Assembly (NCBI GenBank): GCA_021731815.1 | Contig: JAKFWO010000032.1 | Coordinates: 1-64,000 of the forward strand | Source: Hyphomonadaceae bacterium | Lineage (GTDB): Bacteria > Pseudomonadota > Alphaproteobacteria > Caulobacterales > Aquidulcibacteraceae | Length of the DNA stretch: 64,000 nucleotides | Direction of reading: 5' to 3' | In this document: piece by piece, positions 1 through 64,000 of the stretch | Layout: each line of letters starts with the position of its first letter | Position numbering within the stretch: position 1 is the stretch's first letter | Program-made: the position numbers and the translations under genes | Notes under the pieces: model-generated | Seen by the model: the letters and a program-made list of their open reading frames with translations, nothing else | What the model was told of the DNA's origin: nothing | Database searches by the model: none

Positions 1-1116
1 TTGAAACTCGGCAGGCGATTTCGGGGCGATCTTGCCAACGAGGATGGACCCGGGGATTCCGCCCTGGGATACGCTGATGCCAAGCGACTTTATTGTTTCA
101 AGAACATTCGGGATGGCTTCGACCGGTGCCGGTGCGCCCGATTTCAGATCCGCGATACGGCCAATCCCCACTTGCACAAATCGCCCGGCGGGATAGTTCT
201 GAACATAGGCTTCGCACGGGGCCAGGCTGCGGGCGATCGCGCAGGCTTGCCATGCCGCGTTTTCCAGTGAGGTCGCGTCCGTTCCGGGGATGAATGCCCA
301 ATCCTCGGCATTTTCAAGAATTCCCTGGTAATCAGGAGCCTGGTCCCGCCCGGTCGCCTGCTTGACATCCTTGGCGATGCGCCCGGGCAGGCTGGCGAGA
401 CGCAGGCCGGGCTCGCCGATCAGCCGTGACAGTGATTCTGCAAAGGGCGAATTGGGTTTGTTCGGCGCGTCGGCCGCCGTGTCCCCCGGCGAGGTCGCAA
501 ACAGCACGCCGACCCCTTCATTGGTTGAGGTCTTCGCCGCTTCACGCCCCAGTCCCCGTTGGCTACCGATGGTGGCCCCGCCGCTGCGCCTGGTCGGATC
601 AGCGAAAGGATTGTCGCGACAGGCATCGAGGATGAGATAACGCACCAGCTTCGCCCCACCCAATGCTTCCTTGAGCGATGCTGCCTGAATGGAAGAATCC
701 TTGAGAGAATCCTTGTCGGCGGGATTGACATCAACGGGCAGCAGATAATTGACGCCGTCGATTTCCACGCCGTGCCCGGCATAGTAAATCATTGCAGCAT
801 CCGCGCCCCTGGCCCTTTGGGCAAAGGTCGACCGTGCCGTCAACAAGGCCTGGCGATCGGGGTCGATCAGTTCCGTGACTTCGAACCCGGCCTGACGCAG
901 CGATTTGGCGATCGCCCTGGCATCATTGGCCGGATTGACCAGCGGCCTCTCCTTGTATTTCGCCACGCCGATGACCAGCGCCACCCGCGATTCCGCTGAG
1001 GCCATCCCGGACAACGCCAAAACAAGCCCGGTCGCGAGCAGAACGATCCGCCGGACGATGGACCGGTGAACGGCCGCCGCCCAATTCGGATTTCTCCGGT
1101 ATTTCCTATCTGTCAC
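1..1116 (-). CDS. Exported caspase-like (peptidase C14) protein, C-terminus beyond window
   Basis: The reading frame is open from a GTG at 1116 to the window edge (372 codons, no stop), so the C-terminus is missing. An AGGGAAG-type ribosome site 8 nt upstream supports this GTG. Residues 18-41 look like a signal peptide (RR pair, hydrophobic run, AxA-like end), so the protein should be exported. From about residue 44 it has a caspase-like p20 fold: ALVIGVAKY beta strand, His115 in YYAGHGVE, the NYLLPVD strand and Cys166 in LILDACRDNP, giving the His/Cys dyad of family C14. This is the common bacterial caspase-homologue subtype, distinct from the two other C14 proteins at 2691 and 6273. The 574-bp gap upstream suggests its own promoter. 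Substrate and specificity are unknown. Confidence 0.88.
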   Translation of the reverse strand, partial: MTDRKYRRNPNWAAAVHRSIVRRIVLLATGLVLALSGMASAESRVALVIGVAKYKERPLVNPANDARAIAKSLRQAGFEVTELIDPDRQALLTARSTFAQRARGADAAMIYYAGHGVEIDGVNYLLPVDVNPADKDSLKDSSIQAASLKEALGGAKLVRYLILDACRDNPFADPTRRSGGATIGSQRGLGREAAKTSTNEGVGVLFATSPGDTAADAPNKPNSPFAESLSRLIGEPGLRLASLPGRIAKDVKQATGRDQAPDYQGILENAEDWAFIPGTDATSLENAAWQACAIARSLAPCEAYVQNYPAGRFVQVGIGRIADLKSGAPAPVEAIPNVLETIKSLGISVSQGGIPGSILVGKIAPKSPAEFQ

Positions 1117-1690
1117 GCTGGAAACTTCCCTGCCAAATCCTGTCAATTGCCTTTGCACGCCTGGCCCCTCGCGCCAAACCCTGTCTCCGGTCCCGGATCC
1201 ATGCGAAACGCCCACCCATGGGGGATATGGCTCTGCACAGGGGCAAAAATGCTTCCCGGGATCTCGCCGTCGCCATTTGCCACCGCACTCACGACACTCG
1301 CGATGCGCGTATTCCCGTCTCTCGAACGTTGCCGACCTCCAATGCTGAATGGTCGGCGCCCCGCTTCGACACTTCCCCCATAGCCTGGCGCACGGTCCCA
1401 GCCCGATCCGGAGGGTCAACGCCGATGATTCGGTGACCCCGTTCATCAGACCCAGGCTGAAGACCCGGCATCCTTGCTGCCGCAACGCTTGCAGCCGGGC
1501 CCCGAGATGCCTCACGTCCTGCCCCGGCTATTCGCGCAAACCACGCGATCCGCACAATGGTTACGTCAATGTTAACCTGTTTATCACTCCAAAGCCACCG
1601 CCAAATGTCTCCTCATCACGATTTTTGCACCCAGGGACAGTGTCACCGCCAGTCGCGTCTTCGACCTCTGTCGCCGGTTGCGGGGGCGCG
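1117..1690. other. Intergenic gap, no gene recognised
   Basis: This 574-bp stretch lies between the OmpA-like gene and the downstream caspase gene, both on the minus strand. The short frames here have no recognisable protein and no convincing ribosome site. It probably carries the promoter of the gene at 1116, but I could not pick a clear -35/-10 pair. Confidence 0.5.
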
Positions 1691-2635
1691 TCATTGCTTG
1701 CCCGGGGGCGGCCGACTTTCCAGTTGCAGTTCGACACGCCGCTCCAACCGCGCGATATTCTCGTCCGCGGCCCCACCCGTCGCCTGTGCCGCAGCGGCAT
1801 CATTTGCGCCCGCAGGATAAAGCAATTCGCTTTCGCCGATTCCTTGCGCAATGATCTCTTTGCCGGAGGGCGCGCCGCCGCTTACGGAAAGGAAATCTGC
1901 CACCGATTGTGCGCGTTTTTGTGACAATGCGAGATTATAATCTGCCGATCCCGAGGCATCGGTGTGGCCGCGGACCACGATGCGCTCAGCATCCGAGCGT
2001 CCCAACTCGCCCGCCAGCCTTGCAAGAGTGGCGCGCGCTTCAGCCGTCAGATCCGCGCGGTCGAACTCGAACAGGATCCGCAGATTGACCCGCGGCTGCA
2101 CGCCAAAGGCGCGGCATTTGCTGATTGCGGTGATCACGCCCACCTGTTCGGGAATCTTCTGTGTGCGCTCATCGGCCAGCCGCATCAATTGATCGAGCCA
2201 CGCGGCGCGCGGGCGATCGCGGGTCATTTCCTGCAAGCGCTGGAGCTGGAAAAAAGCGTCCTCGAGCCGGTTCCGGGCGAGGCTGGTCTCCAGAATCCGC
2301 CCGAGTGTGGCCTCCTCGAGCTTTTGCGCGCGAACGCGGTCGGTCATGTCGGAGATTCGGACAAAGGCCGTGCGGAAAAGCCGGTCGGCGTCGGAAAATC
2401 GTTCGGCCGCAAGGTTCTCGAGGCCAAGTCGATAGAAATCCTCCGCGTTGCCCGTGGGCAGCGGCACAGGCGCGGTAAAGGCGGCAGCGCAGGAAAAATC
2501 AGCGGCCAATGCAGAGGGGGCAGCCAGAACTGCTCCCGCGGCCAACCCAAATACCAGCCCCATAAATTTCGGCAGCGTTGCTGAAATAGCGCCCTTTCCG
2601 GGTCCTCGCCCAAGCATGGAAACACCCGTTTTCAT
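1691..2635 (-). CDS. OmpA-family peptidoglycan-associating protein
   Basis: This is a 314-residue exported protein. Residues about 20-45 form a signal peptide ending in LAA; ATG codons at residues 1, 7 and 25 are all possible starts. Residues about 60-140 are helical and TPR-like (repeated DFYRLGLENL and DADRLFRTAF patterns). The C-terminal OmpA/MotB-type domain spans about 183-308: LRILFEFDRADL, the VVRGHTDASG loop with Asp226, and the ARLERRVEL end with Arg300, the pair that in this family contacts diaminopimelate of peptidoglycan. It is the last gene of the 8897-1691 operon, 55 bp after the caspase gene, and may anchor that system to the cell wall. The anchoring role is inferred from the family. 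Confidence 0.88.
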   Translation of the reverse strand: MKTGVSMLGRGPGKGAISATLPKFMGLVFGLAAGAVLAAPSALAADFSCAAAFTAPVPLPTGNAEDFYRLGLENLAAERFSDADRLFRTAFVRISDMTDRVRAQKLEEATLGRILETSLARNRLEDAFFQLQRLQEMTRDRPRAAWLDQLMRLADERTQKIPEQVGVITAISKCRAFGVQPRVNLRILFEFDRADLTAEARATLARLAGELGRSDAERIVVRGHTDASGSADYNLALSQKRAQSVADFLSVSGGAPSGKEIIAQGIGESELLYPAGANDAAAAQATGGAADENIARLERRVELQLESRPPPGKQ

Positions 2636-2666
2636 GGCACCTCACCACTGCTTTTCCCGGTGCGCG

Positions 2667-2702
2667 TGCGTGTCATGGTGCATCTGCGTGTCATGGTGCG
2701 CC
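2667..2702. repeat. Tandem repeat, 2 x 18 bp
   Basis: Two adjacent 18-bp units (TGCGTGTCATGGTGCATC and a near copy) lie at the stop codon of the caspase gene at 2691 and in the gap before the OmpA-like gene. Confidence 0.7.
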
Positions 2703-4418
2703 TTCCGTCGGTGGTTCGACGACGCGTATGTCGAGCAGAGCCGCCCCATAGCCGCTCTTGAGCCCGCCGAGCCAGGTCTCAAAATCCCGCAATTGGCTGC
2801 TTTTGGCGGTCCCATTGATCTCGAAAAATGCCTCCATGCCGGGCGGATCGGTCGGAAACGCCAGAACCAGCAGGCGGTCGAGACCGGCCGGCGCGGTAGC
2901 CGCGATGCGCCCGTCTTCGGGAAATCGCTTCCAGCCTTCCGCGCCGACTGCCAGATTTTCACCCGCACTGGTGGGGAACAAGGTGGTGATCCCGCCAAAG
3001 GGCTGGAAATCCACCGCCAGCAGCCGTGCTCCCTTCCTGACTTGCGCGCGGATATTGAGCCCGTCACGCCCGATGACAAAGGTTCCCGCCCGCGAGGCCG
3101 GTTCGAGCTCCACTGCGAGCTTCACGCGTGGATCGGCCCCCGCCCGGATTCGGTTGAGCAGGGCTTCGGCCTCGATCCGCGCGATCATGGCATCGAGCGA
3201 TTCATTGGCAAAGACGAGATCATTGGCCGCTGTCGACAATTTCCAGATAGCGCCAATCCGGTCGAGCCGGAAATCGGGCCGCGCCGCCGAGAGATCGGCC
3301 CCGCTTTGACCGATGGCGGCCCGCGCGGATTCGGCGGCGGGCGTCAGCATGACCCCCGTTTTTGCCGCGGCCGAACGCGAGACGGCGATGGCGGGAAGGC
3401 CGGCAAAGGCCGCAATGGTCGCGCCATTCGTGTCTTCGGCGAGGCCTGGCAGCAATTGCGGGGTCTGGGCGTAGCCCGACCTGCCGATGAAATCCTGGGC
3501 TGCATCCCGAAATTCGCGGAAGGACACCGTGCCATCGCCGTCCAGATCCGCGCCAATATCGCCCTGCAGGATACGGGCAAACGCGTCGGTGAATACGCCT
3601 TTGGGCTTGCCGTCAAACGATTCCGCGGGGGTTCCGGTTTCCTTCGCGACCTCATAGTCGCCGGCCGCCGACAGCATGATCACATTGCGGAATGGCCATG
3701 GTTCCGGTGCGACAGGCGCGGCCGCTTCGCCGCGGGCAGGCGTGGCGAATTCATCCGTGCCGGTGCCGATAATTGCATAACGGTCCTTCCCGCCTTTGCC
3801 GATTGCGCGCACAAATTTCCCGGAATAACAGGCGTCGACCATCACGATGACCTTGCGTCCGCCTGCATCGAGCGGCCTCAGCGCCACCGGTTGCAGATCG
3901 TCGCGCCCGACGATCAGTCGCTTGCGCAAGGATTTTTCCGGATTGGTGGTGCCGTCGAAGGGAATGAATGCCCCCGTTCCATAGGGCAGATCAGCGGCGA
4001 CATTGCGGTCGCGCGCGCTGGTGCCATGTCCGGAGAAATAGATGAAGACCAGATCCCCGGGCGCACTGCGCGGCAAAAGAGCGGCGAGTTCTTTCATGAT
4101 CGCCGCCTTCGTGGCTTTCGCATCCACGAGGGTCCTTATATCGGCGGCCTTTGCGTCGAGCCGGGTCGTCAGCAGGTTTTGCATGGTCGCGACATCGTGG
4201 ACCGGCCCATCGAGGCGGTGCCGTGCCTCGGGATAGGCCCCCACTCCCACCAGCAACGCAATGGTCCGGGCATCCGCAGGGGAGACTGCAAATCCGTTCA
4301 GGACAAAGCCGCTCAGTGCGAGCACCGCCAGGAGAAGCACGCGGGCGGTGCGTCCTCTCTCCGAAGGGCCAGATCGCGGGCCCGTTCGATTCCCACCGGT
4401 CAATTTCATGCGCATCAC
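2691..4418 (-). CDS. Exported caspase-like (C14) protein with an EF-hand loop and DUF4384-like C-terminus
   Basis: This 575-residue protein has a signal peptide-like segment at about 25-50 (ending ADA) and a C14 caspase-like domain at about 52-330. The dyad is His131 (IYFSGHGTS) and Cys197 (VMVDACYSGK). Within the domain, residues 291-302 form a canonical 12-residue EF-hand loop (DLDGDGTVSFRE, with acidic residues at 1, 3, 5 and 12), so calcium control is plausible. Residues about 425-560 resemble DUF4384: GLNIRAQV strand, LFPTSAGENLAVGAEG, and a final LLVLAFPTDPPG strand. Its ATG overlaps the stop of the DUF3160-like gene upstream by 4 bp, so the two are probably translationally coupled. The protease assignment is strong; the DUF4384 assignment is by pattern. 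Confidence 0.88.
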   Translation of the reverse strand: MMRMKLTGGNRTGPRSGPSERGRTARVLLLAVLALSGFVLNGFAVSPADARTIALLVGVGAYPEARHRLDGPVHDVATMQNLLTTRLDAKAADIRTLVDAKATKAAIMKELAALLPRSAPGDLVFIYFSGHGTSARDRNVAADLPYGTGAFIPFDGTTNPEKSLRKRLIVGRDDLQPVALRPLDAGGRKVIVMVDACYSGKFVRAIGKGGKDRYAIIGTGTDEFATPARGEAAAPVAPEPWPFRNVIMLSAAGDYEVAKETGTPAESFDGKPKGVFTDAFARILQGDIGADLDGDGTVSFREFRDAAQDFIGRSGYAQTPQLLPGLAEDTNGATIAAFAGLPAIAVSRSAAAKTGVMLTPAAESARAAIGQSGADLSAARPDFRLDRIGAIWKLSTAANDLVFANESLDAMIARIEAEALLNRIRAGADPRVKLAVELEPASRAGTFVIGRDGLNIRAQVRKGARLLAVDFQPFGGITTLFPTSAGENLAVGAEGWKRFPEDGRIAATAPAGLDRLLVLAFPTDPPGMEAFFEINGTAKSSQLRDFETWLGGLKSGYGAALLDIRVVEPPTEGAP

Positions 4419-6211
4419 GATTTTTCCAGCGGCGGCCAGACCATATTGGCGGTGCCATTCCTGGCCAGCATTTCCGCAAATTCCGCATCCGTCAGGCGAT
4501 TGGCCTGGGGCTGTTTGAACTGACAGATCCTGAACATCCCGCCTCTGGCCCCTGCATGGCTCAGAATGCGCGGCCAGCCAATACCGATCTCGACAACTTT
4601 CTTCTCACCGCCGGCCGTGTGGATATCGACCACGATCGGATGGTCGTCGGTCGCATCCCAGGTCGCTTCCAGTTCGCGATCGATGCCGTTGAGCCGGTCG
4701 GCGGCGGCACCCGACAGGCAGCCAGCCGATTGCGCGTTGATGATGGCCGGGAGACCGGCAATGAAGCGCATCCACAATTCCCAGCCCGCACCTGGAAACT
4801 GGGCGGCCCGGGCCCTGGCCAGATCGGCGAAGGCCTCGATGAAAGCAGGATCCGTCAGCAATAAAGGCGGGCCTTGCTCGACCTTCAACCGCAGCCCTTT
4901 GGGCGTGCTGGTTGCCGATTGTTTGTCATAGAGCGCACGCGCATGCCGCTCATGTACGAAATGCCCCGCCACGGCTTCGAGCCGACCCGGGCGGGGCAAT
5001 TTGAGTACGGCCTGCGCAAACCGGGTGAAGGCGGAAGCGTCACGTCCCGCTTCGCCCAGCAATTCCAGCTTTGCGCGTTCAAACGCCGTGTTCCAATCCG
5101 CAAATCCGGCTTCCCGGCTCTTCCGGCCCGTATCCACGCCCAGCAAGGCAAAATAATCGTCGAGCCCGGCATAGGCCTTGACTTTTTGGCCGCCGATCGT
5201 GCCGAGCCCAAAGGCCTGCGCGGCCGGATCGAGCGCGGCACCCGTATTGGGGAAGGTCAGTGCCTGGAAGGCCGCGGATTCCCCCTGCCGACGTCCCGGC
5301 AAATAACGCCAGGAAATGGCCGCAGAGCGCGCATCCTCGCCACCGAGCGCTTTGACATCCATGACCACGTCGAGCACGCCGGGCAGGCGTTGGCGGCGTC
5401 CAGCGCTCGTCGCCCAATCGGCGCGGATGGCTTCCGGCGCGCGTGCGTCCCCGACCAGATCGAGGGCCGAGAAATCCTCGGTGCGACCAAAGGCCGTTTC
5501 CAGCCGGGCGAACAGGCGGCGGGTCAAATCGCCCGCAGCACCCGCATTCATCCATTGCGACAATTGATGCGCTGCCGCGAACAGATTTTGCGCGCCCTGT
5601 TCGCTGACCAGGGTGGCACCGGACGCCCGGACAAGGAAGGGCGCGGTGGCCGCGTAGCGGCTCGCCACGAAAAAACGTCGCAGATCGGGATCGGTGGCAT
5701 AATGGCCCCGCGGTCTGAGGCCTGAATAATCGATCATGATCCCGAGGATCGGTGACTGCGCCGGCCCCTCGGCCATTGTGATCAGCCGGAATTCGGCGGC
5801 CTCCGGCCCGTCCCGGAAAGTCTCGCCGCTGCCAAGATTGGCGACGAAGGCTGCGAAGCGTCCCGCAAGTGTCGCCTTTGTTCCCGCCCCGGCCTTTGCG
5901 GCGGCGGCCACAGCGGAAATCCATTGGTTGAACACGGGAATGAGTTCTGCACGCTCGAAATCGCGTTGTGCTTTGGTGACGCTCAGCCCCAGAAAATGCA
6001 GCAGCGTGGATTCGGTGACCAGATGACCGCTGCCATCGGCGCGGTTGCGGGCGCAAAGTTCCAGGAACCCGGCCCCGGCTTCAGGCGCATTTTCGGTCGG
6101 TAAACCGTCAGACGCACAGATCGGTCCGATTTTTTGGGCCGACGCCGGATTGCTTGCCCATAACAGGGGAATGGCCCCGGCCATCATGGCCATGATCTCG
6201 CGTCGTCTCAT
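4415..6211 (-). CDS. Exported DUF3160-like protein
   Basis: This is a 598-residue protein with an N-terminal signal peptide (RRRE, hydrophobic run, cut near ASAQ at 25). Landmarks match DUF3160: a LVTESTLLHFLGL segment near 65 (family pattern TTDALLHAFH), DYSGLRPRGHYATDPDLRRFF around 166-186 (family pattern DYSQFKPRGHY), and a C-terminal VVDIHTAGGEKKVVEIGIG strand pair near 535-555 (family ADVHT...LEVGVG). The function of DUF3160 is unknown. It is cotranscribed between two caspase-like genes (61 bp after 6273, 4-bp overlap into 4418), so it is a candidate partner, substrate or inhibitor of those proteases. The partner role is inference only. Confidence 0.75.
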   Translation of the reverse strand: MRRREIMAMMAGAIPLLWASNPASAQKIGPICASDGLPTENAPEAGAGFLELCARNRADGSGHLVTESTLLHFLGLSVTKAQRDFERAELIPVFNQWISAVAAAAKAGAGTKATLAGRFAAFVANLGSGETFRDGPEAAEFRLITMAEGPAQSPILGIMIDYSGLRPRGHYATDPDLRRFFVASRYAATAPFLVRASGATLVSEQGAQNLFAAAHQLSQWMNAGAAGDLTRRLFARLETAFGRTEDFSALDLVGDARAPEAIRADWATSAGRRQRLPGVLDVVMDVKALGGEDARSAAISWRYLPGRRQGESAAFQALTFPNTGAALDPAAQAFGLGTIGGQKVKAYAGLDDYFALLGVDTGRKSREAGFADWNTAFERAKLELLGEAGRDASAFTRFAQAVLKLPRPGRLEAVAGHFVHERHARALYDKQSATSTPKGLRLKVEQGPPLLLTDPAFIEAFADLARARAAQFPGAGWELWMRFIAGLPAIINAQSAGCLSGAAADRLNGIDRELEATWDATDDHPIVVDIHTAGGEKKVVEIGIGWPRILSHAGARGGMFRICQFKQPQANRLTDAEFAEMLARNGTANMVWPPLEKS

Positions 6212-6272
6212 CGTGTCCCGCCCCTGTGCTGTGCATGAGTCATGACCCCGTCTCCGTATTCATTGGCGGGGG

Positions 6273-7694
6273 TCATTGGCAAGGTTCTGCGGCCGATCGG
6301 CACACAAGGGTCTCAATCTTCGCCGCCCAGGCGCTCGCGTCGCTGCGTGGTGTGGCGGCGAAGGATCGTGAGCTGGAGACATCGCTGCTCAGGCTGGTGA
6401 TCGTACCCAGTGCCGGGCTGTTGAGCGCCGCACTACTATTGGCATCCGTGGCCGATTGCGCGAGATTGACCGGCTTGCGGGTCAGGATCGCGAGAATCAT
6501 GGATTTTCCGAACGGGGCCTGCGCCGTCAGGTTGAATTTCATCTGCGGCGTGGGCAGGCGCAATTTCCCGGCCTCGACCCGGTTATCGGGATTGAAGGCA
6601 TTGGGAAACAGCAGGGTCGTGGCATCATCGGGTCCGACATTGATCACGTTGAGATAGCCGGACTCGCGGACATCGATTTCGATCTCGAGCGGCTCGCCTT
6701 CCACATAACGGTCCTTGACATTGGTGATGGCGAGCCCGGGCAGGCCGCGGGCCACTTCCTCCACCCGCCGCCAATTCGGCCCGCCGCCATTGGATGTGCT
6801 GGTCAGCCTTATGCCCTGCTGCCGCAATTGCGCGCTGCCCTGGATCTGTGGCGTAAAGCGCTGATTGCCGGACAATCGGCTGTGGACATAGTCGCTGGCA
6901 ATGGACACCATTTCCGCAGGCGTCACCGTTCCAGACGCTGATTTCTCCTTGATTGCCTGGGCAAGGCCAACCGTGAAGGCGCTGCCATTGGGCGTGGCGA
7001 TCGCCTGTTCGTGGTCGCCCGCCGCATTGAGCGCAACATAACGGTCGCTGGCATCGTTTCCGGACCCGTTTTCGCTGACCACAAAGGAACGGTCGAGTTT
7101 GGCGTCCTTGGCCACCGGAAAATATTTGGCAACCGCCTGTGATTCCCCGAGCAAGGGCCGCCCGAGGCGGATCGACCGGTCCACCGTCCCTGAATGGCAG
7201 GCATCGATGACCAGCATGATGTTGCGGCTCGGACTTTTGGTGATCAGATCGCCGATCTCGTCATCGATGACCGCGCCGCGCAATTGCGTGCCGCCCTGGC
7301 CATCCGCGAGAATTTGGAAATCCGCGGCCAGAAGGGCTTCGTCCTGACTGTCGGTCTCGTCGCCATTGAGATCGAAGACCGGCGCACCATGGCCGGAAAA
7401 ATAGATGAACACCCGGTCAGACGCTCCCGCATTCTCGATCAGGGCCGCTTTCAGCGCCGTAAGGATTCCGCGTCGGGTGGCCTGCTGATCAACCAATACA
7501 ACCGGGTTGGCGAAGCCGAGGCGATTGGCAATGTCGCTGGCCTGGGCGACATCCTTGTCGATGCCTGGCAAACGGGCATCCGGCGAGGAATAATTGCCAA
7601 TCCCGATAATCAGCGCACGATCGGCCGCCAAAGCCGGCGACCCGAAGGCCGCCAGCATCAGGGGCACCGCAACAAAGCGGGCAAGATTCAACAT
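6273..7694 (-). CDS. Exported metacaspase-like (C14) protein with DUF4384-like domain
   Basis: This 473-residue protein has a clean signal peptide (1-24, cut after ALA). The caspase fold spans about 26-300, with His102 in YFSGHGAP and Cys166 in LVIDACHSG. The segment GDETDSQDEALLAADF (111-126) matches the acidic loop and strand that follow the catalytic His in metacaspases, which prefer Arg/Lys at P1 and often need calcium; basic specificity here is an inference. Residues about 330-420 resemble DUF4384 (EGEPLEIEIDV, VINVGPDDATTLLFPNAF). The C-terminus is Ser/Ala-rich with two late cysteines. It starts 3 bp after the stop of the double DUF4384-like gene, so they form one operon. Confidence 0.88.
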   Translation of the reverse strand: MLNLARFVAVPLMLAAFGSPALAADRALIIGIGNYSSPDARLPGIDKDVAQASDIANRLGFANPVVLVDQQATRRGILTALKAALIENAGASDRVFIYFSGHGAPVFDLNGDETDSQDEALLAADFQILADGQGGTQLRGAVIDDEIGDLITKSPSRNIMLVIDACHSGTVDRSIRLGRPLLGESQAVAKYFPVAKDAKLDRSFVVSENGSGNDASDRYVALNAAGDHEQAIATPNGSAFTVGLAQAIKEKSASGTVTPAEMVSIASDYVHSRLSGNQRFTPQIQGSAQLRQQGIRLTSTSNGGGPNWRRVEEVARGLPGLAITNVKDRYVEGEPLEIEIDVRESGYLNVINVGPDDATTLLFPNAFNPDNRVEAGKLRLPTPQMKFNLTAQAPFGKSMILAILTRKPVNLAQSATDANSSAALNSPALGTITSLSSDVSSSRSFAATPRSDASAWAAKIETLVCRSAAEPCQ

Positions 7695-7697
7695 GGA

Positions 7698-8897
7698 TTA
7701 TTCCTTGATCGTGAGATTGCGAATAGTGACTGGCCGAGGGCTGCCCGTCGCGTCCCGCAATGCGAGGCCCTTGCTGGCGAGGTCGGGGCCATTGGCCTTC
7801 AGCGCGCGGCGCAATTCATCGACCGAAAGCGCACCGTCTTTGGTATAGATCGCGACCACCGATTGCTCGCCAAAGGGCTTTTCCGCCGTCGCGGCCACCG
7901 TTTTTGTGCCGGCAGCATCAAACCGGTCTTTGGTCAGTTCCTCGATCATGCCGTCCGGATAGACCACGAACAGATGGGCAAAACCGGGCTGGCTGACGCC
8001 ATAGACCAATTGCACTTCCTCACCGGATTTATAGGCCGATTTGTCCGTAGTGACGAGCGCCAGTGCGGCCGGAGCGGGCGTGGCGGGATCGGGTTTGGGT
8101 GCCGGCGGTGCCACGACCACTGTGGTAACCGCAGGCAAAACTGGCGGGACCACCACGGGGGGAGCCACTGGCGGAAGCGGCGGCGGGACGACAGGAGCAA
8201 TGGCCGGAGCGACAGGGGGCACCACAGGGGGCGCCACGGGGGGCGCAACTGCCGGCGGAACCACTGCGACAGCCGGTGTTACCACGGGCTGGGCGGTGCG
8301 ATTCCCGATGGTCAGGGTCAGCACTTTCGGTGCCGAAATGCCCGCTACGGCTTCGGCTCCGGCTGCCGATCCGACATTGACGCCGAGCCGTGCGAGTTTT
8401 TCCTCAAAGGGCCCCCGCGGCTCGCCGCGCGCGGACGCTCCGCCAGTCAGCAGGCCAAGGCTGCGATCGGAGGCGAAGGCAACGATTTCCGCCGTACCCG
8501 GCTTGTCGACCACAAGGAAGCGCCGCAAAATCTGGACGCCTTTGTCGAGTTTTTCGCTGTCGACCTCGCTGCCCGGGGACAGCAGGCGCACGCTTCCATC
8601 CGTCTCGCGCGAATAGAAATAGACGAAAGCCGGACGATTGAGCGTCACGCGCAACGTGATCTCCTCATTGACGTCATAATGGGGCTTGCGGGCTTCCACC
8701 TGCAATAGCAACCGTTCGCTGGCGACCTGCACAGCCTTGCCGTCAAGGGAGCCAACCTGTATTACTTGGGAAAGGGCCGGGGATGAAGCGAGCACCAGAG
8801 CGATCGAGGCGACCGCAATGCAGGCGAATGCGCGGATTTGGGCATCCGATGGTGAATTGTTCGCCGGGAACCGGGAAACGGGTAGAATTCGGGTCAT
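7698..8897 (-). CDS. Exported protein with two DUF4384-like domains and a Pro/Val linker
   Basis: The start is set at the ATG at 8897, which has a GGAG ribosome site 7 nt upstream; the frame continues 72 codons further but that part lies over a repeat element. The product is about 399 residues. The signal peptide ends near ALSQ. The first DUF4384-like domain (about 40-150) shows VEARKPHYDVNEEITLRVTL and VYFYSRETDGSVRLLSPG; the second (about 270-355) shows VTTDKSAYKSGEEVQLVYGV and FAHLFVVYPDGMIEEL. They are joined by about 70 residues of PPV/APP low complexity. DUF4384 occurs with caspase-like and surface proteins and probably mediates interaction. It appears to be the first gene of the caspase operon. 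Confidence 0.78.
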   Translation of the reverse strand: MTRILPVSRFPANNSPSDAQIRAFACIAVASIALVLASSPALSQVIQVGSLDGKAVQVASERLLLQVEARKPHYDVNEEITLRVTLNRPAFVYFYSRETDGSVRLLSPGSEVDSEKLDKGVQILRRFLVVDKPGTAEIVAFASDRSLGLLTGGASARGEPRGPFEEKLARLGVNVGSAAGAEAVAGISAPKVLTLTIGNRTAQPVVTPAVAVVPPAVAPPVAPPVVPPVAPAIAPVVPPPLPPVAPPVVVPPVLPAVTTVVVAPPAPKPDPATPAPAALALVTTDKSAYKSGEEVQLVYGVSQPGFAHLFVVYPDGMIEELTKDRFDAAGTKTVAATAEKPFGEQSVVAIYTKDGALSVDELRRALKANGPDLASKGLALRDATGSPRPVTIRNLTIKE

Positions 8898-9029
8898 TTG
8901 TTTTCTCCAGCGGGGCTTCGTGACAAGACTGAAATATTTGTGTTTCGTTGTGGAAGATTCATGTGCAGGGGATTTATTGGTGTCGTCACTCCAGATTCCG
9001 AAGTCGAAAGTTGTCCTTCGTGCAACACC

Positions 9030-9141
9030 AGAGCGCGTCCAGACAAAGTGGAGTCCGGTTTTCGCCTGAACGCGCTCTAAATTATTGAATCCGAGCATTT
9101 TCAATTCAAACATTCGGCTCGGATTTCCATGAAAATGCTCG
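9030..9141 (+). repeat. Bipartite palindromic element, copy 1 (112 bp)
   Basis: Palindrome 1 is 9030-9078: AGAGCGCGT paired with ACGCGCTCT around a core with AAAGTGGAGTCCGGTTTTCG. A 13-nt AT-rich spacer (AAATTATTGAATC) follows. Palindrome 2 is 9092-9141: CGAGCATTTTC paired with GAAAATGCTCG. The same two-part layout recurs at 60946-61055, 48156-48267 and 53685-53810. It sits upstream of the caspase operon. Confidence 0.85.
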
Positions 9142-9173
9142 AGGGCCGATCCAGGAGAATTAGTCTTTCCGCT

Positions 9174-9224
9174 GGGGCCAATCTGGCCTCTGGGGGCAAT
9201 CTGGCCTCTGGGGGCAATCTGGGG
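9174..9224. repeat. Tandem repeat, about 2.7 x 18 bp
   Basis: The unit GGGGCAATCTGGCCTCTG is repeated nearly three times; the first unit carries one extra base. Confidence 0.8.
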
Positions 9225-9300
9225 TCCAATTTATCCTGTTCGCGCGATTCAGAACTTGCGTAGTCGAGGCATTTCGGTGGTTGCCAATCGGAATTGGGCG

Positions 9301-10242
9301 TCAATCGAGCACCGGAATCGGCAGCCGGCGTTTTTTCGCTTCCTCCCGTGCGGCAGTCGAAACGTCTCCGCCAACAGGGGGCGTGACAACGCCCGGTGCC
9401 ACTACGGTGGTAACTGAAGGGGGCGTAACCACCGCAGGCGTGACTACGGTGGTGACCGAAGGGGGTGGGGCGACAACGGGCGGTGCATCAACCCGCGGAA
9501 ACAGGGTCCGGATGCCTGCAATATCCTTGTCGGTCAGGACCAGTGGCTTGCGCGGATCCCACCCATCCTTGCTGCAATAATTCATCACTGAATTGGGGTC
9601 ATATTCGGTCAGCAGAACCAATCCCGGCAGGGGGCGGCCCGGTGCCTGACCATTATTCTGCGAAAGACGGCATTCATCGGGTGTGTCCGGCCGATTTTGT
9701 TCATGGATCAGGCCGAGAACATGCCCGAATTCGTGAATCGCAGTGAATTGCAGACAGCGTTCTTGCTTGTTCACGCATCCGCTGAATCCCGGGTGCTGGG
9801 CCATGTTGAAATTGAGATAGACGCTGGTGCGAGTCCCGAGTGCCGCACGTCCGACGATCGCCCGCGGCCATTCCTGCGGGCCCACCGCGATCCGCACAGC
9901 ACGCTGCCCTGACTCGCAAGCCCCCCAGCCCAGAAACCGGACGCCGGAAGCGGCTTCCCAGCTACCTGAAACTGCCGCGCGCACCAATTGCCGCAAGGGC
10001 TCATGCTCCGGCGTGTTGATCTCCCAGCAAACGGGGATTTCAGACTGTCGCCAGATGACTTCTTCGAGAGTCGCAGCCTTGGAAACGGCCTCTCCCGGGC
10101 CGGGAATGACGAAGGGCTCGCCCTTGAGGGTCAATTGGTCACTTGTCTGGGCCACGGCACCTGAAACGACGCATAGTGGCGCAGTCAAAACCAGTGCGCG
10201 CAGAATTTGGACCACCGCACTTCTCAAATCATGTCTGCTCAT
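9301..10242 (-). CDS. Secreted zinc metalloprotease of the metzincin type
   Basis: This 313-residue protein has a signal peptide (1-31, cut near AVAQ). The zinc site HEFGHVLGLIH is at 170-180, the HExxHxxGxxH signature of metzincins, with a Met-turn at SVMNY (Met220). The spacing and the end TDKDIAGIRTLFPR resemble astacin/matrixin enzymes. No separate prodomain is obvious. Residues about 245-295 are a low-complexity tail with two 14-residue PSVTTVV.P..VTP repeats, similar in style to the linker of the DUF4384-like protein. It lies upstream of the caspase operon on the same strand, separated by a repeat-filled gap, so it may share regulation or an export niche. Linking it to the caspase system is inference. 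Confidence 0.88.
   Translation of the reverse strand: MSRHDLRSAVVQILRALVLTAPLCVVSGAVAQTSDQLTLKGEPFVIPGPGEAVSKAATLEEVIWRQSEIPVCWEINTPEHEPLRQLVRAAVSGSWEAASGVRFLGWGACESGQRAVRIAVGPQEWPRAIVGRAALGTRTSVYLNFNMAQHPGFSGCVNKQERCLQFTAIHEFGHVLGLIHEQNRPDTPDECRLSQNNGQAPGRPLPGLVLLTEYDPNSVMNYCSKDGWDPRKPLVLTDKDIAGIRTLFPRVDAPPVVAPPPSVTTVVTPAVVTPPSVTTVVAPGVVTPPVGGDVSTAAREEAKKRRLPIPVLD
9377..9460. repeat. In-frame tandem repeat, 2 x 42 bp, in the metzincin gene
   Basis: Two 42-bp units encode two 14-residue Pro/Val/Thr repeats near the C-terminus of the metalloprotease. Confidence 0.8.
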
Positions 10243-10407
10243 TACACCCCCCGGTGAGCCCGTCCTTGTGCCGACCTACAGGTGATCGACCCGCTTTGGT
10301 TTGCCCTCAGACCCCGCAAGATTCCTGTGGCCGGGCGATTGGACCAGCAATTTCCACTGACCGACCGCGCATCGACCACGCCGGTACCAGCTTTCGCGGA
10401 TTGTTCA

Positions 10408-10809
10408 TTATTCCGCCTGAAGCTTGCGCTCGATATCCCTGGCTGGCCGATAGACGAGCCCGCGATACCGGATGCTCCGCCCCCAGAAACCGAAGGCGAT
10501 ATCCTTCGTCGCCGCCGGGAGGCCCTCATTATTGCAGCGATCGCCCCAGTCGATGACCTGACCGTCACGGATTTCGAGCTTGCCGCGCCAACTGGCAATG
10601 GCCGCCGCGCCCGGCCCCGGCCCCGTGCAGCGATAGCCGGGCTCGATCGCATACAGCGCCTGTCCTTCAAATTGCTTCAGTCGCCGGGAGGCGGCCCCGT
10701 GCGCATCATTTGTTCTGTCCGCAAGGGAAGGTGTCGACGAAATTGAGATAGCTAATACAATACAGCCAAATATCCTGCCATATGGCCCGACTCGCCCCGG
10801 GACCCTCAA
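10408..10809 (-). CDS. Small secreted protein, function unknown
   Basis: The frame encodes a signal peptide-like stretch (GRIFGCIVLAISISSTPSLA) followed by about 100 residues with two cysteines that could form a disulfide (YRCTGPGP and WGDRCNNEGL). I do not recognise the family. No ATG is in frame near the signal; a TTG at 10809 gives a well-proportioned 34-residue signal peptide but lacks a good ribosome site, so the start is tentative. The frame is open further upstream to 11154, but that part crosses a tandem repeat and is unlikely to be translated. Confidence 0.5.
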   Translation of the reverse strand: MRVPGRVGPYGRIFGCIVLAISISSTPSLADRTNDAHGAASRRLKQFEGQALYAIEPGYRCTGPGPGAAAIASWRGKLEIRDGQVIDWGDRCNNEGLPAATKDIAFGFWGRSIRYRGLVYRPARDIERKLQAE

Positions 10810-11200
10810 TTCAGGTCTGATCCATGCATGATATCCCAAGAACCGCCCCCGCCAAAATTCGTCCCCAGGTTCGTCAGGAGCTTTGACTTTCCTGATCGTT
10901 GATGTCGGGATATTAATAAATAACCGGCCTTGACGCAAGAGTGCACGGCAGGGTTTGTGCGGGACATTCTGCGCATATCGACGCGATGTCGCATCAGGAT
11001 CGGAACCCGACGGGACAGAAGAAGCGACGTGGATGCACGCGAGGGGCCGGCTGGTGCCGGTTTCGCGGCCGGCTGGTGCCGGTTTCGCGGCCCGGATGGG
11101 CCAGGCGACGATCGCTGGTTCTGCTGGCCGTTGCCCGGCGTGCCGACATTCCACCGGCTTGGGTCATCGACCTGTCCCGGATGCTCTCCGAATCGGCGCG
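10810..11200. other. Intergenic gap with a 2 x 22 bp tandem repeat
   Basis: The gap between the small secreted gene and rcdA holds two perfect 22-bp units (starting GGCCGGCTGGTGCCGG) at 11045-11088. Nothing else is recognisable. Confidence 0.6.
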
Positions 11201-11776
11201 TCAGTCCTGGCCGGCGAGGCCCCCTTCGGGCATACCGAGCTTCTCGCGCAGGCGGCGCAATTGCTGCGCGACCGGGCTCGTTTCCGGAAAGGGTGCGGTA
11301 AGCGCGTCATCGCAGCGGGTGATCCGGTCGAGCAAAGCGCGCGCGTCCGACACGAAGCCACCAAAGGTGATGGCCATGGGATCGCTGCCAAATTCCCGCG
11401 GCTCCTGCTGCAGCAAGGCAGGCGCGTTGATCCGGTGGCGGGGTGCCAATAATTCCGAAGCCGGCATTTCCTGCTCGCGCACCCCGCGCACGACGAGAAG
11501 CCAGGCGGCCGCCAGCATCAGGCGCGTGGTCAGCCGCGCGCTTTCGGCGGCAAAAGCCAGCGCCTCCAGCCGGGGAAGATCACGCGAAAAGACCCTGCCG
11601 GGGCCCGTGAGAAAGGCAGCGCTGGTTTCCATGAGCGCCATGCCCTCTGAAAACAGCCGGCGAAATTGTTCTGAATGCGCAAATGCCTCGCACCGGCCGA
11701 CCGGGTCGTCCCACACCCCGTTGGGCCCCGCGGTGAGACCTGGAAAATCCTCGACAGAATCGGAAAAAGGGGTCAT
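11201..11776 (-). CDS. rcdA: RcdA-like regulator of CtrA degradation (DUF1465)
   Basis: This 191-residue protein matches DUF1465, the family of Caulobacter RcdA (about 177 residues). Characteristic segments are FAHSEQFRRLFSEGMALME (32-50), LPRLEALAFAAESARLTTRLMLAAAWLL (about 68-95) and a C-terminal helix with LRRLREKLGM. In Caulobacter RcdA is an adaptor that, with CpdR and PopA, helps ClpXP degrade CtrA at the G1-S transition. With gcrA elsewhere in the window it points to a CtrA-type cell-cycle circuit. It is divergent from the SURF1 gene with about 150 bp between them. Confidence 0.8.
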   Translation of the reverse strand: MTPFSDSVEDFPGLTAGPNGVWDDPVGRCEAFAHSEQFRRLFSEGMALMETSAAFLTGPGRVFSRDLPRLEALAFAAESARLTTRLMLAAAWLLVVRGVREQEMPASELLAPRHRINAPALLQQEPREFGSDPMAITFGGFVSDARALLDRITRCDDALTAPFPETSPVAQQLRRLREKLGMPEGGLAGQD

Positions 11777-11925
11777 GTCGCCTCACGAAACGGGATCGTC
11801 CTATATCTGATTTGCGTCAGGGTCAGCAAGTTCCGCGCCAGGCTCTCACATGTGCGAATTGACCTGAAATCGCGCTTATGCCCTGATTGAATGATTCCAG
11901 ATGCCTTCGAGACCCCCACGGAAAA

Positions 11926-12678
11926 ATGATGCGTTTTCGTCCCCTGCCGGTGCTGAGCACGGTTTCGCTGCTCGCTTTCGTCGCGCTGCTCGGGCTGGGT
12001 CAATGGCAATGGCGTCGGGCCGGGGAGAAGCGGGCGACCATTGCAGCACTCGCGGAAGCCGCCAGCCGGCCGGCACTCGCCTTTGAGGATGCGCTGAACC
12101 AATTGAAGCGCCCGGAGCAGATCCCCGAATGGCGCGCGATTGCCCCCCCAAAAGGGCAAGGCTGTGCGAGCGCGGGAAGCGGTCCTTTTCTGCAGGCGCT
12201 GCGGGTTTCGGATGCCGGGCACCGGGAATATCTGCTGCCAGTCGGCGATGCGCGTGAGGGATATTTGCTCGTCCATATCGCCGAGGGTCCGGCCGGGATT
12301 CACCGATTCCCTGCGCCATGCGCATTTCCCGATCGTCTCGTCCTGCGTCAGCGCATCCTGCCGGGCCGGTTCGGCATTCCCAACCGGCCGGAGACCGATG
12401 AATTCTACTGGATCGACCCGGACGCCATGCTGAACCGCGCGGGATTGCCGATCGCCGCGCCGGGATATTACCTTGCCGCCCCCGAACTCGTCGATCCCCG
12501 AACGGGAGTCCGACGGCCCAATCCCCGGGCCGACCCACAGGCGGCGCAATTGCTGCGCCCGGAAACCCATATCGGCTATTCGCTGACCTGGTTCGGGTTG
12601 GCACTGGCGCTGGCGGCGCTCTATGTCGCGATGCATGTCGCGCGCGGCAGATTGTCCTTCACGACCCGGAAATTCTGA
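11926..12678 (+). CDS. SURF1-family cytochrome oxidase assembly protein
   Basis: This protein of about 250 residues has the SURF1 layout: an N-terminal membrane helix ending in LGLGQWQWRRAGEK (the family's LG.WQ..R..K motif), a soluble domain with DEFYWIDPDAM, and a C-terminal helix beginning HIGYSLTWFGLALAL. SURF1 helps insert heme into cytochrome c oxidase subunit I at the inner membrane. ATG codons at 11926 and 11929 are both possible; the frame is open to 11887. It is not next to cox genes but overlaps purB (TGATG), so the two are probably cotranscribed. Confidence 0.82.
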   Translation: MMRFRPLPVLSTVSLLAFVALLGLGQWQWRRAGEKRATIAALAEAASRPALAFEDALNQLKRPEQIPEWRAIAPPKGQGCASAGSGPFLQALRVSDAGHREYLLPVGDAREGYLLVHIAEGPAGIHRFPAPCAFPDRLVLRQRILPGRFGIPNRPETDEFYWIDPDAMLNRAGLPIAAPGYYLAAPELVDPRTGVRRPNPRADPQAAQLLRPETHIGYSLTWFGLALALAALYVAMHVARGRLSFTTRKF

Positions 12679-13991
12679 TGATCCCCCGTTACACCCGCCC
12701 CGAAATGAGCCGGATCTGGTCGGAGGCGCATAAATTCGCGCTGTGGCTGGAGATCGAGACGCTGGCGGCCGAGGCGATGGCCGGGATCGGCGCTATTCCG
12801 GCCGCGGCGGCAGAAGCGATTCGGGCGCGCGGCGGGTTTGACCCGGCCCGCATTGCGGTCATCGAAGCAGAAATCAAGCACGATGTGCTCGCCTTTCTGA
12901 CCTCGGTGTCCGAACATGTCGGGCCGGAGGGGCGATTTCTCCACCGGGGCATGACGTCCTCCGACCTGCTCGATACAGGCTTTGCGCTGCAATTGCGGGA
13001 TGCCACCGATTTGCTGATCGCTGGCGTCGATCGGGTTCGCGCGGCATTGCGCAAGCGCGCCTTTGAGCACCGCTTGACTCCGATGATTGGCCGCAGCCAT
13101 GGCATGCATGCCGAGCCGGTCACCTTTGGCCTGAAGCTCGCGGGGTTTTATGCGGAATTCGGGCGGGTCGAGACCCGGTTGCGAGTGGCGCGCGAGGAAA
13201 TCTCGGTCTGCGCATTGTCCGGGCCGGTGGGAACCTATTCCGAAATCGATCCGCGGGTCGAGGAAGCAATTGCCGCACGGCTCGGCCTGCGGATCGAACC
13301 CGTCTCCACCCAGATCATTCCGCGCGACCGCCATGCCGCTTTCTTTGCGGCGCTCGCGCTGACGGCGGGGGCGGTGGAGCGCGTTGCTGTCGAGATCCGC
13401 CATCTCCAGCGCAGCGAGATCCGCGAGGTCGAGGAATTTTTCGCCGAAGGGCAAAAGGGATCCTCTTCCATGCCCCACAAGCGCAATCCGGTGCTGAGCG
13501 AAAACCTGACCGGGCTCGCGCGGCTGGTGCGTGGGGCACTGGCACCTGCGCTCGAGAACATGGTGCTGTGGCACGAGCGCGACATTTCCCATTCCTCGGT
13601 CGAGCGTGCGATCGCCCCCGATGCGACAGCGCATCTGCATTTCGCGCTGCACCGCCTGGCGCAACTCATCGAAACCCTGGTGGTCTATCCTGGCACCATG
13701 CGCGCCAATCTCGAAAAATCCGGCGGGCTGTACCATTCACAGGCGGTGATGCTCAGCCTGACCGAGGCCGGCATGGCGCGCGAAATCGCCTATGCGCTCG
13801 TCCAGAAGGCGGCCATGCGCGCGTGGCGCGGCGAGGTTTCCGGACCCGATGCCTTCCGCACATTGCTGGAGGCGGAAACTGGCATCGCCGAGACCCTCGG
13901 CATTGCGGAATTCGACCGGATCTTTTCGCTCGACCGCCATTTCGCTTATATCGACCGCATCTTTGCGCGTGTGTTCGGCGCATGCTCGTAA
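12678..13991 (+). CDS. purB: Adenylosuccinate lyase
   Basis: This 437-residue cytosolic enzyme of the fumarase/aspartase superfamily carries the signature GSSSMPHKRNPVLSEN (about 265-280) with its catalytic Ser loop, and GRSHGMHAEP with the general acid/base histidine region. It performs two steps of purine synthesis: SAICAR to AICAR, and adenylosuccinate to AMP. Its length is usual (430-456). The ATG overlaps the SURF1 stop by one base. Confidence 0.96.
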   Translation: MIPRYTRPEMSRIWSEAHKFALWLEIETLAAEAMAGIGAIPAAAAEAIRARGGFDPARIAVIEAEIKHDVLAFLTSVSEHVGPEGRFLHRGMTSSDLLDTGFALQLRDATDLLIAGVDRVRAALRKRAFEHRLTPMIGRSHGMHAEPVTFGLKLAGFYAEFGRVETRLRVAREEISVCALSGPVGTYSEIDPRVEEAIAARLGLRIEPVSTQIIPRDRHAAFFAALALTAGAVERVAVEIRHLQRSEIREVEEFFAEGQKGSSSMPHKRNPVLSENLTGLARLVRGALAPALENMVLWHERDISHSSVERAIAPDATAHLHFALHRLAQLIETLVVYPGTMRANLEKSGGLYHSQAVMLSLTEAGMAREIAYALVQKAAMRAWRGEVSGPDAFRTLLEAETGIAETLGIAEFDRIFSLDRHFAYIDRIFARVFGACS

Positions 13992-14373
13992 TGATTGGGC
14001 AGAGCGAACCGACTTCGACCAGGGCAGGCATTTGCGCAAAATTGTCCTCGTCCGATCAATCGGTTGAATGCGCTCCAGGGAGCGGGAATGTGCTGCTGTG
14101 CGGCCCATCCGATCATGGTTACCGCCGCTGCTGGCCTGCCGATGGCGCGCGCCCCGGCCAATTGATAATGGGACGATCAGCGGCCTCGCCTTCAGGGCGT
14201 CTTCTGGCCCTTGCAGGGCCGGCCAATTCGCTGGTCATTACGAAGCGGACGACAATCATGATACCTTGCAGTTTCCCGAAAACGGGTCGTGTAAATGTGT
14301 TCAACTATGTTTGCAACGATACATCGATATGTGTCGGTCTGACGATCGGATCCATTATTTTCGGGAGGCATGA
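13992..14373. other. Intergenic gap, no gene recognised
   Basis: This 382-bp gap lies between purB and the GFA-family gene. The last 100 bp before the gene are AT-richer and probably hold its promoter. A stretch TTGAATGCGCTCCAGGG near 14065 resembles the right arm of the dispersed palindromic element but has no partner. No coding frame is convincing. Confidence 0.45.
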
Positions 14374-14781
14374 TTGAGCACTGACATCACCGGCGGCTGC
14401 CATTGCGGAGCCGTGAGATACATGATCCGCGCGGCCCCGCGCCGGGTTTCGGTCTGCCACTGCGCCGATTGCCGCCGTTGCGCGGGCGCGCCCATGGTGG
14501 GCTGGGCCGCGGTCCGCGACGTCGACCTTGAGGTCCGTGGTGTGCTGGCGCGCTATCAGTCCTCGGCGGCGGCGCTTCGGGAATTTTGCCCGAATTGCGG
14601 AACCGGATTATTCTATCGCAATGCCGAATTGTTTCCCGACGAAGTCGATGTCAGCACGGGCACGCTCGACGACCCGAACGCATTTCCACCACAGGAAGCG
14701 ATCCAGCTCGCCGACGCCCCGGACTGGCTTTCAGGCCTGCCATCCCTGCCCGGCCACGCGCGCTTTCCGCCGGAGGGATGA
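14374..14781 (+). CDS. GFA-family (glutathione-dependent formaldehyde-activating type) zinc protein
   Basis: This 135-residue protein has the conserved zinc cysteines of the GFA domain: CHCG (9-12), CHCADCRRC (about 30-38) and FCPNCG (about 72-77). Most members are not proven formaldehyde enzymes, so the substrate is unknown. A TTG start is chosen because GGGAGG lies 6-7 nt upstream; the ATG two bases earlier reads into an immediate stop. Confidence 0.88.
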   Translation: MSTDITGGCHCGAVRYMIRAAPRRVSVCHCADCRRCAGAPMVGWAAVRDVDLEVRGVLARYQSSAAALREFCPNCGTGLFYRNAELFPDEVDVSTGTLDDPNAFPPQEAIQLADAPDWLSGLPSLPGHARFPPEG

Positions 14782-14824
14782 GTCGATTCAGGAAACGGTC
14801 TGACAAGGGGCTGCGCGGTCGGCC

Positions 14825-15343
14825 TCAGCCGCTTCTTCCGCCCGATGCATGACCAAATGAACCGCCGCTGCGCCCGATACTGCCCGAACGGCCGCCAAAG
14901 GTGAAACCGGTGCGCACGATGCTCACCCCGCCAATGCCCGAAAAGCGGTTCGCGCCATTAAGGAAAATGCTTCCCCCCGCAACCACTGAATTGCCGGAAC
15001 CTTCAACGCCGGATCCGACCCCGCCCGAGCCATTGAAAAACCCGTCCGACAGACGAATGTCGGTGGAAATCGGCGTAATCACGACCGGTGGGGCCTCAGA
15101 TGCGGGCGCGACGGCTGGCGCAGGTGCCGGTGCAGCGCGTGGGGCAATCGGCACCGCCGGCCGGGGCTTTACGACCGGGCGCGGTTTCTTTCGCTCGAGG
15201 CCGTCTGCATAAGCGGCCGGTGCGGGCGCGATCAACGCTGCGAGCGCCACACCGGCCAAAGCGGCGGCGAGCACGATGGCCAAAGATCCGTTCTTTCGAC
15301 CCGGTCTCGCAGAAAAATCATTGGAAAACAACATGGAATTCAC
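14825..15343 (-). CDS. Secreted Pro/Gly-rich protein, function unknown
   Basis: This 172-residue protein has a signal peptide (ending near AAYADG at 47; ATG at residue 1 or 4), then a Pro/Ala/Val/Lys-rich stretch (48-90), then a Gly/Ser-rich C-terminus (about 100-172) with GSGG and GRSG runs. There are no cysteines or known domains. The composition suggests an extracellular or cell-surface structural protein. It converges on the GFA-family gene with 43 bp between the stops. Confidence 0.6.
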   Translation of the reverse strand: MNSMLFSNDFSARPGRKNGSLAIVLAAALAGVALAALIAPAPAAYADGLERKKPRPVVKPRPAVPIAPRAAPAPAPAVAPASEAPPVVITPISTDIRLSDGFFNGSGGVGSGVEGSGNSVVAGGSIFLNGANRFSGIGGVSIVRTGFTFGGRSGSIGRSGGSFGHASGGRSG

Positions 15344-15602
15344 CTGAATCCGCCGGCGCGGCCATTCGGAACACTGCGCGCATCATAATCGCAGGCTGAT
15401 CCTGAACCTTTTTTGCGGTGCCTGCAAGGCGATGCCCCTGTGGCGCGAATTCATCCGCAGGGCGAAGTCGTGCATATTCCCGTCCCCACCGAAACTTCAT
15501 TTGCGGGCAGGGGCAAATCCATCCATTGGAAGGGATCGGATTGCGTCGTCCAGATACCCGATATCCGGGCTTGCCACCACCATCCTGACATAAGGGTCGA
15601 AC

Positions 15603-16607
15603 ATGTTTTCAGGCAATTGCAGGCGTGGAATTCATGCCCTGATCGGCTTGGCAGCCTCTGTGATGGCCCATTCGGCACTTGCCCAGGACGCCCAAATCGA
15701 CCCGGTCGGGGAGGCCGCGGAGGAATTGATCGTTCAACAGGCGCGCAAAGGCCCCAATCTGTGGCTCGCCGAGAAGGCCGGGCACGAAATGTGGATCATG
15801 GGGATCCAGTCCCCGGGCCCCAAGGGTCTGAAATGGGATTCTTCGGATGTCGGGAAAGTGATTGCCGAGGCCGATATTGTTGTTCCCTTCCGCTGGGAGC
15901 TCGATGCAGGCGTTGGAGTGTTCAAGGGGATCGGGCTTCTGCTCCGCGCGCGAAAGGTAACGAAGAATGATGACGGAGCGCGGCTGAAAGATCTGGTGCC
16001 CGCCGATCTCTATGCCCGCTTCAGCGCGCTGCGAAAGCAATTCGGTGCCGACAATGATGAATGGGAGGAATTCCGTCCGGCCTTTGCCGGTTTGCAATTG
16101 ACCGAACAGGCGCTCGAAAAAAACAAGCTTCGGCAAGGTGACTTTCTATGGTCTCAGGCCATGAAGATTGCAAAGAAAGAAAAAAAGCCGATCCTTGAAA
16201 CGAAGATCAAGGAAAATCTGGATTTCAAGGAAATTCTCCGCAAGCTCGATCAGGTTTCTCCGACCGATGAACTCGCCTGTTTTTCGGAAACCATCACTGC
16301 ACTGGAGAAAGATTTGCCCAAAGTCCGGCGCAAGGCCTTTGCCTGGGCCGCCGGCGATGTGCAAACCATTCGCGCGCTCAGCCGCGAGAACAAGGCCGAA
16401 ACCGCCTGCGGCGATCCGGTGCTCGCTATTCCGGAGCTTCGCCATCTGCGCGACAAGGGCGACGGGCTGGTGTTCAAAAATCTGATGGAAGCCGCCGCGA
16501 AGCACAAATCCGTTTTCGTACTGGCCGACATGACCTCGGTCGTGCGCACCGACAAGGGATTGCTCAATCGGCTCAAGGCCGAAGGCTTCACCATTGACGG
16601 GCCATAG
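15603..16607 (+). CDS. TraB/GumN-family protein, exported
   Basis: This 334-residue protein has a signal peptide (1-27, cut after ALA). It follows the TraB/GumN layout: PNLWLAEKAGHEMWIMGIQS (family pattern LW....ygs.ylLGT.H), LKWDSSDVGKVIAEADIVV, a long helical middle and a C-terminal FVLADMTSVV.TDKGLLNRLKAEGF strand-helix unit (family VGAGHL.G..G.l..L...GY). The usual GTxH histidine is replaced (GIQS) and the C-terminal GAxH is ADMT, so metal-dependent activity proposed for the family may be lost. Confidence 0.68.
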   Translation: MFSGNCRRGIHALIGLAASVMAHSALAQDAQIDPVGEAAEELIVQQARKGPNLWLAEKAGHEMWIMGIQSPGPKGLKWDSSDVGKVIAEADIVVPFRWELDAGVGVFKGIGLLLRARKVTKNDDGARLKDLVPADLYARFSALRKQFGADNDEWEEFRPAFAGLQLTEQALEKNKLRQGDFLWSQAMKIAKKEKKPILETKIKENLDFKEILRKLDQVSPTDELACFSETITALEKDLPKVRRKAFAWAAGDVQTIRALSRENKAETACGDPVLAIPELRHLRDKGDGLVFKNLMEAAAKHKSVFVLADMTSVVRTDKGLLNRLKAEGFTIDGP

Positions 16608-16609
16608 AG

Positions 16610-16717
16610 AATTTTCGAAAAAATCGAGCCGGATTTCCAAACTGAAATTGCTTTGGTTCAATCATTCGGAGCGCGTTCCGGCGAGAAACCGGACTCTCTT
16701 TCTTCTGAACACCCTCC
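16610..16717 (-). repeat. Bipartite palindromic element, degenerate copy (minus orientation)
   Basis: Palindrome 1 in reverse orientation is 16668-16717 (GGAGCGCGTTCCGGCGAGAA... to CCCTCC), matching the reverse complement of the 9030 copy with several changes. The spacer (GGTTCAATCATTC) and a decayed palindrome 2 precede it. It lies between the convergent TraB-like and thpR genes. Confidence 0.65.
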
Positions 16718-16733
16718 AGGATCCGAAGCCCGG

Positions 16734-17273
16734 TCACACCAAAAGATATTCCCGCTCGAGCACATATTGCGACTGGCCCTTGCCGGTCCAGCTTGAAAAA
16801 AGGCCGAAACTTTCCACGGTGAATACGGGACTTTCAAACAGGCTGAGCCCGCGGGTAAACGCCATGACTTCGGGAAGTTCGATGCCCGGCCGCAGATAAG
16901 CCAGCGTCAGATGCGGCCGGAAGCGCTGCTTTTCGGGGGGAAGACCTGAACGCCGCGCCGCGCGTTCGCATTTTTCGGCCAAAATCTGGAGTTCATTCCC
17001 CGTCGATTCTGCACCGAGCCACAGGCTCGTGGGCTCCGCGCCGCCGAAATGACCCGCCCCCTTGAGCCGCAGATCGAAACGCGGGCGTGTGATCTGAGTG
17101 AGTTCGGTGTCGAGATCCTCGGCCCGGCGCTCATCCATCTCGCCGAAAAAACGCAAGGTGACGTGAAAATTCTCCGGCTTGCGCCATTTCGCGCCATCAA
17201 GGCCGCTCTGCAATTGCGCGATTTCATCGCAAAGCCAATCGGGCGGCACAAGGGCGGCGAACAGGCGCAGCAT
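16734..17273 (-). CDS. thpR: RNA 2',3'-cyclic phosphodiesterase (2H family)
   Basis: This 179-residue cytosolic protein has the two HxTx motifs of the 2H phosphoesterase/LigT fold: HVTL (about 37-40) and HLTL (about 121-124), with the LRLFAALVPP start typical of ThpR. The family hydrolyses 2',3'-cyclic phosphodiester ends of RNA to 2'-phosphates. It follows the ATP-grasp gene by 6 bp and is last in the sucA-sucB strand unit. Confidence 0.9.
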   Translation of the reverse strand: MLRLFAALVPPDWLCDEIAQLQSGLDGAKWRKPENFHVTLRFFGEMDERRAEDLDTELTQITRPRFDLRLKGAGHFGGAEPTSLWLGAESTGNELQILAEKCERAARRSGLPPEKQRFRPHLTLAYLRPGIELPEVMAFTRGLSLFESPVFTVESFGLFSSWTGKGQSQYVLEREYLLV

Positions 17274-17279
17274 GGCGGC

Positions 17280-18191
17280 TCACCGCATATTCCCGGACGG
17301 TGTGGCGGGCGCGCGAAGGCGCAGATAGGCGCGGGCCAGATGGCTACCGATTTGCGGGCCGGCAGCGGGATAGAGAAAGGGCTCCACCGCCTCCAGTTCC
17401 ATCACCGCAAGCCGGCCATCCGGCAGGCGGGCCATATCGACCCGGGCGTAAAGCAGCGTCTCGCCAATTGCCGCCAGCACCTGTTGGGCGAGCGCAAGGT
17501 CGGAAAGGCCAGCCGCGATCGGGAATTCACGGCCGCCATAGGAAGGCTGGACCCGGTAATCACCCGGGGCCGCGCGTTTGACGAAAGCGTGGCTGAGTTC
17601 CCCGCCGCAAAAGACGAAGGAATATTCGCCTTCCTCGACCACCGAGGGCAAAAAGGGCTGCAACAAAGCCGGGCCAGGTGGAAGCTCGGCTTCCGCGGGC
17701 AATGGCCCATCCCGACGAACCAGGGCCTGGCGCCAGCCACCCGCCCCGATCCGGGGCTTGGCGACCAATATTTCGCCGCCAAATTCGGCGAAGGCCGTCG
17801 CAACGCTCTCCCGATCCACCCTGTCGGCCCAGAGCGTCGGAATCGAGGGCGCACCCCGGCCAGCGAGGTCGCGCAGATAGGTCTTGTCGGCATTCCAGCG
17901 CAGGATGGCGGGCGGGTTGAACAATCGGGTCTGTTCGGCGATCCGGTCCATCGCGGCGAGAAATTCCGGCAGGCGCGTGGCGTAATCCCAGGTCGTGCGA
18001 ACGATCGCAGCCTCGAAGCCCGCCCAATCGACCCCGCCATCATCCCAAGACACCGGAATCAGGGCGCGCCCGATTGCGGCGAAAGCGGGGGTGAGATTTG
18101 CCACCTCGAGATCATGCTCCACGGCATGGGCGCGGCTGCGCCGCCCGTCAGGCAGCGTCACGCGGCTGGCGATGAAAGCGGTCCGGATCAT
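17280..18191 (-). CDS. ATP-grasp family ligase, substrate unknown
   Basis: This 303-residue protein has an ATP-grasp fold: N-terminal VSWDDGGVDWAGFEAAIVRTTWDY, NADKTYLRDLAGRGAPSIPT, ILVAKPRIGAGGW (phosphate-binding loop region), EEGEYSFVFCGGELSHAFVKR and a C-terminal metal strand VMELEAVEPFLY. It resembles stand-alone RimK/glutathione-synthetase-like proteins and DcsG of cycloserine synthesis, but no cycloserine genes are present, so the substrate is open. It lies 9 bp after sucB and 6 bp before thpR, probably cotranscribed. Confidence 0.8.
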   Translation of the reverse strand: MIRTAFIASRVTLPDGRRSRAHAVEHDLEVANLTPAFAAIGRALIPVSWDDGGVDWAGFEAAIVRTTWDYATRLPEFLAAMDRIAEQTRLFNPPAILRWNADKTYLRDLAGRGAPSIPTLWADRVDRESVATAFAEFGGEILVAKPRIGAGGWRQALVRRDGPLPAEAELPPGPALLQPFLPSVVEEGEYSFVFCGGELSHAFVKRAAPGDYRVQPSYGGREFPIAAGLSDLALAQQVLAAIGETLLYARVDMARLPDGRLAVMELEAVEPFLYPAAGPQIGSHLARAYLRLRAPATPSGNMR

Positions 18192-18200
18192 CGGCGCAGT

Positions 18201-19754
18201 CTACAGGTCCAGCAACAGGCGCTCGGGATCCTCAAGGCATTCCTTGACGCGCACAAGGAAGGTCACGGCTTCGCGCCCGTCCACGATGCGGTGGTCATAG
18301 GACAGGGCCAGATACATCATCGGGCGGATGACCACCTGGCCATTGACGGCGACCGGGCGTTCCTTGATCGAGTGCATTCCCAGAATGCCCGATTGCGGCG
18401 GGTTGAGAATGGGAGTCGACATCAGCGACCCATAGACCCCGCCATTGGTGATGGTGAAGGTGCCGCCGGTCAATTGCTCGATCGACAGGGCTCCATCCCG
18501 CGCCTTGAGGCCGAGATCGCCGATCTCTTTCTCGATTTCGGCAAAGCCCTTGTGGTCGGCCCCGCGCAGAACCGGCACGACCAGCCCGCGTTCGGTGCCC
18601 ACGGCGACCCCGATATCGTAATGATTCTTGTAGATGATGGAATCGCCATCGATTTCGGCATTGACCGCCGGAATTTCCTTGAGCGCCAGCACGCAGGCCT
18701 TGACGAAAAAGCTCATAAAGCCCAACCGGACCCCGTGCTTTTTCTCGAACCCTTCCTTGTAACGGTTACGGGCGGCCATGATGGCGCTCATATCCGCTTC
18801 GTTGAAGGTGGTCAGCATCGCGGCCTGGTTCTGTGCCTCCTTGAGCCGGCGCGCGATGGTCTGGCGCAGACGGGTCATTTTCACCCGCTCTTCATTGGCC
18901 AGAAGCGGACGCAAGGTCGCGGGGATCGCAGGGACGGAAGCAGCGGACACGAGAGAACCTTTTTCCAGAGCAGCCAGAGCATCGGCCTTGGTCAGTCGCC
19001 CATCCTTGCCCGACCCGCTCATCGCCGCAAGCGGGAGATTGTTTTCAGCCGCGATCCGCTGCACCGAGGGGGGCGCGGTTTTCTCGCCCATCGGCGTTGC
19101 CATTGGTGCGGCCATGTGTGTCGGAGCGGGTGCCGGAGCGGCAGACGGTGCAGCACTCATGGAAGCTGCGCCCGAGGCGATTCGCGCGATGACCGTCCCT
19201 ACAGCGACCTGGGCCCCCGGTGCCACCAGCCATTCGGCGACGAGGCCGGCGACCGGGGCGGGAACCATGACGGCGACCTTGTCGGTCTCGATCTCGGCGA
19301 GTTCATCGCCGGCATTGACCGCATCACCCGCCTGACGCAGCAGGCGCGCGACCGTGCCTTCGGCGACGCTTTCGCCCATTTGGGGGATGACCACGTCGAC
19401 TTTCACGCCACTCCCGGCGGGAGCGGGCGCGGCCATTGGCGCATTGGCTGCTGCGGGGCCGGCTTTCATCCCGTTTGCAGCAGCCCCGTTGCCGGCATTT
19501 TTGCCAGCAACATTGCCAGCGCCAGAACTTGTGCGGCCGAGGATTGCGCCAATCCCCACACTCGCCCCTTCGGCGACGAGGATTTCCGAAAGCACACCCG
19601 TTTCCGTGGCCGCTACTGAAAGCCCGACCTTGTCGGTTTCCAGCTCGACCAGCAACTCATCCTTGGCGATCGCATCGCCCGGTTTTTTCAGCCATTTGGC
19701 GACACTCGCCTCGCTCACCGATTCACCCAGAGGGGGAACCACAATATCGGCCAT
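18201..19754 (-). CDS. sucB: 2-oxoglutarate dehydrogenase E2 (dihydrolipoyl succinyltransferase) with two lipoyl domains
   Basis: The start is the ATG at 19754 ([22 protein letters not shown] upstream), giving 517 residues; the frame is open further but that part overlaps sucA. Two lipoyl domains are present: 1-77 with Lys42 (ELETDKVGL) and about 117-193 with Lys159 (EIETDKVAV), joined by an Ala/Gly-rich linker. The E1/E3-binding domain follows at about 228-264 and the catalytic acyltransferase core at about 285-517, with [12 protein letters not shown] near the end. It transfers the succinyl group from lipoamide to CoA in the TCA cycle. Most proteobacterial SucB proteins have one lipoyl domain. 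It lies 47 bp after sucA. Confidence 0.95.
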
Positions 19755-19801
19755 CACAGAAGCTCCCGCACAGGACAGATCAGAAATTGACGCAGATGGA
19801 A

Positions 19802-22801
19802 TTATTTGCCGGTTGCACTGCCGGCGGGTTTTTCGCCGAGTGCCGCTTCGACAAACGCCTCCAATTGCGTTTTGTGGCTCGAGCCCAGACCCACGGCGGT
19901 CGATGCACTGGCCGGTCGCCCGGCATAAGCGACACGTTTCATCCGTGCACCAATTTCCTCGAGCACGGATTGAAGCCAGGGCTCGACAAAGCTGAAGGCC
20001 CCCATATTGCGGGGCTCTTCCTGGCACCAGACCATTTCGGCCGATGCGAAACGCGCCAGCACCTCCTTGAGTGATTGGTGCGGGAAGGGGTAGAATTGTT
20101 CCACCCGCAGCAGATAGACATCGGAAATGCCGCGCTTTTCGCGCTCCTCGAGCAGATCGTAATAGACCTTGCCCGAACACAGGACCACCCGGCGGATCCT
20201 GTCGTCCGGAACGAGGCGGATCGGCGTCAGATCGAAGCCACGCTCGGCATCATCGGCAAGGACACGGTGAAAGGTCGTATCGGGGCCCATTTCGCGGAGC
20301 CATGACACGCATTTCTTGTGCCGCAGCAGCGATTTGGGCGACATCAGGATGAGCGGCTTGCGGAAATCGCGGTGGATCTGGCGGCGCAGGATGTGGAAAT
20401 AATTGGCCGGGGTCGAGACATTGGCGACCTGCATATTGTCCTGGGCGCAGGATTGCAGGAAACGCTCCAGCCGCGCCGAGCTGTGTTCGGGTCCCTGGCC
20501 TTCATAGCCATGCGGCAGCAGCATCACGAGGCCCGATGAGCGCAGCCATTTCTGTTCGGCCGAGGCGATGAACTGGTCGATGATGACCTGGGCCCCGTTC
20601 ACGAAATCGCCAAATTGCGCTTCCCAAAGGACAAGCGTGTTGGGGGCCGACAGCGAATAGCCATATTCGAAGCCCAGAACGGCCTCTTCCGAGAGGCTCG
20701 AATCATAGACCTCGAACACGCCCTGACCATCCGCGAGATGGTTGAGCGGCGTATGACGCTCCTCGGTCTTCTGGTCGACGATCTGGCTGTGGCGATGGCT
20801 GAACGTGCCGCGCGCCGAATCCTGACCCGACAGGCGGATTTCGAATTTCTCCTTGAGCAGGGTGGCGAAGGCCAATTGCTCGCCGATTGCCCAATCGAGC
20901 GGCCCGTCCTCGGAAATCGCCTTGCGCCGGGCCTCGATCACGCGCGCCACCGTCCGGTGCGGCGCGACAGTATCAGGCAGGGTGTTGACCCCGATTCCGA
21001 TCGCCTGCAACACCGGAATGTCCACGGAAGTGCGCCCGCGGCGGTCATCGTCCCGGGGCAGGCCGAGATGCGACCATTCCTTGTCGAAGCGGTCGGCCTG
21101 TTGCGCCCGATAGGTCTTGCCGGCTTCGAGTTCGGAATCGAGCAGGGCCTCCATTTCGGCGACCATGGCATCCGCCTCGTCGCGATTGATCACGCCCTCG
21201 GCGATCAGACGCTCGGCATAGATCGCGCGTACCGGCTTTTGCTGCGCGATTTTGGCATACATCAGCGGCTGGGTCATGGTGGGGTCGTCCCCCTCATTGT
21301 GACCATAGCGGCGATAGCAGACGAGATCGATGACCACGTCCTTCTGAAAGGTCTGGCGGAATTCGGTCGCGACCCGGGTGGCGAACACCACGGCTTCGGG
21401 ATCGTCGCCATTGACGTGAAAAATCGGCGCCTGAACCATCAGCGCGACATCCGAGCAATAAGGCGAGGAACGCGAGAAGCGGGGATCGGTCGTGAAGCCG
21501 ATCTGGTTATTGACGATGAAATGGATCGCCCCGCCCGTGCGATAGCCTTTGAGCCCCGACAGGCCAAAACATTCCGACACCATGCCCTGGCCGGCAAAGG
21601 CCGCATCGCCATGCAGCAAAAGCGGCAAAGTACGCCGCCGGCTTTCCTCGCGCGCTTCGAGGCTGGCAATGCCGCGCGCCTGTTTGGCGCGGGCCTTGCC
21701 GAGCACCACGGGATCCACCGCCTCGAGATGCGAGGGATTGGCGGTCAGCGACAGATGCACGATCAGGCCATCGAATTCGCGGTCCGACGACCAGCCGAGA
21801 TGGTATTTCACATCCCCGGTGCCGAGTGCGGCTTCCGCATTGCCGTCCCCGCCCAGAAATTCGTTGAACACGGCGCGATAGGGCTTGCCCATCACCGCGG
21901 TCAGGACATTGAGCCGGCCGCGATGGGGCATGCCCAGAATGATGTCCGACAGACCGGATTTCCCGCCGACCTTTATGATCTGTTCGAGCGCCGGAGCCAT
22001 GGCCTCGCCGCCATCAATGCCGAAACGTTTGGTGCCCGGAAACCGGCGGTGGATGAATTGCTCGAACACTTCGGCTTCGGTGAGTTTCCTGAGGATCGCC
22101 TTCTTGCCCAACAGGGTGAAATTCGCCGATTGGTCGGGATTCTCACCCTCGATCCGCTGTTGCAGCCAGGATTTCTGCGCGGGATCCGAAATATGCATGA
22201 ATTCGAAGCCGATCCGACTGCAATAGACCTTGCGCAGGACCTCGAGCATTTTGCGGACGGTGGCGGTTTCGAATCCCAGCATGCCATCGATGAAGATCGG
22301 ACGGTCGAGATCGGCCGCGCCGAAGCCATAATGGGCGGGATCGAGCTCCTCATGGCTGCCCGGAATCTGGATCCCGAGCGGGTCGAGATCGGCCGCCAGA
22401 TGCCCGCGCATGCGATGGGCGCGGATCATCATCACCGCCTTGACGCTGTCGCGCGCGGCCTGCTGGACATCGACCGGCGCGCCCTTGGGGGCGGCAACCG
22501 CGAGCGGGGTTGGCGTGCGGGCCTCGCGCAAGGCGGGCTTGGCGGCAGGCGGTGCGCCGGTCAGCGCCGCGACCATTTCATCCGCCGCCGGATCGCGCCA
22601 ATCGGCCCGCGCCCAGGAGGCCTTGCGGTCGGGCTCGGGTTCGGCGAGGCGGGCCAGCATCTCGCGCCAATCAGGGGCCACGCTGTCGGGATTGGCCTTG
22701 AAGCGGGCGAGCATCTCCTCGACATAGAGCGCATTGGCACCGTCGAGAAAACCTGTCTCAAGCAGGGCCTGATTGAAATTCGATCGCCCGTCATCCGCCA
22801 T
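19802..22801 (-). CDS. sucA: 2-oxoglutarate dehydrogenase E1
   Basis: The start is the ATG at 22801 ([31 protein letters not shown]), the usual N-terminus, giving 999 residues; the frame extends upstream without support. Recognised segments are [31 protein letters not shown], the ThDP site around [13 protein letters not shown] with [22 protein letters not shown] and the C-terminal [15 protein letters not shown]. It decarboxylates 2-oxoglutarate with ThDP and passes the succinyl group to SucB. It lies between sucD (181 bp) and sucB (47 bp). Confidence 0.97.
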
Positions 22802-22982
22802 GACATCATCCCGATCCGTCGCGGGCGGAACGCGCCCGCCGGCGACGATTGACACATCATCCGCGCAGCATGGCGCAGATGCAATGCCAAGGTTTACCAA
22901 GTCACCCGGACCTGCACCATGCGCTTGCGCAGAGAAATCACGGGTTGCGCGAACACTTTTTCGCCCCCAGCCGGCGAAGCGG

Positions 22983-23870
22983 TCAGCGCCCGGCCAGCAG
23001 ATTGGCGAGCGTCGAGCCGAGCGAGGCCGGGCTGTCGGCGATACGGATGCCGGCGGCACGCATGGCGTCGAGCTTGTCCTCCGCCCCGCCTTTGCCGCCG
23101 GCAATGATCGCGCCGGCATGGCCCATGCGGCGGCCGGGCGGTGCCGTGCGGCCGGCGATGAAGCCGACCATTGGTTTCCGGCGGCCCTTTCTGGCTTCAT
23201 CGGCCAGGAATTGCGCAGCCTCTTCCTCGGCCGAGCCGCCGATTTCACCGATCATGATGATCGATTTGGTTTCCGGATCGGCGAGGAACATCTCCAGCAC
23301 ATCCACGAATTCGGTGCCCTTGACCGGGTCGCCGCCAATGCCGACGGCGCTGGTCTGGCCGAGCCCGGCATTGGTGGTCTGGAACACGGCTTCATAGGTC
23401 AGCGTGCCCGAGCGCGACACCACGCCCACACTGCCTTTGGCAAAGATCGAGCCCGGCATGATCCCGATCTTGCATTGGCCCGGCGTCAGCACGCCCGGGC
23501 AATTGGGACCGATCAGGCGCGATTTCGAGCCCTCGAGCCGGCGCTTGACCCGCACCATGTCGAGCACCGGAATGCCCTCGGTGATACAGACGATCAGCGG
23601 GATTTCAGCCTCGATCGCCTCCTCGATCGCGGCGGCCGCACCCGGCGGCGGAACATAGATGACGCTCGCATCCGCGCCGGCCTTGTCGCGCGCCTCGGCC
23701 ACGGAATTGAACACCGGCAGGCCCAGATGCGTCGTTCCCCCTTTGCCCGGACTGACCCCGCCGGTCATTTTCGTGCCATAGGCGATGGCCTGTTGGGAAT
23801 GGAAGGTGCCGTTCTTGCCGGTAAAGCCCTGGCAGATGACGCGCGTGGAATGATCGACCAGAATGGACAT
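22983..23870 (-). CDS. sucD: Succinyl-CoA synthetase alpha subunit
   Basis: The start is the ATG at 23870 ([25 protein letters not shown]), giving 295 residues. It contains the CoA-binding N-domain ([18 protein letters not shown]), GVSPGKGG, the [11 protein letters not shown] motif and the phosphohistidine loop GHAGAIIAG. It makes succinate and NTP from succinyl-CoA. The partner sucC is normally directly upstream but is not in this window; the upstream neighbours are a dehydrogenase/dehydratase fusion and a flavin reductase. The beta subunit must lie elsewhere. Confidence 0.96.
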
Positions 23871-24094
23871 GATGGCCTCGGAAAAGATCTGGGGGGAAAG
23901 CGGGGGCGGGAAAGATGCTGTACCGCCCGTCTTAAGCAGGCGCACGCGGCTTGGCAATCGCCCCGGGCGGCGCTTGCCGATTCGGCAGCGTTGATGGTCA
24001 TCCATCAGGCAATGCCGGAGGAGAGAGGGGAATGCATGATGAGCGACAAAACATGCCCCGAGCGCCGCCTTCTCGCCGGACGGGACGAAGATCG

Positions 24095-26005
24095 TCACCG
24101 AACGGGCAGTGTGAGCATCCCCTCGGCCAGCCAGCGGGCATAATCGGCGTGATCGACATTGCCGCCCGACAGCACGACGACCACCCGCCGGCCGGCAAAG
24201 CGCTCTCTTTCGGTGAGAACCGCGGCGAGCGCCGCCGCCCCGGAGGGTTCCAGCACCAGTTTCAGGCGGGAAAACGCCAGCGCCATGGCCTGTTTGACCG
24301 CCGCATCGGAAACAGGGATCGCGCCCGCCAACCGGTCGCGCAGGATCGCCCAGGGCCGATCGCCGGGCGCGGGAACCATCAGTCCGTCGCAGATCGTCCG
24401 AATTCCGGCCGGATTTTCCACCCGCATGCCGGCCGCCAGCGAGCGCCGGTAATCGTCGTGCCCTTCGGGCTCGGCCGCCCACAATCTGGTCTGTGGCGAC
24501 AGGCGGGCAAAGGCCAGCGCGATGCCCGACAACAGCCCTCCGCCACTGGTCGGGCAGACCAGATCATCGGCCCACATGCCGCGATCGGCGAGGTCGAGCG
24601 CGATCTCCAGCCCGCTTGTCCCCTGCCCGGCAATGATCATTGGATCGTCAAAGGGCGGCACCAGCACCGCCCCTTTTCCCCGGGCGATGTCGGCGGCGAT
24701 GGCTTCCCGGCTTTCGCTCAGGCGGTCATAGAGCCGCAAATGCGCGCCGGCGGCGATCACGCCCTCCCGCTTCAGGGCGGGTGCATCGGCCGGCATGACG
24801 ATACTCGCTTCAATGCCGAGGATTTGTGCCGCCTTCGCTACCGCCAGCGCATGATTGCCCGACGAGAACGCGACCACGCCGGCTTTGCGTTCCGCGGTAC
24901 CGAGTGCGGCCAGCCGGTTCATCGCGCCGCGGAATTTGAATGCCCCCCCGCGCTGGAGATTTTCCGGCTTGACGTGGATTTCGGCCCCGCAGATTTTGTC
25001 CAGACCATCGGCGCGAAGCAAGGGCGTGCGGATGGCAAAGGGCGCGAGGCGGGCGGCGGCGGCCTCGATATCGGCAAAGCCCGGCAGCGCAAGGGCAGGC
25101 GGGTGTCCCGTTGAATCGGGGGCACGAATTATTGCGGCGGTGGAACGCGGCCGAAGGCGCGTGATCAGGCTCGAACTATCCTGGCGCCCGCCGCCTGTGG
25201 CCTGGATCTCCGCATAGAATTGGTCGATCTGTTCGGTCACCGGGATCGGCGCGCCGATGCGCCGGGCTTCGTCGCGCACAAGGCCCAGATCCTTGCGCAT
25301 CCAGTCCACCGCAAAGCCGAACCCGAAGCGGCCTTCCACCATGCTCTTCCAGCGATTATTCATCTGCCAGCTTTGCGCCGCCCCTTGCGAGATGGCGGCG
25401 ATCAGCTTTTCCGGGTCGAGCCCTGCGGCCAGCGCGAAATTGAGCGCCTCAGACAGGCCCTGCACGATTCCGGCAATGGCGATCTGATTGGCCATTTTCG
25501 CCAATTGACCTGCGCCCACGGGCCCCATCAGCACCGCATTCCTGGCATAGGCGGCGAGCACCGGACCCGCACGCGCGAAATCTGCCGGATTTCCGCCGGC
25601 CATCACGGTAAGCGTGCCGTTCTCCGCCCCGCTCTGCCCGCCCGACACCGGCGCGTCGAGAAAACCGATCCCGGCCTGCCCGGCGATCTGCGCGCAGTTT
25701 CGTGCCCCGCTCGCCGAGATGGTGGTGTGGTCGATCCACAATGCGCCGCGGCTTTGGGCTGCGGAGGCGAGCATTCCCGCCAGTCCGGCGACATCCTGGT
25801 CATTGCCCAAGCAGCTCACCACGAATTCGGCTTCGGCGATGGCGTCCTCCACCCGATCGGCGCAGCGCGCGCCGGTCTTCAGCGACCACGCTTTTGCTTT
25901 TTCGGCCGAGCGGTTGTGGCCCGTGACCTCATGGCCCGCCCCGACGAGATGGGCGGCCATTGGTGCGCCCATGGTACCAAGCCCGATAAAAGCGATCCGG
26001 CTCAT
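24095..26005 (-). CDS. Fused 3-hydroxyisobutyrate-dehydrogenase-type / threonine-dehydratase-type protein
   Basis: One uninterrupted 636-residue frame starts at the ATG at 26005 ([15 protein letters not shown]). Residues 1-285 are a beta-hydroxyacid dehydrogenase: GLGTMG NAD(P) loop, DAPVSGG, Lys170 in [11 protein letters not shown], ending [11 protein letters not shown], the usual end of the family. Residues about 308-636 are a fold-type II PLP enzyme of the threonine/serine dehydratase family: [24 protein letters not shown] Lys357 in [31 protein letters not shown]. The roughly 22-residue joint contains no ATG, GTG or TTG in frame, so a separate start for the second half is not evident. Either it is bifunctional or a stop was lost. 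The ATG overlaps the upstream flavin reductase stop by 4 bp. Confidence 0.85.
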
Positions 26006-26562
26006 TTGTCGTCCTGCTCCGGCCTTTGGATGTCGGGAGGCACCGCTTCCGCCCAGTCCCAATTACGAAATTGCCCGCCGAAAAAGCCCAAAGCCGGGCC
26101 GGGCGGCCCCATGCGCGCGGCCAGAGTCTCGCCATAGATCGCCAGATGGTCGCCATGCCGTTCGCGTGCGCGGACCGCGCAGCCAAACCCCGACAGCGCC
26201 CCGCGCAGCACCGGTCCGCCTGGCATCTCCGCATCGAACAGGTTTTCAGGCACAATGTCGCGCACCGTACGGGCAAACAGCCGCGCGAGTTCGGCCTGAT
26301 CGGCCCGCAACACGCTGATGCCAAAGCCGTCGGCCGCTGCAAAACGTGCAAAATACCCCGATTGATCTCCCAGCATCCATCCAAGGATCGGCGGAGCGAG
26401 GGACACGGACACGAAGGAATTGATGGTAATGGCAGCGATTGGTCCCCGCTCGCCCCCGCCGATGGCGGCGACGCAGATTCCGGTGGCAAATCGCCCGAGC
26501 GCGGCGCGATAGGCCATGATGTCGCCGCCTGGCGAAAGGGTTTGGTCCATCACCTGGCTCAT
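26002..26562 (-). CDS. Flavin reductase-like protein
   Basis: This protein of about 186 residues starts at the ATG at 26562 (MSQVMDQTL, purine-rich ribosome site); a GTG at 26598 is possible but lies in a tandem repeat. Family landmarks are YRAALGRFATGICV, AAITINSFVSVSLAPPILGW (FMN phosphate-binding segment) and a RERHGDHLAIYGE strand. Members reduce FMN/FAD with NAD(P)H for partner monooxygenases or bind FMN. It overlaps the fused dehydrogenase/dehydratase by 4 bp; no partner monooxygenase is adjacent on this strand. Confidence 0.85.
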   Translation of the reverse strand: MSQVMDQTLSPGGDIMAYRAALGRFATGICVAAIGGGERGPIAAITINSFVSVSLAPPILGWMLGDQSGYFARFAAADGFGISVLRADQAELARLFARTVRDIVPENLFDAEMPGGPVLRGALSGFGCAVRARERHGDHLAIYGETLAARMGPPGPALGFFGGQFRNWDWAEAVPPDIQRPEQDDK

Positions 26563-26584
26563 CGGCTTCGCAATTCCTTCCTCG

Positions 26585-26635
26585 CCGGCTTCCCGCACCC
26601 GGCTTCCCGCACCGGGCTTCCCGCACCGGGCTTCA
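26585..26635. repeat. Tandem repeat, about 3 x 14-15 bp
   Basis: Units of CGGCTTCCCGCACCG are repeated three times, in the leader of the flavin reductase gene and upstream of divergent motB. Confidence 0.75.
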
Positions 26636-26714
26636 CCGAGACTTAACGGCCATCGGTTACAAGTCCAAGTGCGGAAGGCCGCCGAACGGCCGGAATCCTG
26701 GATGAATATACAGA

Positions 26715-27623
26715 ATGGCGAGCAATGGGCGCCCCATCATCATCAAGAAGATCAAAAAGATCTCGGGCGGTCATCATGGCGGCGCGTGGAAGGTCGCCTA
26801 TGCCGATTTCGTGACGGCGATGATGGCGTTCTTCCTGCTGATGTGGCTGATCAACACCACGACGCCGGAGCAAAAGCGCGGCATTGCCGATTATTTCGCC
26901 CCGGCCAGCGTGGCCCTGTCGTCCTCGGGCTCGGGCGGAATTCTGGGCGGCACCGAGATCGCCCAGGAAGGGACCCGCTCGCGCGGGGCATCCTCGATCG
27001 TCGAGCGCCTGTCGCCGGATGCGCCCCAGACCGAGGCCATTGAGGAACAAAAACAACCCGAGCGTGTCAAGACCCAGGAAGAGATTTCCGACGAGGCGCT
27101 GAAAAAGGCGCTGGAATTGCGCGAGAAATCCGAATTCGAGCGCGCCGAACAATCGCTGCGCCAGGCGCTGGACGATCTGCCGGAGCTTGCGGAGCTGTCA
27201 AAGCATTTGCTGATCGACCAGACGCCCGAAGGCCTGCGCATTCAATTGGTGGATCAGGAGGGCCGCTCGATGTTTGCGCCCGGCGCGAAGGAGCCGCTCG
27301 AGCGCACGCACAAGCTGATCGGGCTGGTGGCCAGGGTCATCGAGCAATTGCCCAATCGCATCTCGATCAGTGGCCACACCGATGAAAGCCCCAAAAACAG
27401 CGGGGCCGGATTTTCGGAATGGGAATTATCGGCCGACCGCGCCAATTCGGCCCGCCGGATTCTGGAGCGCAGCGGGATCGATCCCGGCCGGGTCTTCCAG
27501 GTCTCGGGCAAGGCGCAGTCCGAGCCATTGTTTCCCGACGACCCCACGGCACCGGGCAATCGGCGGATTTCCATCGTGCTGTTGCATGCCGCACCGGTGC
27601 TGCCGAAAAATACCGGATTCTGA
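26715..27623 (+). CDS. motB: Flagellar motor stator protein MotB
   Basis: This 302-residue protein has the typical alphaproteobacterial N-terminus RPIIIKKIKKISGGHHGGAWKVAYADFVTAMMAFFLLMWLI, quoted here by its parts: basic RPIIIKKIKK, then GGAWKVAYADF with the proton-conducting Asp31 at the start of the single membrane helix. A charged coiled region (about 95-165) leads to the OmpA-type peptidoglycan-binding domain (about 175-295) with ISISGHTDESP and PGNRRISIVLL. With MotA it forms the proton-driven stator in the inner membrane. motA is not adjacent. Confidence 0.95.
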   Translation: MASNGRPIIIKKIKKISGGHHGGAWKVAYADFVTAMMAFFLLMWLINTTTPEQKRGIADYFAPASVALSSSGSGGILGGTEIAQEGTRSRGASSIVERLSPDAPQTEAIEEQKQPERVKTQEEISDEALKKALELREKSEFERAEQSLRQALDDLPELAELSKHLLIDQTPEGLRIQLVDQEGRSMFAPGAKEPLERTHKLIGLVARVIEQLPNRISISGHTDESPKNSGAGFSEWELSADRANSARRILERSGIDPGRVFQVSGKAQSEPLFPDDPTAPGNRRISIVLLHAAPVLPKNTGF

Positions 27624-27698
27624 TCCCCGATCAGGTCTGAATCCTGATATGGGAATCCGTACTCCGGAACAATCCGGTTTCCGGTCGGGGGAAAGGTC

Positions 27699-28670
27699 AT
27701 GAAGACCCGACACAAAATACCGGAATCATTGCGGCATCCGCCACCCGGCGCCTTCCCTTTCCCGCCTGACCCGCTTTTCTGCGCCGCCTGCGGTCAGAAC
27801 AGTTCCCCCGACGAGGTCGAGCGCGCCTTTGTGCGCGCCAATATACGGGCGCTGGGGGCGGAGATTCACCCGCTCTGGCGCTGCCCCGGCTGCGCCTCGA
27901 TCCTCGCGGCGGGCCCTTTTGATCCGGTTTCAGCCTATCAATCCTATCCCATGCGCCGGGATGCGCGCGGGGGAAGCGCACCCGCCCATGTCGGACGTTT
28001 TGCCCGCAATATGATGATCGACCGCTGGAGGCTTCTCCGGCGCTTTGGTCTGGGTCCGGGCCAGAGGATACTGGATTTCGGCTGTCTCGATGGCGATTTC
28101 GTTGCTTTCCTGCGGGCGCGCGGCATCGATGCGAGCGGCTATGATCCGCATAATGCGCGATTTTCCGATGCCTCTTTGCTCTCGCAACGCTGGGACTGGA
28201 TCGTCAGCCAGGACGTTATCGAACATCTCGCCGATCCGGGCGCGCATCTCGACTGGACAATGCGCGCGCTCAATGCCGGCGGGTACCTGGTCATCGCGAC
28301 GCCGGATGCCGGGCGGATCAATCTGCCCCGGCCCGATGCCATGCGCCCGGACGCCATGATAATGGACCTCCACCAGCCATTCCACCGGGTGATCTTCTCG
28401 GCGCGGGCGCTGGATGCTGCTTCATCCGCGCGCGGGCTGGAATTGTCGGGCCAATGGCGCGGCTTTGCCGGCGACCGCCTTGTCCCGTTCCACAATCTGC
28501 GCGCAGCGCTTGCTTACGCCAAAGTCAGAGGCGGCTGGCTCGATGCACTTTATGAGCCGGTTCAGCTCTGGCCCGCGGTGATCTCTGCCCCTCTGTGGGT
28601 GGCAGGAATTTTCGGGGGCCTTGTTCCTTTTGGACGCCATATGACCCGGATTTATCGCTGCGGCAATTAA
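27699..28670 (+). CDS. Class I SAM-dependent methyltransferase with N-terminal zinc-ribbon-like cysteines
   Basis: This 323-residue protein has cysteine pairs CAAC (28-31) and CPGC (63-66), likely a zinc site as in many Methyltransf_23-type proteins. The SAM domain shows ILDFGCLDGDFVAFLRARG (motif I, about 123-141), SGYDPHN, WDWIVSQDVIEHLADP and LVIATPDAG. The C-terminus (about 285-315) has a hydrophobic stretch, possibly membrane-associating. A GGGGAAAGG ribosome site precedes the ATG. The substrate is unknown; glycan or small-molecule methylation is possible. Confidence 0.82.
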   Translation: MKTRHKIPESLRHPPPGAFPFPPDPLFCAACGQNSSPDEVERAFVRANIRALGAEIHPLWRCPGCASILAAGPFDPVSAYQSYPMRRDARGGSAPAHVGRFARNMMIDRWRLLRRFGLGPGQRILDFGCLDGDFVAFLRARGIDASGYDPHNARFSDASLLSQRWDWIVSQDVIEHLADPGAHLDWTMRALNAGGYLVIATPDAGRINLPRPDAMRPDAMIMDLHQPFHRVIFSARALDAASSARGLELSGQWRGFAGDRLVPFHNLRAALAYAKVRGGWLDALYEPVQLWPAVISAPLWVAGIFGGLVPFGRHMTRIYRCGN

Positions 28671-28708
28671 TCGGGTCGGGGGCGGGAAGCGCCGGCAAGG
28701 GGTTTTGA

Positions 28709-29983
28709 ATGGATATTGTCGTCATTGGTGCGGGATTGGCCGGTCTCTCGGCTGCGAGTGCACTGATGCGCGCGGGTGCAAGGCGGGTGCGTGTTCTCGA
28801 ACGCGCGCCGCATCTGCGCGAATTCGGCGGCGGTATCCAGCTCAGCCCCAATGCGGTCAAGGCCTTGCGGGCGATCGGCGCTGACGATGCGGTGCTCGCG
28901 GCCGCGTTCCGCCCGCGTTCGGCGCGGCTGATCGACGGGCGGAGCGGCCGGATCCTGTTCGAGGCCCCCCTGGGTGAAACCTCGGTCACTCTCTATGGCG
29001 CGCCCTATCTGCATATGCACCGGGGCGATCTGATCGTCGCGCTGGCGGGTGTGGCGAAAGAGGCCGGTGCCGAAATCATCGTGAATGCAGAAGTGGTTCG
29101 TCTCGAAACCTGCGCCGACGGGGTGCGCCTCGAATTGGCCCAGGGCGCGGCGATCGAAGCCGATCTGGTTGTGCTGGCCGACGGCATCGGCTCGCGTTTG
29201 CTCGGGCATGTGGATCCGCTGCCCCGCGGCCGGCCGAGCGGCCTTGTCGCTTGGCGCGGGCTTGCACCGGTCGAAGCACTCAGCCCGGGGCAGGGCGATC
29301 CCTTTGCCGGTGTTGCCCCCTGCGCCAATGTGTGGATCGGACCCGGCCGCCATCTCGTCGCTTATTATGTGCGGGGTGGAAAATTGCTGAGTTTTGTGGC
29401 GGTGGCCGAACACGGATTTCTGCCAGCCCCGGGCAATATCCCGGCCGGTATCTCGCTTCGGGCCACGCCGCTCTGGGAAAAGGCGGGGGATGTCGAACCC
29501 CTGCGCCGGGCTTTCGCCGATTTCACGCCTTCGGCCCGCGCCGTTCTGGCTGCCGCGCGCGAATGTTCAGCCTGGCCGCTGGTGGAGCGCGGGGTGGCCG
29601 ATCATTGGTCGGCGGGGCGGGTGACCGCGCTCGGCGATGCGGTCCATGCGATGGCCCCCTTCATGGCCCAGGGCGCGGCCATGGCCTTCGAGGATGCTGC
29701 GGTGCTGGCATTTTGCCTCGCGCCTGTGTTCCGGAAGCGTGAGACTGTGGCCCTGTCTGCGCTGGAACCGGCACTCCTGCAATATGAGAGCCTGCGTCAG
29801 GACCGTGTCCGCCGCGTGCACCGGACAAGCTGGGCCAATCGTGGCCTGTTCCATGCCGGGGGGCCCGGAAAATTCCTGCGCCACGGCACATTGCGGCTGG
29901 CGCGGGCACTGGCCCCGGAATTCTCCGCGCGCGGCCTGTCATGGCTCTATGGCCATGACGCTGCTGCCCATGCGGCGCAATAG
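28709..29983 (+). CDS. FAD-dependent monooxygenase (UbiH / salicylate hydroxylase type)
   Basis: This 424-residue class A flavoprotein monooxygenase has the GAGLAGLSAASALMRAG Rossmann loop (7-23), the VLADGIGSRL DG motif (about 154-163) and the RVTALGDAVHAMAPFMAQGA GD motif (about 304-323). It probably hydroxylates an aromatic ring using NAD(P)H and oxygen. It follows the methyltransferase by 38 bp on the same strand, so the two may act on the same compound; the substrate is not evident. Confidence 0.88.
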   Translation: MDIVVIGAGLAGLSAASALMRAGARRVRVLERAPHLREFGGGIQLSPNAVKALRAIGADDAVLAAAFRPRSARLIDGRSGRILFEAPLGETSVTLYGAPYLHMHRGDLIVALAGVAKEAGAEIIVNAEVVRLETCADGVRLELAQGAAIEADLVVLADGIGSRLLGHVDPLPRGRPSGLVAWRGLAPVEALSPGQGDPFAGVAPCANVWIGPGRHLVAYYVRGGKLLSFVAVAEHGFLPAPGNIPAGISLRATPLWEKAGDVEPLRRAFADFTPSARAVLAAARECSAWPLVERGVADHWSAGRVTALGDAVHAMAPFMAQGAAMAFEDAAVLAFCLAPVFRKRETVALSALEPALLQYESLRQDRVRRVHRTSWANRGLFHAGGPGKFLRHGTLRLARALAPEFSARGLSWLYGHDAAAHAAQ

Positions 29984-30193
29984 ATGTCCTGCCCCAACAG
30001 AGAATGGTGATTGCGCGACAGGCCGCAAATCCACCTGCAGTCAATTTTCGTCCAGCGGACGGAGCAATCCATTGTTCTCACGGAAACATTCTTGCGCATG
30101 CCCGGGGCGATTTCCAGGTTTTATGGGGCAAACGCAATATATTGTCGGGCAAAATATTGTCTGGCAGAAAATACCCTTTTAGACATGACAGCC

Positions 30194-30216
30194 GGGCCGG
30201 GGATCGCCCCCGGCCC
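30194..30216 (-). terminator. Hairpin after the S9A peptidase gene
   Basis: A perfect 9-bp GC-only stem (GGGCCGGGG with CCCCGGCCC) with a 5-nt loop lies 22 bp downstream of the peptidase stop at 30238. No clear T-tract follows, so it may be a terminator or an mRNA 3' stabiliser. Confidence 0.5.
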
Positions 30217-30237
30217 GAATTCACTCCGGCCCCGAAA

Positions 30238-32445
30238 TCAGGCCCTCGGTTTTTTCACCGCATCCGCCCGGCCCCGTTCCATGGCCCAGATGGCGAAGGT
30301 GAGGTCGAGCGCATCGTCGCGCAGCGAATCGAACCGCCCGGTCGCGCCCCCATGGCCGGCACCGAGATTGATCTTGAGCACATAGGGTCCGCCTTTGGGG
30401 GCCTCATGGCGGAGCTTCGCGATCCATTTGGCGGGCTCCCAATAAGTGACGCGCGGATCGGTCACGCCCCCCACCGCAAGGATCGGCGGATAGGCCCGGT
30501 CGGTCACATTGTCATAAGGCGAATAAGCGGCAATCCAGTCATAGGCCTTTTCGTCCGTTAGCGGATTGCCCCATTCCGGCCATTCCGGCGGGGTGAGCGG
30601 CAGGCTCGCATCCGACATCGTGTTGAGCGCATCGACAAAGGGAACCTGTCCGATCACGCCGCCCCATAAATCGGGTGCGAGATTGGCCGCAGCCCCGACC
30701 AGCAGCCCGCCGGCCGAACCGCCATAAATGACGATCCGCCCTTCTGTGGCATATTTCCGCGCCACGAGGTCTTCGCCAACTGCAACGAAATCGGTGAAAG
30801 TATTGATCTTTTTGTCAAGCTTGCCGTCAAGATACCAGGACCGTCCCTTGTCGCCGCCGCCGCGCACATGGGCGATCGCCCAGATCCAGCCGCGATTGAC
30901 CAGCGGATAAGGCCGGTTTCCGTAATTGGGATCGCTGGGAATGGAATAGGAGCCATAGCCATTGAGCAGCACCGGGGCCGAGCCATCCACCGGCGTCGTC
31001 TTCTTGCGCAACAGCGTGACCGGCACCTGTGTGCCGTCCCTGGCCGTGGTTTCGAAGCGCTCCACGACATAGAGCGACGGGTCGTGCCCGGCCGGGATCT
31101 CCTGGGTCTTGCGCAGTACCCGGCTGCGTTTTTCGAGGTCGTAATCAAAGGTCTGCGACGGTTGCCGCGGCGAGGAATAGGTGAAACGGAAATTGGTGCT
31201 GTCGAATTCCGCCGCGCCCTGACCCGACAGATTATAGGCCGGATCGTCAAAGGTAATCGCGTGCTCCGTTCCGTCGGCATTGGCGCGCACGATCAGGCGC
31301 TTCAGGGCATTTTCGCGCTCCAGCCGCACGAGATAATTCTTGTAGGCCCAGATTCCATCGACCATCACGCCCGGACGCGCGGGAATGAACGGCTTCCAGT
31401 CCTTGCGCGCATTCGCCCCATAAGCCGCGGTCATCAGCTTGAAATCGGGTGCGTCATCGGCATTGGTCAGCACCAGAAACCCGCCGTTCCAGTCCTCGAT
31501 CTCGTAGAGCAGCTGGTCTTCGCGGGCGGCAAACAGACGCGGGGCCGAGGCCGGCTTGTCGGCATCGATCAGGCGGATTTCCGAGGACACCTGATTGGCG
31601 CTGACGATCTGGATGAATTTATCCGAACCGGTCTTGCCAAGACCCAGGAAAAAGCCGGGATCCTTTTCCTCATAGACCAGCACATCGGTTTTCGGGTCGG
31701 TGCCCAGCACATGGCGGAACACTTTCGAGGGTCGGCTATTGTCGTCGCGCCACACCCAGAACAGAGTTTTTGAATCATTGGCCCAGACGAAATCCCCTTG
31801 CGAGTTCGGGATCTCCTCGCCGAAATCGGCCCCGGTTTCCAGATTGCGGAAGCGGATCGTGTAGAATTCCGAGCCCTTGTCGTCAAAAGCCCAGGCTCCG
31901 ATCTTTTGGTCGGGTGCATAAGACAGGCCGGCAAAGTCGAAAAAGGCCCGGCCGCCGGCTTCCTTGACACCATCGAACAGGATCTGTTCGGGGCCCGAAA
32001 CCTCGCCATCGGCGTTGACCGGCGCGCGCAACACGCGCGGATATTGCGCCCCGGTCTCGAATTTCCGCCAATAGGCAAAGCCGCCATCCCTGGTCGGGAC
32101 CGTTGAATCGTCTTCCTTGATCCGGCCCTTCAATTCCTGAAAGATCTGCTCCTGAAGCCCCGTGGTTTCGGACAGCAATTGTTCCTGATAGGCGTTTTCC
32201 GCGACGAGATAGGCCCTGATATCGGCCTGAAGGCTGTCGGGTGCCTGCATCACCTTTTGCCAGCTGTCATCCTTGAGCCAGGCCCAGGGATCATTGCGCG
32301 TGCGGCCGAGCTGCGTGATGGTCTTGTCCTTGCGTTCGGCGATCGGCGGCACGGGTTCGGCTTTCTGTTCAATCGGCTGGGGTTTGCAGCCCGCGAGAAG
32401 GAGGCTCGCAGCAAGCGTCAGGGACATCATCATTGGCTTGAGCAT
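30238..32445 (-). CDS. Prolyl oligopeptidase family (S9A) lipoprotein
   Basis: The start is the ATG at 32445, which gives a lipoprotein signal with lipobox LLLAGC; the frame is open 47 codons further. The product is about 735 residues. An N-terminal seven-bladed propeller (about 80-440) is followed by an alpha/beta hydrolase domain with LNGYGSYSIPSDPNYG, nucleophile Ser in YGGSAGGLLVGA, Asp in GGVTDPRVTYWEPAKW and His in GAGHGGATGRFD. It should cleave short peptides after proline in the periplasm or at the outer membrane. It is monocistronic, with a hairpin downstream. Confidence 0.92.
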   Translation of the reverse strand: MLKPMMMSLTLAASLLLAGCKPQPIEQKAEPVPPIAERKDKTITQLGRTRNDPWAWLKDDSWQKVMQAPDSLQADIRAYLVAENAYQEQLLSETTGLQEQIFQELKGRIKEDDSTVPTRDGGFAYWRKFETGAQYPRVLRAPVNADGEVSGPEQILFDGVKEAGGRAFFDFAGLSYAPDQKIGAWAFDDKGSEFYTIRFRNLETGADFGEEIPNSQGDFVWANDSKTLFWVWRDDNSRPSKVFRHVLGTDPKTDVLVYEEKDPGFFLGLGKTGSDKFIQIVSANQVSSEIRLIDADKPASAPRLFAAREDQLLYEIEDWNGGFLVLTNADDAPDFKLMTAAYGANARKDWKPFIPARPGVMVDGIWAYKNYLVRLERENALKRLIVRANADGTEHAITFDDPAYNLSGQGAAEFDSTNFRFTYSSPRQPSQTFDYDLEKRSRVLRKTQEIPAGHDPSLYVVERFETTARDGTQVPVTLLRKKTTPVDGSAPVLLNGYGSYSIPSDPNYGNRPYPLVNRGWIWAIAHVRGGGDKGRSWYLDGKLDKKINTFTDFVAVGEDLVARKYATEGRIVIYGGSAGGLLVGAAANLAPDLWGGVIGQVPFVDALNTMSDASLPLTPPEWPEWGNPLTDEKAYDWIAAYSPYDNVTDRAYPPILAVGGVTDPRVTYWEPAKWIAKLRHEAPKGGPYVLKINLGAGHGGATGRFDSLRDDALDLTFAIWAMERGRADAVKKPRA

Positions 32446-32653
32446 CGGCGCGGACTCCGGTCGGAAGGGTTTGACGTCCAGCCTAACAAGCCCGGAGGAA
32501 AATTCAAATGGCACGCCCACAGAAATTGGCGGGGCGGACGGATCGGGAGAACGTGAATATAACGGTGCCGGCGCACTCCGCGTCACCGGTGGCTACCCGG
32601 CACGATGCTTGCTTCCGCACGAGAGATGTAACTGATCGAATGGAGTCACTTCT

Positions 32654-33079
32654 ATGGTGAACCGGCGCATGATGAACCGGATCGGGATGATGTTTGGCGC
32701 TGCTGTGCTGGCTCTCGGTGGCATTGCCCAGGCTGGCCCGGCCGCGCCCGGCGATCGCTACGACCTGTTCGGTGCCGATTATGCCCGTGTGATCGCGAAG
32801 GCCACGGCGCTCTCGGCCAATATCGACGCAGGCACGAATGATCCGGCCGCACTCGATGCCTTTGGCGACGGGATGGCCGCGCTCGCCAAAAGGCTCGACC
32901 GCGAGGGCGGACCGCATGATCTCGCCTGCATCTATCGCGGCATCGTCAAGGATCTGGAGAAGAAGCGGCGGGATCTTGCCCGCGCGCGCGATGAAGCGTC
33001 CAGAACAAGTGCCCGCATTGCGCTGTCCGCGATGCTCGCCGACGCCGCTCTGGTGACACCGGCCCCACCTGAAGGCTGA
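32654..33079 (+). CDS. Small exported helical protein, function unknown
   Basis: This 141-residue protein has a signal peptide (1-27, ending IAQAG) and a mature part that is mostly helical and charged (GIVKDLEKKRRDLARARDEASR), with one cysteine (LACIYRG). No family is recognised. It is divergent from the S9A peptidase gene and converges on the DEAD-box helicase with 21 bp between stops. Confidence 0.6.
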   Translation: MVNRRMMNRIGMMFGAAVLALGGIAQAGPAAPGDRYDLFGADYARVIAKATALSANIDAGTNDPAALDAFGDGMAALAKRLDREGGPHDLACIYRGIVKDLEKKRRDLARARDEASRTSARIALSAMLADAALVTPAPPEG

Positions 33080-33100
33080 TCGCGACCGACAAAGGGCCGG

Positions 33101-34804
33101 TTACGCGCTGACCTTGGGTGCGGCGCGAAGAAAGGCCGGGACGTCGGAACCAAAGCCCTTTTTGTCGGGGAAATCGCCGCCCTGGTCCCGCGCTGCGCGA
33201 CCATTGTCGGGGCGCGACCGCTCCGGACGGGCTGGTTCGCGCCGACTGTTGACCGGCGGGCTTTTTTCGGTTCCGGCGCGATCTGGCCCGGCTTGATCCG
33301 GCCTGATATTTTGAGACCGGCCCCTGCCTGTCTGGCCCCTGCCTGTCTGGCGTGGGTCAGACATTTGCCGGTCTGCGCCGGCGCGTTCGGGGAGACCGCC
33401 AGCCGCAGAGGCTGCGCCGCTGCCTGCATTCCGGACCCGCCGGGTCCGGGCCGGGCGGCCTGCCTTTGGCGTGTCGCCGACGGAAGACGTTTCGTGTTCC
33501 CCCCGCGCCGGTTCCGCCCTGCGTTCGGGTTTCGCCTTGCTTTCGGATCTGGCCTTGCTTTCGGATCTGGCCTTGCTTTCGGGTCTCGCGCTGCGCTCGG
33601 GCCGCGCCGACCGTTCGCCGCGCCCGCCCGGGCGCTCGCGTCCAGCACGGCCGGGCTCGGGCTCAGGCGCGTCGATATCAAGGACGATCTCCTCCACCTC
33701 CTTGCGGATCAGCTTCATCACTCCGGCGAGTGACTTGCTGTCGGCCGGGCCGACAAGGGTCGTCGCAACGCCCGAGCGTCCCGCCCGCCCGGTGCGGCCG
33801 ATGCGGTGGACATAATCCTCGGCGTGAATCGGCACGTCGTAATTGAAGACATGGCCGACATCGGGAATGTCGAGCCCGCGCGCGGCGACATCGGAGGCCA
33901 CCAGCACGGTCAGTTCGCCCGAGCGGAAGCGGTCGAGCGTGCGGGTGCGCAGCGATTGGGTGAGATCGCCATGGATCGGTGCCGCATTGAGCCCGTGTTT
34001 CTGGAGCGATTTGGCGACGATATCGACATCCGATTTACGGTTGCAGAACACGATCCCGTTTTTGAGATCCACCGCTTCGGTAATCAGATGACGCAAGGCT
34101 GCGCGCTTCATCCGCCCGTCGGAACGCGAAATTCTGGCGAACACCTGGCGGATGGTCTCGGCGGTCGAGGCCTGCCGCGCCACTTCGATCCGTTCGGGCC
34201 GGTTGAGAAAGGCTTCGGTCAGCCGGGTGATTTCCGGCGGCATGGTGGCCGAAAAGAACAGGGTCTGGCGCCCGGGGGGCGTCATCCGGAAGATGCGCTC
34301 GATATCGGGGATGAAGCCCATGTCGAGCATGCGGTCGGCTTCATCGACCACAAGGAATTGCACGCCGGTCAGCAATACATTGCCGCGCTCGAACAGATCG
34401 AGCAGGCGACCCGGGGTCGCGATCACAATATCCACGCCGCGGGTGAGGGCGGCAATCTGGTCGGCCATGCCAACCCCGCCGATCAGCAGCGCATAATTGA
34501 GCTTCGCGCCCTTGCCATAGACGGCAAAGGCCTCGGCGACCTGGGCTGCGAGTTCGCGGGTTGGGGTCAGTACCAGCGCGCGCGGCATCCGCGCCTTGGA
34601 ACGCCCGGCCGCAAGGCGGTCGATGAGCGGAAGTGCAAAGGCCGCAGTCTTGCCGGTGCCGGTCTGGGCAATGCCCAGAATGTCACGCCCGGCCAATGCC
34701 AGCGGAATGGCCTTTTCCTGAATGGGTGTGGGAGTAGTGTAACCGGAATTGGTCACGGCGGCCAAAAGCCCGGCCGAAAGGCCGAGTTCGGAGAAAGTCG
34801 TCAT
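33101..34804 (-). CDS. rhlE: DEAD-box RNA helicase, RhlE type, with a long basic repeat tail
   Basis: The start is the ATG at 34804 (MTTFSELGLSAGLLAAV), giving 567 residues; the longer open frame upstream is not supported. Motifs in order: Q motif GYTTPTPIQEKAIP, motif I AQTGTGKT, PTRELAAQ, TPGRLLDL, motif II VDEADRMLD, motif III SATMP, then VFCNRKSDV, SDVAARGLDIP and HRIGRTGRAGR. Residues about 385-567 are a disordered Arg/Ser/Glu/Pro/Gly tail with repeats such as SESKAR and RQTGRGQTGRGR. Such tails bind RNA non-specifically. The family remodels ribosomal RNA or mRNA. Confidence 0.93.
   Translation of the reverse strand: MTTFSELGLSAGLLAAVTNSGYTTPTPIQEKAIPLALAGRDILGIAQTGTGKTAAFALPLIDRLAAGRSKARMPRALVLTPTRELAAQVAEAFAVYGKGAKLNYALLIGGVGMADQIAALTRGVDIVIATPGRLLDLFERGNVLLTGVQFLVVDEADRMLDMGFIPDIERIFRMTPPGRQTLFFSATMPPEITRLTEAFLNRPERIEVARQASTAETIRQVFARISRSDGRMKRAALRHLITEAVDLKNGIVFCNRKSDVDIVAKSLQKHGLNAAPIHGDLTQSLRTRTLDRFRSGELTVLVASDVAARGLDIPDVGHVFNYDVPIHAEDYVHRIGRTGRAGRSGVATTLVGPADSKSLAGVMKLIRKEVEEIVLDIDAPEPEPGRAGRERPGGRGERSARPERSARPESKARSESKARSESKAKPERRAEPARGEHETSSVGDTPKAGRPARTRRVRNAGSGAASAAGGLPERAGADRQMSDPRQTGRGQTGRGRSQNIRPDQAGPDRAGTEKSPPVNSRREPARPERSRPDNGRAARDQGGDFPDKKGFGSDVPAFLRAAPKVSA
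33319..33350. repeat. In-frame tandem repeat, 2 x 15 bp, in the helicase tail
   Basis: GGCCCCTGCCTGTCT is repeated twice and encodes the RQTGRGQTGRG stretch of the C-terminal tail. Confidence 0.7.
33534..33587. repeat. In-frame tandem repeat, 3 x 18 bp, in the helicase tail
   Basis: GCCTTGCTTTCGGATCTG units (with variants) encode the repeated SESKAR hexapeptides of the tail. Confidence 0.75.
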
Positions 34805-35036
34805 TAATCGCCCCTGCGCAGCGTCAATCCGGCGGCGAATGCCACGGTGCGTCTGCGCGCTGATGTCAGGAGAAAGGCCAGTAGCCGGAATGCCGCGGGC
34901 CGGTTGCTCCTGCGGGGGCGGATGCGCCCACCGCTGCTCGTTCGACGCTATAGACGGGTTTTCCGGGAAAAGCCAGTGCCCTTCAGGCATTTGACAAATA
35001 AAAAACTGTAAAACCCGAAAACGGGCAGATTTCAGC

Positions 35037-35900
35037 TTACAAACCTTCCGGTCTGGGCAAAAGATCGGGGAAATTTCCGGGTCGCCCGGCGCTTTTCGCA
35101 GCGAAAGCTTCTGCCAAATCTGCGGGGCTGAACATGCCGGCCTGCCAAAGTGCCAGATAATCCAGTGCCTCTTCGGCCGTGTGGTCGGCCGCGTAATTGA
35201 TGATGCGCTTGGTCCCGGCGATGGCGATGGGCGAGCGGGCGGCGATCTCGCGCGCGGCATTGCGGGCAAGCGCGAGCGCGCCTTCGGCATCCTCGGCGAG
35301 CGCGTTGACGAGCCCCCAGCGATGGGCTTCCTCCGCCCCCATCCTGCGGCCGGTAAAGGCCAGCTCGCGCGCGATCGCATCGGGAATGAGCCGCAGCAGC
35401 CGCGGAAAAGTGCCGACATCGGCCGTCATGCCGATATTGATTTCCTGGATCACGAAATACGCATCGCGGCTGGCAAAGCGCAGATCGCAGGCCGTGGCGA
35501 AATCCACAGCCCCGCCAATGCAGCCGCCCTGAATGGCGGCAATCACCGGCATGCGGGCCTCGGCCAGGCACGAAAAGGTGTGCTGCAGCGCCTTGACCTT
35601 GTGTCGGAAGGCTTCCTGCTGCACCGCACGGTTCCGTTCATCGGCGGCATTGGCGGTGAGCGCGCCCTCGGCAAAGACGGAAAGATCCATGCCCGCTGAA
35701 AAATGCTTGCCCAGCGACCGGATCAGGATCACGCGGGCGAGGGCCTCATGGTCGATCCGGCCGATGATCTCCGGCAATTCCTGCCAGAATGCCCTGGTCA
35801 TGGAATTATGGGCTTCCGGCCGCTTGAGGGTCAGCTCGGCAATGCCGTCGGCGATGGTAAGATCGAAACAGGACGCGGCAGAATCAGTTGCAGGAATCAT
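35037..35900 (-). CDS. Enoyl-CoA hydratase/isomerase family protein, dienoyl-CoA isomerase-like
   Basis: The ATG at 35900 gives 287 residues. The crotonase fold shows [14 protein letters not shown] and [25 protein letters not shown] (oxyanion hole). The segment [21 protein letters not shown] carries the E...D pattern typical of delta3,5-delta2,4-dienoyl-CoA isomerases rather than the two glutamates of hydratases. It probably acts in oxidation of unsaturated fatty acids. It is divergent from serS. Confidence 0.83.
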
Positions 35901-35963
35901 CAAATAGCCCCGTGAAAGATGGCGGGCAGGCCGACCGGAGCCGAATCTATCAGGTTTCCGGCA

Positions 35964-36035
35964 AACCGCGAGTCCGGGCCGGAGTCAGGGCCGGAGTCAG
36001 GGCCGGAGTCAGGGCCGGAGTCAGGGCTTTAGTCC
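35964..36035. repeat. Tandem repeat, about 6 x 12 bp, in the serS leader
   Basis: Four perfect units of GGGCCGGAGTCA (35976-36023) are flanked by imperfect ones. The array is about 140 bp upstream of serS. It keeps a frame open (VRAG repeats), but the serS start is well defined at 36173, so this is untranslated or leader DNA. Confidence 0.85.
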
Positions 36036-36172
36036 GGGATCGGGCCACTGAAAGGTTCGGGATCCTGGGGGCCCGGTGCGAGGATTTTCGGTCCCATTGC
36101 GCACGACAATTGCTTTTTCCGCCCGGCTTTGCCATGGCCGGGCCTCGCTTCCCGAAGAAGGGACTCCCGAAC

Positions 36173-37447
36173 ATGCATGATGTGAAACTCATCCGCGACG
36201 ACCCACAGGCGTTTGATGACGCTTTGGCGCGCCGGGGCCTGAAGCCGGCTGCGAAACGGATCGTCGAACTCGACATTTTGATCCGCGCCGCGATGACCGC
36301 CAAACAGGCGGCGGAAAACCGTCGCAACCAGGCCTCCAAAGCCATTGGCCTCGCCAAAGCCCGCAAGGACGAATCCGAAGCCGCGAGGCTGATGGAAGAG
36401 GTCGAAAGTGCCAAATATGACCTCGCGCAATTGCCCGAAACCGAGGCCGCAGCGAGTGCCGAACTCGAGGAAATTCTCGCCAATATCCCCAATCTCCCGG
36501 CCGAAGATGTTCCGGACGGGGCGGATGAACATGGCAACGAAAAAGTCCGGGAATGGGGCACGCCGCGCAATTTTGATTTCTTCATCCGGGACCATGTGGC
36601 GCTGGGCGAGGGGCTCGGTCTCATGGATTTCGCCGCCGCCGCCCGCATTTCAGGCGCGCGCTTTGTGGCGCTCAAGGGCGGGCTCGCGCGGCTGGAACGG
36701 GCGCTGGGGGCTTTCATGCTCGATCTCCAGACCAATGAGCACGGTTTTACCGAAATCAGTCCGCCGCTTCTGGTGCGCAGCGAGGCATTGTATGGCACCG
36801 GCCAATTGCCGAAATTTGCCGAGGACCTGTTTCGGACCACTTCGGAGCACTCCCTCATCCCTACATCGGAAGTGTCGCTGACCAATCTGGTGCGCGAGAC
36901 GATTCTTGCCGAATCCGACCTTCCAATGCGCATGACCGCCCACACGCCCTGTTTCCGGGCCGAAGCGGGCTCGGCGGGGCGCGATGTGCGCGGCATGATC
37001 CGCCAGCACCAGTTCTACAAGGTCGAACTGGTGTCGGTCACCACGCCGGAAAATTCGAGCGAGGAACATGAATACATGGTCCATTGCGCCGAGGAAGTTC
37101 TGAAGCGGCTCGATCTGCCGTTCCGCACCATGCTGCTCTGCACCGGCGATATGGGCTTTCAGGCGCGCAAGACCTGGGACATCGAAGTCTGGCTGCCGAG
37201 CCAGAATACCTGTCGCGAGATTTCCTCCTGCTCCAATTGCGGGGATTTCCAGGCCCGGCGCATGGATGCCCGCTACCGCCCGGCCGGCGACCGCAAGACC
37301 CGGTTCGTGCATACGCTCAATGGCTCGGGCCTTGCCGTGGGGCGGACATTGGTGGCCGTGATGGAAAATTACCAGAATGCCGATGGCACCATCGCCGTGC
37401 CCCCCTGCCTCGTGCCCTATATGGGCGGGATGACCCGGATCGGGTGA
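36173..37447 (+). CDS. serS: Seryl-tRNA synthetase
   Basis: This 424-residue class II synthetase starts at the [26 protein letters not shown], the usual N-terminus. It has the long antiparallel coiled-coil arm (about 30-100) that binds the tRNA-Ser variable arm, motif 2 [21 protein letters not shown] (about 262-282) and motif 3 [18 protein letters not shown]. It charges tRNA-Ser in the cytosol. It converges on cca with 19 bp between stops. Confidence 0.97.
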
Positions 37448-37466
37448 AGGATGTCGCGCGCGCGGA

Positions 37467-38792
37467 TCAGGCCATGCCGCCGAGCCCCTGGGCGATCGCC
37501 TTCAGCCGTTCCTCCATTGCGAGGGGATCGTCGGGAAAATCGAGATCGATCCACCAGGATTCGAGCGCCGCGCGCGCCTTGCCGATCAGCGGGCCCTCGG
37601 GGATGCCGGCGGCGATGAAGCTGTCGCCCGACATGGGAAAGGCCGGCGCGGTCCAGGTTTCCGCCATCGGGATGAGCGTGCGCCATTGCATCTCGGCCCC
37701 CGAAATTATCCCGGCGGCCGTTTGCGCCGCCCAGGCGAGCCGGATGCGGTCCAGAACCGCCGCCCGCCCGAAACGATAGAGCCAGCGCCGCACTTCGCGC
37801 GCCGAAGCCCAGGAAAGGATCGCGGGCTCCGCCGCCAGTGCCGCGAGCAACCGCGATTGCTCGGCGCGCGACAGCCGCATCTCCCGGGAAAAACGCTCCC
37901 CCGCCGGTGAATCGGGCAGGAATGCCGCCACCCGCAACAGTGGATCGGGCGGCGAAAATGTCGCGAGCTCATTGGCGACCAGCGCGTCAAATCGCGGCAG
38001 ATCGCTGCATTCGGGTGCCAGATGCGCCAAACCGCCGATTTCCGCCATCGCCCTGATCGCCAGGCGCGGATCGTTGGCCGTCAGTAATTTGCGGAACTCG
38101 CGCCAGATGCGCTCCCGGCTCACCGCCGCAATGTCAGGGCCCAGCGCCGCACAGGCCGCGAGCCCGGCGGAATCCATCGGCCCCGCGCCAAAATGCGCAT
38201 GGAAGCGGAAAAAGCGCAGGGCCCGCAAGCGATCCTCGGCGAGGCGCCGGTCGGGATCGCCGATAAACCGTATTCGCCGCGCCGCGAGATCGCGCAAGCC
38301 TTCGCCCGTAGGGTCAAAAAGATTGCCCTGCGAATCCGCATAAAGCGCATTGATCGTGAAATCGCGCCGTCCTGCATCCACCGCCCAATCCTGCGTGAAG
38401 GCGACAATGGCGTGCCGGCCATCCGTCGCAATGTCGGCGCGCAGGGTGGTGACCTCGAAAGCGCGGCCCTCGCAGCTCAGGGTCAAAGTGCCATGGTCGA
38501 TCCCGGTTTCGTGGACGCTGATTCCGGCTTTCCGCGCCGCCGCGGCGATTTCAGCCGGAACCAGCGGTGTGGCGATGTCGATATCGTCGACCGGCAATCC
38601 CAGAAGCGCGTTGCGCACACAGCCCCCGACGAAACGTGCAGCGCGGGCCGATGGTGAAGGCTCGCTTTCATCCGACAAGGCCGCCATGACCCGCAACACG
38701 GCGGGCTCACGCAGGAATTCCGCGCGTGCCAGTTTTGCTTCCGCCTGAAGGATCGGTGCCGATGTCGTTGACAATAGCGGATCCGGGATCAC
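37467..38792 (-). CDS. cca: CCA tRNA nucleotidyltransferase / poly(A) polymerase family
   Basis: This 441-residue protein has the class II nucleotidyltransferase signature RFVGGCVRNALLG, metal Asp pair DIDIAT, the RRDFTINALY motif, and the nucleotide-binding RFIGDPDRRLAEDRLRALRFFRFHA segment. It repairs or adds CCA at tRNA 3' ends. A GTG start overlaps the upstream DUF6111-like stop by 4 bp. It is third in the S9 peptidase/DUF6111-like/cca unit. Confidence 0.92.
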   Translation of the reverse strand: MIPDPLLSTTSAPILQAEAKLARAEFLREPAVLRVMAALSDESEPSPSARAARFVGGCVRNALLGLPVDDIDIATPLVPAEIAAAARKAGISVHETGIDHGTLTLSCEGRAFEVTTLRADIATDGRHAIVAFTQDWAVDAGRRDFTINALYADSQGNLFDPTGEGLRDLAARRIRFIGDPDRRLAEDRLRALRFFRFHAHFGAGPMDSAGLAACAALGPDIAAVSRERIWREFRKLLTANDPRLAIRAMAEIGGLAHLAPECSDLPRFDALVANELATFSPPDPLLRVAAFLPDSPAGERFSREMRLSRAEQSRLLAALAAEPAILSWASAREVRRWLYRFGRAAVLDRIRLAWAAQTAAGIISGAEMQWRTLIPMAETWTAPAFPMSGDSFIAAGIPEGPLIGKARAALESWWIDLDFPDDPLAMEERLKAIAQGLGGMA

Positions 38793-39139
38793 TTGCCCTG
38801 ACCCTGGTCGGTTCCTTTCGTGGCACCGCGCTCCTTGCCAGCCTTGTCCACCGGCTGGCCCTGTTCATCGACCCAATAGCCGGGGACGAGCTTTCCGTCT
38901 TCATACCGCGCCGCGATGAATTTCTCATCCGGCGCGCGTTGCGACCCTTCCTCCCACATCGCCTGTCCAATAAAACCGAGTATCGACAATGCGATGCCCG
39001 CAAAAAACAGCACGGGTGCCGCCTTGCGCTCGCGAATGCTCAGCCAGTCGGCCCGGCCGAGCGCGAGGCGATAGAGCGCAAACAACACAAAGGGGGCCAG
39101 AAACAAAGCGAGTTCCAGCAATAATCGTCGCACCATCAT
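38789..39139 (-). CDS. Small membrane protein, DUF6111-like
   Basis: This 116-residue protein has two membrane helices (about 5-27 and 41-60) and a charged C-terminal part with the motif KFIAARYEDGKLVPGYW. It resembles the DUF6111 family of alphaproteobacterial small membrane proteins often found next to cca; I am moderately sure of the family. It overlaps its neighbours by 4 bp on both sides, which suggests strict cotranslation. Function unknown. Confidence 0.7.
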   Translation of the reverse strand: MMVRRLLLELALFLAPFVLFALYRLALGRADWLSIRERKAAPVLFFAGIALSILGFIGQAMWEEGSQRAPDEKFIAARYEDGKLVPGYWVDEQGQPVDKAGKERGATKGTDQGQGK

Positions 39140-41349
39140 TCTTGCTCCTTGGCCGGGACCGGTTCGGGCACGGATTCCGGCTGGCCAAACAAACGCCGGA
39201 TGAATGCCATCTCAGCCTGGCGGCGAAACTGGTTATTGGTCTTGCGGACAAAGCCGTGGCCTTCGTCACGCGCCAGCAACATCCAGGCCTCCCCGCCCGA
39301 GGCGCGGATCCGGGCCGCGAGCGTCAGCGCTTCTCCCGCCGGGACGCGGGGATCGTTCAACCCCTGCTGGATGAACAAGGGCTTGCGGATGCGATGCGCA
39401 TGTCGGGACGGCGATACGGCATCGAGTGCCGCGCGGATCACGGGATCGCGCTCGTCGCCATATTCGGCGCGGCGCAGCTCGCGGCGATACCCTCTGGTAT
39501 TGGCCAGAAAGCGCGGAAAATCCCCGATCCCGACCATGGAAATCCCGCCCGCAAGCTGGTCGGAATAATCGGCGAGCGCGGCAAGCGTCACGAATCCGCC
39601 ATAGGATCCGCCCATGATCAGCACGCGCTTTGGGTCGAATTCCGGCTGTGTGGCGATCCAGTCGAGCAAGGCCCCGATATCCCTCACGGCATCGGCACGC
39701 CTTACGCCATTATCGAGCGCGAGGAAGCTTTTGCCATAACCCGAGGAACCGCGAATATTCGGTTCGATCACCACGGCATTGAAATGCCGGGCGAGAAATT
39801 GCAGCGTCGGATTGAAGCGTGGCCGCGCCTGGCTTTCGGGCCCGCCATGGGCGAGGATGATGACCGGGTGCGGCCCCGGCCCGCCAGGGCGCAGGATCCA
39901 GGCCGGAATCTGACGCTTCTCGCCGGGATCGGCCGGGTCCCCGGGGTCGAAGGTCGGGTAATGAATGGCCTCGGCGGGGCGGAATTCCGCCAGTGATTCC
40001 GCATCCGGCACGGTCCAGGACGTGAGAATGCGCCGTCGCAGATCATAGCGGAACGCGTCCCCCGGCCGGTCGGAGGCGGAAAAACTGAAACCTACATGGT
40101 GCCCGCCGGGGGCAAAGACCAGTTCCTCGACCACGCCGGCCGACAGCAATGGCCCGCGCTGGGGCTTACCGGGCTTGCGCCGATCGGCGTTTTTCAGGAA
40201 CCACAATTCGCTTGCCCCATTGCGGTTGACCACCACAGCGAGCGTCCGCAGATCGGGCGAGGCGGCAAAGGCTTCGACATCGGCCCCGAAATCGGCGATC
40301 AATTGCATCGCACCGGATGCGATATCGACGCGCATCAGGCGCAGAAACTCCCCGCCTTCATGGGTGGCGACGATGAGCGAATGTCCGTCGCGCGAAAACA
40401 CCCCGCCCAGATAGGATGTGTGCAGCTCAGGCGCGATCTGCGTAACCTTTCCCGTCTCGAAATCCACCACATAACGCTCGCTCTCGGCGATCGACAGATA
40501 GCGCCCGATCAGCGCCCGTCGGCCATCGAGCGAGAAAGCCAGCGGCGCGATCGCCCCGACACCGTGCATCAAAACCTTGCGGCTCGCCGGCCGGTCGGGC
40601 TCCATCCAGACGAGATCGTAATTGGGGTCCTCGCTGCGCGCGGCCGCCCACAATAATTGCTTGCCATCCGGCGACCACAGGGGGGTGAGATTGCGCGTCC
40701 CGGGTTCGGTCAATTGCGCAAGGGATTCGGCCTTTTCGCCGCGCAGGAAGAACTGGAAATCCTCGTCTCCGCCTGCGTCGAGCGCAAACAGGATCTGGCG
40801 CCGCCAGGGCCGGGCGAGGGCCAGCGACACCCGGTTCTCCCCCGAGGTCAGCTTGACGGGCAACGCGCCCGGGGTGGGGATGACATATAATTGCGGCGTT
40901 TCGGCATCGCGCAGCAGAACAAGCGCGCTGGGCTCGCCCTTCACCGGAGGGCCGAAACCCGCAAAATTCACCTGGCGCAGATCGCTCAGGGCTTCGATCT
41001 GCCGGCTGGCATCGTCGGCGACCACCGGCGGGCCCTCATAGATGAGCGCGCCTTGCTCGCTGCGTGGAAATGCGCCCAGCGGTAATCGGGTATAATCGGT
41101 GATATAGTCCGAAATCCCTGTCCCGGGAGCCTTGGGCAGGGCACCGTTCAAATTGTGGCCGATCCCTGCCGGGTCGTCGGACGGGATTCCGGCCGTGTCG
41201 GGATCCTGTGCCCGGCCCGGGACCGCGAACCACAGGCCACCGATCGTCCACAAGGCCGCGAGACACAGGCCTTTTATGCGTCGGGGGCCTTTTATGCGTC
41301 GGGGGCCTATTATGAATTGGGGGCCTATTATGAATCGGGGGCCTGTCAT
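39136..41349 (-). CDS. Secreted S9-family peptidase (acylaminoacyl/dipeptidyl type)
   Basis: The N-terminal WD/TolB-like propeller (about 100-480) contains TPLWSPDGKQLLWAA and VFSRDGHSLIVAT. The hydrolase domain has nucleophile Ser in IMGGSYGGFVT, Asp in QQGLNDPRVP and His in ARDEGHGFVRK, with the PVIILAHGGPESQ oxyanion segment. It should cleave oligopeptides. The start is uncertain: ATG 41349 gives a signal peptide preceded by 18-bp-encoded repeats; ATG 41421 is an alternative with a better ribosome site. The signal core is LCLAALWTIGGLWFAVPGRA. The stop overlaps the DUF6111-like ATG by 4 bp. Confidence 0.88.
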   Translation of the reverse strand: MTGPRFIIGPQFIIGPRRIKGPRRIKGLCLAALWTIGGLWFAVPGRAQDPDTAGIPSDDPAGIGHNLNGALPKAPGTGISDYITDYTRLPLGAFPRSEQGALIYEGPPVVADDASRQIEALSDLRQVNFAGFGPPVKGEPSALVLLRDAETPQLYVIPTPGALPVKLTSGENRVSLALARPWRRQILFALDAGGDEDFQFFLRGEKAESLAQLTEPGTRNLTPLWSPDGKQLLWAAARSEDPNYDLVWMEPDRPASRKVLMHGVGAIAPLAFSLDGRRALIGRYLSIAESERYVVDFETGKVTQIAPELHTSYLGGVFSRDGHSLIVATHEGGEFLRLMRVDIASGAMQLIADFGADVEAFAASPDLRTLAVVVNRNGASELWFLKNADRRKPGKPQRGPLLSAGVVEELVFAPGGHHVGFSFSASDRPGDAFRYDLRRRILTSWTVPDAESLAEFRPAEAIHYPTFDPGDPADPGEKRQIPAWILRPGGPGPHPVIILAHGGPESQARPRFNPTLQFLARHFNAVVIEPNIRGSSGYGKSFLALDNGVRRADAVRDIGALLDWIATQPEFDPKRVLIMGGSYGGFVTLAALADYSDQLAGGISMVGIGDFPRFLANTRGYRRELRRAEYGDERDPVIRAALDAVSPSRHAHRIRKPLFIQQGLNDPRVPAGEALTLAARIRASGGEAWMLLARDEGHGFVRKTNNQFRRQAEMAFIRRLFGQPESVPEPVPAKEQE

Positions 41350-41354
41350 GCGCC
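41268..41354. repeat. In-frame tandem repeat, about 4.5 x 18 bp, in the S9 peptidase N-terminus
   Basis: Units of 18 bp (GGCCTTTTATGCGTCGGG and GGCCTATTATGAATCGGG variants) encode hexapeptides PRRIKG twice and PQFIIG/PRFIIG, just before the signal-peptide hydrophobic core. Confidence 0.85.
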
Positions 41355-41569
41355 GGGCCGCAACATGGCGCGAGTCCCGCGCAACGGGCCCGGAATCTTT
41401 CCTGTCGCACGCCCCTTGCATGGTGGGATCCTGGTTCCTTTCTTCCTGCGTCGGCACATCCGGGCGCAGGGTTTAGGCGCTGGCAGCCATTATAGGCCAA
41501 ATCCGGAGAATCAACAAAACCGCAGCAGTGAAGGGATAGCAGGGTCGAAAATGCAGTCCGGGCCCGAAC

Positions 41570-42772
41570 TCACCCCTCGCGCAACAAGGGAACCAGCAAA
41601 TGCCGCGCCAGATGGGCAACGACCGGCACGGCCAATCCGTCGCCGGTCAGGAATTGCGCATCATGCTCGCTGCCGGTCAGGACATAGGAATCAGGCAAGC
41701 CCATCAGGCGGGCGCATTCGCGTCCGGTAAGAAAGCGCGTGCGGATGTCCTCACCCTCGATGCGGATCACCATCTGGCGGCTGGACCCGCCCGAAGGAGT
41801 GCGCAGGCAGCCGGCGCAATCGTCGAAGCGTGTTTCGGCCCGCTGCTGTCTTTGCCCGTTCGGGTCCTTCCGGGTGCGGCGAAACACGGTGCCATAAGTC
41901 AGTCGGCCAGAGGCCGCGATCGCCGTGATCCGCGCCCGGTGAAGCGGGGCCATCAAGCCCAGCAAATGCGCGGTCTGTGCAGGGCTGCGCCATTTGGCAC
42001 CAGTGTCAGGCAGCAGCATGTCGCGTAACGAGACCGCGAGACGCGCGGGTGCAGGCAAGTGCCAATCCACCCATTGGTCGCGCAGATCCTCCGGCAGGCG
42101 CGCGATCGCCGCATCGAGTGCCGGTTGGGTGCCGAAGCGATTCGCCGGATGTGATTCGGCGGCCGCCCATTGGGGCGGTGGATCCAGGCTCGCCACGATG
42201 AACAATCGCGGTCGGCTTTGCGGGAGGAAATGCGCGGCATCCAGCACCAGGGCACCGACCCGGTAGCCGATTTGCACAAGCGCTGAGACCAGAACCGGAA
42301 AATCGGCGCCCTTGCGGGTAGCCAGAAGGCCGGGGACATTTTCGAGCACCACCAGACGCGGGGCCCGGCCCAGCGTCGCCAGATCCCTGCAGAGTTGCCA
42401 GAACGGCCAGAACGCACCCGACCGGCCGGCCGCGATGCCCAAACCCTTTCCGGCCAGCGACAGGTCCTGACAGGGAAAGGACGCCCAGAACAGATCGGGT
42501 GCCGCCCCGTTTACCGGAAGTGGCAGGTCCCCGATTGCGAGGCCCGCGATGTCGCCGATCCGCAATTCCGCATTGCCCCAATTGGCTGCATAGGCCGCGG
42601 CCTTGTCCGGGTCGATGTCATTGGCAAAGCGGCAGTCCCAATCCGTACCCAGCGCCAGTCGCGCCATCCCGCCGCCGGCAAAGAATTCATACAGGCTGAG
42701 GGATTTGGCGGCCTGAGCCGACAAATCCCTCGAATCTGCAAAATTGCGCGCCGGATCGGGCGCATGGCTCAC
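41570..42772 (-). CDS. DNA (cytosine-5) methyltransferase
   Basis: This 400-residue protein contains the C5-methylase motifs in order: LYEFFAGGGMARLAL (I, SAM), FANDIDPDKAAAY (II), FWASFPCQDLSLAG with nucleophile Cys101 (IV), LVVLENVPGLL (VI), FLPQSRPRLFIV (VIII), and the C-terminal RTPSGGSSRQM and LTGRECARLMGLP (IX-X). The target recognition region is about 245-310; the target is not predictable by eye. No restriction endonuclease is adjacent, so it looks like a solitary methylase. Its GTG start overlaps the gcrA stop by 4 bp, so the two are coexpressed. Confidence 0.93.
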   Translation of the reverse strand: MSHAPDPARNFADSRDLSAQAAKSLSLYEFFAGGGMARLALGTDWDCRFANDIDPDKAAAYAANWGNAELRIGDIAGLAIGDLPLPVNGAAPDLFWASFPCQDLSLAGKGLGIAAGRSGAFWPFWQLCRDLATLGRAPRLVVLENVPGLLATRKGADFPVLVSALVQIGYRVGALVLDAAHFLPQSRPRLFIVASLDPPPQWAAAESHPANRFGTQPALDAAIARLPEDLRDQWVDWHLPAPARLAVSLRDMLLPDTGAKWRSPAQTAHLLGLMAPLHRARITAIAASGRLTYGTVFRRTRKDPNGQRQQRAETRFDDCAGCLRTPSGGSSRQMVIRIEGEDIRTRFLTGRECARLMGLPDSYVLTGSEHDAQFLTGDGLAVPVVAHLARHLLVPLLREG

Positions 42773-43296
42773 CGCGAGGCCACTCTCGCCCAGCGCATCT
42801 CATCGCGCAGCCAGGCATCGGGCGAGCGCTTCTTCTTTTGCACCTGCGGCAGGAAGGCCACCCGCGCGTGTTCGGCGCAATAAGGCGAGTTGCACGCCTT
42901 TTCCCGACCGCAAAAGCCGAATTCCTTTTCGGCGGGGTCGCCGATCGGCCATTTGCAAACTTGCTCGGAAAGATCGCGCAGGCTGCGCAGGCTGCCATCG
43001 GACAGTCGCGCCGGTTCGATGGTTTCCAGTTGCGGGGCCGGACGCGGCGGGTTGGGCTGGCGCGGCAATGCGGGGACCGTCCCCGTCACATTTTGCTGCG
43101 GACGCACAAGCTTCGGGCGGGGAATGCGCTTCGGCGGGCGGGCGGGCGTGATCCGGCCCGACAGGCCCAGACGATGCACCTTGCCGATCACGGCATTGCG
43201 GGTGACACCGCCCAATTGCCGCGCAATCTGGTTGGCGCTGTGGCCATCGGTCCATAATTTGCGCAGCATTTCCACACGTTCATCGGTCCAGCTCAT
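42769..43296 (-). CDS. gcrA: Cell-cycle regulator GcrA
   Basis: The start is the ATG at 43296 (MSWTDERVEMLRKLW) with GGGGAG upstream, giving 175 residues, near the Caulobacter length (173). The N-terminal helix-turn-helix WTDGHSANQIARQLGGVTRNAVIGKVHRLGL is quoted by its core ANQIARQL and NAVIGKVHRLGL. A proline-rich middle and a C-terminal Cys/His segment (FCGREKACNSPYCAEH) follow. GcrA binds sigma-70 holoenzyme and acts mainly at promoters methylated by CcrM at GANTC. ccrM is not in this window; instead a cytosine methylase is translationally coupled. Confidence 0.93.
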   Translation of the reverse strand: MSWTDERVEMLRKLWTDGHSANQIARQLGGVTRNAVIGKVHRLGLSGRITPARPPKRIPRPKLVRPQQNVTGTVPALPRQPNPPRPAPQLETIEPARLSDGSLRSLRDLSEQVCKWPIGDPAEKEFGFCGREKACNSPYCAEHARVAFLPQVQKKKRSPDAWLRDEMRWARVASR

Positions 43297-43599
43297 TTTG
43301 CTCCCCAGCGGCTGCAATCCGGGTGCGGGATTGTCCCGAACCCATCCTGACGGCGCAAGATCGGAATTCTCCGGTCGGCACCAGATGTAGAGCGGATAAA
43401 CACTGTGCCCGCTCATTAACTACAACATATGGTATCAAAAATTTACCGCTCAGCAAGATGTGGATTCAGGATTGCATCTCCGAAAACCGGGTTATCAACA
43501 TATTGTGTCGAAACCACGCGGCACGCCATCCGGGGCATGGGGCCGGAGATGCGGTGGCGGACGCTTGAAGATTGCGCCAGGCGCCCCTAGAAGCGGGCC
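43297..43599. promoter_or_regulatory. Divergent control region between gcrA and the ABC permease gene
   Basis: This 303-bp AT-richer region is divergent. It contains one GANTC site (GATTC at 43463-43467, about 167 bp upstream of gcrA) and the stretch ATTAACTACAACATATGG near 43415, which resembles half of a CtrA box (TTAA). Both are suggestive only. Confidence 0.35.
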
Positions 43600-44475
43600 A
43601 TGTCGCAGGCTCATCCCACTACCCTTGTCGAAGTCGAAATCGCGCCGGCGGATTCTCCCGCCACCATTCCCGTGACACGGGCAGTGCCACGCGCCCCGCG
43701 CCGCTATGACGGCGTCAACTGGATCGGCCTGCGCACGCTGTATGTGCGCGAGATCCGGCGCTTTCTGAAAGTGGCGGTGCAGACCGTTTTTGCGCCGATC
43801 GTCTCGACCCTGTTGTTCATGATGGTGTTCGCGGTGGCGATGGGCGACCGCGCCTCGCCTTTTGAGGGCGTGGCCTATACTGCCTTCCTCGCCCCCGGAC
43901 TGATCCTGATGGGCGCGCTCAACAACGCCTTTGCCAATTCCTCCTCCTCGCTCCAGATCGCCAAGGTTCAGGGGACCACGGTGGATTTCCTCACCCCGCC
44001 CTTGACGCCCTGGGAGCTGACCGCCGGCTTTGTCGGCGGTGCCGCGACGCGGGGCGTGCTGGTGGCACTGGCCTCGGCATTGGTCTGTGCGCCTTTCGCC
44101 GAATTGAGCATCACCCATCTCTGGGCGGTGCTCTATTTCGCGATCATCGCCTCGGTGATGATGGGGGCGATCGGGGTGATCGGCGGGGTATGGGCAGAAA
44201 AATTCGACCATCTGGCCGCCTTTACCGGCTTTGTGATCACGCCAATGACCTTTTTGTCGGGCACGTTTTATTCGCTCGATTATCTCCCGCCGGTTCTCGA
44301 GGCGGTGAGCCACTGGAACCCGGTGTTTTTTCTGATCGATGGTTTCCGCTATGGGCTGGTCGGGCAGGCGGATGGCAATATCGCCATCGGGACCATCGCG
44401 ACCTTTGTGCTGACCGCCGTGCTCGTCATGCTGAGCCATTCGGTCTTCGCCCGCGGCTGGCGGCTCAAAGCCTGA
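43600..44475 (+). CDS. ABC-2 type transporter permease
   Basis: This 291-residue inner-membrane protein has about six helices in the ABC-2 arrangement: TLYVREIRRFLKV amphipathic start, VFAPIVSTLLFMMVFAVAMG, FLAPGLILMGALNNAFANSSSS, VDFLTPPLTPWE, FVITPMTFLSGTFYSLDYLPP (conserved) and a final LTAVLVMLSHSVFARGWRLK. It is similar to YadH/NodJ-type exporters. No ATPase gene is adjacent; its partner must be encoded elsewhere. The substrate is unknown. Confidence 0.88.
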   Translation: MSQAHPTTLVEVEIAPADSPATIPVTRAVPRAPRRYDGVNWIGLRTLYVREIRRFLKVAVQTVFAPIVSTLLFMMVFAVAMGDRASPFEGVAYTAFLAPGLILMGALNNAFANSSSSLQIAKVQGTTVDFLTPPLTPWELTAGFVGGAATRGVLVALASALVCAPFAELSITHLWAVLYFAIIASVMMGAIGVIGGVWAEKFDHLAAFTGFVITPMTFLSGTFYSLDYLPPVLEAVSHWNPVFFLIDGFRYGLVGQADGNIAIGTIATFVLTAVLVMLSHSVFARGWRLKA

Positions 44476-44511
44476 CCCACCCTTCGAACCGGCAGGTCCG
44501 GGCATCCGCGT

Positions 44512-45276
44512 CTACAGGAGCCCGAGGCTCTTGAAGCTCGCCACACCCTCACGCCCGACCACCAGATGGTCGTGAATGGCGATCTCATGCACTTTGGCGG
44601 CTGCGGCGATCTGGCGGGTGACCTCGATATCCTCGCGCGAGGGTTTGGGATCGCCGGAGGGATGATTGTGCACGAGAATGAGCGCGGAGGCCGAAAGTTC
44701 CAGCGCGCGGCGGAGCACTTCGCGCGGATAGACCGGGGCCTGGTCCACCGTTCCCTCGCCGAGGATCTCGTCGGCGATGAGCTGGTTCTTGCGGTCGAGG
44801 AACAAGACGCGAAATTGCTCACGCGGGGCGGCGGCCAGTGCAAGGCGCACATAGCCCAGAAGCGCCGACCAGCCGGAAATCACCGGCCGCTGGATGAGAT
44901 TTCCTTTGGCCGCGCGCAGGATCAGCGCCTCGATGGCCTTGAGCTCGAGCGCCGCCGCCGGCCCCAATCCATTGAACGCTGCCAGCCGTGCGGCGGGAGC
45001 GGCGAGGATTTCCGACAAAGTTCCAAAATGGGCGAGTAACGATTTGGCGACCGGTTTCACGTCCCGGCGCGGCAGGATGCGAAACAGCACCAGTTCCAGC
45101 AATTCATAATCGGCCAGCGCATCGGCACCGCTTTGCCGGAAACGGTCGCGCAGCCGGTCACGATGGCCATGAAAATGCGGCGCGGCGGGCGAAGGGGTGG
45201 TTTCCGATGCTTCCGGTTTCGCGGGTTTGGAACCCGACAGCCCGGATTTCGGAGACCCTGCCGCATCCTTTGCCAT
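44512..45276 (-). CDS. radC: RadC-family JAB-domain protein
   Basis: This 254-residue protein has an N-terminal helix-hairpin-helix region (FNGLGPAAALELKAIEAL) and the JAB/MPN metal motif HNHPSGDPKPSREDIEVT (about 203-220). The Pro/Ser-rich first 35 residues are likely disordered. Despite the name, RadC is not proven to repair DNA; its role is unclear. It is 6 bp downstream of map on the same strand. Confidence 0.92.
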   Translation of the reverse strand: MAKDAAGSPKSGLSGSKPAKPEASETTPSPAAPHFHGHRDRLRDRFRQSGADALADYELLELVLFRILPRRDVKPVAKSLLAHFGTLSEILAAPAARLAAFNGLGPAAALELKAIEALILRAAKGNLIQRPVISGWSALLGYVRLALAAAPREQFRVLFLDRKNQLIADEILGEGTVDQAPVYPREVLRRALELSASALILVHNHPSGDPKPSREDIEVTRQIAAAAKVHEIAIHDHLVVGREGVASFKSLGLL

Positions 45277-45282
45277 GGCCGC

Positions 45283-46149
45283 TCAATCGCCGAGGGCCGC
45301 GCGCCACGGCTGTTCGAGGCCCGGGGCGGCCATGGTAAAAATCTCCGCCCCGTCTTCCGTCACACCGATCGTATGCTCGAATTGCGCCGACAAGGAGCGG
45401 TCGCGGGTGATCGCAGTCCAGCCATCGGGTAACACCAGCACCCCGGGCTTGCCGAGATTGACCATCGGCTCCACCGTGAAGAACATCCCGGGCTCAAGCG
45501 CGATTCCCTCGCCCGCCCGGCCGTAATGCAAAATATTCGGGCTTTCGTGGAAGATGCGCCCGATACCATGGCCGCAGAAATCGCGCACCATGGAGAAGCG
45601 ATGGGATTCCGCGAAGGTCTGGATGGCATGGCCGACATCGCCCAGACGCCGGCCGGGCCGGATCTCGGCGATGCCGCGCATCATGGCGTCCCAGGTGACT
45701 TCCATGAGCCGGGATGCGGCCTTTTTGACTGGCGGGACGGCATACATGCGCGAGGTGTCGCCATGCCAGCCATCGACGATCAGGGTGACGTCGATATTGA
45801 GGATATCGCCGGCCCTCAGCACCCGCTCGCCCGGAATGCCGTGGCAGACCACATGATTGAGCGAGGTGCAGATCGTGTGGCGAAAGCCGCGATAATTGAT
45901 GCAGGCCGGGATCGCCCCGTGATCGAGCGCAAATTCGCGGGCGAGATCGTCGAGCCGGGACGTCGCAATTCCTTCCCTGACCTCGCTGGCCAGCATGTCG
46001 AGACATTGCGCTGCAAGCCGCCCGGCCACACGCATGAAGGCGAAGGCCTCCGGCGGATGGAGACGGACGGGACCCCGGACCACACCTGCCAGCGGGTGAC
46101 CCGATCCGGTGGTTCCCAATTCAGCCAGATCGGTGCTCATTGGCGTCAT
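45283..46149 (-). CDS. map: Methionine aminopeptidase, type I
   Basis: This 288-residue enzyme shows CTSLNHVVCHGIPGE (His), the metal ligands in NIDVTLIVDGWHGDTSRMY, the catalytic GHGIGRIFHESPNI, and the late TVEPMV and TEDGAEIFT glutamates. It removes N-terminal Met from nascent proteins. It is slightly longer than the E. coli enzyme at the N-terminus. The ATG overlaps the ubiK stop by 4 bp; radC follows. Confidence 0.96.
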   Translation of the reverse strand: MTPMSTDLAELGTTGSGHPLAGVVRGPVRLHPPEAFAFMRVAGRLAAQCLDMLASEVREGIATSRLDDLAREFALDHGAIPACINYRGFRHTICTSLNHVVCHGIPGERVLRAGDILNIDVTLIVDGWHGDTSRMYAVPPVKKAASRLMEVTWDAMMRGIAEIRPGRRLGDVGHAIQTFAESHRFSMVRDFCGHGIGRIFHESPNILHYGRAGEGIALEPGMFFTVEPMVNLGKPGVLVLPDGWTAITRDRSLSAQFEHTIGVTEDGAEIFTMAAPGLEQPWRAALGD

Positions 46150-46433
46150 TCCTTCGTCGTGCGGGGTGATTTCACTGGCTTGCTGCCGGCAGCGGCTTCG
46201 CCGGCCGTGGCTTGGAGTGCGGCCTCAAGGGCGACAATGCGCTTGCCCTGATCGGCGACCAGCGCCTTGAGGACTTCCATCTCTTCGCGCCGGACCAGAT
46301 CCATCTCGGCGATCACCCGGTTCATCTGGCTGCGCGCAAAGGTTTTGGTTTCCTCCGCCGCCCCTTGCGCGATGCCCATGGCGCTCGTCATCCATTGGGC
46401 CATGTCGTCCACAAAGGGATTTTGCGATTGCAT
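46146..46433 (-). CDS. ubiK: UbiK-type accessory factor (BMFP domain)
   Basis: The ATG at 46433 (MQSQNPFVDDMAQWMTSAMG) has GGAAA about 8 nt upstream and gives 95 residues. The QNPF start, the amphipathic helix and the trimeric coiled-coil core EMDLVRREEMEVLKALVADQG match the BMFP family, whose E. coli member UbiK aids ubiquinone synthesis. The leader has a short GGGCGTTATGCCC hairpin. It overlaps map by 4 bp. Confidence 0.82.
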   Translation of the reverse strand: MQSQNPFVDDMAQWMTSAMGIAQGAAEETKTFARSQMNRVIAEMDLVRREEMEVLKALVADQGKRIVALEAALQATAGEAAAGSKPVKSPRTTKE

Positions 46434-46496
46434 GAACGGTTTCCTTTCGGGCATAACGCCCGATTATGAGGATCGGGGCCGGTCGACAATGCCAAT

Positions 46497-46538
46497 CCCG
46501 CATGTTTCGGCCCGCGTGTTTCGGCCCGCATGTTTCGG
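46497..46538. repeat. Tandem repeat, 3 x 14 bp
   Basis: CCCGCATGTTTCGG is repeated three times between divergent ubiK and lgt. Confidence 0.8.
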
Positions 46539-46698
46539 TCGGCGAAGCTGTCCCGTGGAATATAGGCTGCTTCGCATCCGGCGCAAAGAACTGTTACAGG
46601 TACGACCTACAGGTACCAGTTAAAGGGATCCGATAAAGGAAATTGTTTCAGGCCCCGCTTTCCGGTGGCATTCAGGGACAGAGCCGAGGCCCGCAAGC

Positions 46699-47631
46699 AT
46701 GAGTAACATCCTGAATCTTGCCGCAGACGCGGCCCTGAATTTTGCCGCAAATGCGGCGCTGCCCTTCCACAATCTCGATCCCGTGGCGTTCAGAATCCCG
46801 ACTTTCGGGCTGTTCGGAATCGATGGATTGCCCATTCGCTGGTATGGCCTTGCTTATATGGCGGGGATCATCTGTGCCTGGATTTGTCTCGGCCGGCTGG
46901 TCACGGCGACATCCCTGTGGGCGAGCCCGCCTGCCCATCCCCAGCCCCCGTCGCGCGAGGCGATCGACGATCTCGGCTTCTGGGCGATCTTCGGGATTGT
47001 GGTGGGCGGGCGGCTCGGCCATGTGCTGTTCTACAATACCGAAATCCTGTGGACCCGGCCGGCGGAAATCCTGCAATTATGGAATGGGGGGATGAGCTTC
47101 CATGGCGGATTTCTTGGCGTGGCGCTGGTCGTCGTGCTGGTCGCCCGCCAACATCGGGTGAAATTGCTGACCCTTGCCGATATCTGTGCGCCGGCGGCTA
47201 CTTTTGGACTGTTTTTCGGGCGGATGGCCAATTTCGTCAATGGCGAGCTCTATGGAAGGCCGACGGACCTGCCCTGGGGCATGGTCTTTCCGGCGGCCGA
47301 CGGTTCGGGTGCATTCACCGACCCCCGCCATCCTTCCCAACTCTATGAGGCCGGGCTCGAAGGCATCGCGCTTGCAGTGATCCTGCTCTCGGCGACGGTC
47401 CGGGGTAAATCCTTGCGCCGCCCCGGGCTCAATTGCGGGCTCTTCCTGCTGTTTTACGGGATTTTTCGAATTGCGATGGAACAATTCCGCCAGCCGGATG
47501 ATTATCTTCCGGAATTTCTCCAGGGGTCGCTGACCATGGGCGGGCTGCTCTCGCTGCCCATGGTGGCGATCGGGGCCTTTATGGTGTGGCGCGCGCTGCG
47601 CCCGGCCGGCTCTGCCGCCCGTCCGGCGTGA
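46699..47631 (+). CDS. lgt: Prolipoprotein diacylglyceryl transferase
   Basis: This 310-residue inner-membrane protein has seven predicted helices and the Lgt signature GRMANFVNGELYGRPTDLPWG (about 174-194, with the conserved Arg/Asn), the HGGFLG segment and the late HPSQLYEA motif. It transfers diacylglycerol to lipobox cysteines. The first 20 residues contain a duplicated octapeptide-like unit (NLAADAAL / NFAANAAL) from a 2 x 24 bp DNA repeat at 46711-46758. The stop overlaps the next gene (GTGA). Confidence 0.95.
   Translation: MSNILNLAADAALNFAANAALPFHNLDPVAFRIPTFGLFGIDGLPIRWYGLAYMAGIICAWICLGRLVTATSLWASPPAHPQPPSREAIDDLGFWAIFGIVVGGRLGHVLFYNTEILWTRPAEILQLWNGGMSFHGGFLGVALVVVLVARQHRVKLLTLADICAPAATFGLFFGRMANFVNGELYGRPTDLPWGMVFPAADGSGAFTDPRHPSQLYEAGLEGIALAVILLSATVRGKSLRRPGLNCGLFLLFYGIFRIAMEQFRQPDDYLPEFLQGSLTMGGLLSLPMVAIGAFMVWRALRPAGSAARPA
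46711..46758. repeat. In-frame tandem repeat, 2 x 24 bp, at the lgt N-terminus
   Basis: CTGAATCTTGCCGCAGACGC... and a near copy lie directly after the start codon and duplicate eight residues. Confidence 0.75.
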
Positions 47632-48866
47632 CATCGGCGCTGTTTCCCGCCATCGCTGATGAGATCGCGGCCTGTGGACCGCTGACACTCGCCCGTTTCA
47701 TGGAGATCGCGCTTCACGATCCGGCCAATGGTTATTATGCCCGCCATCCCGGTCTGGCGATGCCGGGCGCGGAAGGCGATTTCGTGACAGCGCCGGAAAT
47801 CTCGCAAATGTTTGGCGAGCTGATCGGCGCATGGGCGATCGAGGCATGGCGTGGAATGGGCGCCCCGGACCGGTTCCGCCTCGTGGAACCCGGCCCCGGG
47901 CGCGGCACGATGATGGCCGATCTCTGGCGCGTCGCGCGGCTCGTGCCGGATTTCCGGACGGCGGCGCAGATCCGGCTGGTCGAGCGCAGTCATCCCTTGC
48001 GCGCAGTTCAGGCGCAGGCCTTGGCGGATGCGCCGGTCGGGTGGTGGGAAACCATTGATGCAGCGCTCGGACCGGGCGAAAGCGAACCGCTCCCCTTCAT
48101 TCTGCTGGCCAATGAGTTTCTCGATTGCCTGCCGGTTCGCCAATGGCGACGTTTGGCGCATTTTCAACAAAAGTGTAGTCGCGGTTTTGTGTCCGAAAAT
48201 GCGCAGATTCAAACAAATAGAGCATCGAACCCAACAAAATCCGGCTCGGATTTTGTCGACGATGCTCCAGGTGCGCAGCTTGAAGAACGCCGCGTGGCCC
48301 TTGCCGACCGGAAACTGGTGTTTCAATGGGTTCCGGCATGGACCGAGCCCGGAATCCCCAATGAATTCAGCCATCCCCGCGCGCTCTATCCGGATGGCGA
48401 AATCATCGAAACCCGCACCGCCGATCACCATGTGCTTGGACTGCTGGCGCATGCCATGCAGCGTGCGCCGGGAATTGCCCTGTTCATCGATTATGGCAAA
48501 GCGCGCCCGGGTCCCGGAGATACGCTCCAGGCGCTTCGTGGTCACCGGAAATCAGACCCGCTAACCGATCCGGGCGAGGCAGATCTCACCGCCTGGGTGG
48601 ATTTTTCGGCACTGGAGCGGTACGGAAAATCCCTCGGGCTCGCGGTGTTTGGCCCGGTCCCGCAGGGAATCTTCCTCAACAGGCTTGGCATTGAGACGCG
48701 CGCGGCCCGCCTTGCCAACGCATCGCCTGCCCAGGCTCCGGCGATCGCGCGGGCGCTGGCGCGGCTGATTCATGCCTCCCAAATGGGGGGGCTGTTCAAG
48801 GTGATAGCCCTGGCATCACCGGGTCTGTTTGGCCCCGATCATCCGCCGACCGGTTTTGCGCCCTGA
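47628..48866 (+). CDS. MidA/NDUFAF7-like (DUF185) methyltransferase carrying an in-frame palindromic element
   Basis: The GTG at 47628 overlaps the lgt stop (GTGA); the product is about 412 residues. Family landmarks are LTLARFMEIALHDPANGYYA, GDFVTAPEISQMFGELIGAW, VEPGPGRGTMMADLWR (SAM loop), ILLANEFLDCLPVRQW, IALFIDYGKARPGPGDTLQ and HASQMGGLFKVIAL. The human relative methylates an arginine of complex I subunit NDUFS2. After RQWRR the protein carries about 39 extra residues (LAHFQQKCSRGFVS through DDAP, about 194-232) encoded by a copy of the dispersed bipartite palindrome at 48156-48267; the family sequence resumes at LEERRVALAD. The frame is intact, so the gene is probably functional. Confidence 0.85.
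   Translation: MTSALFPAIADEIAACGPLTLARFMEIALHDPANGYYARHPGLAMPGAEGDFVTAPEISQMFGELIGAWAIEAWRGMGAPDRFRLVEPGPGRGTMMADLWRVARLVPDFRTAAQIRLVERSHPLRAVQAQALADAPVGWWETIDAALGPGESEPLPFILLANEFLDCLPVRQWRRLAHFQQKCSRGFVSENAQIQTNRASNPTKSGSDFVDDAPGAQLEERRVALADRKLVFQWVPAWTEPGIPNEFSHPRALYPDGEIIETRTADHHVLGLLAHAMQRAPGIALFIDYGKARPGPGDTLQALRGHRKSDPLTDPGEADLTAWVDFSALERYGKSLGLAVFGPVPQGIFLNRLGIETRAARLANASPAQAPAIARALARLIHASQMGGLFKVIALASPGLFGPDHPPTGFAP
48156..48267 (+). repeat. Bipartite palindromic element inserted in a coding sequence (112 bp)
   Basis: Palindrome 1 is 48156-48204 (GCGCATTTTC paired with GAAAATGCGC, perfect). After a 15-nt spacer, palindrome 2 is 48220-48267 (GAGCATCG paired with CGATGCTC, enclosing ACAAAATCCG-GCT-CGGATTTTGT, a perfect 10-bp stem with 3-nt loop). 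It closely matches the intergenic copy at 53685-53810. The total length equals that of the copy at 9030-9141. Confidence 0.9.
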
Positions 48867-49003
48867 GCGCCACCTTGTGTCCGCGCCGGCCGAAAATGAC
48901 ACCTGCCCGGCAATTCGATTGATTGCAATTTTATTCAGTCATTTAACCGGAAATTCAACATAGATCTGTATCAGGGATGTCTCTCGAAGAAATCGGACCC
49001 CAC

Positions 49004-49639
49004 ATGCGACGCTTGATGATTGCGGCGCTGGCCCTGTTCGTTGTTGCGACTCAAGGCCACGCCAGAGCGGAACCGGATCAGAATGATCCCTCCGCACGCG
49101 AAAGCTTTCCCCGCTTTGCGCGGCTGAAATTCGACGATGTGCGCGCGCGCGGCGGCGCGGGGGAGAGTTTCCCCGTGCTCTGGCGATATCAGCGCAAAAA
49201 TCTGCCGGTCTATGTGCTGGAACCCTCGGGCGACTGGCGCCTTGTGCGTGACGCCTGGGGCGATCAGGCCTGGGTGCATCGGAGCATGATCGAGAACCAT
49301 CGCGGCGCCCTGGTCATGCCGACCGGCGAAATCAAGGCGATCCTGCGCAAATCCCCGGGCGCGGCGGGACGCGCCATTGCACGTCTTGCTCCGGGCGTGG
49401 TGGCGCGCATCGCTTATTGTCAGGCCGATTGGTGCGAGATCGAGGTGGACAAGCGCAAGGGATGGGTCGAGCGCCTCGCAATTTGGGGTGATTCTCCCGA
49501 TGACGCCTTGCCGCGTTTGACCAGCGCCCGGGGATCGGGCAATTTCGCGGGCAATGGACTCACGGGCAATGGACTCACGGGCAATGGACTCACGGGCAAT
49601 GTGCAGTTTTCGAGCTTTTCGGCGCTCCCGCGTCCGTAA
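49004..49639 (+). CDS. Exported bacterial SH3-domain protein
   Basis: The ATG at 49004 (MRRLMIAALALFVVATQGHA) gives about 211 residues with a signal peptide; a frame extension to 48977 is possible. Two SH3b-like units follow: FDDVRARGGAGESFPVLWRY with WRLVRDAWGDQAWVHRSMI, and ILRKSPGAAGRAIARLAPG with WCEIEVDKRKGWVERLAIWG. Such domains bind peptidoglycan or proteins in the periplasm. The C-terminus carries a 5-residue repeat (GNGLT x 3) from a 15-bp DNA repeat. Function unknown. Confidence 0.8.
   Translation: MRRLMIAALALFVVATQGHARAEPDQNDPSARESFPRFARLKFDDVRARGGAGESFPVLWRYQRKNLPVYVLEPSGDWRLVRDAWGDQAWVHRSMIENHRGALVMPTGEIKAILRKSPGAAGRAIARLAPGVVARIAYCQADWCEIEVDKRKGWVERLAIWGDSPDDALPRLTSARGSGNFAGNGLTGNGLTGNGLTGNVQFSSFSALPRP
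49549..49601. repeat. In-frame tandem repeat, about 3.5 x 15 bp
   Basis: GGGCAATGGACTCAC repeated near the 3' end of the SH3 protein gene encodes GNGLT pentapeptides. Confidence 0.85.
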
Positions 49640-49675
49640 ACCCCTTTGCCTGAAGGCGCGTGTCGAACTCCCGGA

Positions 49676-50947
49676 TCAAATCCGCGCTACCTTGGCTCCG
49701 CAGGCGGTGAGTTTTTCCTCCAGCCGCTCGAATCCGCGATCGAGGTGATAGACCCGGTTGACCAGGGTCTCGCCCTGGGCGGCAAGCCCCGCCACGACCA
49801 GCGAGACCGACGCCCTGAGATCGGTCGCCATTACCGGGGCACCACGCAGCAAGGGCACGCCGCGCACCACGGCTTCATTGCCGCGGATATGGATATCGGC
49901 CCCCATGCGCATCAGCTCCGGCACATGCATGAACCGGTTCTCGAAAATCGTCTCGCGGATGATCGAGGCCCCTTCCGCGGTGCAGACATAGCCCATGAAC
50001 TGGGCCTGCAGATCGGTGGGAAAGCCGGGAAAGGGGCGGGTCTCGATGTCGACCGGCCTCGGCCGGCCGGGCTCGCGCGCAATCCGCACGCCGTCGGCTT
50101 CAATATTGGTCCGGGCCCCGGACTGGCGAAGCACCTGCAGCAGCGACGACAAATGTCCGGCCCGCGCGCCGTGCAGCAGCACATCGCCGCCGGCCGCCGC
50201 CGCGGCCAGCGCATAGGTGCCGGCCTCGATGCGATCGGGCATGACAGCAAAATGCGCGCCATGGAGCCGGGAAACGCCCGTGATGCGGATCGTGGTGCCC
50301 CCGGCCCCGCTGATCCGTGCCCCCATGGCAGTCAGGCATTCGGCGAGATCAATAATTTCGGGTTCGCGCGCGGCGTTTTCGATGATGGTCTCGCCCTCCG
50401 CCAGTACGGAAGCGAGCATGGCATGTTCGGTGGCCCCGACCGAGACGAAGGGAAAAATGATCTCGGCACCCTTTAATCCCCGGGGGGCGCGAGCAATGAC
50501 ATAGCCATCCTCGAGCGCGATTTCGGCGCCCAGTGCCTCCAGCGCCTTGAGATGGAGATCGACCGGCCGCGCCCCGATCGCACAGCCGCCCGGCAGGCTG
50601 ACCCTTGCCTCGCCCTCGCGCGCCAGAAGCGGACCCAGAACGTTGAAGCTCGCGCGCATCTTGCGCACCAGATCATAGGACGCAAAGGTCGATCCGATCC
50701 GGTCGAAGCGGAAGCGCGCGACGCTGGTGCCCGCCGGCCAATCGACCGAACCGCCGTCCGGATTGCCGAGCGTCGCCAACAGATCGCAGAAAAAGCGCGT
50801 ATCGGCGAGACTGGGCATGTTCCCGAGGACGAGTTCATCCGCCGTCAACAGGGCCGCCGCCTGAAGCTTGAGCGCTGAATTCTTGGCACCCGACACCGGG
50901 ATCGTGCCGAGCAATGGCTGCCCACCCTTGATGATGATGCGATCCAT
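49676..50947 (-). CDS. murA: UDP-N-acetylglucosamine 1-carboxyvinyltransferase
   Basis: The start is the ATG at 50947 ([26 protein letters not shown]), giving 423 residues, the usual size. Catalytic Cys122 lies in [15 protein letters not shown] and the UDP-GlcNAc contact in SGAKNSAL. Having Cys (not Asp) predicts fosfomycin binding. It carries out the first committed step of peptidoglycan synthesis. It is 84 bp downstream of the COQ9/TetR-like gene. Confidence 0.97.
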
Positions 50948-51031
50948 CAGATATCCGGAGATTGCGAGAAAACAGATGCGACCGCTTAGGCCGATGCGGG
51001 GGGGAGCGCAAGCCGCCCTCAATTACCGGTG

Positions 51032-51754
51032 TCAGGCCGGGGCTTGCCCGTCGGGTCGACCAAAGCGGCGCACGCGCCGGGCGAGATCCTCGATCTGACG
51101 GAGATCACCATCGAGCCGCGCCATCAGGCGCGCGAAATCGCCGGATTCGTCCCCCCGCCATGCCTGTTCGGCCCGCCACAATACGACCGCCAGCGCGGCA
51201 TGACGGGGATCGGCCGGCAGGCTGTCCTGGCCTGCAAGAAAGAACAGCCGTCGCGCCGTGCGCAAGGCCGCGCCAGCCATGATTGGTGGCCCCGCGAGAT
51301 TGCGCAGCGGCCAATTGAGCAGCGACAGGGCCCCCTTGCGCTGCTCCTCCATCGCCTCGAACCGGTTCATGGCGAGGTCGAAAAACACATCGCGCAAGGC
51401 GGTCGATTGAACGGCGAACGATTTTTCGGAGGGATCTCCGTCGGATTTTTCCGGTGCCAACTCTGCGCTCACTGACGCTCCGGGCGCAACCAGCCGGGAA
51501 TCCCAATGGTCCTGGACGAGGTCATAGAGCGAGGCGCGGCGCGCCCGATCATAGATATCTTCGGCCGGCAGGCCGGTTGTCGCGAAAAATTCGATGACGG
51601 GGACGGTGCCAAAGCCGCGCGCGGCCGAGAGTTCGAGGATATTGCGCACAAACAGCGCCCGCTCCCCGGGTGACAGCAAGGCACCGAGCGGGTTGGCCGC
51701 GAGCGGGCGGCTTTTGGCGAGGGAAGCAGCGAAAGCGGCGGCGATGTTTCTCAT
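51032..51754 (-). CDS. COQ9/TetR-like protein
   Basis: This 240-residue helical protein has an N-terminal part that looks like a degenerate TetR helix-turn-helix (LELSAARGFGTVPVIEFFA, then ASLYDLVQDHWDS). The C-terminal half resembles COQ9 and its TetR-like relatives (RDVFFDLAMNRFEAMEEQR, LAVVLWRAEQAWRGDESGDFARLMARLDGDLRQIEDLARRV, quoted by parts). It could be a lipid-binding ubiquinone factor or a regulator; sequence alone does not decide. It precedes murA on the same strand. Confidence 0.5.
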   Translation of the reverse strand: MRNIAAAFAASLAKSRPLAANPLGALLSPGERALFVRNILELSAARGFGTVPVIEFFATTGLPAEDIYDRARRASLYDLVQDHWDSRLVAPGASVSAELAPEKSDGDPSEKSFAVQSTALRDVFFDLAMNRFEAMEEQRKGALSLLNWPLRNLAGPPIMAGAALRTARRLFFLAGQDSLPADPRHAALAVVLWRAEQAWRGDESGDFARLMARLDGDLRQIEDLARRVRRFGRPDGQAPA

Positions 51755-51824
51755 GGCGATAATTTACGCCACCCTTTCGCCGCCGGCGATCTTATTTTCA
51801 GTCACCGGAACGTGCAGAAAACGC

Positions 51825-52388
51825 TCAGGCCGCATCGTCGATTTCGAACCCGAATTCCTCTGGTCGCGGATAATCGATGATGATGCCGAGGCCCTCGGCC
51901 ACATGGTTGAGATATTGGGAGAATGACGCCCAGCACACGATTTCGACGATCTCGGCCTCGGTCAGGCCAGCCGCGCGCCCTGTGTCCATCTCGGTCGGCA
52001 GGGTTTCGCGGTCGATCCGCGCTACTGCGCTTGCGATCCGCAGAATGGAATCGGTTCGGGCATCGGTCGACCGACCGCGGGAATATTGGATGATTTCATC
52101 GCGTTCCGCCCCCAATTGCCGCGCAAAGGTGGCATGGGCAGAGACGCAATATTGGCATTTGTTCTGCGCTGAAATGGCGAGGATGATCGCCTCGCGCTCG
52201 AGGGCCGTGAGATTCCCGTCCGACAACGCCCCGTGAAAGGCGGAGGTCGCGAACAAGGCGGCCTCGGAATGGGCGATCGTCGAGAAAAAATTCGGCAGGC
52301 TCGAAAAGCGCCGGTCAATCTCGTTCAGCATTTGCCGAACTTTGGGACTGGCTTCAGACAAGGCGAGCGGCGAAAACTGTTTTGACAT
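51825..52388 (-). CDS. AhpD-like / carboxymuconolactone decarboxylase family protein
   Basis: The ATG at 52388 (MSKQFSPLALSEASPKVRQML) has GGGGAC upstream; the frame runs further to 52541 without support. The 187-residue product has the CxxC redox motif in NKCQYCVSAHATFARQLG, followed by YSRGRSTDARTDSILRIASAVAR. The family are peroxidase-related thiol proteins (AhpD-type, with a proton relay His after CxxC). It probably acts in oxidant defence; the partner is unknown. Confidence 0.85.
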   Translation of the reverse strand: MSKQFSPLALSEASPKVRQMLNEIDRRFSSLPNFFSTIAHSEAALFATSAFHGALSDGNLTALEREAIILAISAQNKCQYCVSAHATFARQLGAERDEIIQYSRGRSTDARTDSILRIASAVARIDRETLPTEMDTGRAAGLTEAEIVEIVCWASFSQYLNHVAEGLGIIIDYPRPEEFGFEIDDAA

Positions 52389-52541
52389 GCTGTCCCCGGA
52401 ATTACGCTGGAAGGGCGCATGAATCACGCGCCCGCCATCTTGTGCCCGCAATTGGATCGCCGGCACGAAGGTAGAGCGTAGCGCATTAATGTTAATTGTG
52501 CCTTTAAAAGCGTCGTGGACGGCAAAACTGCCCGCGCTCAC

Positions 52542-53465
52542 TCAGGCATCCGGGCGTTTATAGGGAAAAATGCCCGCTTTGCCGAGCGCCGCCGGAACCG
52601 GGTGGCCAAGTGCCCCCTCCAGCCAATGCGCGGTCGCGATCAGCGCGTCCAGTGACAATCCAGTCTCAAACCCGGCGCGATGGAGCATGAAAACGAGGTC
52701 CTCGCTCGCCACATTGCCCGTCGCCTTCGGCGCAAAGGGACAGCCCCCGATCCCGCCGCAGGAGGAATCGAGGATGTTCGCCCCGGCCTCGATCGCGGCA
52801 AAGGCATTGGCCAGAGCGCTGGCCCGCGTATTGTGAAAATGCAGGCGCAGAAGTGAATCAGGTGCGGCCGCGCGCACGGCGTGGATGCGGGCACGGACGG
52901 TCCATGGATCGGCGACGCCAATCGTGTCACCCAGCGCGATTTCCTGCGCACCCAATGCAAAAGCGGCCGCGGCGATGTCTGCGACCGTGGATTGGGCGAC
53001 CTCTCCTTCGAACGGGCAGCCAAAGGCCACCGAAATGGTGGCCGACAGCGCGCGTTTGGCGTCTGCAACCATCGGGGCCGCGCGGCGCAGTTCGGCAAGG
53101 CTTTCTTCGGCCGTCGCGCCCTGATTGCGGATGCCGAATTCCCGGCTGGCGCAGATCACGAAATTCACTTCATCGCAACCGGCCGCGATCGCGCGTTCGG
53201 CACCACGCGCATTGAGCGCGAGCCCGATAAAAGACACGCCATTGCCGCGCGGCACTGCCGCCATGACCGCCGCCGAATCCGCCATTTGGGGCACACGTTT
53301 GGGATTGACGAAGGAGGCAGCCTCGATCCGCCGCGCACCCGCTGCGATCAGGCGGTTGATGAAGTCGAGTTTCTGTTCCGTCGACAAAAAGGTGGATTCG
53401 TTTTGCAGGCCATCGCGCGGGCCGACCTCGACGATTTCGATGTTTCGGGTGGCCGTGTGGGTCAT
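52542..53465 (-). CDS. mvaB: Hydroxymethylglutaryl-CoA lyase
   Basis: This 307-residue TIM-barrel enzyme has VEVGPRDGLQNE at the N-terminus, the metal ligands in LHFHNTRASALANAFAAIEAG and the signature cysteine loop SSCGGIGGCPFAPKATGN. It splits HMG-CoA to acetyl-CoA and acetoacetate at the end of leucine catabolism. No other leucine-degradation genes are adjacent. Its upstream region is packed with palindromic repeats. Confidence 0.94.
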   Translation of the reverse strand: MTHTATRNIEIVEVGPRDGLQNESTFLSTEQKLDFINRLIAAGARRIEAASFVNPKRVPQMADSAAVMAAVPRGNGVSFIGLALNARGAERAIAAGCDEVNFVICASREFGIRNQGATAEESLAELRRAAPMVADAKRALSATISVAFGCPFEGEVAQSTVADIAAAAFALGAQEIALGDTIGVADPWTVRARIHAVRAAAPDSLLRLHFHNTRASALANAFAAIEAGANILDSSCGGIGGCPFAPKATGNVASEDLVFMLHRAGFETGLSLDALIATAHWLEGALGHPVPAALGKAGIFPYKRPDA

Positions 53466-53517
53466 GTGCAGACCTTCGCTGTGAGGGGCAGAAAATGGTG
53501 TCAGCCAACCAGATGCC

Positions 53518-53591
53518 AGTGGTTCGAATCTGACATTTGCATCCCATTTTGGCCGTGCGCGATTGCAAATGTCAGATTCATAAGAACCACT
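53518..53591. repeat. Long palindrome (74 bp)
   Basis: The outer 8-bp arms AGTGGTTC/GAACCACT and a perfect 16-bp inner stem (GAATCTGACATTTGCA with its reverse complement) are separated on one side by a 4-nt bulge (ATAA). The loop is 22 nt. Confidence 0.85.
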
Positions 53592-53607
53592 CTGTAAACA
53601 TGGGCTT

Positions 53608-53684
53608 AGTGGAGCTTATGGACCAAACATTCGGCTCGGAGGTTGGCGCGCAAGTGGGTAGCGAATGTTTGGTCAGCTCAACTA
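53608..53684. repeat. Long palindrome (77 bp) abutting the bipartite element
   Basis: The inner stem is 13 bp, perfect (GACCAAACATTCG at 53621-53633 with CGAATGTTTGGTC at 53662-53674). Outer arms TAGTGGAGCT/AGCTCAACTA pair with one mismatch and a small bulge on the left side, the same design as the palindrome at 53518. Its 17-nt stretch CAAACATTCGGCTCGGA is identical to 9107-9123 in element copy 1. Confidence 0.85.
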
Positions 53685-53810
53685 GCGCATTTTCAACAAA
53701 AGTGTAGCCGCGGGTCTGTGTCCGAAAATGCGCAGATTCAATTACATGGAGCATTCAAATGGAGCGTCGGGCCCAACGAAATCCGGCCCGGATCCTGTTG
53801 GCGATGCTCC
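53685..53810 (+). repeat. Bipartite palindromic element (126 bp)
   Basis: Palindrome 1 is 53685-53733 (GCGCATTTTC/GAAAATGCGC, perfect), nearly identical to the coding copy at 48156. The spacer is 27 nt, lengthened by a partial repeat of ATGGAGC. Palindrome 2 is 53761-53810 (GGAGCGTCG... to CGATGCTCC), imperfect. It starts exactly where the preceding palindrome ends. Confidence 0.88.
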
Positions 53811-53918
53811 AGCGTGAAATTTGGGCCCGAAACAGACACGGATACAGGATTTATTGCACCCGGCCGGGCCTGGCCCCGATCAACACTGCGTCCTGGGCCT
53901 TGCGCCGGAAAAATGCCT

Positions 53919-53957
53919 GCCGCTTTAAGGGTGGCGTGCGGGTGCCGATAAAGCGGC
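53919..53957 (+). promoter_or_regulatory. Leader hairpin before the response regulator gene
   Basis: A perfect 9-bp inverted repeat (GCCGCTTTA / TAAAGCGGC) with a 21-nt GC-rich loop lies about 40 nt upstream of the start codon. It could be an operator or an mRNA structure. Confidence 0.4.
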
Positions 53958-53999
53958 CTCCGTCCCCGCCCGGAAAAAGCGTCGGGAACAGGAGCCATG

Positions 54000-54719
54000 A
54001 TGGGCCATATTCTGTTGGCCGAAGACGATCCCAATGTCGCGGCCTTGCTCAAGGCCTATCTCGAACGCGACGGGTTCAGCCTCAGCGTCTGTGACAATGG
54101 CCCCGCTGCGCTGCGCGAGGTCTTTGCCGGCAAGCCGGACCTCGTATTGCTCGATATCATGCTTCCTGGGCTCGATGGCTGGGAAATCTGCCGCCAGGTG
54201 CGTCAGGCCTCGACCATCCCGATCATCATCCTGACCGCGCGGATCGACGAGGCCGACCGCATCACCGGGCTGCGTCTGGGGGCGGATGATTATGTCGTGA
54301 AGCCCTTCAGCCCCGGCGAGGTGGTCGAGCGGGTCAAGGCCGTGTTGCGGCGGGGACCGGCGGGACTGCCCGCCGGCCCGACCGCCGAGCGCGACCGGGT
54401 TCTGCGCCATGGGGGAATTTCCCTGACGCCCTCGCGGTTCGAGGTGCGTATCAATAATGCGGCGCTGGCGCTCACCATGTCCGAATTTCGTATCCTCGAA
54501 GCCATGATGGGCGCGCCCGGACGGGTACTGAGCCGCGATCAATTGCTCGATGCCCTGTCGAAAAGCGAGCGCGATGTGATCGACCGGGCGATTGACGTTC
54601 ACATTCTCAATCTGAGACGGAAGCTCGAGGCGCGGATTCCGGGGTCGCAGATGATCGAGACGGTGAGGGGTATCGGCTACCGCTTGCGCCGTGATGAAAC
54701 GAAGGAGAATCCCCAATGA
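54000..54719 (+). CDS. OmpR/PhoB-type response regulator
   Basis: The second ATG (54000) is chosen because AGGAG lies 5 nt upstream; it is only 2 nt from the first ATG. The 239-residue product has a receiver domain (ILLAEDDPNVA, phosphoacceptor Asp52 in VLLDIMLPG, switch LTAR, Lys in YVVKPFSPGE) and a winged helix (about 140-232; LSRDQLLDAL, VIDRAIDVHILNLRRKLE, VRGIGYRLR). It is coupled by a 4-bp overlap to the histidine kinase. It resembles BaeR, but the signal is unknown. Confidence 0.94.
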   Translation: MGHILLAEDDPNVAALLKAYLERDGFSLSVCDNGPAALREVFAGKPDLVLLDIMLPGLDGWEICRQVRQASTIPIIILTARIDEADRITGLRLGADDYVVKPFSPGEVVERVKAVLRRGPAGLPAGPTAERDRVLRHGGISLTPSRFEVRINNAALALTMSEFRILEAMMGAPGRVLSRDQLLDALSKSERDVIDRAIDVHILNLRRKLEARIPGSQMIETVRGIGYRLRRDETKENPQ

Positions 54720-55846
54720 GCCCTGTCACGCCGTCCACGATGACCGCCTTTGCCCGTGGCCTCGCGCGGCCCTCCCTGTTCTGGCAGATCGCATTATTGT
54801 GCAGCGCGATGATCTTTCTGACTATCGGTGCGAGCTGGCTGTTGTCAGATGCGCTGGCCGGCCGATATGGCGCGGTGCTCGGCGAACGATATGGCGTTGA
54901 TATGGATATCGCCCACCGGATGTTTGTCGATTCCCTGCATCGCTCTTTGATGATGGCGGCGGCAGTGGGGGTCGGGGCGTCGCTCGTCGCGGGATCGGTC
55001 TTTGTACCGCGCATTCTGGCACCCTTTCGCCTGATGGCGCGCCAGGCGGATGAAGTGGCCTCGGGGAATTTCGATGTGCGTGTGGATGTGGCGCGGGTGT
55101 CGCGCCGCTGCGAGGTCCATGCGCTTGGAAACGCCTTCAACCGGATGGCCGCCCGCTTGCAGCATGTCGATTTGGCCAGGAAACGCATGGTCTCGGATCT
55201 GGCGCATGATCTGATGACTCCACTCACCAATCTTCGCGGCTATGTCGAAGGAATCCGCGAGGGCGTGGTCGCCGCCGCGCCGAATGTCTTTGCGATGCTG
55301 GAGGGCGAAATCGGGCGCCTGATCCGCCTTGTGGGCGATCTCCACCAGCTCACTCTGGCCGAGGCCGCCCGGCACGGCCTGCAGATGGCGACCGTCGATA
55401 CCGAATCGGTCCTCGCCCAGAGCGCCCGTGGCCTTGCCCATGATGCCGCGGCGCGGGATGTCACCATCGCGCATTCGGTCGCGCCGGAGGCAGCGATCCT
55501 GTTTGCGGATTCCGATCTTCTGGTGCGCGCGCTGCAAAATATCCTGCAAAACGCCACGCGCTTTGCCCATTCGGGCAGCATTGTTCGGCTGAAGGCGGAA
55601 ATGCGCGCGGGCCGGATCGGGATTTCCTGCGCCAATGATGGGCCGCAGATTGCGGAAGCCGATCTGCCGCTCATCTTCGATCGCTTCTATCGCGCCGACA
55701 GCGCGAGGTCGCGGGAAGGGGGTGCGGGTCTTGGCCTTGCCATTGCGCGTGAGCTGGTCGAAGCGCAGGGCGGTACGATCGCGGCGCAAAGTTCGGACAG
55801 TGAAACTGTCATCACGATCATCTTGCCGCCGCTGAAACCCGCGTAA
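54716..55846 (+). CDS. Sensor histidine kinase, BaeS-like
   Basis: This 376-residue inner-membrane kinase has helices at about 22-44 and 79-98 flanking a short periplasmic loop of about 35 residues, then HAMP (about 98-152), the H-box SDLAHDLMTPLTNLRGY with His164, the N-box LQNILQNATRFAHSG, and G-boxes FDRFYRADSARSREGGAGLGLAIA. AAGGAG lies 8 nt upstream. The small sensor loop suggests membrane or envelope sensing. It overlaps the response regulator by 4 bp. Confidence 0.94.
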   Translation: MSPVTPSTMTAFARGLARPSLFWQIALLCSAMIFLTIGASWLLSDALAGRYGAVLGERYGVDMDIAHRMFVDSLHRSLMMAAAVGVGASLVAGSVFVPRILAPFRLMARQADEVASGNFDVRVDVARVSRRCEVHALGNAFNRMAARLQHVDLARKRMVSDLAHDLMTPLTNLRGYVEGIREGVVAAAPNVFAMLEGEIGRLIRLVGDLHQLTLAEAARHGLQMATVDTESVLAQSARGLAHDAAARDVTIAHSVAPEAAILFADSDLLVRALQNILQNATRFAHSGSIVRLKAEMRAGRIGISCANDGPQIAEADLPLIFDRFYRADSARSREGGAGLGLAIARELVEAQGGTIAAQSSDSETVITIILPPLKPA

Positions 55847-55949
55847 CCGCGATCTGTCGCCTGGAATGGACCCTGGGCGGCGGGTCAGGAAATTCTCCAT
55901 TTCCGCGAAAAAACAGCCATGTCCTGGAAAAAAATCACCAAAACACCCG

Positions 55950-55985
55950 ATTTGTCATGAAATCCTGACGCAATCCTGACATTTG
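55950..55985 (+). promoter_or_regulatory. Candidate response-regulator box upstream of the phasin-like gene
   Basis: Direct repeats AATCCTGAC at 55961-55969 and 55972-55980 are exactly 11 bp apart, preceded by TTGTCATG. Tandem half sites at 11-bp spacing are typical of OmpR/PhoB-family DNA sites. It lies about 80 bp upstream of the phasin-like start and directly after the two-component genes. Confidence 0.45.
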
Positions 55986-56057
55986 CCTCATCCGTGCCTG
56001 ACATTGCTCCGCTACTTTGCCGATAAATCCAATGTGTTTCGAGCGGAGCAGAGGGCC

Positions 56058-56510
56058 ATGCCTGAACCAGATGAGTTTCCGATTCCGTTTCCCGTGCCCT
56101 GGGGCAAGGATTTGCAGGGCCTGAGCGAGCCCCTGCGCAACGGTCCAATGATGATATCGCGCGTGAATGATGCGGCGACGAAGGCCGGACAGGCCATCGC
56201 GGCGCGCCAGGTCCAGCATCTCACTGAATCCATGTCCGATGTCAGGGTTTTGCTGAGCGATGCGACGTCAACAACCAGTGACCCTACGGCCGTGGCACGG
56301 GCCTGTGCGGCCTATATGCAGGCGGGGATGCAGCGCAATCTTGCCTTGCTCGGTTTTCTGACCCAAACCATGGCGATGCTGACACAGCAAATGCTGTCCG
56401 TGCCGCCGATTGTTCAGGCACCCGTCCCGGCAGATGAAGACCCCCAACCGCAACCGCCGCATGGCCAAATGTCGAAAGCCAATGGTCGGGCCGTAACCGC
56501 CAAAACATGA
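56058..56510 (+). CDS. Phasin-like protein
   Basis: The ATG at 56058 (MPEPDEFPIPFPVPWG, GAGGG upstream) gives 150 residues. The body is helical and amphipathic without cysteines (VNDAATKAGQAIAARQVQHLTESM, then YMQAGMQRNLALLGFLTQTMAMLTQQML, quoted by parts), with a Pro-rich tail. The pattern resembles phasin family proteins that coat PHA granules, but no PHA gene is nearby. A possible two-component operator lies upstream. Confidence 0.45.
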   Translation: MPEPDEFPIPFPVPWGKDLQGLSEPLRNGPMMISRVNDAATKAGQAIAARQVQHLTESMSDVRVLLSDATSTTSDPTAVARACAAYMQAGMQRNLALLGFLTQTMAMLTQQMLSVPPIVQAPVPADEDPQPQPPHGQMSKANGRAVTAKT

Positions 56511-56589
56511 GTTTTCAGACCTGAAGGCCGGAAGGCCCGGGTTTGAGTGTAATCCTTGCCTGTTCCCTGAAACCAAAGTGAGCCTCGAC

Positions 56590-57042
56590 ATGTCCTTGTC
56601 CGTCATTCTCCGTGCCGCTGGATCCGCGGTATTGTTCAGCCTCTTCCTGTTCCCCGCCGCCATCGCCGGTGAATGCCCGGCCGGCAAGTCCGGCGACAAT
56701 GTCACGCCGCCGGGCCCCTCGGAGCCGAAGGGGCTCAAGGACGAAGTCATTTCCTCGATCGATCTCGGCCAGGGCTACAATGTTCCCGATCGGCAGTTCC
56801 GCATGCGCCGCCTCGAGATCAGTCCCGGCGGAATTGTGCCCTGGCACAGCCATGAATCGCGCCCGGCACATATCTATGTGATCAAGGGAAACATCACCGA
56901 ATATCGCAGCAATTGCGCAGCCCCGATCGAGCACCGGCAAGGCGAAGCCGTCGCCGAACAAGGCGCAATTTCCCATTGGTGGCGCAATAATTCGCGACGG
57001 ATGGTCGTGCTCATCTCCGCCGATATCCTGCCCCCGAAATGA
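56590..57042 (+). CDS. Exported cupin-domain protein 1
   Basis: The ATG at 56590 gives 150 residues with a signal peptide ending AIAG. The mature protein is a single cupin: FRMRRLEISPGGIVPWHSH, ESRPAHIYVIKGNITEYRS, then EQGAISHWWRNNSRRMVVL. His residues in WHSHESRPAH and SHWW could bind metal. Cysteines CPAG and NCAAP could pair. It is the first of three related cupin genes. Substrate unknown. Confidence 0.82.
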   Translation: MSLSVILRAAGSAVLFSLFLFPAAIAGECPAGKSGDNVTPPGPSEPKGLKDEVISSIDLGQGYNVPDRQFRMRRLEISPGGIVPWHSHESRPAHIYVIKGNITEYRSNCAAPIEHRQGEAVAEQGAISHWWRNNSRRMVVLISADILPPK

Positions 57043-57193
57043 GCGCCAACGCGCCAATGTGTGCTGTTTTGCATGGACTTGCGGGCGGGCAGGCCCGACA
57101 TGAACCCCGTCATCCCCTTCAGGCTCTTTTTGGGGGCGCTCGCCCGCCGACCCGTCTGGCCGGTGCCCACCCGGTCGTTCTCAGGACAAAACA

Positions 57194-57667
57194 ATGATGG
57201 ACAGAAAATTGCTGGCCGCACGGCCGGTAATCCGGCTCGTCATCGGGCTCGTGATGGTGGTTGCAGTCAGCGGATGCGCCGCCACCCGGATCATTCCGCG
57301 ATCGATCTCGGGGCTCAGCGGTCCGGCCATCGGCAATGGAAACTCGACCGAGGCGATCGATGAAATCGCGCTGGGTGCCGAGATTCCAGGACTTGCGGGC
57401 TACAATATGCGGGCGCGCTATGTGCTTGTGAAGCCCGGTGGCCATATCCGGATTCACGACCACACCGGGCGGCCGGCCTTCAGCTATGTCGTCAATGCGC
57501 CGGTGACGCAGCACCGCAGCGACCGACCCAAAGAGGCCATTGCGCATCAGGCTGGCGCGCTGACCGCCGACAACAATATCGGGCATTGGTGGAAGAACAA
57601 TTCCGACCAGACGGCGCGCTGGTATGTTGTCGACATCTACCGTACGGGAGGCGAAGCGGGCGAATGA
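57194..57667 (+). CDS. Cupin-domain lipoprotein 2
   Basis: This 157-residue protein has a lipoprotein signal (VVAVSGC lipobox at about 22-28). The cupin core YVLVKPGGHIRIHDHTGRPAFSYVVNAP and DNNIGHWWKNNSDQTARWYVVDIY (quoted by parts) aligns with its neighbours at HxxGRP and HWWxNN. The stop overlaps the next cupin by 4 bp (ATGA). Confidence 0.8.
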   Translation: MMDRKLLAARPVIRLVIGLVMVVAVSGCAATRIIPRSISGLSGPAIGNGNSTEAIDEIALGAEIPGLAGYNMRARYVLVKPGGHIRIHDHTGRPAFSYVVNAPVTQHRSDRPKEAIAHQAGALTADNNIGHWWKNNSDQTARWYVVDIYRTGGEAGE

Positions 57668-58140
57668 AAAACGCAAAGAGGATATTCGCGGTGACGATTC
57701 GTGGTGCGATGATCGCTGCTGTGTTGTGCGGGCTGGCGGCTGGTACCGTTTATGCGCAGGCTGCGCCCGAGCCAGCTCCGCATATGAGCCATGGGCAGGA
57801 TAAAGATCCCCATCCCGGCCCGGAGACGAAGGATGAGCAGGTAATCCGGCTCTCCGATGCGTTTCCGGGGCTCGAAGCGGCCGCGGGTCATGTTTTCCGG
57901 GCACGCCAGATCGAGCTGCCGCCGGGCGGGCGAACCGGGATCATGAAACATGCCGGACGACCTTCCATTACCCATGTCACGGCGGGGGAGGTTCTGGAAA
58001 TCCGGGAGGGCGCACCGGCATCGATTGCCCACAAGGCGGGTGACACGGTTCTGGCCCGCGCCGATGTGACCCATGCATGGGAAAACGCAGGCAATGTTCC
58101 GGCGATGTTGCTGATTGTTGAGATTACTCCTGACCCATGA
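57664..58140 (+). CDS. Exported cupin-domain protein 3
   Basis: The ATG at 57664 overlaps the preceding stop. The 158-residue product has a signal peptide ending VYAQA, a His/Asp-rich linker (HMSHGQDKDPHPGP) and a cupin core: FRARQIELPPGGRTGIMKHAGRPSITHVTAGEVLEI and VTHAWENAGNVPAMLLIVEI (quoted by parts). It shares HAGRP and HxWxN with cupins 1 and 2, so the three arose by duplication and diverged. Confidence 0.8.
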   Translation: MKNAKRIFAVTIRGAMIAAVLCGLAAGTVYAQAAPEPAPHMSHGQDKDPHPGPETKDEQVIRLSDAFPGLEAAAGHVFRARQIELPPGGRTGIMKHAGRPSITHVTAGEVLEIREGAPASIAHKAGDTVLARADVTHAWENAGNVPAMLLIVEITPDP

Positions 58141-58179
58141 GCCAGCCGCGGAATTCCCGTGCGGTGCGGAAGGCGTGAA

Positions 58180-58596
58180 ATGCAGATGGCGTTGCGACGG
58201 CTCAGTCTTGCTCTGTTCAGCGTGCTCGGCCTGTTCCTGATCCTGTTCGGGCTGCTTTATGCGGGCGTCGGGACCTATCTGCCGTTTCACGCTTCCGCTG
58301 TGCCGGAGACCGCGCGTGCGGCGGCATTGCCCCTCTATCTCGCATTGATGAAGCTGATCGGTGGCGCATCGGCTTCACTTGGCGGACTATGCCTCTATGT
58401 CACCTGGACAATCCGCCACCCCTTCGTTGCGGAAATGCTGGCATTGGCAATCGCGGTGCCGGTGCTGATGGCGGCCTTTGTCGCCGAGACGCTGGCTGCC
58501 ACGACGGGGGCACCGACGTCCTGGCACATCATGGGCGGATTGCTGGCGGCCGATGCTGTGGCCTGGCTCGCCTTCAGGATTTCCCGACGCGCATGA
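58180..58596 (+). CDS. Small integral membrane protein, function unknown
   Basis: The ATG at 58180 has GGAAGG upstream; ATG at residue 3 is also possible. The protein of about 138 residues has four predicted helices (LFSVLGLFLILFGLLYAGVG, ALMKLIGGASASLGGLCLYVT, LALAIAVPVLMAAFVAETLA, MGGLLAADAVAWLAFRI, quoted by parts). It is not recognised beyond a four-helix membrane protein. It follows the cupin genes by 40 bp and may be in their operon. Confidence 0.65.
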   Translation: MQMALRRLSLALFSVLGLFLILFGLLYAGVGTYLPFHASAVPETARAAALPLYLALMKLIGGASASLGGLCLYVTWTIRHPFVAEMLALAIAVPVLMAAFVAETLAATTGAPTSWHIMGGLLAADAVAWLAFRISRRA

Positions 58597-58664
58597 GCGC
58601 GCGGTAAACGCGTGCCTCTCACGATTCCCGCCGGGCGATCGCCATCCCCGGCCAATCCCCTGTG

Positions 58665-60380
58665 TCACTTGCGCCGGCCGAGCCAGGCCGCATAGGGGAT
58701 CATCACCGATGGAGGTCTGGCGGCCGAATGGACGTCGGGCCGACCCGATCGCGCACATTGCCGGACCTGCCATTCTTCCGCATCATCCGGAGACCAGGTC
58801 ACGCATTCCGGCCCGGGATTGAGCACGCACATCCATTCCTCGCCGTCGAGGCGACGAATAAAGGCGCAGATGGGGTCGGGGGCGGCAATGAATTCGATCT
58901 CCCCGCGTTGCAAGGCGGGCGATTCCCGGCGCAGATGCAGAAGCCGCCGCGTGAACTGGAGCACTGACGAGGAATCGGCCTCCTGTATGTCCACCGCCAG
59001 CGGCACATGCCGCGCATCGAGCGGCAGCCAGGGCTTTCCCGCCGAGAAACCGGCATTACGCCCGGTGGACGACCACGGCAGGGGCGTTCGCGCCCCGTCG
59101 CGACCGAGTGTTTCCGGCCAATTGGCGATGGCTTCGGGATCCTTCAGATCCTCAAAGGCGACATCGGCCTGGGGCAGACCCAGTTCTTCGCCCTGATAGA
59201 GAAACACATTGCCGCGCAGGGTCAGCAGCAGCATCAGATAACAGCGTGCGGCGATCTCGCGATGTTCCTCGGCCGCCCAGCGGCTGACGCAGCGCGGGGC
59301 ATCGTGATTGGAAAACGCCCAGGAGGGCCAGCCCTCGCCCGGCGCACCGGTCCAGGCCCGCAAGGCGCGTTCAGGCAAATCCCGGGGCAGGCGGGGCGCA
59401 TAAAGGAAATCGAAGCCATAGGCGGTGTTGAGCCGGGTCTCGCCGGCGGTGAACGCCTTCATTTCCTGCAAGGGTTCCGGACCACCTACTTCAGCCACGG
59501 TGAAACGGTCGTCGTAAAGATCGGTCAGAGCCCGAATGCGCTCGAGAAAGCCGGTGATTTCCGGCTGCGACATGGAATGGACTTGCCTTTGCATGTCGAA
59601 CGGCCGCTTGACGCGGCGGCCATCGCCCGGAACTGGCGGCGGTGCCGGCGGATTGTCGCGCAGCAGGCGGTCATGCATGCCGAAATTGATGGCGTCGAGC
59701 CGGAAGCCGTCCACACCGCGATCAAGCCAGAAGCGGCCGACCGCGAGCAGAGCGTCCTGCACCTCCGGATTATGGAGATTGAGGTCTGGCTGGCCCGGCA
59801 GAAAATTGTGGAGGTAATATTGCTGGCGCCGGGCATCCCAGGTCCAGGCCGGTCCCGTAAACACCGATTGCCAATTATTGGGCGGGCTGCCATCGGGCTT
59901 CGGATCCGCCCAGACATACCAGTCCGCCTTCGCGTTATCGCGGCTGGCCCGGCTTTCTGAGAACCAGGGATGGAGGTCGGAAGTATGGGACCAGACCTGA
60001 TCGATGATCAGCTTGAGCCCCAGCGCCCGCGCCCGCGCAGCGAGAGCATCGAAATCGGCGAGCGTTCCGAAAATCGGGTCGACATCACAATAATCGGCAA
60101 CATCATAGCCATAATCGCGCATGGGCGAGGTGAAGAAGGGCGAGAGCCAGATCCCGTCCACGCCGAGCCTGGCGACATGGTCGAGATGCCGCGTGATTCC
60201 AGCCAGATCGCCGATCCCGTCGCCATTCGAATCGGCAAAACTGCGCGGATAGATCTGATAGATCACCGATCCGCGCCACCATGAGGCGTCCCGCCCTCGG
60301 GCATGGGGTAAGGTTGATTCGGAGGGGGATGATGCCGATTTTCCGTGAATCGGCTTGTTCCTGGGCGTAACGATATTCAT
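58665..60380 (-). CDS. GH13 alpha-glucosidase
   Basis: This 571-residue cytosolic protein has the GH13 barrel: YQIYPRSFADSNGDGIGDL (37-59, calcium-type loop), IIDQVWSHTSD, nucleophile Asp229 in GFRLDAINF, acid/base Glu297 in FTVAEVGG and Asp360 in FSNHDAPR. The pattern fits oligo-1,6-glucosidase/alpha-glucosidase (GH13_23-like). It has no signal peptide, so it hydrolyses maltooligosaccharides after uptake. GGAG lies 8 nt before the ATG. It is divergent from the TonB receptor gene. Confidence 0.93.
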   Translation of the reverse strand: MNIVTPRNKPIHGKSASSPSESTLPHARGRDASWWRGSVIYQIYPRSFADSNGDGIGDLAGITRHLDHVARLGVDGIWLSPFFTSPMRDYGYDVADYCDVDPIFGTLADFDALAARARALGLKLIIDQVWSHTSDLHPWFSESRASRDNAKADWYVWADPKPDGSPPNNWQSVFTGPAWTWDARRQQYYLHNFLPGQPDLNLHNPEVQDALLAVGRFWLDRGVDGFRLDAINFGMHDRLLRDNPPAPPPVPGDGRRVKRPFDMQRQVHSMSQPEITGFLERIRALTDLYDDRFTVAEVGGPEPLQEMKAFTAGETRLNTAYGFDFLYAPRLPRDLPERALRAWTGAPGEGWPSWAFSNHDAPRCVSRWAAEEHREIAARCYLMLLLTLRGNVFLYQGEELGLPQADVAFEDLKDPEAIANWPETLGRDGARTPLPWSSTGRNAGFSAGKPWLPLDARHVPLAVDIQEADSSSVLQFTRRLLHLRRESPALQRGEIEFIAAPDPICAFIRRLDGEEWMCVLNPGPECVTWSPDDAEEWQVRQCARSGRPDVHSAARPPSVMIPYAAWLGRRK

Positions 60381-60576
60381 TCGGCAGCTCCGTCTTTTCG
60401 TTCCCTTTTCTTCCCGACAGCCTCAATTGCGGTTTCGCTGATCGCGCGGCGTTTCGGGAAAGCAGGGAGGTTGTTCTATCGCACTCTTGCATGTCGGAAT
60501 CCTGACAATTTCCATTCTGCACTGATTCCGGTTCCACACAGTGTCGGGGCGCATGGCTTCCGGTCGGGTCAGGTGG

Positions 60577-60623
60577 GGCGCGTTCGGGCCAAAATCCGGA
60601 TTCCATTTGTTGAATGCGCGCTC
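60577..60623 (-). repeat. Palindrome 1 of the dispersed element, partial copy
   Basis: GGGCGCGTTCGGGCC... to TTGAATGCGCGCTC matches the reverse complement of palindrome 1 at 9030. A direct repeat TTGAATGCGCTCTGG follows at 60630. No palindrome 2 is evident. Confidence 0.6.
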
Positions 60624-60945
60624 GGGTTCTTGAATGCGCTCTGGGGCGATGATCGCATTGCCCAGGAATACTGAATTTTAACAGGTCCCTTTGGGCCGGA
60701 ATTTAAACGCTTCCGGCTCGGAACTTTAGTGCAAAAATTTGCATTGCTCCTTCGGATTCATATCGGGTTCAATCCAGAATGAGATCCCTGAAGGCCGAGG
60801 GGAAACCAGAAAAACCTCTCACATATCTGGAAAAATGGCAAATCGGCTTCTGCAAAAATGTCAAATTAATGTGTTGCAAAAAAATGCAATATGGTTGAAG
60901 CTGTGGAAATTCTACATCGACCCTGGACATTCCGGGAATCGACCC

Positions 60946-61055
60946 AGAGCGCGTTTAGAGAAAGTGGAATCCGGTTTTTCGTCCGAATGCGCTCTAAATT
61001 ATTGATTCTGAACATTTTCAAATAAGTTCGGCACGAATTGCTTTGGAAATGCTCG
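60946..61055 (+). repeat. Bipartite palindromic element, copy (110 bp)
   Basis: Palindrome 1 is 60946-60995 (AGAGCGCGTT / AATGCGCTCT, one mismatch) with core AAAGTGGAATCCGGTTTTTC. The spacer is AAATTATTGATTC. Palindrome 2 (about 61010-61054) is decayed. It ends 116 bp before the receptor start. Confidence 0.8.
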
Positions 61056-61170
61056 AGGCCCCGGCGGCGAAGAAATTCGCATCGGGGAAATGGCAAGGAC
61101 AGGTAAAACCGGGCGCGCTGTCAATTGGCGTGACACCGGTGGTCGGGGAAACGCACAGGGAGATTGCGCC

Positions 61171-63876
61171 ATGAAGTCCGGAACGAAGCGCTCGAAAAAT
61201 TCGCTGAAATCACTGATGATGTCGGGATGCGCTGCGCTCGCGCTATGGCTGGGTGGCGGTGCCGCCTTTGCCCAGACAGCGCCTGCAACCGATCAGGCTC
61301 CGGCCGACATATCGGTCGATGCGGTGGAGATCGGCGACGAAATCGTGGTCACACTGGAACGGCGGGAGCAGAAGCTTCAGGACTTCGCCGGCACGGCAGT
61401 GGTGAAAAGCCAGGACCAGCTCGACAAGCTCGGCGTCGGCGCCGATTTTCAGAGCATCCAGCAGATCGTGCCCGGCCTGAATATTTCGTTCAATGAGGGC
61501 TTTACCGAAATCTTTCTGCGCGGCATCGGCTCGCAGGACAGTTCATCGACCTCGGAGCAGCCGACCGCCGTCCATTATAACGGCGTCTATATCCCGCGTT
61601 CGCGCGGCATCGGGCCCTTGTTCTTCGATCTTTCCCGGGTCGAGGTCAATGTCGGTCCCCAGGGCACCTTGCGCGGCCGCAATGCCACGGCGGGAACGAT
61701 CAATATCATCCCGCAGAAACCCATTCTCGATGAATGGGAAGCCAAGGGCTCCTTCGGTTTCGGCAGTTTCGGGCTGCGCGAATATGATGCCGCGGTCAAT
61801 GTGCCGATCGGCGACAAGCTGGCCATTCGCGGTGCCTATTTCTCCCGCGCGCATGAAAACTATTTCCGCAACGCGCTGGAGGGGCTGACCTTTGCACCAT
61901 CCGATGGTGCAGGCTCTGAGGATGAGGAAGCCTTCCGGATCTCCGTGCTCTATACGCCGACCAATTCGCTGACGCTGGAATTTGTCTATGACAATCTCAG
62001 CCAGGGTGGCACGGGCTTTCCGGGGAATTTTCAGGGCCAGGCACAGAGCCGCGGCTTCACCCCGCAGAATAATCCGGTCGATCCCTTTCTCCAGAATTTT
62101 CTCACGCCCGGTTTTGTCGACAACAAGATCAATTCCTATATTGCGACCGCGAATTGGGATTTCGGCCCGGCGGCGGTGGAATTCATCGCCGGCTATCGCG
62201 AATACAGCAATCTGACGGTCAATCAGCGGCGGCCCTTCCAGTTCGGCACGCCCAATCCGACCGCCCTGCCAGGCGATGTGGATGCGGTGATCACCTTCGA
62301 TCCCGACAATTTCAACACCAATTATATTTCGGATGACGACCAATCGCTGACGCTGGAAGCGCGGATCTATTCGGCCAATGACGCACGCTTCCGCTGGTCG
62401 CTGGGCGGGTTCTATCTCAATGAAAATCAGGCGGAATTCCGCTGGGACACGTCTGACCGGCAATTCTTCTTCAACAATCTCGGCGGCCCGGATTTCTTCG
62501 CGACCGGCAATGATTCTTTTTCTTTCTATGGCGACGGCACCTTTGATGTGACGGAGAAGTTCCGGGTCAAGGCCGGGATCCGCTACACCAATGACAGCAA
62601 AACCCGGTCGGGTTACGAAATCCAGTTCAATTTCAATCCGGCCTTGTTCTCGGATTTCAATGGCGATGGCACGCTGGACGCCGATGATCTGCGTTTTTCG
62701 ACGCCGGGATTTGAGATCGTCCGGGCAGGAGATCAGCAGCTTCTCAACCCCGCCACCGCGACGGCCGCCGATTTCTTCAACAATTTTGTTGCGCGGTTCG
62801 GTGGCCGCGACAGTGTTGACGATGTACTGGCGCTCAACCCCAATGCGGCGGTGGTCACCAGCACCAGCAATCTCGGCCTGTTCACTCAGACCATTGATGA
62901 GGGCTATGTCGATTGGCGGGTCGGCGCGGAATATGATTTGACGCCGAATAATCTGGTCTACGCAACAATCTCGACCGGCACCCGGTCGGGCGGGATCAAT
63001 AATCCGATCCTCGTGGCCGGCGAGCGCATCAACGAGACCTTCAACAACGAAAATCTGCTGGCTTTCGAGATCGGCACGAAAAACACCTTTGTCATTGGCG
63101 GCTATCCGCTCAATTTCAACGTCTCGGGCTTTTATTACCGCTTCCGTGATCAGGTGCTGCAAGTCGCCGCGACCGCCGATGGCGGGGCGTTCGAACCCGG
63201 CGCGGTCAATGTCAATGCCAATCTGCAAGTGCAAAATATCAATGCCGGCCGGTCGCGGATTTTTGGCCTGACCCTCGAAGGCAGCGCCAAATTCCCCTAT
63301 GGCTTCCTGTTCGACTGGAACGCCACTTATCTCAACGCCGAATTTTCCGATGCCCTGATTTCGGATGGCCGCCAATTGGCCCGCGACACCAATGGCGATG
63401 GCGTACAGGATCTTGCGCCGCCAAATATCAATGTTGGCGGGAACAAATTGCTGTTCACCTCGCCGCTGACCCTGACTGCGACCTTCGGTCAGGACCTCAA
63501 CGTGCCATGGGGCAGTGCCTATTGGCGGTTTACCACCTCCTATCGCGGGGAGTTTTTCTCCACCCCGTTCAACAGCCAGGGCTTCGACATCAACGGCAAT
63601 CCGACGGCGCTTGAGAATCTCGCGCTGACGCCCTTCGGGCCGGCACAGGGACTTGGCGACGGGCGCTTCTTCAATGACCGAACCGAGCCCTTTGCGATCT
63701 TCAATGTCACCTGGGGCAGCAAATTTGGTCCCGATCAGCGTTTCAGTGTCGATGGTTACGTCACCAATCTGACCAATACGGCCTATAACCAGCGCCAGAT
63801 CATCAATGCCTTCGTCAATATCGGCTTCATCAATCCCCCGCGGGTGATTGGCGGCCGCTTCTCGGCAAAGTTCTGA
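61171..63876 (+). CDS. TonB-dependent outer-membrane receptor
   Basis: The ATG at 61171 (MKSGTKRSKNSLKSLMMSG) with GGGAG upstream gives 901 residues and a signal peptide ending GAAFAQ. The plug domain (about 55-190) begins EIVVTLERREQKLQD, with LRGIGSQDSSS and VEVNVGPQGTLRGRNATAGTINI; the 22-strand barrel ends RVIGGRFSAKF with terminal Phe. Two calcium-type loops, DFNGDGTLDADD (about 495-506) and DTNGDGVQD (about 739), lie in predicted extracellular parts. Opposite a glucosidase, it probably imports maltodextrin-like glycans, an inference from context. Confidence 0.93.
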   Translation: MKSGTKRSKNSLKSLMMSGCAALALWLGGGAAFAQTAPATDQAPADISVDAVEIGDEIVVTLERREQKLQDFAGTAVVKSQDQLDKLGVGADFQSIQQIVPGLNISFNEGFTEIFLRGIGSQDSSSTSEQPTAVHYNGVYIPRSRGIGPLFFDLSRVEVNVGPQGTLRGRNATAGTINIIPQKPILDEWEAKGSFGFGSFGLREYDAAVNVPIGDKLAIRGAYFSRAHENYFRNALEGLTFAPSDGAGSEDEEAFRISVLYTPTNSLTLEFVYDNLSQGGTGFPGNFQGQAQSRGFTPQNNPVDPFLQNFLTPGFVDNKINSYIATANWDFGPAAVEFIAGYREYSNLTVNQRRPFQFGTPNPTALPGDVDAVITFDPDNFNTNYISDDDQSLTLEARIYSANDARFRWSLGGFYLNENQAEFRWDTSDRQFFFNNLGGPDFFATGNDSFSFYGDGTFDVTEKFRVKAGIRYTNDSKTRSGYEIQFNFNPALFSDFNGDGTLDADDLRFSTPGFEIVRAGDQQLLNPATATAADFFNNFVARFGGRDSVDDVLALNPNAAVVTSTSNLGLFTQTIDEGYVDWRVGAEYDLTPNNLVYATISTGTRSGGINNPILVAGERINETFNNENLLAFEIGTKNTFVIGGYPLNFNVSGFYYRFRDQVLQVAATADGGAFEPGAVNVNANLQVQNINAGRSRIFGLTLEGSAKFPYGFLFDWNATYLNAEFSDALISDGRQLARDTNGDGVQDLAPPNINVGGNKLLFTSPLTLTATFGQDLNVPWGSAYWRFTTSYRGEFFSTPFNSQGFDINGNPTALENLALTPFGPAQGLGDGRFFNDRTEPFAIFNVTWGSKFGPDQRFSVDGYVTNLTNTAYNQRQIINAFVNIGFINPPRVIGGRFSAKF

Positions 63877-63897
63877 CCTTTTCCTCCCGGAGGCCGA

Positions 63898-63920
63898 CCG
63901 CGCGAACCTGTTTCGCGCGG
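63898..63920 (+). terminator. Hairpin after the TonB receptor gene
   Basis: A perfect 9-bp stem (CCGCGCGAA / TTCGCGCGG) with loop CCTGT lies 22 bp after the stop. Only a weak T-rich tail follows (GGTTCGGGTTTA). Confidence 0.5.
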
Positions 63921-64000
63921 CCGGTTCGGGTTTATGTACGGCCAGCCACGATTGCATTGGCCGCTTGCCCGGCGGCATGAACCGGACAATAAGTGCGCCG

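Follow-up and report, generated by a model that had tools for sequence, protein, structure and literature searches.

A dispersed two-hairpin repeat with in-frame copies in midA and two other genes outside Rickettsiales

The midA gene of the Hyphomonadaceae bacterium analysed here carries a 112-bp copy of a dispersed two-hairpin repeat, and, counting midA, copies of this family lie in frame in three genes that are unrelated to one another and come from two genera, the host proteins retaining their conserved positions, with a gain of 38 residues. We put a probability of about 0.87 on the reading that the midA segment is a copy of a non-autonomous, two-armed mobile repeat similar to the Caulobacter intergenic repeats (CIR), whose insertions are filtered by selection. 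All coordinates without a contig label are those of the window, which is the whole 64,000-nucleotide stretch of contig JAKFWO010000032.1 that was analysed. An earlier note, made from the letters alone, had picked out the insert, and what became of its claims is given with the results that bear on them.

The element in midA and its host protein

The features of the midA locus are the following.

46699-47631, + strand: upstream gene, overlapping midA by 4 bp
47628-48866, + strand: midA (DUF185/COG1565, NDUFAF7-like SAM methyltransferase), carrying the insert; from its open frame, Pfam and a structure search
48156-48267, + strand: the 112-bp insert in midA, a two-hairpin mobile repeat of class AB that adds 38 codons net in frame
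48156-48204, + strand: hairpin A, with perfect 10-bp arms at 48156-48165 and 48195-48204
48206-48210, + strand: GATTC, a GANTC site, in the linker joining hairpins A and B
48220-48267, + strand: hairpin B, with perfect 8-bp arms at 48220-48227 and 48260-48267

The arms of hairpin A read GCGCATTTTC...GAAAATGCGC and those of hairpin B GAGCATCG...CGATGCTC, the latter enclosing an inner pair CAAAATCC/GGATTTTG at 48235-48242 and 48248-48255, and the two perfect outer arm pairs bear out the earlier description of two intact palindromes in 112 bp. Two instances of the pattern GCGCATTTTCN{20,40}GAAAATGCGC are present in the window and 100 shuffles gave none, so the palindrome pattern of the midA copy is not a product of chance. 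As RNA the copy folds into two separate hairpins at -43.5 kcal/mol (z = -4.2, with 0 of 200 shuffles equally stable), and a search for structured RNA found no Rfam match for 47500-54200 at E ≤ 1. The bases flanking the copy are TG and CA.

By inspection, midA starts with the GTG at 47628, which overlaps the stop of the upstream gene (GTGA), and its stop codon is at 48864-48866; the upstream gene is one that we take from its sequence to be lgt-like, a prolipoprotein diacylglyceryl transferase. The single Pfam match in the protein, PF02636 (E = 1.4 × 10−51), covers residues 79-358 and spans the insert, and the best Foldseek matches of the modelled structure in the PDB are MidA/DUF185 structures, in agreement with the first description of the host as a MidA/NDUFAF7-like enzyme with an unbroken frame. 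The PDB relatives 1zkd, 5ztz and 4f3n each match the protein in two stretches, and the alignments of 1zkd and 5ztz skip the insert.

Of 61 genomes, 60 gave a MidA match, among them the own genome; there the gene is single, five further matches being to the repeat peptide. Among the 59 other genomes with a match, 29 loci were compared, and the segment is in none of the 29 aligned homologues. The spacing from a conserved RQ to a V is 53 residues in this MidA, compared with 15 in 25 of the 29, 19 in 3 and 20 in 1, so that 25 of 29 are exactly 38 residues shorter at the insert site. Alignment with DUF185 homologues had been proposed as a check, and the gap is there; the in-frame insertion stands, and the homologue comparison replaces the original estimate of about 39 residues by a net gain of 38, or 114 bp, which is 2 bp more than the element itself. 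The protein retains 45 of 46 positions invariant among the 29 homologues and 72 of the 74 that are 90% conserved, the altered near-invariant positions just after the insert being W to L at 217 and G to A at 223. With one spanning domain and its conserved positions kept, the gene gives no sign of the pseudogene that had been named as an alternative, and judged by its sequence midA is apparently intact.

The AlphaFold2 model, built from 30 sequences, has a mean pLDDT of 86.1, with 291 of 411 residues at 90 or above. Values below 50 are found at residues 43-45, 48-53 and 181-212, the last of these being the insert, which falls between strands 170-175 and 216-225; the insert is thus predicted to be a disordered extension of a beta-hairpin turn. 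One might ask if the segment is instead a functional, exapted MidA loop, kept by selection for a new role. The open frame in an otherwise intact protein would suit such a loop, and the changes at 217 and 223 could be a local adjustment to it, but the segment belongs to a dispersed repeat with further copies between genes and in unrelated genes, it is missing from 29 of 29 aligned homologues, and it is predicted to be disordered, so that we regard exaptation as quite improbable. Insertion of a mobile repeat, our preferred reading, leads to the question of where else the repeat is found.

The repeat family and its other in-gene copies

The window contains further copies of the repeat, in the AB class and in a related subclass, CD, together with two perfect inverted repeats just before the second AB copy.

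9028-9144, + strand: CD-class two-hairpin repeat (related subclass), a repeat match
16603-16719, - strand: CD-class two-hairpin repeat, a weaker match (56.6 bits)
53526-53541 and 53564-53579: perfect inverted repeat of 16 bp
53621-53633 and 53662-53674: perfect inverted repeat of 13 bp
53685-53809, + strand: second AB-class copy, intergenic, 125 bp (13 bp longer than the copy in midA), net length not a multiple of three
60944-61058, + strand: CD-class two-hairpin repeat, a repeat match

The second AB copy had been called nearly identical to the one in midA, at 53685-53810, which overstates the likeness: over 53685-53809 identity is 90% in the first 70 bp and 79% overall. In its RNA fold of minimum energy the first arm has other pairing partners, and this fold is less exceptional (z = -2.9, 2 of 200 shuffles equally stable).

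Two draft genomes carry most of the evidence, the own genome (G000; 2.53 Mb in 48 contigs) and that of Hyphomonadaceae bacterium MAG D5_Bin_17 (G001; 270 contigs), the latter being the only other genome in which full AB copies were seen. G000 has at least 7 AB copies at E < 10−14, 3 of them full length, and, in the stretches fetched, at least 73 full and 18 partial CD copies. G001 has at least 19-20 full AB copies, these counts being lower bounds, from searches in which for instance 14 of 64 and 40 of 69 G001 candidates were scored. Many of the G001 AB copies have a 24-bp inner insert (AGCCTGCCCCGGACTTGATCC...) nested in hairpin A, as at L087:1461-1595, with the phase kept. A third genome, G008, has a mosaic form in which hairpin A is joined to a different second hairpin (an A+E subclass). 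A DNA search at family level gave a match at E ≤ 0.01 in 5 of 60 genomes; among 398 genomes of the order, 4 had the AB peptide, at E < 10−5 in 2 and only at E > 0.001 in the other two; and a class-wide search with model R1, under stricter filters, gave 2 of 142 genomes at E ≤ 10−7, these being the own genome and one weak match.

Most copies of the family are intergenic. The consensus folds of AB and CD are both two independent stem-loops with a linker. The GANTC motif is in 72 of 79 CD and 5 of 6 AB copies of G000 (flanking stretches 42 of 149 and 3 of 9), and in 27 of 28 CD copies of G001 (flanks 12 of 54), but in only 1 of 20 AB copies there (flanks 5 of 34). In G001, 11 of 19 AB and 15 of 27 CD copies have TA at both ends; in G000 this holds for 4 of 74 CD copies, variants with TG and CA being frequent there. 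Head-to-tail triples of CD with a 113-bp period were seen at G000:C29:19354-19697, C30:4698-5041 and C1:159707-160050.

A search for further copies inside genes, as the earlier note had proposed, with their frames, gave two more in-frame cases, both in G001, which represents a related genus. The first is in its Sua5/TsaC gene, between the YrdC (PF01300) and Sua5_C (PF03481) domains, with flanks CA and TA. The linker is 83 residues long, versus 43-48 in 29 homologues, and since its length varies, the figure of 38 residues for Sua5 rests on the length of the element. The protein with the insert keeps 62 of 63 positions invariant in the 29 homologues and 86 of 93 of those 90% conserved. The second is in what by eye is a multi-pass membrane protein (no Pfam hit), with flanks TA and AG; it is matched in 23 of 60 genomes, its own among them. 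The segments matching its residues 9-103 and 142-194 are contiguous to the base in G022, leaving a gap of 38 residues, and in an alignment of 17 of the 19 fetched homologues it keeps 18 of 18 invariant positions and 26 of 28 of the 90% conserved ones. The copies in midA, Sua5 and the membrane protein have a common orientation, a common frame and a net length of 114 bp, and their sites are, respectively, a turn, a linker and a gap that has conserved segments on either side. A fourth AB copy, in G001, interrupts an IS66 transposase gene with a net 111 bp, in another frame and with one stop. Open frames running through copies at G000 C8, C24, C28 and C39 and at G001 C180 were rejected as antisense, upstream of a gene, terminal or lacking a spanning domain, and those at G001 C161 and C46 are ambiguous and were left out of the in-gene count.

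These cases also bear on whether the repeat was merely misjoined into midA in assembly or binning. Repeats are a classic source of misassembly and the genome is a draft of 48 contigs, but a single gene reads in one frame on both sides of the insert, with 38 codons gained and nothing lost, and the pattern recurs in two genes of another assembly, three such misjoins being improbable. An assembly error is also unlikely given how many sites the element occupies across two assemblies, and we give an artefact hardly any credence.

Length, frame and entry into genes

Our explanation, that mobile copies enter genes and are filtered there, depends on how the two subclasses differ. The AB consensus has one open frame, and AB lengths are mostly frame-neutral (112 + 2 or 136 + 2 bp): among full copies of G001, 15 of 19 are a multiple of three with 2 bp added and 14 of 19 are also open, and in G000 1 of 3 is frame-neutral with an open frame. 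For CD in G000, 63 of 74 full copies are 111 or 110 bp (net 113 or 112), 72 of 74 are not a multiple of three after adding 2 bp, and 49 of 74 have at least one open frame; in G001, 22 of 27 are a multiple of three with 2 bp, yet 24 of 27 are without an open frame.

Gene context was tested on 213 matches in the fetched stretches, less 61 below 45 bits and 5 near ends, leaving 147. Four of 28 AB copies are inside genes, three of them in frame, versus 0 of 119 CD copies in frame in genes; inspection of the flagged CD copies left no more than 1 that may be disruptive. The Fisher p-values are 0.006 for in-frame and 0.005 for any in-gene copies, and they are indicative since they pool copies that are related and come from two genomes. 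With the IS66 copy counted, the figures for G001 by itself are 3 of 21 AB versus 0 of 40 CD (p = 0.037), a value that precedes the re-reading of one CD copy as possibly disruptive, and with in-frame copies only AB is 2 of 21. Applied to 1172 random points, the gene-context test places 68% inside genes, so in-gene repeat copies are strongly under-represented; the coding-potential threshold misses about 10% of true in-gene points, and inspection was limited to flagged copies. The eleven CD copies flagged by coding potential read as intergenic from their flanking frames, except G001:C155:2515-2632, right after which a histidine-kinase fragment (HisKA, HATPase_c; L245:1748-2632) starts, and this copy may have truncated the kinase gene. 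In G008, 12 of 34 rows, which include duplicates from overlapping loci, were flagged as in-gene candidates, one being a duplicate; the other 11, on inspection, read as intergenic.

A stop codon at or next to a CTAG-like end closes a coding-looking frame at 31 boundaries among 123 full copies of G000 and G001 (for example L182:1566, L266:1576 and window position 16605), as if elements settle at gene ends; some of these, the one at the Sua5 copy for instance, are spurious and come from antisense frames. At L188 an FtsA-like gene terminates in the TAG of the element. In G008 a copy at L316:1507-1623 (C47) makes up nearly the whole spacer between two neighbouring genes whose sequences resemble fliR and flhB.

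The events we infer, namely transposition in trans with a 2-bp duplication, translation of the insert and selection as a filter, would run as follows. A non-autonomous element, mobilised in trans, would enter at a TA-like target and leave a net 114 bp in the gene (112 plus the 2-bp duplication). Within a gene, one in six choices of orientation and phase would keep the consensus frame open, and since AB is mostly frame-neutral and its consensus has a stop-free frame, an insertion in the right orientation and phase in a loop or linker would survive, other genic insertions being lost to selection; the survivor would be translated as a disordered segment of 38 residues. An empty site was not found at the DNA level, the listed IS66 relatives being too distant (best place 72%), so the 2-bp duplication rests on the net length and the consensus flanks.

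Those flanks, CTA before the element and TAG after, suit an IS630-type enzyme, and one candidate for the mobiliser, compatible with the reading above, is a transposase of the IS630/Tc1-mariner kind that would work in trans at CTAG targets. According to PMC2170065, elements of the IS630 family go into TA and duplicate 2 bp, and a 1991 title cited there has an IS630-associated transposon prefer the TA in 5'-CTAG-3'. Against this candidate, a search for PF13358 (IS630-type DDE_3, the sole transposase family searched) gave one match in G008 and none in G000 and G001, and the two ends of the element have only a few bases in common as an inverted repeat. We offer this mobiliser as a tentative possibility, with the odds somewhat against it.

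It might also be argued that entry into genes is an evolved trait of AB, its length and open frame being kept since genes are a usable niche. The preponderance of frame-neutral and open copies in G001 points that way, as does the phase preserved by the 24-bp inner insert. Nevertheless, by our estimate one open frame of six over 38 codons is not improbable by chance, AB copies are mostly intergenic with three in-frame cases only, no copy of the 24-bp form was found within a gene, and only 1 of the three full G000 copies is frame-neutral, so we think such a trait improbable. Returning to the filter model, AB and CD, as sister subclasses unlike in length and in their stops, form a natural experiment on the entry of selfish DNA into genes. 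A bolder statement would be that a CIR-like lineage has turned into selfish DNA that codes for protein, in a second part of Alphaproteobacteria unrelated to the first: AB, frame-neutral and open in one frame, would be admitted to genes in frame and CD, of the wrong length or rich in stops, would be barred, so that frame-neutrality may itself be favoured during spread. We think this improbable.

Comparison with known systems

A 2002 title called coding palindromes unique to Rickettsia, and one of 2005 reported them from Wolbachia; both hosts are intracellular. The family of the window includes the MAG labelled Hyphomonadaceae and is not in Rickettsiales, and in-frame copies in conserved genes there, in a repeat family whose described relatives are said to keep out of genes, suggest a wider role for small mobile repeats in adding segments to proteins.

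The Rickettsia palindromic elements (RPE) of Ogata and co-workers, according to reviews, are 105-146 bp, lie in frame in conserved protein genes and are translated, and the host enzyme was still active in the one case tested, gmk; they occur in Rickettsia, and in the published model terminal inverted repeats close a long stem-loop. The present repeat is of similar length and also in frame within conserved protein genes, but it forms two separate hairpins and is in another bacterial order. The behaviour that the earlier note likened to RPE is reinforced by the 38-residue gain, the intact gene and the two further in-frame cases, while membership of RPE is not. A 2024 review of MITEs describes in-frame RPE insertions and finds a similar mechanism conceivable in other prokaryotes. 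Palindromic elements of the Wolbachia type (WPE-like) lie in frame in addA, addB and priA, mostly without premature stops (PMC4224334); the likeness is again of in-frame inserts in conserved genes, and the difference is that Wolbachia is an endosymbiont of Rickettsiales.

Among MITE-like repeats with frames fused in frame to genes are the enterobacterial RU-1/ERIC, RU-2 and RU-3 and the Neisseria Correia element (PMC2229807 and PMC2759123). According to these papers, genes contain many copies of the open 107-bp Correia form, and the stop-filled 155-bp form is nearly confined to intergenic DNA, which parallels AB versus CD here; RU and Correia belong to other proteobacterial classes and form stem-loops by pairing of their own ends, unlike the two hairpins here, and target duplications are reported for Correia, RU-1 and RU-2.

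Closest in build are CIR1-CIR4 of Caulobacter, the CcrM-associated intergenic repeats (Chen and Shapiro 2003, as related by Delihas 2007, PMC2229807). These are about 110 bp and abundant, with two long inverted repeats as two arms and a linker, GANTC and TA ends, and the same source describes them as not found inside genes and as having multiple stops in all six frames. Our family is likewise about 110 bp, two-armed with a linker, GANTC-bearing, abundant and alphaproteobacterial, and so appears to fit most published CIR features, a likeness judged on the description; the CD copies of G001, 24 of 27 without an open frame, fit the stop-filled description, and AB differs in its open frame and its copies inside genes. 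With its two separate hairpins, the element fits the CIR description better than that of RPE. A literature search, which most subscription journals lie outside, found no intragenic CIR and no coding palindromes in a Caulobacterales-like host. The best reading is that the coding palindromes known from RPE, WPE and enterobacterial RU are met here in a CIR-like family reported as not intragenic: in behaviour the element resembles an RPE, and in build it resembles a CIR, from which its open frame and its location within genes set it apart.
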